Shown one piece after another: positions 1-11,164 of a stretch of 11,164 nt of DNA (positions within the stretch are counted from its first letter, which is position 1; each line of letters starts with the position of its first letter). Source of the stretch: Alphaproteobacteria bacterium (GTDB lineage Bacteria; Pseudomonadota; Alphaproteobacteria; Rs-D84); NCBI GenBank assembly GCA_017936185.1, contig JAGBGA010000062.1:1-11164 (forward strand). Reading direction: 5' to 3'. The position numbers and the translations under genes are program-made. Below the pieces are notes generated by a model that saw only the letters and a program-made list of their open reading frames with translations, had not been told where the DNA came from and did not search any database.

Positions 1-210
1 CAATGACACTTTGCCCTGCTTTGCCAAAGATTCAATCAAGGCATTACTTCCCGCGGCCCCAGACAAAGAACCATTCATAATTTGATCATTTGTATATGCA
101 CCATCAACAACCGAACCACCTTCCATATGTGTGGCGCCGGTTAATGCCGACACAGTATTTGACAACACTGCGATATTCATTGAACTTGCTTCGGTTGATG
201 CCAGGTTATT
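1..210 (-). pseudogene. Continuation of the secretin frame beyond the TAG, partial at the window edge
   Basis: In the same frame as the secretin gene upstream, all 70 codons from 210 down to 1 are open. The translation fits the family: it ends with NALIESLAKQGKVSL, which resembles the conserved secretin segment in which a short helix is followed by 'GKVSV' and then 'TSP' in typical members. A Gly/Ser/Asn-rich stretch precedes it, as is common in the periplasmic part of the secretin domain. This is therefore the body of the same gene, not a separate one. No ribosome site or convincing internal start was found; the ATG at 178-180 has none. The gene continues outside the window. Whether it is made depends on how the TAG at 211-213 is read. 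It is called a pseudogene part only provisionally. Confidence 0.6.
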
Positions 211-1098
211 CTATGTATTTGCAACAATATTTAACCCAGATGTCGAATTAATTGCCGCCGCCAAATTCAACCCAAACGCCGAATCGTTCGAAATTGTAAC
301 TTGAAGCACCTTGACATCAATTGTTATTAATTGACTAAGCCGTTTATTTTGACGTTCAATATATTCCCCAACACGCGCCAGGACCGATGGCGATGCAGTA
401 ACCGTAATTGTTCCCAAACTGCGCGATACGGTAAAGTCTGCATTATCCGCCTTGCCAATAATTGATGATATTGCACTTTCAACTTCGTCCCATTCTTTCA
501 GTGTAGATTCCAATGACACTTCATTTGCATCGTCGGTTGACACCGATGTCTGATATGCAACTTCGGTTCCAAGGGCATACAGCGTAAACGTACGCGTTTC
601 TGTTTCATAGAACACAATTGAATTTTTATCATAGTACCACAACAAATCTAAATCTGTCGCAACCTGGTTCAACAAGCCCGACAATTTACCAGTATATGCA
701 ATATTAACTTGATTTCTTAATTTATCGGATGCGACTTGGCTGTCTATCTTGACCGGGATTCCAGTAATTGAATAAATATCATTTGCCAAGACCTGTAAAG
801 ACACAGGTTCATTTAATAATATTGTAATTCCGGCATCTGTTTCAAACTTTGCCGGCAAATTGTTACGATGTTCCAACACGACCGACTTATTTCCCAACCA
901 AACACCTTCGGACATTGAAACAGTATCACCTGTTGCGACCTTGGCGCGTGGATTTTTTGCCATTTCAAATGCGTCATACGCATTAATAAAGTCTTGGTCA
1001 ACGGCGGCGGCAACCTTGGCAGATTCGCGTTTTGCACACCCCGCCACAGACGCAACAACCAACCCACAAACAATAATCTTTTTAAATAAGTTTATCAT
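211..1098 (-). CDS. PilN-family type IVb pilus secretin, lipoprotein, reading frame up to an in-frame TAG
   Basis: Outer-membrane secretin of a type IVb pilus or related secretion system; such proteins form the multimeric ring through which the pilus passes. The N-terminus is a lipoprotein signal (residues 1-20) with lipobox VAGC and acylated Cys21. Residues about 92-155 look like the secretin N0/STN domain. Residues about 205-250 look like an N1-type repeat, and 257-285 (ITIDVKVLQVTISNDSAFGL) match the entry to the secretin domain. The start is supported by a GGGAG ribosome site about 9 bases upstream. The gene follows a TcpQ/PilL-like gene by 36 bases, an order reminiscent of pilL-pilN in type IVb pilus operons. 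TAG at 211-213 ends the frame after 295 residues, far short of the usual 500 or more. The same frame continues as secretin sequence beyond it, so this is either a nonsense mutation, a readthrough or recoded codon, or a sequence error. Family assignment is confident; functional state is not. Confidence 0.8.
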   Translation of the reverse strand: MINLFKKIIVCGLVVASVAGCAKRESAKVAAAVDQDFINAYDAFEMAKNPRAKVATGDTVSMSEGVWLGNKSVVLEHRNNLPAKFETDAGITILLNEPVSLQVLANDIYSITGIPVKIDSQVASDKLRNQVNIAYTGKLSGLLNQVATDLDLLWYYDKNSIVFYETETRTFTLYALGTEVAYQTSVSTDDANEVSLESTLKEWDEVESAISSIIGKADNADFTVSRSLGTITVTASPSVLARVGEYIERQNKRLSQLITIDVKVLQVTISNDSAFGLNLAAAINSTSGLNIVANT

Positions 1099-1134
1099 AT
1101 TCGCATTCTCCCTTTGACGCGTGTAAAGCGTAAA

Positions 1135-2088
1135 TTATTCTTCCCCTGTGGATATCACCAACACTCTATTACCTTTATAGAATTTTGCATATGGGATTGG
1201 TGTCGCACGCCCAAAGTTACGCACCAACGCCGACGCAACATCAACAAAGCGCCCTTTAAAGACTGCGCTTGCTTCGATTGGGTATTCACGCGACGTCGTC
1301 CAGACCAAATCCCAACCTTCTTTGTCGCACCAACTTTGAAGAACTTCACGCAATGTCTGACCATTTGCAACAACCCACGAACGAACTTGGTCGGTCATGG
1401 TCACCGGCGCTTCGGCATCGGCCGAAACATCAACCGCAATTTCTGTTTCTTGGGTTTCTGTAATAACAGATGTTACCGCATTTTCAGAATTTGGATTTTC
1501 TGGCACCTGCATATTATTGCGCACTGCGAACGCTTCGTATCCATCGGCGTATTTACCACAGTTTTTACGCTCACTGCGCGATACCGCCAAAACATTTCCA
1601 CCATCGTCTTCCAAAACTTCACGATGCAGCAATGGCATTTCAGAATTTGTATTACATTCATCATCAAAGCCCACCGGAATTTGCGTACCATGTAACATAT
1701 TTGCCCCACCGGACCAACCCGCAAATTCGCCACGCGCCCCAATATTAAAATTATTTTCAACCACCAAATCCGCACCAATCTTGGACACAATACGAATATT
1801 ATCATCCTGCTTTTTCTTGGAACAAGCCCCACCTTCACACGAAACTTCGACATCGGCATCCGACCCGGCAAGTGGCCACGCCGGCACATCCATTGGCATT
1901 TGCGGTACCTGGAATGTATCGACCACATCAACCTGGGTTGTTTCCACCTGTTCATATTGACCGCCATCGGCAACCGCATCTTCGACATAAAAGACTTCGG
2001 ATGTGACAACCTGGGGCAAATAATCTGCAGCAAAGCAATAGCCCGCCGCCGTTGCAAACATTGCAAAAATCAAAACTTTGCGGAACAT
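1135..2088 (-). CDS. Secreted protein with C-terminal TcpQ/PilL-like domain (type IVb pilus biogenesis)
   Basis: Probable periplasmic or outer-membrane accessory protein of a type IVb pilus. TcpQ/PilL family proteins work with the secretin, in some systems helping its stability or localisation. A signal peptide occupies residues 1-20, with likely cleavage after CFA. Residues 21-230 are low-complexity, acidic and rich in Val, Asp and Glu, with six cysteines (84, 89, 145, 177 among them), and match no family I know. Residues about 236-313 fit the TcpQ C-terminal domain: SWVVANGQTLREVLQSWCDK, then GWDLVW, then a YPIEA segment, an F.G.F helix and a final YKGNRVLVIS strand. The start has an AAAGGA ribosome site 8 bases upstream and a promoter just beyond. 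The PilN-type secretin follows directly, which supports the pilus role. The long acidic linker may be lineage-specific. Domain call is fairly confident; the exact role is inferred. Confidence 0.72.
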   Translation of the reverse strand: MFRKVLIFAMFATAAGYCFAADYLPQVVTSEVFYVEDAVADGGQYEQVETTQVDVVDTFQVPQMPMDVPAWPLAGSDADVEVSCEGGACSKKKQDDNIRIVSKIGADLVVENNFNIGARGEFAGWSGGANMLHGTQIPVGFDDECNTNSEMPLLHREVLEDDGGNVLAVSRSERKNCGKYADGYEAFAVRNNMQVPENPNSENAVTSVITETQETEIAVDVSADAEAPVTMTDQVRSWVVANGQTLREVLQSWCDKEGWDLVWTTSREYPIEASAVFKGRFVDVASALVRNFGRATPIPYAKFYKGNRVLVISTGEE

Positions 2089-2132
2089 AGACGTTTTCCT
2101 TTCCCTTATATAAATTCCTTACTTTGATATTT

Positions 2133-2161
2133 ATTATAACAATTTGACCGAATCTGTGCAA
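2133..2161 (-). promoter_or_regulatory. Sigma70-type promoter of the pilus operon
   Basis: Read on the minus strand, TTGCAC (2161-2156) and a perfect TATAAT (2138-2133) are separated by 17 bases. Transcription would start near 2126, leaving a leader of about 38 bases before the ATG at 2088. The position, consensus and spacing are good. No operator was recognised. Confidence 0.6.
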
Positions 2162-2230
2162 GCCATAAAACACACATAAATCAAACAAAAATTTTATTAC
2201 AAAGATAAAATCGCACGAATCGCAAAAAGA

Positions 2231-2239
2231 TGTTATACT
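2231..2239 (+). promoter_or_regulatory. Extended -10 promoter of the suf-containing operon
   Basis: TGTTATACT is an extended -10 element (TGn followed by TATACT at 2234-2239). No good -35 box lies 16-18 bases upstream, which extended -10 promoters can tolerate. Start of transcription would be near 2246, and an AAGGAAA ribosome site follows at 2264-2270, ahead of the ATG at 2277. No recognisable IscR-, Fur- or RirA-type palindrome was found in the 188-base divergent region 2089-2276. Confidence 0.5.
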
Positions 2240-2276
2240 TAACCCGAAAAACATTACAAGCCCAAGGAAACACCAC

Positions 2277-2819
2277 ATGCAACACATTGTTATTTTTATA
2301 TTTTTTGGTTTAATCACTGTATTTATTGGCATTATTGCGACATACATATATCGATTAAACGCCCGCGTAACCGGCATGAACAAAACCCTTGACCATCAAT
2401 ACAACCTGATTGTAAAGATGCAATCTGTGTTAAAGAACAAATACGCAACAAACGCAATTGCTGAAAACGCAGAAATGATTTACCAAGACCTGTTACAAAA
2501 TCTGATACCGGTCATGGCGGCAATTGACATCATGCCCCGCAACACACCCGAACACGCCCTTTGGCGGGCACTTGGTGGCATTATGGACGAATATGCCAAG
2601 AACCCATTTGCATTGGAAAAATTACGTCGTGCAATAAAACTTGATTCCGAAGTATCCCGCAACATCGACAACTATATGCGTCGTGCGGACAATTTCTTGC
2701 ACCACTTGACCACAACCGAACCCGACGGTCTTTTGGCGAACACATTTACAGACGGCCTTTTGGGACAATCGCTGACCTTTTTTGCCCAGGCAAAACAATT
2801 GGCCGCACAAAGCAGTTAA
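2277..2819 (+). CDS. Membrane-anchored protein of unknown function, first gene of the suf unit
   Basis: I do not recognise the family. The 180-residue protein has one hydrophobic segment at about 4-24, followed by YRLNAR, so it is probably a single-pass inner-membrane protein with a soluble cytoplasmic part. Residues 28-145 are rich in charged residues, Leu and Ala and look mostly helical. No catalytic motif or cysteine is visible; it contains no Cys at all, which argues against a direct role in carrying an Fe-S cluster. The start has a clear AAGGAAA ribosome site and lies just after an extended -10 promoter. It ends 6 bases before sufB, so the two are almost certainly cotranscribed. A role linked to Fe-S assembly or membrane tethering is only a guess from position. 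Confidence 0.8.
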   Translation: MQHIVIFIFFGLITVFIGIIATYIYRLNARVTGMNKTLDHQYNLIVKMQSVLKNKYATNAIAENAEMIYQDLLQNLIPVMAAIDIMPRNTPEHALWRALGGIMDEYAKNPFALEKLRRAIKLDSEVSRNIDNYMRRADNFLHHLTTTEPDGLLANTFTDGLLGQSLTFFAQAKQLAAQSS

Positions 2820-2825
2820 CAAAAC

Positions 2826-4154
2826 ATGACCAAATTATCAGAAAATCTTGTACGCGAAATATCCGCCATCCGCCAAGAACCCGAATGGTTGCTTCAATGG
2901 CGTCTTGATGCACTTAACGCATGGCGCAAGATGTCTGAACCACACTGGGGCGACATTGATTACGCACCAATTGATTACGACAATTTAAATTACTATAACG
3001 AACCTGCACCGATTGACAATTCAGATTTAGAATCTGTTTATGATAAAATGGGACTGCCCGAAAGTGAAAAACGCGCACTGATGGGAATGGCAACCGACAC
3101 CGTTATAGACAGTCGTTCTGTCCACACGTCCTATACGGCGGAATTGGCGCGTTTGGGCATAATATTTTTACCATTTTCAGACGCCGTAAAGCAGCATCCA
3201 GACCTGGTAAAAAAATATCTTGGCACTGTGGTCCCCGTCACCGATAATTTTTTTGCTGCACTGAATGCTGCAACATTTTCAGACGGCACATTTGTCTATA
3301 TCCCCCCGAACACAAAATGCCCCATTGATTTGGCCAGCTATTTCCGCATTGAAACCGCCAAGATTGGACAATTTGAACGCACCTTAATAATTGCGGACAC
3401 CGGTTCTGAACTGTCATACATGGAAGGTTGCAGTGCCCCCCGCCGCCCCAATCACCAGTTACACAGTGGCGTCGTTGAAATTATCGTACACGATAACGCA
3501 ACCGTAAAATACGCAACGGTTCAAAATTGGTTTGCCGGCGAATTTGACGGCACCAAGAACAATGGCGGCATATTAAACTTTGTAACCAAGCGCGGTCGTT
3601 GCGACGAAAACGCAAAATTATTATGGACACAAATGGAAGTTGGCAGTGCCCTTACCTGGAAATACCCATCGACAATTTTATCCGGAAACAATGCGTACAG
3701 CGACTTTTTTTCACTGTCCATAACACGTGGCGCACAAATGGCAGACACCGGAACAAAAATGATTCACATTGGCAACAACACAACATCAAACATTGTGTCA
3801 TACGGTGTTGCAACCGACGCATCCCACCAAACGTTTCGCAGTCTTGTTTCCTTTACCGGTTCAAACTGTACCAACGCATCAAAATGCGACAGTCGCCTTA
3901 TCGGCCCTGATGCCGTTGCCAACACACGCCCCCGCATAATTCATGCCGGCGAAAACAACACCCAATCACACGAAGCGACCACCGGCGCAATTGATGCGGC
4001 GACATTAAATTATCTGAACATGGCCGGCATTGAAACAGACGTGGCAATTGCACTTATAATTGGTGCGGCGGCAACACCGGTGCTGTCGCGACTTCCGATG
4101 GAATTTTTGGTTGAATCAAAACAATTAATACAAATGGCATTATCAAAGGATTAA
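2826..4154 (+). CDS. sufB: Fe-S cluster assembly scaffold protein SufB
   Basis: SufB is the scaffold of the SUF system; with SufC it builds nascent Fe-S clusters in the cytoplasm for transfer to apo-proteins. The N-terminal signature WRLDALNAWRKM (25-36) followed by EPHW is typical. So are FERTLIIAD (183-191), EGCSAP (200-205), KYATVQNW (228-235), FVTKRG (252-257) and ADTGTKMIHIG (306-316). Cys354 in KCDSRLIG and His382-Glu383 in HEATT correspond to residues implicated in cluster assembly in the E. coli protein. At 442 residues it is somewhat shorter than the 460-500 usual in bacteria, with an abbreviated C-terminal region. It sits 6 bases after an unknown membrane-anchored gene and 3 bases before sufC, whose ribosome site AAAGGA lies inside its end. 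No sufD follows. Confidence 0.97.
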   Translation: MTKLSENLVREISAIRQEPEWLLQWRLDALNAWRKMSEPHWGDIDYAPIDYDNLNYYNEPAPIDNSDLESVYDKMGLPESEKRALMGMATDTVIDSRSVHTSYTAELARLGIIFLPFSDAVKQHPDLVKKYLGTVVPVTDNFFAALNAATFSDGTFVYIPPNTKCPIDLASYFRIETAKIGQFERTLIIADTGSELSYMEGCSAPRRPNHQLHSGVVEIIVHDNATVKYATVQNWFAGEFDGTKNNGGILNFVTKRGRCDENAKLLWTQMEVGSALTWKYPSTILSGNNAYSDFFSLSITRGAQMADTGTKMIHIGNNTTSNIVSYGVATDASHQTFRSLVSFTGSNCTNASKCDSRLIGPDAVANTRPRIIHAGENNTQSHEATTGAIDAATLNYLNMAGIETDVAIALIIGAAATPVLSRLPMEFLVESKQLIQMALSKD

Positions 4155-4157
4155 ACA

Positions 4158-4835
4158 ATGCTAAGCACAGAAAACTTGACCGTAAAATTTGGCGACAAAG
4201 AATTATTGCACAACATCAATATAAAAGTCGACGATGGCGCACGCCATTTATTATCTGGACATAACGGTTCGGGCAAAACAACACTTGCCCAAGTAATCGC
4301 CGGAAATCCCGAATACGAAATAACATCTGGAAAAATACTTTTTGATGGCCACGATATTACAAACGAAAACGCGACAACACGCGCCCTGTTGGGCATATTT
4401 CTTGGGGCCCAGCATGTACCCGAAATTCCGGGCTTGACGATAATCAGCTTTTTAAAACATTCCTGTGCGGCACACACCCACTTTCAAACCGGCTGCGAAT
4501 TATCAATGGGTGAATTTCTTGAAAAATTAGAATCCGCGCGCCAAGAATTAAACATTCCACGCGAATGGCTGAACCGCAGTATAAACGTCGGTTTTTCTGG
4601 CGGCGAACGCAAACGTATAATGTTACTAAGGCTGATATTAACCAACCCAAAGTTCGCCATTCTTGATGAACCTGATTCTGGGGCCGACGCCGAAACACAA
4701 AAACTGATTGCGAAAATCGTTTCCAATATGCCGAACACAACATTTTTATTCATCAGTCACCAAGAAAAATTTACAGAAATAATGTCACCAACAAACACAA
4801 CGACTTTATCCGGTGGCAAAATTATGCTAGAATAA
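4158..4835 (+). CDS. sufC: SUF system ATPase SufC
   Basis: ABC-type ATPase that binds SufB (and SufD where present) and drives the conformational change needed for Fe-S assembly. Visible motifs are Walker A GHNGSGKTT (34-42), a Q-loop at Gln85 in the SufC-specific context FLGAQHVPEIPG, the signature FSGGERKR (146-153), Walker B AILDEPDSG (167-175) with Asp170 and Glu171, and the switch His201. The EIPG and DSGAD stretches separate it from ordinary transporter ATPases. At 225 residues it lacks about 25 residues of the usual C-terminus, ending right after the GGKI strand. It also deviates in Walker A (His for Pro, Thr for Ser) and after the signature (RIML where NEI is common). It starts 3 bases after sufB. 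The missing tail and absent sufD suggest a SufB2C2-type complex; that is an inference. Confidence 0.96.
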   Translation: MLSTENLTVKFGDKELLHNINIKVDDGARHLLSGHNGSGKTTLAQVIAGNPEYEITSGKILFDGHDITNENATTRALLGIFLGAQHVPEIPGLTIISFLKHSCAAHTHFQTGCELSMGEFLEKLESARQELNIPREWLNRSINVGFSGGERKRIMLLRLILTNPKFAILDEPDSGADAETQKLIAKIVSNMPNTTFLFISHQEKFTEIMSPTNTTTLSGGKIMLE

Positions 4836-4867
4836 AAACAACAAACACAAAAAAGGGGACAGAAAAC

Positions 4868-5782
4868 ATGAAACCGAACGCACAATCAAAACTGTCAACA
4901 TGGCTGCTTTGGGCACCAATAAAATTTGCATTAATTTCTTTTTTCGCAACAACAATCATTGCTTTTGTATACAGCTTTATTGCAGGATACGTTTCCCCGG
5001 ACGCCCCTTTAAGTACAACACCGCTGATGATACTTGTCACCGTTGCAATTATTTTGTGCATTGCGTATTCTGTATATTCTTTACCCCGCATAAAGATGGA
5101 CCGTTCATCATTTATCGCAATACATAATGCCCAAACACTGATTATGACCGCATTATTTGTTTTCATATCATACATACTGACCCGCAACGCGCAAAGTTTG
5201 ATGTTACAGTTATTTGTACTTGAAACCCAATCATCATTAACATTCTTCCTTGCCATTATTGCGCTTGCATTATCATTATTGTATATCACTGGTGTATCCG
5301 TTGCGAACGCATACGCCAAATATCAACGCATACGCGCAATGGGCATACCAATGTGGAAAGTAATACTTTCGGTTCCATTTGGTTTTTCTGCATTATGGAC
5401 ACCCGGATATATACTTGAAACAAACACCACCAAGACACCTGGGCAACAAATATCGTGTTCATGGTATGCACGACTTCAAAATTGGATTCTTGGCAAACAA
5501 ATAAACATAAACACATCATACGTTGTTGTAACATTTATATCTTCATTTTTCTTTGGTTCTTATTCGGTACTGCTAACATTTTGCCTTGCGATAATGTTTG
5601 GCATTTGGGCACTTCAAGTTGGCGTCAAGAAATTCACAAAAAACATTGGTGGCACATACGCAACAACGGCGGTAATATTAAACATCGCATTAATCATAAT
5701 ATTTATATGCTTTGCATTATTTGTATCCCCGGCATCTGAAGTTGCCACCACCGGCGCCACAACACTTACCCAAGGATTTTAA
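4868..5782 (+). CDS. Polytopic inner-membrane protein of unknown function
   Basis: I do not recognise the family. The 304-residue protein has about seven hydrophobic segments, near residues 14-40, 51-71, 87-105, 122-146, 163-183, 216-250 (possibly two) and 266-288. A hydrophilic loop at about 184-212 contains QQISCSWYARLQNW. A central stretch, VPFGFSALWTPGY (169-181), looks like the most constrained part, with Pro, Gly and Trp in a membrane setting. The start ATG has an AAGGGGA ribosome site about 8 bases upstream. It follows sufC by 32 bases with no terminator between them and ends 2 bases before a permease gene, so it belongs to the same transcription unit. The tight pairing with the permease suggests the two membrane proteins work together, which is an inference. 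No transporter signature was seen. Confidence 0.8.
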   Translation: MKPNAQSKLSTWLLWAPIKFALISFFATTIIAFVYSFIAGYVSPDAPLSTTPLMILVTVAIILCIAYSVYSLPRIKMDRSSFIAIHNAQTLIMTALFVFISYILTRNAQSLMLQLFVLETQSSLTFFLAIIALALSLLYITGVSVANAYAKYQRIRAMGIPMWKVILSVPFGFSALWTPGYILETNTTKTPGQQISCSWYARLQNWILGKQININTSYVVVTFISSFFFGSYSVLLTFCLAIMFGIWALQVGVKKFTKNIGGTYATTAVILNIALIIIFICFALFVSPASEVATTGATTLTQGF

Positions 5783-5784
5783 CC

Positions 5785-6816
5785 ATGAACGGAATTGTAA
5801 TATTTACTGCACTTGTATTCTTTTTATGGGTTGCGCGTTCTATACTTATACCGATATTAATCGCGGCATTTTTATGGTATTTAATGAACGCCATATCCGA
5901 CTATTATCGTCGCGTATTTCCGCACCAAGACATAAAGCATTTCTGGTCACGCGTATTTGATTGGACGGCACACATTGCGACACTTGCGACGGTATGTTTG
6001 GTTGGGTACTTATTCGTAACCCAGATACGTCCTATGTTTTCCGAATTACTGTCATCACTGCCAACAATCCAAGAAAAATTAATTGGTTTTGGTGCATATT
6101 TATCAAACACACTTGGCATAAAGTTTGACAGCAACATGATACCCAACATCACCAAGATTGCGGCCAACATTGGTTCGTCCCTTGCCGGTATTGCGGCGTC
6201 CATGGGCATGGTATTTGTATACATGATATTTATGTTTGTTGAACAAAGCACATTTAACAAAAAGTTTTCATCGCTTTTCCCAAACAAACGCCAATCAAAA
6301 AAAATGCGTTATATATTGGACAGCATTGACACCAACATGAAAAAATACTTGTTTGTAAAAACAACAATATCGGCAATAACCGGTGTCGCATCGTTTATAT
6401 GGCTTCAGATGCTTGGGGTTGAATTTGCAGGCATCTGGGCATTTATTGTATTTATAACCAGTTACATTCCCACAATCGGCGCAATTATTGCATGCACGCT
6501 GCCAATACTTTATTCATTGGCGACGGCCCCATCGTTACAGCAACCGATACTGACCGCCATTGGTCTTATTGCATTACAAATATTATTTGGCAATATACTT
6601 GAACCAAAATTAACTGGCAAAACACTTAATCTTTCCACCTTGGCGATATTAATAAACCTTGTTGTATGGGGATTAATCTGGGGTATTGCCGGCATGTTTT
6701 TCAGCGTTCCCATGTTGGTCGCCATATACATTATTTGCGCCCAATTTGATTCGACACGTTGGGTATCTGTATTACTATCCACAGACGGCAACATTCCCGA
6801 CAAAAACGAAGAATAA
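5785..6816 (+). CDS. AI-2E/PerM family permease
   Basis: Integral membrane protein of the AI-2E transporter family (PerM/YdiK/TqsA relatives). Members have been linked to signal export or Na+/H+ exchange, so the substrate cannot be named from sequence. The layout is typical. A hydrophobic N-terminus (about 4-35) comes first, then a second segment at 61-80, a soluble region at about 85-130, and a cluster of C-terminal segments from 191 to 320. Family motifs are ITSYIPTIGAI (224-234), the GN.LEPKLTGKTLNLS block (269-284) and WGLIWGIAGMFFSVPM (295-310). Length (343) is normal. The start lies 2 bases after the preceding membrane-protein gene, and an AGGA ribosome site lies inside that gene's end, so translation is probably coupled. 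The short hydrophilic tail ends in acidic residues. It is the last gene of the suf-containing unit; a shared hairpin follows 21 bases on. Confidence 0.92.
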   Translation: MNGIVIFTALVFFLWVARSILIPILIAAFLWYLMNAISDYYRRVFPHQDIKHFWSRVFDWTAHIATLATVCLVGYLFVTQIRPMFSELLSSLPTIQEKLIGFGAYLSNTLGIKFDSNMIPNITKIAANIGSSLAGIAASMGMVFVYMIFMFVEQSTFNKKFSSLFPNKRQSKKMRYILDSIDTNMKKYLFVKTTISAITGVASFIWLQMLGVEFAGIWAFIVFITSYIPTIGAIIACTLPILYSLATAPSLQQPILTAIGLIALQILFGNILEPKLTGKTLNLSTLAILINLVVWGLIWGIAGMFFSVPMLVAIYIICAQFDSTRWVSVLLSTDGNIPDKNEE

Positions 6817-6837
6817 AAAAACGTGCTTTACGCATAA

Positions 6838-6861
6838 AAACCGGGGTTTTATCCCCGGTTT
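6838..6861. terminator. Hairpin terminator shared by convergent permease and ruvX genes
   Basis: Perfect 9-base-pair stem (AAACCGGGG with CCCCGGTTT) and a 6-base loop. Read on the minus strand the stem ends in a run of five T, so it is a good intrinsic terminator for ruvX. Read on the plus strand the run is only TTT then AAAA, so it would be weaker for the permease gene. The ruvX stop codon lies in the loop. Confidence 0.75.
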
Positions 6862-7298
6862 AAAATTGCAATTGCATTTTCAAGAATGACACGTGCCGCT
6901 TCTGAATCCAATTTCTGTTTCAATTCCCCCACCCTGGCCCGTCCGATATTTTCTTGGGCAACAAACGACGTCAAGTTTTCTTCAACCGTAATAATTGGCA
7001 AATCGGTCTTGGACTTTAAATCTTGAATAAAATCGCACACCGTTTTTGTTGTATCACTGGCACTGCCGTCTTGATAGACAGGCATTCCCACAACAATACC
7101 GACACACATTTCATCTTTTGCAACCGCCGCAACACGTTCTGCATGATCAAGCGCGCCACGCGGCAACACAATTGCATCACGCACAAAGACAAAATTCCGC
7201 ATTGGGTCGGACACCGCCACCCCAACACGTCGCAACCCCCAATCAATTCCTAAAACACGTCCTTGGCGCGGAAAATTCTTGAAATCTGATATAATCAT
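6849..7298 (-). CDS. ruvX: RuvX/YqgF family Holliday junction resolvase-like nuclease
   Basis: Small RNase H-fold nuclease of the YqgF/RuvX family, linked to pre-16S rRNA 5' end processing and proposed as a Holliday junction resolvase. The first acidic residue is Asp19 in LGIDWGLRRVGVAVSD (16-31). VVGMP (69-73) is the family's central strand-loop. VEENLTS (105-111) matches the usual DERLTS block, keeping the acidic Glu107 but with Asn for Arg. The last acidic site is Asp131 in KLDSEAARVIL. Length (149) is typical. The ATG is preceded by an AAAGG about 11 bases upstream and by a good promoter. It is convergent with the permease gene and shares its terminator, with the stop codon in the hairpin loop. 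It is divergent from a set of small Cys-rich genes that separate it from gatC. Confidence 0.93.
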   Translation of the reverse strand: MIISDFKNFPRQGRVLGIDWGLRRVGVAVSDPMRNFVFVRDAIVLPRGALDHAERVAAVAKDEMCVGIVVGMPVYQDGSASDTTKTVCDFIQDLKSKTDLPIITVEENLTSFVAQENIGRARVGELKQKLDSEAARVILENAIAILNRG

Positions 7299-7323
7299 TT
7301 ATATAGTAACCTTTACCCCTTTT

Positions 7324-7352
7324 ATAATATAACCACTTGCGCGAATTATCAA
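7324..7352 (-). promoter_or_regulatory. Sigma70-type promoter of ruvX
   Basis: On the minus strand, TTGATA (7352-7347) and TATTAT (7329-7324) are 17 bases apart, each one base off consensus. Transcription would start near 7317, about 19 bases before the ATG at 7298, giving a short leader that holds the AAAGG ribosome site. Confidence 0.6.
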
Positions 7353-7366
7353 GCCGCAAATACAAA
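7337..7366 (+). promoter_or_regulatory. Possible promoter and inverted repeat upstream of the Cys-rich gene cluster
   Basis: TTGCGC (7337-7342) and TACAAA (7361-7366), 18 bases apart, are a plausible but imperfect promoter for the gene at 7413. An alternative is the TATAAT at 7323-7328, which lacks a -35 box. TTGCG (7337-7341) and CGCAA (7355-7359) form an inverted repeat that brackets the ruvX -35 box and could be an operator for the divergent pair. Both calls are tentative. Confidence 0.3.
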
Positions 7367-7412
7367 ATTATCCAAGGGGCACATTAACACAAGAAAAGTA
7401 AAGGTAAAAAAC

Positions 7413-7826
7413 ATGAAAAAGACAGTACAAGCATATATCGGCACAAACGAACAACCAAATATGTACAAGTTGGGTGCCCCTATTACTTTAAAAAATGCTG
7501 CCAAAATGTTGCAAGGCATTACATTGACCCAAAAACCTGTATGCACATGTTGGGGTGATTTTGGCTTGACAATGCAAGTTAATGCAAATTCGCACAGTAA
7601 TGGTCGCGTATACGTTAACTCTGACTTAAACATCATTGCACCAGACACACGTATTCAATTCTATTGCATGGGTCCAAAAGAAGCAGATACTGCAAACGAA
7701 TTACCGGCATCTGAACGTGTTAAAAAGTGTCTTGAAATGGCGGCGGCCGGCAAATGTCGCGGTCAACACATGTGTCACAACATCTGGCCAACATTCTTTC
7801 CAGAATATTACACAAAAACACGTTAA
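7413..7826 (+). CDS. Small cysteine-rich protein, paralogue 1 of 4
   Basis: I recognise no family. The 137-residue protein has no signal peptide or membrane segment, so it is probably cytoplasmic. It is the first of four related genes in this stretch. Shared features are an N-terminal beta-like start (VQAYIG), an LGAPITLKNAAKML segment (20-33), a CW pair (Cys46-Trp47), a strand ending in FYC (Cys85), and a C-terminal Cys-x8-Cys (106 and 115) in KKCLEMAAAGKCRG. An FFPEYY tail closes it. Here Cys115 is followed by x5 and Cys121, so the spacing Cys-x8-Cys-x5-Cys equals the first part of a CCCH zinc finger. No His stands at the fourth position, although His122 is adjacent to the third Cys. Metal binding is plausible but unproven. 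The start has an AAAGG ribosome site. The related genes follow at 24 and 12 bases, so they form one unit. Confidence 0.85.
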   Translation: MKKTVQAYIGTNEQPNMYKLGAPITLKNAAKMLQGITLTQKPVCTCWGDFGLTMQVNANSHSNGRVYVNSDLNIIAPDTRIQFYCMGPKEADTANELPASERVKKCLEMAAAGKCRGQHMCHNIWPTFFPEYYTKTR

Positions 7827-7850
7827 TGTGTAACGCCCAAGGACAATGTG

Positions 7851-8243
7851 ATGACAACAAACGCAAAACATGATTTTTATTTAACAGACGATTACAATAC
7901 CGGCATCAGTGTTCGCTGTGGCCGATATACCAAGAATCAAATATTATCATTCATGCGTATGATGTCACGCATCAAAGAAATTCCTGAAAATACATGCCTG
8001 CGTGGTGCCTGTATATTTTTTGACACGCACCATTGTGCGCAGATGTATTTTGGGAATGACGGTCCTTATTTCCATGACAAGACCCAATACACACCAATCG
8101 AATGCATGATAACCACACGCAACAAATGTAACGGTAACTGTATTGAAAATATCGTATACGGCAAATGTCCAGACACCTTTGTCCGCGACACAATTGGCAA
8201 GAAATTATTATCACACGCATACACTAATGACCCCCAGCGTTAA
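7851..8243 (+). CDS. Small cysteine-rich protein, paralogue 2 of 4 (most divergent)
   Basis: Unrecognised family, 130 residues with eight cysteines (23, 49, 54, 62, 85, 93, 97, 106) and no signal peptide or membrane segment. It belongs with its neighbours by the Cys-x8-Cys core (97 and 106, with YGKC), by a preceding strand ending in IEC (Cys85), and by a Cys near the middle of the chain (GAC, 54) at the place of the CW pair. The Trp is replaced, and an extra Cys lies three residues before the core (Cys93-x3-Cys97). The third finger-like Cys is absent. The ATG at 7851 is preferred over the GTG at 7848 because it lies 7 rather than 4 bases from the AAGGA at 7839-7843. It is the middle gene of a three-gene tandem. 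Relationship to the others is by pattern, and weaker than for the other three. Confidence 0.8.
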   Translation: MTTNAKHDFYLTDDYNTGISVRCGRYTKNQILSFMRMMSRIKEIPENTCLRGACIFFDTHHCAQMYFGNDGPYFHDKTQYTPIECMITTRNKCNGNCIENIVYGKCPDTFVRDTIGKKLLSHAYTNDPQR

Positions 8244-8255
8244 CAGGAACATCAC

Positions 8256-8678
8256 ATGAACGACAACAAAATTCAAACATATATAAATGCCCCCGGTGAA
8301 AAGCCCCAACAAATCGGCACACCTATTTCATTAACTGCGGCGGCAAAAATGTTAACCGAACTTGGCGCAAACAAAGTCCCATCACAAAACGCATGCTGGT
8401 CACACATATTTGCCACACTTGAAAGTGGCCTTAACGTCTGTCGCACAAATTTTCCACAAACGGATTCCAGTCTGCACATCACTGCATTTTTTCAACAAGA
8501 CATGAAATTTGACTGTCTTGATACCCAAGATGCCATACACGCCAACGAACTTTCCACTGGGCAAAAAATGCACACATGCCTTACCAACATGTCGTATGGC
8601 CTTTGTCAAAATCCCGAATGTAAAAAGATTGCAAAATACCTGTTTCCATATCAATACCGAAACACGAAACAGCGTTAA
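8256..8678 (+). CDS. Small cysteine-rich protein, paralogue 3 of 4
   Basis: Unrecognised family, 140 residues, closely parallel to paralogue 1: IQTYIN matches VQAYIG, IGTPISLTAAAKML matches LGAPITLKNAAKML, and ANELS matches ANELP. Its cysteines are 47 (in ACW), 62, 87 (in FDC), 108, 117 and 122. The core is Cys108-x8-Cys117, followed by x4 and Cys122, one residue shorter than in paralogue 1. The tail has LFPYQY and ends in basic residues. There is no signal peptide, membrane segment or catalytic motif. The start follows an AGGA ribosome site, 12 bases after paralogue 2. A strong terminator follows 5 bases after the stop codon, closing the tandem. The parallel to paralogue 1 across the whole length points to gene duplication. 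Confidence 0.85.
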   Translation: MNDNKIQTYINAPGEKPQQIGTPISLTAAAKMLTELGANKVPSQNACWSHIFATLESGLNVCRTNFPQTDSSLHITAFFQQDMKFDCLDTQDAIHANELSTGQKMHTCLTNMSYGLCQNPECKKIAKYLFPYQYRNTKQR

Positions 8679-8683
8679 AATTC

Positions 8684-8715
8684 AAACCGGAAAATTCATT
8701 CCGGTTTATTTTTAT
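8684..8715 (+). terminator. Intrinsic terminator after the three-gene Cys-rich cluster
   Basis: A 9-base-pair stem pairs 8684-8692 (AAACCGGAA) with 8699-8707 (TTCCGGTTT) around a 6-base loop. It is followed by ATTTTTATTTT, a good T-rich tract. It separates the tandem genes from the gatC promoter, so the fourth paralogue is transcribed from a different promoter. Confidence 0.85.
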
Positions 8716-8744
8716 TTTACACCGATGCAAAATGGGAAAAAACC

Positions 8745-8772
8745 TTGAATTCTGGCAAAATACCTGTATAAT
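8745..8772 (+). promoter_or_regulatory. Sigma70-type promoter of the gatC operon
   Basis: TTGAAT (8745-8750) and a perfect TATAAT (8767-8772) are 16 bases apart. Transcription would start near 8779, about 38 bases before the gatC ATG. The promoter lies directly after the terminator of the preceding genes. Confidence 0.7.
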
Positions 8773-8816
8773 TTCATTTGCTTATAAACACATACAAACA
8801 GCATAGGATTCAAATT

Positions 8817-9113
8817 ATGACATTCAGCAAGCAGCAACTACAAAAATTCGCAAACTTGGCACAAATCGACATATCAACCGAACGATTGGAAGAAATGAAT
8901 ATTGATTCTGTGGTTGAATGGTTAAACAAATTACAACAAATTGACACAACTGGCGTTGATGCGATGTTAAGCCCGGTTGAACACAAATTACCACGTCGCC
9001 CCGACGTTGTAACCGACGGCAACATTCGTGACTTGGTTTTGGCAAACACGCCGGACAACGCCGGCACATCACGTGGATACTTTGCGGTACCAAAAGTTAT
9101 GGACGGTGAATAA
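8817..9113 (+). CDS. gatC: Asp-tRNA(Asn)/Glu-tRNA(Gln) amidotransferase subunit GatC
   Basis: GatC wraps around GatA and GatB and stabilises the GatCAB complex, which converts Glu-tRNA(Gln) and/or Asp-tRNA(Asn) into the correctly charged amide forms in the cytoplasm. The 98-residue product is of usual length. It shows the family pattern: an N-terminal helix with LAQIDIS (17-23), a following VVEWLNKLQQIDT helix, a DAMLSP turn, and the C-terminal GYFAVPKVMDG that typifies GatC. The ATG at 8817 is chosen over an in-frame TTG at 8778 because an AGGA ribosome site lies 8 bases upstream and because the TTG lies at the predicted start of transcription. gatA is not directly next. A Cys-rich gene of unknown function starts one base after the gatC stop codon and separates the two gat genes. 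Confidence 0.95.
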   Translation: MTFSKQQLQKFANLAQIDISTERLEEMNIDSVVEWLNKLQQIDTTGVDAMLSPVEHKLPRRPDVVTDGNIRDLVLANTPDNAGTSRGYFAVPKVMDGE

Positions 9114-9114
9114 A

Positions 9115-9531
9115 ATGCACACAAAAGTCGAAGTATGTATGAATCACAAAAAACAAGGTGGTACAACATACCATTATATACTTGGCGAAGAAATTGCCTA
9201 TAACACCGCCTTGAAATTACTTGACTTAATCTATAACACCCCCGCCCCCAGGTTATGCTGGCTTCATATGACTGCGGACATGCATACAAACGTAAACAGA
9301 TGTTACGACACGAAACAAGGTTATCGGTATTCTACTTTAAACATTCAGGCTGACTTTAACAAACGTATTTCATGCCCATGTGATAAAACACTTAATCACT
9401 ACGATGCCGAAACCAAAGTTGAAAAATGTCATGAATTATTATGCGCCGGCAAATGTCGTGACGAATTCATACAAAAAACACTGGGGGCTGTTTTGTTCCC
9501 ACAACATTACGCAAAAGACAAACAAAAGTAA
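9115..9531 (+). CDS. Small cysteine-rich protein, paralogue 4 of 4, inserted between gatC and gatA
   Basis: Unrecognised family, 138 residues and eight cysteines (8, 48, 63, 87, 89, 105, 110, 114). It aligns with paralogues 1 and 3: a beta-like start (VEVCMN), an LGEEIAYNTALKLL segment, a CW pair (Cys48-Trp49), STLNIQADF matching the SSLHITAFF of paralogue 3, the core Cys105-x8-Cys114 within AGKCRD, and an LFPQHY tail ending in basic residues. The third finger-like Cys is missing, replaced by Gln. The frame is open further upstream to 9028, but that part overlaps gatC in another frame, so the ATG at 9115 is preferred. It lies one base after the gatC stop codon, implying translational coupling. 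gatA starts 12 bases after its stop codon. It is therefore coexpressed with the tRNA amidotransferase; a functional link is only inferred. Confidence 0.87.
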   Translation: MHTKVEVCMNHKKQGGTTYHYILGEEIAYNTALKLLDLIYNTPAPRLCWLHMTADMHTNVNRCYDTKQGYRYSTLNIQADFNKRISCPCDKTLNHYDAETKVEKCHELLCAGKCRDEFIQKTLGAVLFPQHYAKDKQK

Positions 9532-9543
9532 GAGCAAACAAAA

Positions 9544-11010
9544 ATGATTAACTTGACACTGACTGAAAGCTTACAGAAATTAAACAGCGGCGAAATTTCT
9601 GCCGTCGAATTAACGCGCGCATATCTTAACCGCATTGAAAAATATGGTGCGGATTTAAATTGCTATATCACGACGACGCCTGAACGTGCACTTGCCGATG
9701 CGGCGGCATCTGACGCACGTCGCGCGGCGGGCGATGCAAAATTCTTGGACGGCGCACCAATTGCGATGAAAGACTTGTTTGCCACCCGCGGTATTCGCAC
9801 AACGGCGGCATCACGCATGTTGGAAAATTTTGTCCCAGAATACGAATCGACCATTTCACAAAAGTTCATTGATGCCGGTACTGTATTACTTGGCAAATCA
9901 AACCTTGACGAATTCGCAATGGGCACATTCAGTAAAACAAGTTATTTTGGTGCCCCAATCAGTCCATGGCAAATGGAACGCCGGCTGACCGCGGGCGGTT
10001 CATCGGGCGGTTCGACATCTGCGGTTGCGGGCGGACTGGCCATTGCGGCGACCGGCACAGACACCGGCGGTTCGATTCGTTTTCCGGCGGCAATTACGGG
10101 CCTTGTTGGTATGAAGCCAACATACGGTCTTTGTTCACGTTGGGGGTGTGTTGCATTTGCATCTTCACTTGATACCCCGGGCCCAATTACACGTACCGTT
10201 GACGATGCCGGATTATTATTAAACATCATGGCGGGTCACGATTCAAAAGAATCCACCAGTTGTGAAAACAACTTTTCATGCACCGGCCCGGTTCAGCCAA
10301 TCTTGGGCGACGGCAAAAAATTACGCGTTGGCGTAATCCAAGAATTTGCAAACGTTGAAATTTCTGACGACATGAAAACATTATTTGAAAAGCGCATATC
10401 AGATTTAAAATCAATGGGCGCCGAAATTGTCGAAGTTTCCATTCCAAACATTCTTGACGCCTTGGCGGCATACTATATCATCGCCCCGGCCGAAGCATCA
10501 TCAAACCTTTCACGATATGATGGCATGCGTTATGGTCTTCGTGTCGAAGGCAACGACATATACGACACATTCCGCAAGACCCGCGCGGCCGGCTTTGGCG
10601 ACGAAGTTCAACGCCGCTTGATTGTTGGCACCGCGGTACTCAGCAGTGAATCCTATGACGTATATTTTATGCAGGCCGCCCGCGTTCGTCGCATGATTGC
10701 AGACAGCTTTGACGCCGCATTTAAACAATGCGATTTGATTGTATGCCCATCAAGCGCCGGCACCGCCATGCCATTGGATTCTGGGTTAACACCACTTGAA
10801 TTCTATGCATTGGACTTGTTCACCGTTGCAATGAACCTGGCGGGCATTCCTGCATGCAGTGTACCATGTGGTTTGGCACAAAACGGCCTTCCATTGGGGC
10901 TTCAAGTTGTCGGCCGTCGTTTTGACGACATGCGTGTTTTACAATTGGCAAAGCACATTGAAACCGCGGCAAACATTGACAACCGCCCAACAACAATAAT
11001 GGGGAAATAA
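9544..11010 (+). CDS. gatA: Asp-tRNA(Asn)/Glu-tRNA(Gln) amidotransferase subunit GatA
   Basis: GatA is the amidase subunit of GatCAB; it releases ammonia from glutamine or asparagine for transfer to the misacylated tRNA held by GatB. It has the amidase-signature Ser-cisSer-Lys triad: Lys76 in PIAMKDLF, Ser153 in TAGGSSGGS and the nucleophile Ser177 in TDTGGSIRFPA. The 24-residue spacing of the two serines matches other GatA proteins. GLVGMKPTYG (186-195) and the downstream GPITRTVDDAGLLL block are also typical. Length (488) is normal and both ends look intact. The ribosome site is weak (TAAGAG, 9 bases upstream), so expression may depend on coupling with the Cys-rich gene before it. gatB is not next: a tRNA-Phe gene on the other strand follows, so gatB must lie elsewhere. 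Confidence 0.97.
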   Translation: MINLTLTESLQKLNSGEISAVELTRAYLNRIEKYGADLNCYITTTPERALADAAASDARRAAGDAKFLDGAPIAMKDLFATRGIRTTAASRMLENFVPEYESTISQKFIDAGTVLLGKSNLDEFAMGTFSKTSYFGAPISPWQMERRLTAGGSSGGSTSAVAGGLAIAATGTDTGGSIRFPAAITGLVGMKPTYGLCSRWGCVAFASSLDTPGPITRTVDDAGLLLNIMAGHDSKESTSCENNFSCTGPVQPILGDGKKLRVGVIQEFANVEISDDMKTLFEKRISDLKSMGAEIVEVSIPNILDALAAYYIIAPAEASSNLSRYDGMRYGLRVEGNDIYDTFRKTRAAGFGDEVQRRLIVGTAVLSSESYDVYFMQAARVRRMIADSFDAAFKQCDLIVCPSSAGTAMPLDSGLTPLEFYALDLFTVAMNLAGIPACSVPCGLAQNGLPLGLQVVGRRFDDMRVLQLAKHIETAANIDNRPTTIMGK

Positions 11011-11044
11011 AAAAATGAATTATCGCACCACTTCTTTCGACAAT

Positions 11045-11066
11045 AAAAAAACGACCGCAATGGTCG
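11045..11066 (-). terminator. Intrinsic terminator of tRNA-Phe
   Basis: On the minus strand a short CGACC/GGTCG hairpin with a 5-base loop (11066-11052) is followed by seven T (11051-11045). It begins 15 bases after the tRNA CCA end. On the plus strand there is no T-tract, so it is a poor terminator for gatA. Confidence 0.65.
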
Positions 11067-11081
11067 ATTTCAGAAAGGAGA

Positions 11082-11157
11082 TGGTGGCTAGGGACGGAAT
11101 CGAACCGCCGACACAGGGATTTTCAGTCCCTTGCTCTACCAACTGAGCTACCTAGCC
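11082..11157 (-). tRNA. tRNA-Phe (anticodon GAA)
   Basis: A full 76-base cloverleaf with encoded CCA. The acceptor stem pairs GGCTAGG (11157-11151) with CCTAGCC (11092-11086), followed by discriminator A and CCA (11084-11082). The D-arm has GCTC/GAGC and the loop AGTTGGTA. The anticodon stem AGGGA/TCCCT holds loop CTGAAAA with anticodon GAA. The T-arm is GGCGG-TTCGATT-CCGTC with one G-U pair. It reads phenylalanine codons TTC and TTT. The gene is convergent with gatA and has its own terminator. The sequence resembles alphaproteobacterial tRNA-Phe, including the GGTAGCTCAGTTGGTAGAGC stretch; that comparison is from memory. Confidence 0.97.
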
Positions 11158-11164
11158 AACGCGA

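Follow-up and report, generated by a model that had tools for sequence, protein, structure and literature searches.

The window, that is, the whole 11,164-nucleotide stretch of DNA that was analysed, carries four genes for small cysteine-bearing proteins, all on the forward strand and close to the tRNA amidotransferase genes gatC and gatA. Three of them, P1 (7413..7826, 137 residues), P2 (7848..8243) and P3 (8256..8678, 140 residues), lie between ruvX and gatC, an interval of 1518 nt. The fourth, P4 (9115..9531, 138 residues), starts one base past the gatC stop codon and ends 12 bases ahead of gatA. The two flanking genes, gatC (8817..9113, forward strand; TIGR00135, E 2.4e-16) and gatA (9544..11010, forward strand; TIGR00132, E 5.5e-151), are not members of the family and form the left and right edges of the hotspot described below. 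The span from 7413 to 9531, which an earlier note on this DNA had assigned to the family, does hold the four members but also takes in the unrelated gatC (8817-9113). P2 is 131 residues long if read from the GTG at 7848 and 130 from the ATG at 7851; the latter is probably the true start, because it is better spaced from an AAGGA sequence. A signal peptide on P1-P4 was considered and dropped after inspection of their N-termini by eye.

Translation and alignment confirmed every motif that the earlier note had listed for the four proteins. The (I/L)G.PI-type segment reads LGAPITLKNAAKML in P1 and IGTPISLTAAAKML in P3, and a CW pair is present in P1, P3 and P4, with CL at the same place in P2. A strand ending in Cys and a Cys-x8-Cys motif (C-x8-C) were found in all four, the second Cys of the motif standing in GKC (P1, P2 and P4) or GLC (P3). 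The tail motif is FFP in P1, LFP in P3 and P4 and LLS in P2, and the ends are basic. The aligned cysteines occupy positions 46, 85, 106 and 115 in P1, 50, 94, 98 and 107 in the divergent P2, 47, 87, 108 and 117 in P3, and 48, 89, 105 and 114 in P4; P2 has additional ones outside the aligned four, at positions 24, 55, 63 and 86.

Pairwise phmmer comparisons in a database of the four sequences matched P1 with P3 (E 1.4e-14) and P4 (1.5e-13) and P3 with P4 (2.9e-9), and a search of the window's own genome with P1 retrieved P3 (E 6.6e-11) and P4 (E 3.6e-10). By this measure P2 is the weak one among the four: it matched P4 with an E value of 6.3e-6 and P3 with 8e-4, was not recognisably similar to P1 alone (0.13), and shares 16-19% identity with the other three. 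The P1-P2 comparison taken by itself could mean that the likeness is due to chance, or that several unrelated small Cys-rich proteins lie side by side. This reading was dropped on the result of a window-free profile (152 rows, left after deletion of the window proteins from an alignment originally seeded with them). It recovered P1 at 8e-13, P2 at 4.5e-17, P3 at 1.4e-14 and P4 at 1.6e-21, on a 1000-sequence scale on which the best of 1000 composition shuffles reached 0.004. Six invariant columns over 19 proteins and the equal order of elements in the predicted models of P4 and P2 also speak against chance, to which we give a negligible probability. Judged by sequence comparison, P1-P4 are homologous members of one domain family, as the earlier note had proposed.

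That note had counted four members, and here it fell short: counting fragments, the stretches that were read contain 155 distinct ORFs, in which the domain was matched 156 times, at 1 to 6 copies per genome among the matches listed. P1 as a single query gave matches in 5 of 59 genomes, and a 13-row profile (A2) in 79 of 156 within the genus. With a 43-row profile (A5), matches appeared in 91 of the order's 201 genomes, distributed over 5 of 23 genera and one taxonomic family, and in 2 of 385 genomes across the class, namely the window's own and one with a doubtful match containing stops. No convincing match was thus found outside that taxonomic family in the 201 genomes of the order or the 385 of the class, most of which are drafts whose absences may reflect assembly gaps, and relatives may exist in genomes beyond these; all profiles save the window-free one were trained on the family itself.

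The proteins had been described as unrecognised, and P1-P4 indeed passed neither a cut-off nor E 0.001 in Pfam, NCBIfam, PHROG or PADLOC. None of 19 members passed these limits against Pfam either, the best E value being 0.0063 for a single member. We found no printed description of the family in a search whose coverage excludes most subscription papers and preprints. By these searches, the family is so far unmodelled and lineage-restricted. Its carriers are reduced-genome gut Alphaproteobacteria, probably Ca. Enterousia (order Rs-D84), whose published description agrees with them in genome size, source and species number (PMC12306168). The window genome amounts to 786 kb in 122 contigs and is 71% complete, and the host given for 10 of the 14 named loci is the gut of water buffalo, sheep, goat, roe deer or yak. 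The lineage has been described as fermentative and devoid of respiratory chains, and a dependence on a partner has been proposed for it (PMC12306168).

An alignment of 19 proteins including P1-P4 (A4) has six invariant columns, C48, C89, C105, G112, C114 and Y132 in P4 numbering. C48, C105, G112, C114 and Y132 are also invariant in the 43 rows of A5, where C89 is not, probably as a result of length variation in the loop ahead of C105. The Cys-x8-Cys core put forward earlier is therefore present in P1-P4 but incomplete, as a second invariant pair exists (C48 and C89 of P4). Across the family, both tail columns hold Cys in all 155 filled rows of 156, and C-x8-C occurs in 154 of the 156 domain matches; the exceptions are a protein at locus L189, which has C-x7-C and is shortened at its end, and an ORF at L068 that ends before the motif. 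A loose test for further Cys residues both 3-30 and 33-85 residues upstream of C-x8-C was positive for 151 of the 154. Of its three failures, one is a fragment; the other two (L132 and L152) look complete but have no Cys in the near range tested. Many family members carry extra, unaligned cysteines. The dN/dS ratios of nine hand-chosen pairs all fell between 0.04 and 0.36 (dS was saturated in two), which points to purifying selection on the copies examined.

Neither A4 nor A5 contains an invariant acidic residue or histidine. The restriction of invariance to Cys, one Gly and one Tyr makes an enzymatic role unlikely and a structural metal site the likely alternative, and in cytoplasmic-looking proteins this pattern favours such a site over redox or catalysis. 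The four cysteines might instead carry an iron-sulphur cluster or serve as redox-sensing thiols. Iron-sulphur binding or thiol chemistry would give equal Cys invariance, and the fermentative lifestyle without respiratory chains (PMC12306168) would suit it. CxxC spacing, however, is not conserved among the 19 rows of A4 or the 43 rows of A5, and the hints given by Pfam iron-sulphur profiles are far under cut-off. The sufB and sufC genes, which precede the gat locus in the window, could also be cited in favour of a cluster, but the order sufB-sufC-ruvX-gatC-gatA is kept in all four empty-gap genomes that were read and that have no family member there. The nearness of sufBC is therefore uninformative, and we dropped it as support. 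We regard an iron-sulphur or redox role as unlikely, while leaving it a modest share of the probability.

AlphaFold yielded a confident model for P4 from 19 sequences (pLDDT 88.8, pTM 0.81), with strands at residues 4-12, 18-22, 52-62 and 69-79 and helices at 29-41, 91-95, 98-110, 117-127 and 129-132, as assigned by DSSP. The model of P2 (pLDDT 78.0, pTM 0.68) has the same order of elements plus an extra hairpin. Both consist of a beta-beta-alpha-beta-beta half followed by a helical, Cys-bearing tail, so that the common fold ascribed to the four proteins is upheld for these two at the level of predicted models. In the P4 model, C48 shortly precedes the third strand, C89 lies ten residues past the fourth, and C105 and C114 are in the tail. 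If the topology is beta-grasp-like, C48 and C89 would sit at one end of the sheet, and the order of elements is compatible with a meeting of all four cysteines. Foldseek searches with the two models returned no significant fold match in the PDB (best E 0.11 for P4 and 0.08 for P2) or in a viral library (0.03 for P4). For a large uncultured gut genus, this is an additional and so far unmodelled domain family, and its confidently predicted structure has no significant counterpart among known folds.

The domain usually stands alone, and 22 ORFs have more than 75 residues ahead of it. Ten of these long ORFs (among 155 overall) have an acyl-carrier-like start as judged by eye. In the three such fusions that were compared with Pfam, the acyl carrier profile PF00550 matched at E 9.6e-13, 2.1e-7 and, below cut-off, 0.032; nine of the ten keep the carrier-motif serine, and one has Cys instead. 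Three close relatives, again among 155 and by eye, begin with a sequence resembling the C-terminal domain of the RNA polymerase alpha subunit (alpha-CTD), and the one of them compared with Pfam matched PF03118 at E 2e-4 (21.4 bits against a cut-off of 23.8). By eye, one further fusion involves an apparent member of a 90-residue family and one another orphan domain, and some of the remaining long ORFs look like gatC-frame extensions, not fusions. Because the four-Cys domain is joined to carrier and interaction domains, these arrangements suggest an adaptor role, and the acyl-carrier-like and RNA-polymerase-like parts point to concrete candidate partners. Fusions are a minority, and the single-domain members offer no direct hint of a partner.

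We surveyed the gatC-gatA gap in 148 genomes with both genes on the same contig and strand (150 listed places for each gene). It measures at most 100 nt in 61 genomes, 165 nt in one and more than 250 nt in 86, and at least 66 of these 86 wide gaps contain a family match. Reading 85 of them, the window's being left out, gave 133 mechanically chosen genes, of which 89 belong to the four-Cys family (in 66 gaps) and 44 do not, although part of the latter may be non-genes. Three other kinds recur: alpha-CTD-like proteins and two families, one of about 90 and one of about 200 residues. Four stand-alone alpha-CTD-like gap proteins score above the Pfam cut-off, and two others that look alike by eye, at L053 and L110, have no Pfam match of that kind. 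In the four empty-gap genomes that were read, ruvX and gatC are spaced by less than 60 nt and the 13-14 kb covered contain no family member. The gatC-gatA interval of these reduced genomes thus offers a natural site that is occupied in some of the 148 and empty in others.

Merged lists, whose counts are lower bounds, placed 88 of 159 listed places in the gatC-gatA gap and 71 elsewhere, the latter including P1-P3 and at least five places beside gatA with an undefined gap (G101 twice, at locus L054, G165, G199 and G205). Other recurrent sites are, on what we take to be the identity of the neighbours, next to gyrA, a pair of hemK and a metallo-beta-lactamase-fold gene, and fabD/queH. We treat these neighbours as sites, not functional links. 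A quick tree of 155 rows was poorly resolved, with 29 of 152 inner branches starred. Site labels nevertheless clustered on it: they required 30 changes against a shuffled mean of 56.7, and every one of 200 shuffles needed more; near-copies contribute to this clustering. By tree path, the closest row to each of P1-P4 belongs to a different genome. The old duplications invoked in the earlier note agree with this placement, which lacks branch support, and are weakly supported. The survey shows that the four-Cys genes are accessory cargo at few sites, chiefly gatC-gatA.

Cargo of this kind could derive from phages or islands or be part of a defence system, in which case the acyl-carrier-like and RNA-polymerase-alpha-like fusion parts would act as decoys or sensors. 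The locus is a gene-turnover hotspot with several orphan families, and the fusions involve copies of housekeeping domains. One member (genome G026, locus L016, 7669-8652) has as its neighbour a gene whose product carries a phage tropism-determinant domain (Mtd_N, E 2.7e-13), with a phage integrase (E 2.3e-20) some 6 kb away, and two resolvase-like genes lie 5-9 kb from another member (G016, L018, 8885-9295). However, inspection by eye of the gat gaps that were read revealed no recognisable mobility gene. Viral contigs gave no match to alignment A3, nor did phages or plasmids to P4 as a query. Nine of ten proteins compared with PADLOC, P1-P4 among them, had no match, and the tenth, from another neighbour family, had two weak ones. 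A phage or defence origin thus appears very unlikely to us.

The basic C-terminal tail could alternatively mark the family members, as small proteins directed at a partner, for export by a putative type IV secretion system that the genus possesses. Of the 156 genus genomes, 126 have VirB4 (PF03135), the window's own (G000) among them, and the family is multi-copy, diverging and patchy in a lineage thought to rely on a partner (PMC12306168). Lys or Arg is the final residue of 133 out of 149 family members, compared with 51 of 149 clusters (118 of 397 ORFs) among the controls, and a terminal [KR]Q[KR] occurs in 63 of 149 against 6 of 149 (9 of 397). AGA, however, accounts for 54% of the terminal Arg codons and 16% of those inside the same family genes, and control genes are also AGA-rich at their ends (33% versus 9%). 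This excess at gene ends indicates that the basic tail arises at least partly at the DNA level, so that it is not usable as a protein-level signal. VirB4 is moreover present in genomes without a family match, such as G060. Secretion is in our estimation distinctly unlikely.

The reading that we favour, by a little over even chance, is that of a metal-stabilised, probably zinc-stabilised, small interaction domain carried as accessory cargo. P1-P4 are cytoplasmic-looking proteins of 130-140 residues that would be built from a beta-beta-alpha-beta-beta half, beta-grasp-like in the order of its elements, and a helical tail, as predicted for P4 and P2. One Cys would lie in the loop past the first helix, a second beyond the last strand, and the remaining two (C-x8-C) in the tail. 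The four cysteines most likely hold one structural metal ion, probably zinc, which would tie the tail to the sheet. The resulting domain would most likely serve as a small protein-interaction module, usually alone and sometimes joined to acyl-carrier-like, alpha-CTD-like or other orphan parts. More broadly, and rather improbably on present indications, a partner-dependent gut bacterium of about 0.9 Mb might keep a mobile kit of orphan parts at fixed sites in housekeeping operons. This kit would comprise the four-Cys domain, the 90-residue family, stand-alone alpha-CTD copies, acyl-carrier fusions and the 200-residue family, with the metal-held domain as the adaptor that would link these parts to RNA polymerase, to acyl-carrier chemistry or to an external partner.

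The predicted models of P4 and P2 share the beta-beta-alpha-beta-beta order with beta-grasp folds such as protein L, the middle part of Nmd3 and ubiquitin-like proteins. The weak matches to these folds cover mostly the first half of the models and hardly probe the Cys tail, and no sequence match to beta-grasp proteins was found. Zinc ribbons, in which the metal is held by two short Cys knuckles (CxxC or similar), resemble the family in having four Cys as probable metal ligands. The two-knuckle pattern, in contrast, is not conserved in A4 or A5: the intervals between consecutive cysteines comprise 40, 15 and 8 residues in P4 and 43, 3 and 8 in P2, and P4 scored 9.6 bits against Pfam Zn_ribbon_Com, whose cut-off is 22.9 bits. 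Acyl carrier protein (PF00550) and the RNA polymerase alpha C-terminal domain (PF03118) are known domains fused to the four-Cys domain in relatives, whereas P1-P4 carry neither. In Caulobacter, accessory genes interrupt the gatCAB operon (PMC4221894), which is likewise an alphaproteobacterial gatCAB operon with patchy inserted genes. Compared by description, genes X, Y and Z are reported to split gatA from gatB there, whereas the insertions described here lie between gatC and gatA and, in the window, also before gatC.

The four-Cys domain, defined by four aligned cysteines with a C-x8-C core, is fused in several relatives to an acyl-carrier-like domain. The two domains share a single ORF at L062 2186-2869 (L numbers denote stretches read from relatives' genomes), and two such ORFs occur in L063 (2118-2798 and 3520-4284). 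Further fusions of this type are found in L064, L068, L173, L179 and L057. The carrier serine is kept in nine of ten and replaced by Cys in the tenth. Genes that we take to be hemK- or metallo-beta-lactamase-like adjoin the fusions in five of the seven loci. In genome G026, another four-Cys fusion protein is encoded next to a gene whose product carries the phage tropism determinant domain Mtd_N. A T5orf172 gene and the gene for a phage integrase lie within about 6 kb of the fusion gene; this region (L016 611-9376) is perhaps an island. In genome G004, a frameshift splits a P2-like copy located in the gat gap, the stretch between gatC and gatA (L014 8338-8744).

At the 3′ ends of the four-Cys family genes, AGA accounts for 54% of Arg codons in the last four positions versus 16% internally. 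The corresponding shares in control genes are 33% and 9%. The AGA richness is a DNA-level bias of gene ends, common to family genes and controls.

Upstream of the gat locus, the window carries sufB and sufC (2826-4835, + strand), and the order sufB-sufC-ruvX-gatC-gatA was kept in all six stretches compared. A tRNA-Phe (GAA) gene is located at 11082-11157 on the - strand. The ORF at 211-1098 (- strand) matches TIGR02520 below cut-off (E = 3.3e-32) and encodes an outer-membrane pilus protein of the PilN/MshL type. Its 295 aa compare with 542 aa for the L013 counterpart and at least 471 aa for the one in L014, so the ORF looks interrupted close to the left end of the window.

Two other orphan families recur in the gat gap. 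One, of about 90 residues (L191 500-838, L058 3588-3863 and L013 1968-2282, among others), had no Pfam match in the three members tested; the other, of about 200 residues (e.g., L117 564-1184, L128 773-1372 and L191 863-1561), had none over cut-off in three tested. The gatC-gatA gap also encodes stand-alone proteins resembling the C-terminal domain of the RNA polymerase alpha subunit (alpha-CTD), at L093 153-620, L094 156-530, L095 160-561 and L098 160-528. All four matched the alpha-CTD profile PF03118 over cut-off and carry coiled-coil-like tails.
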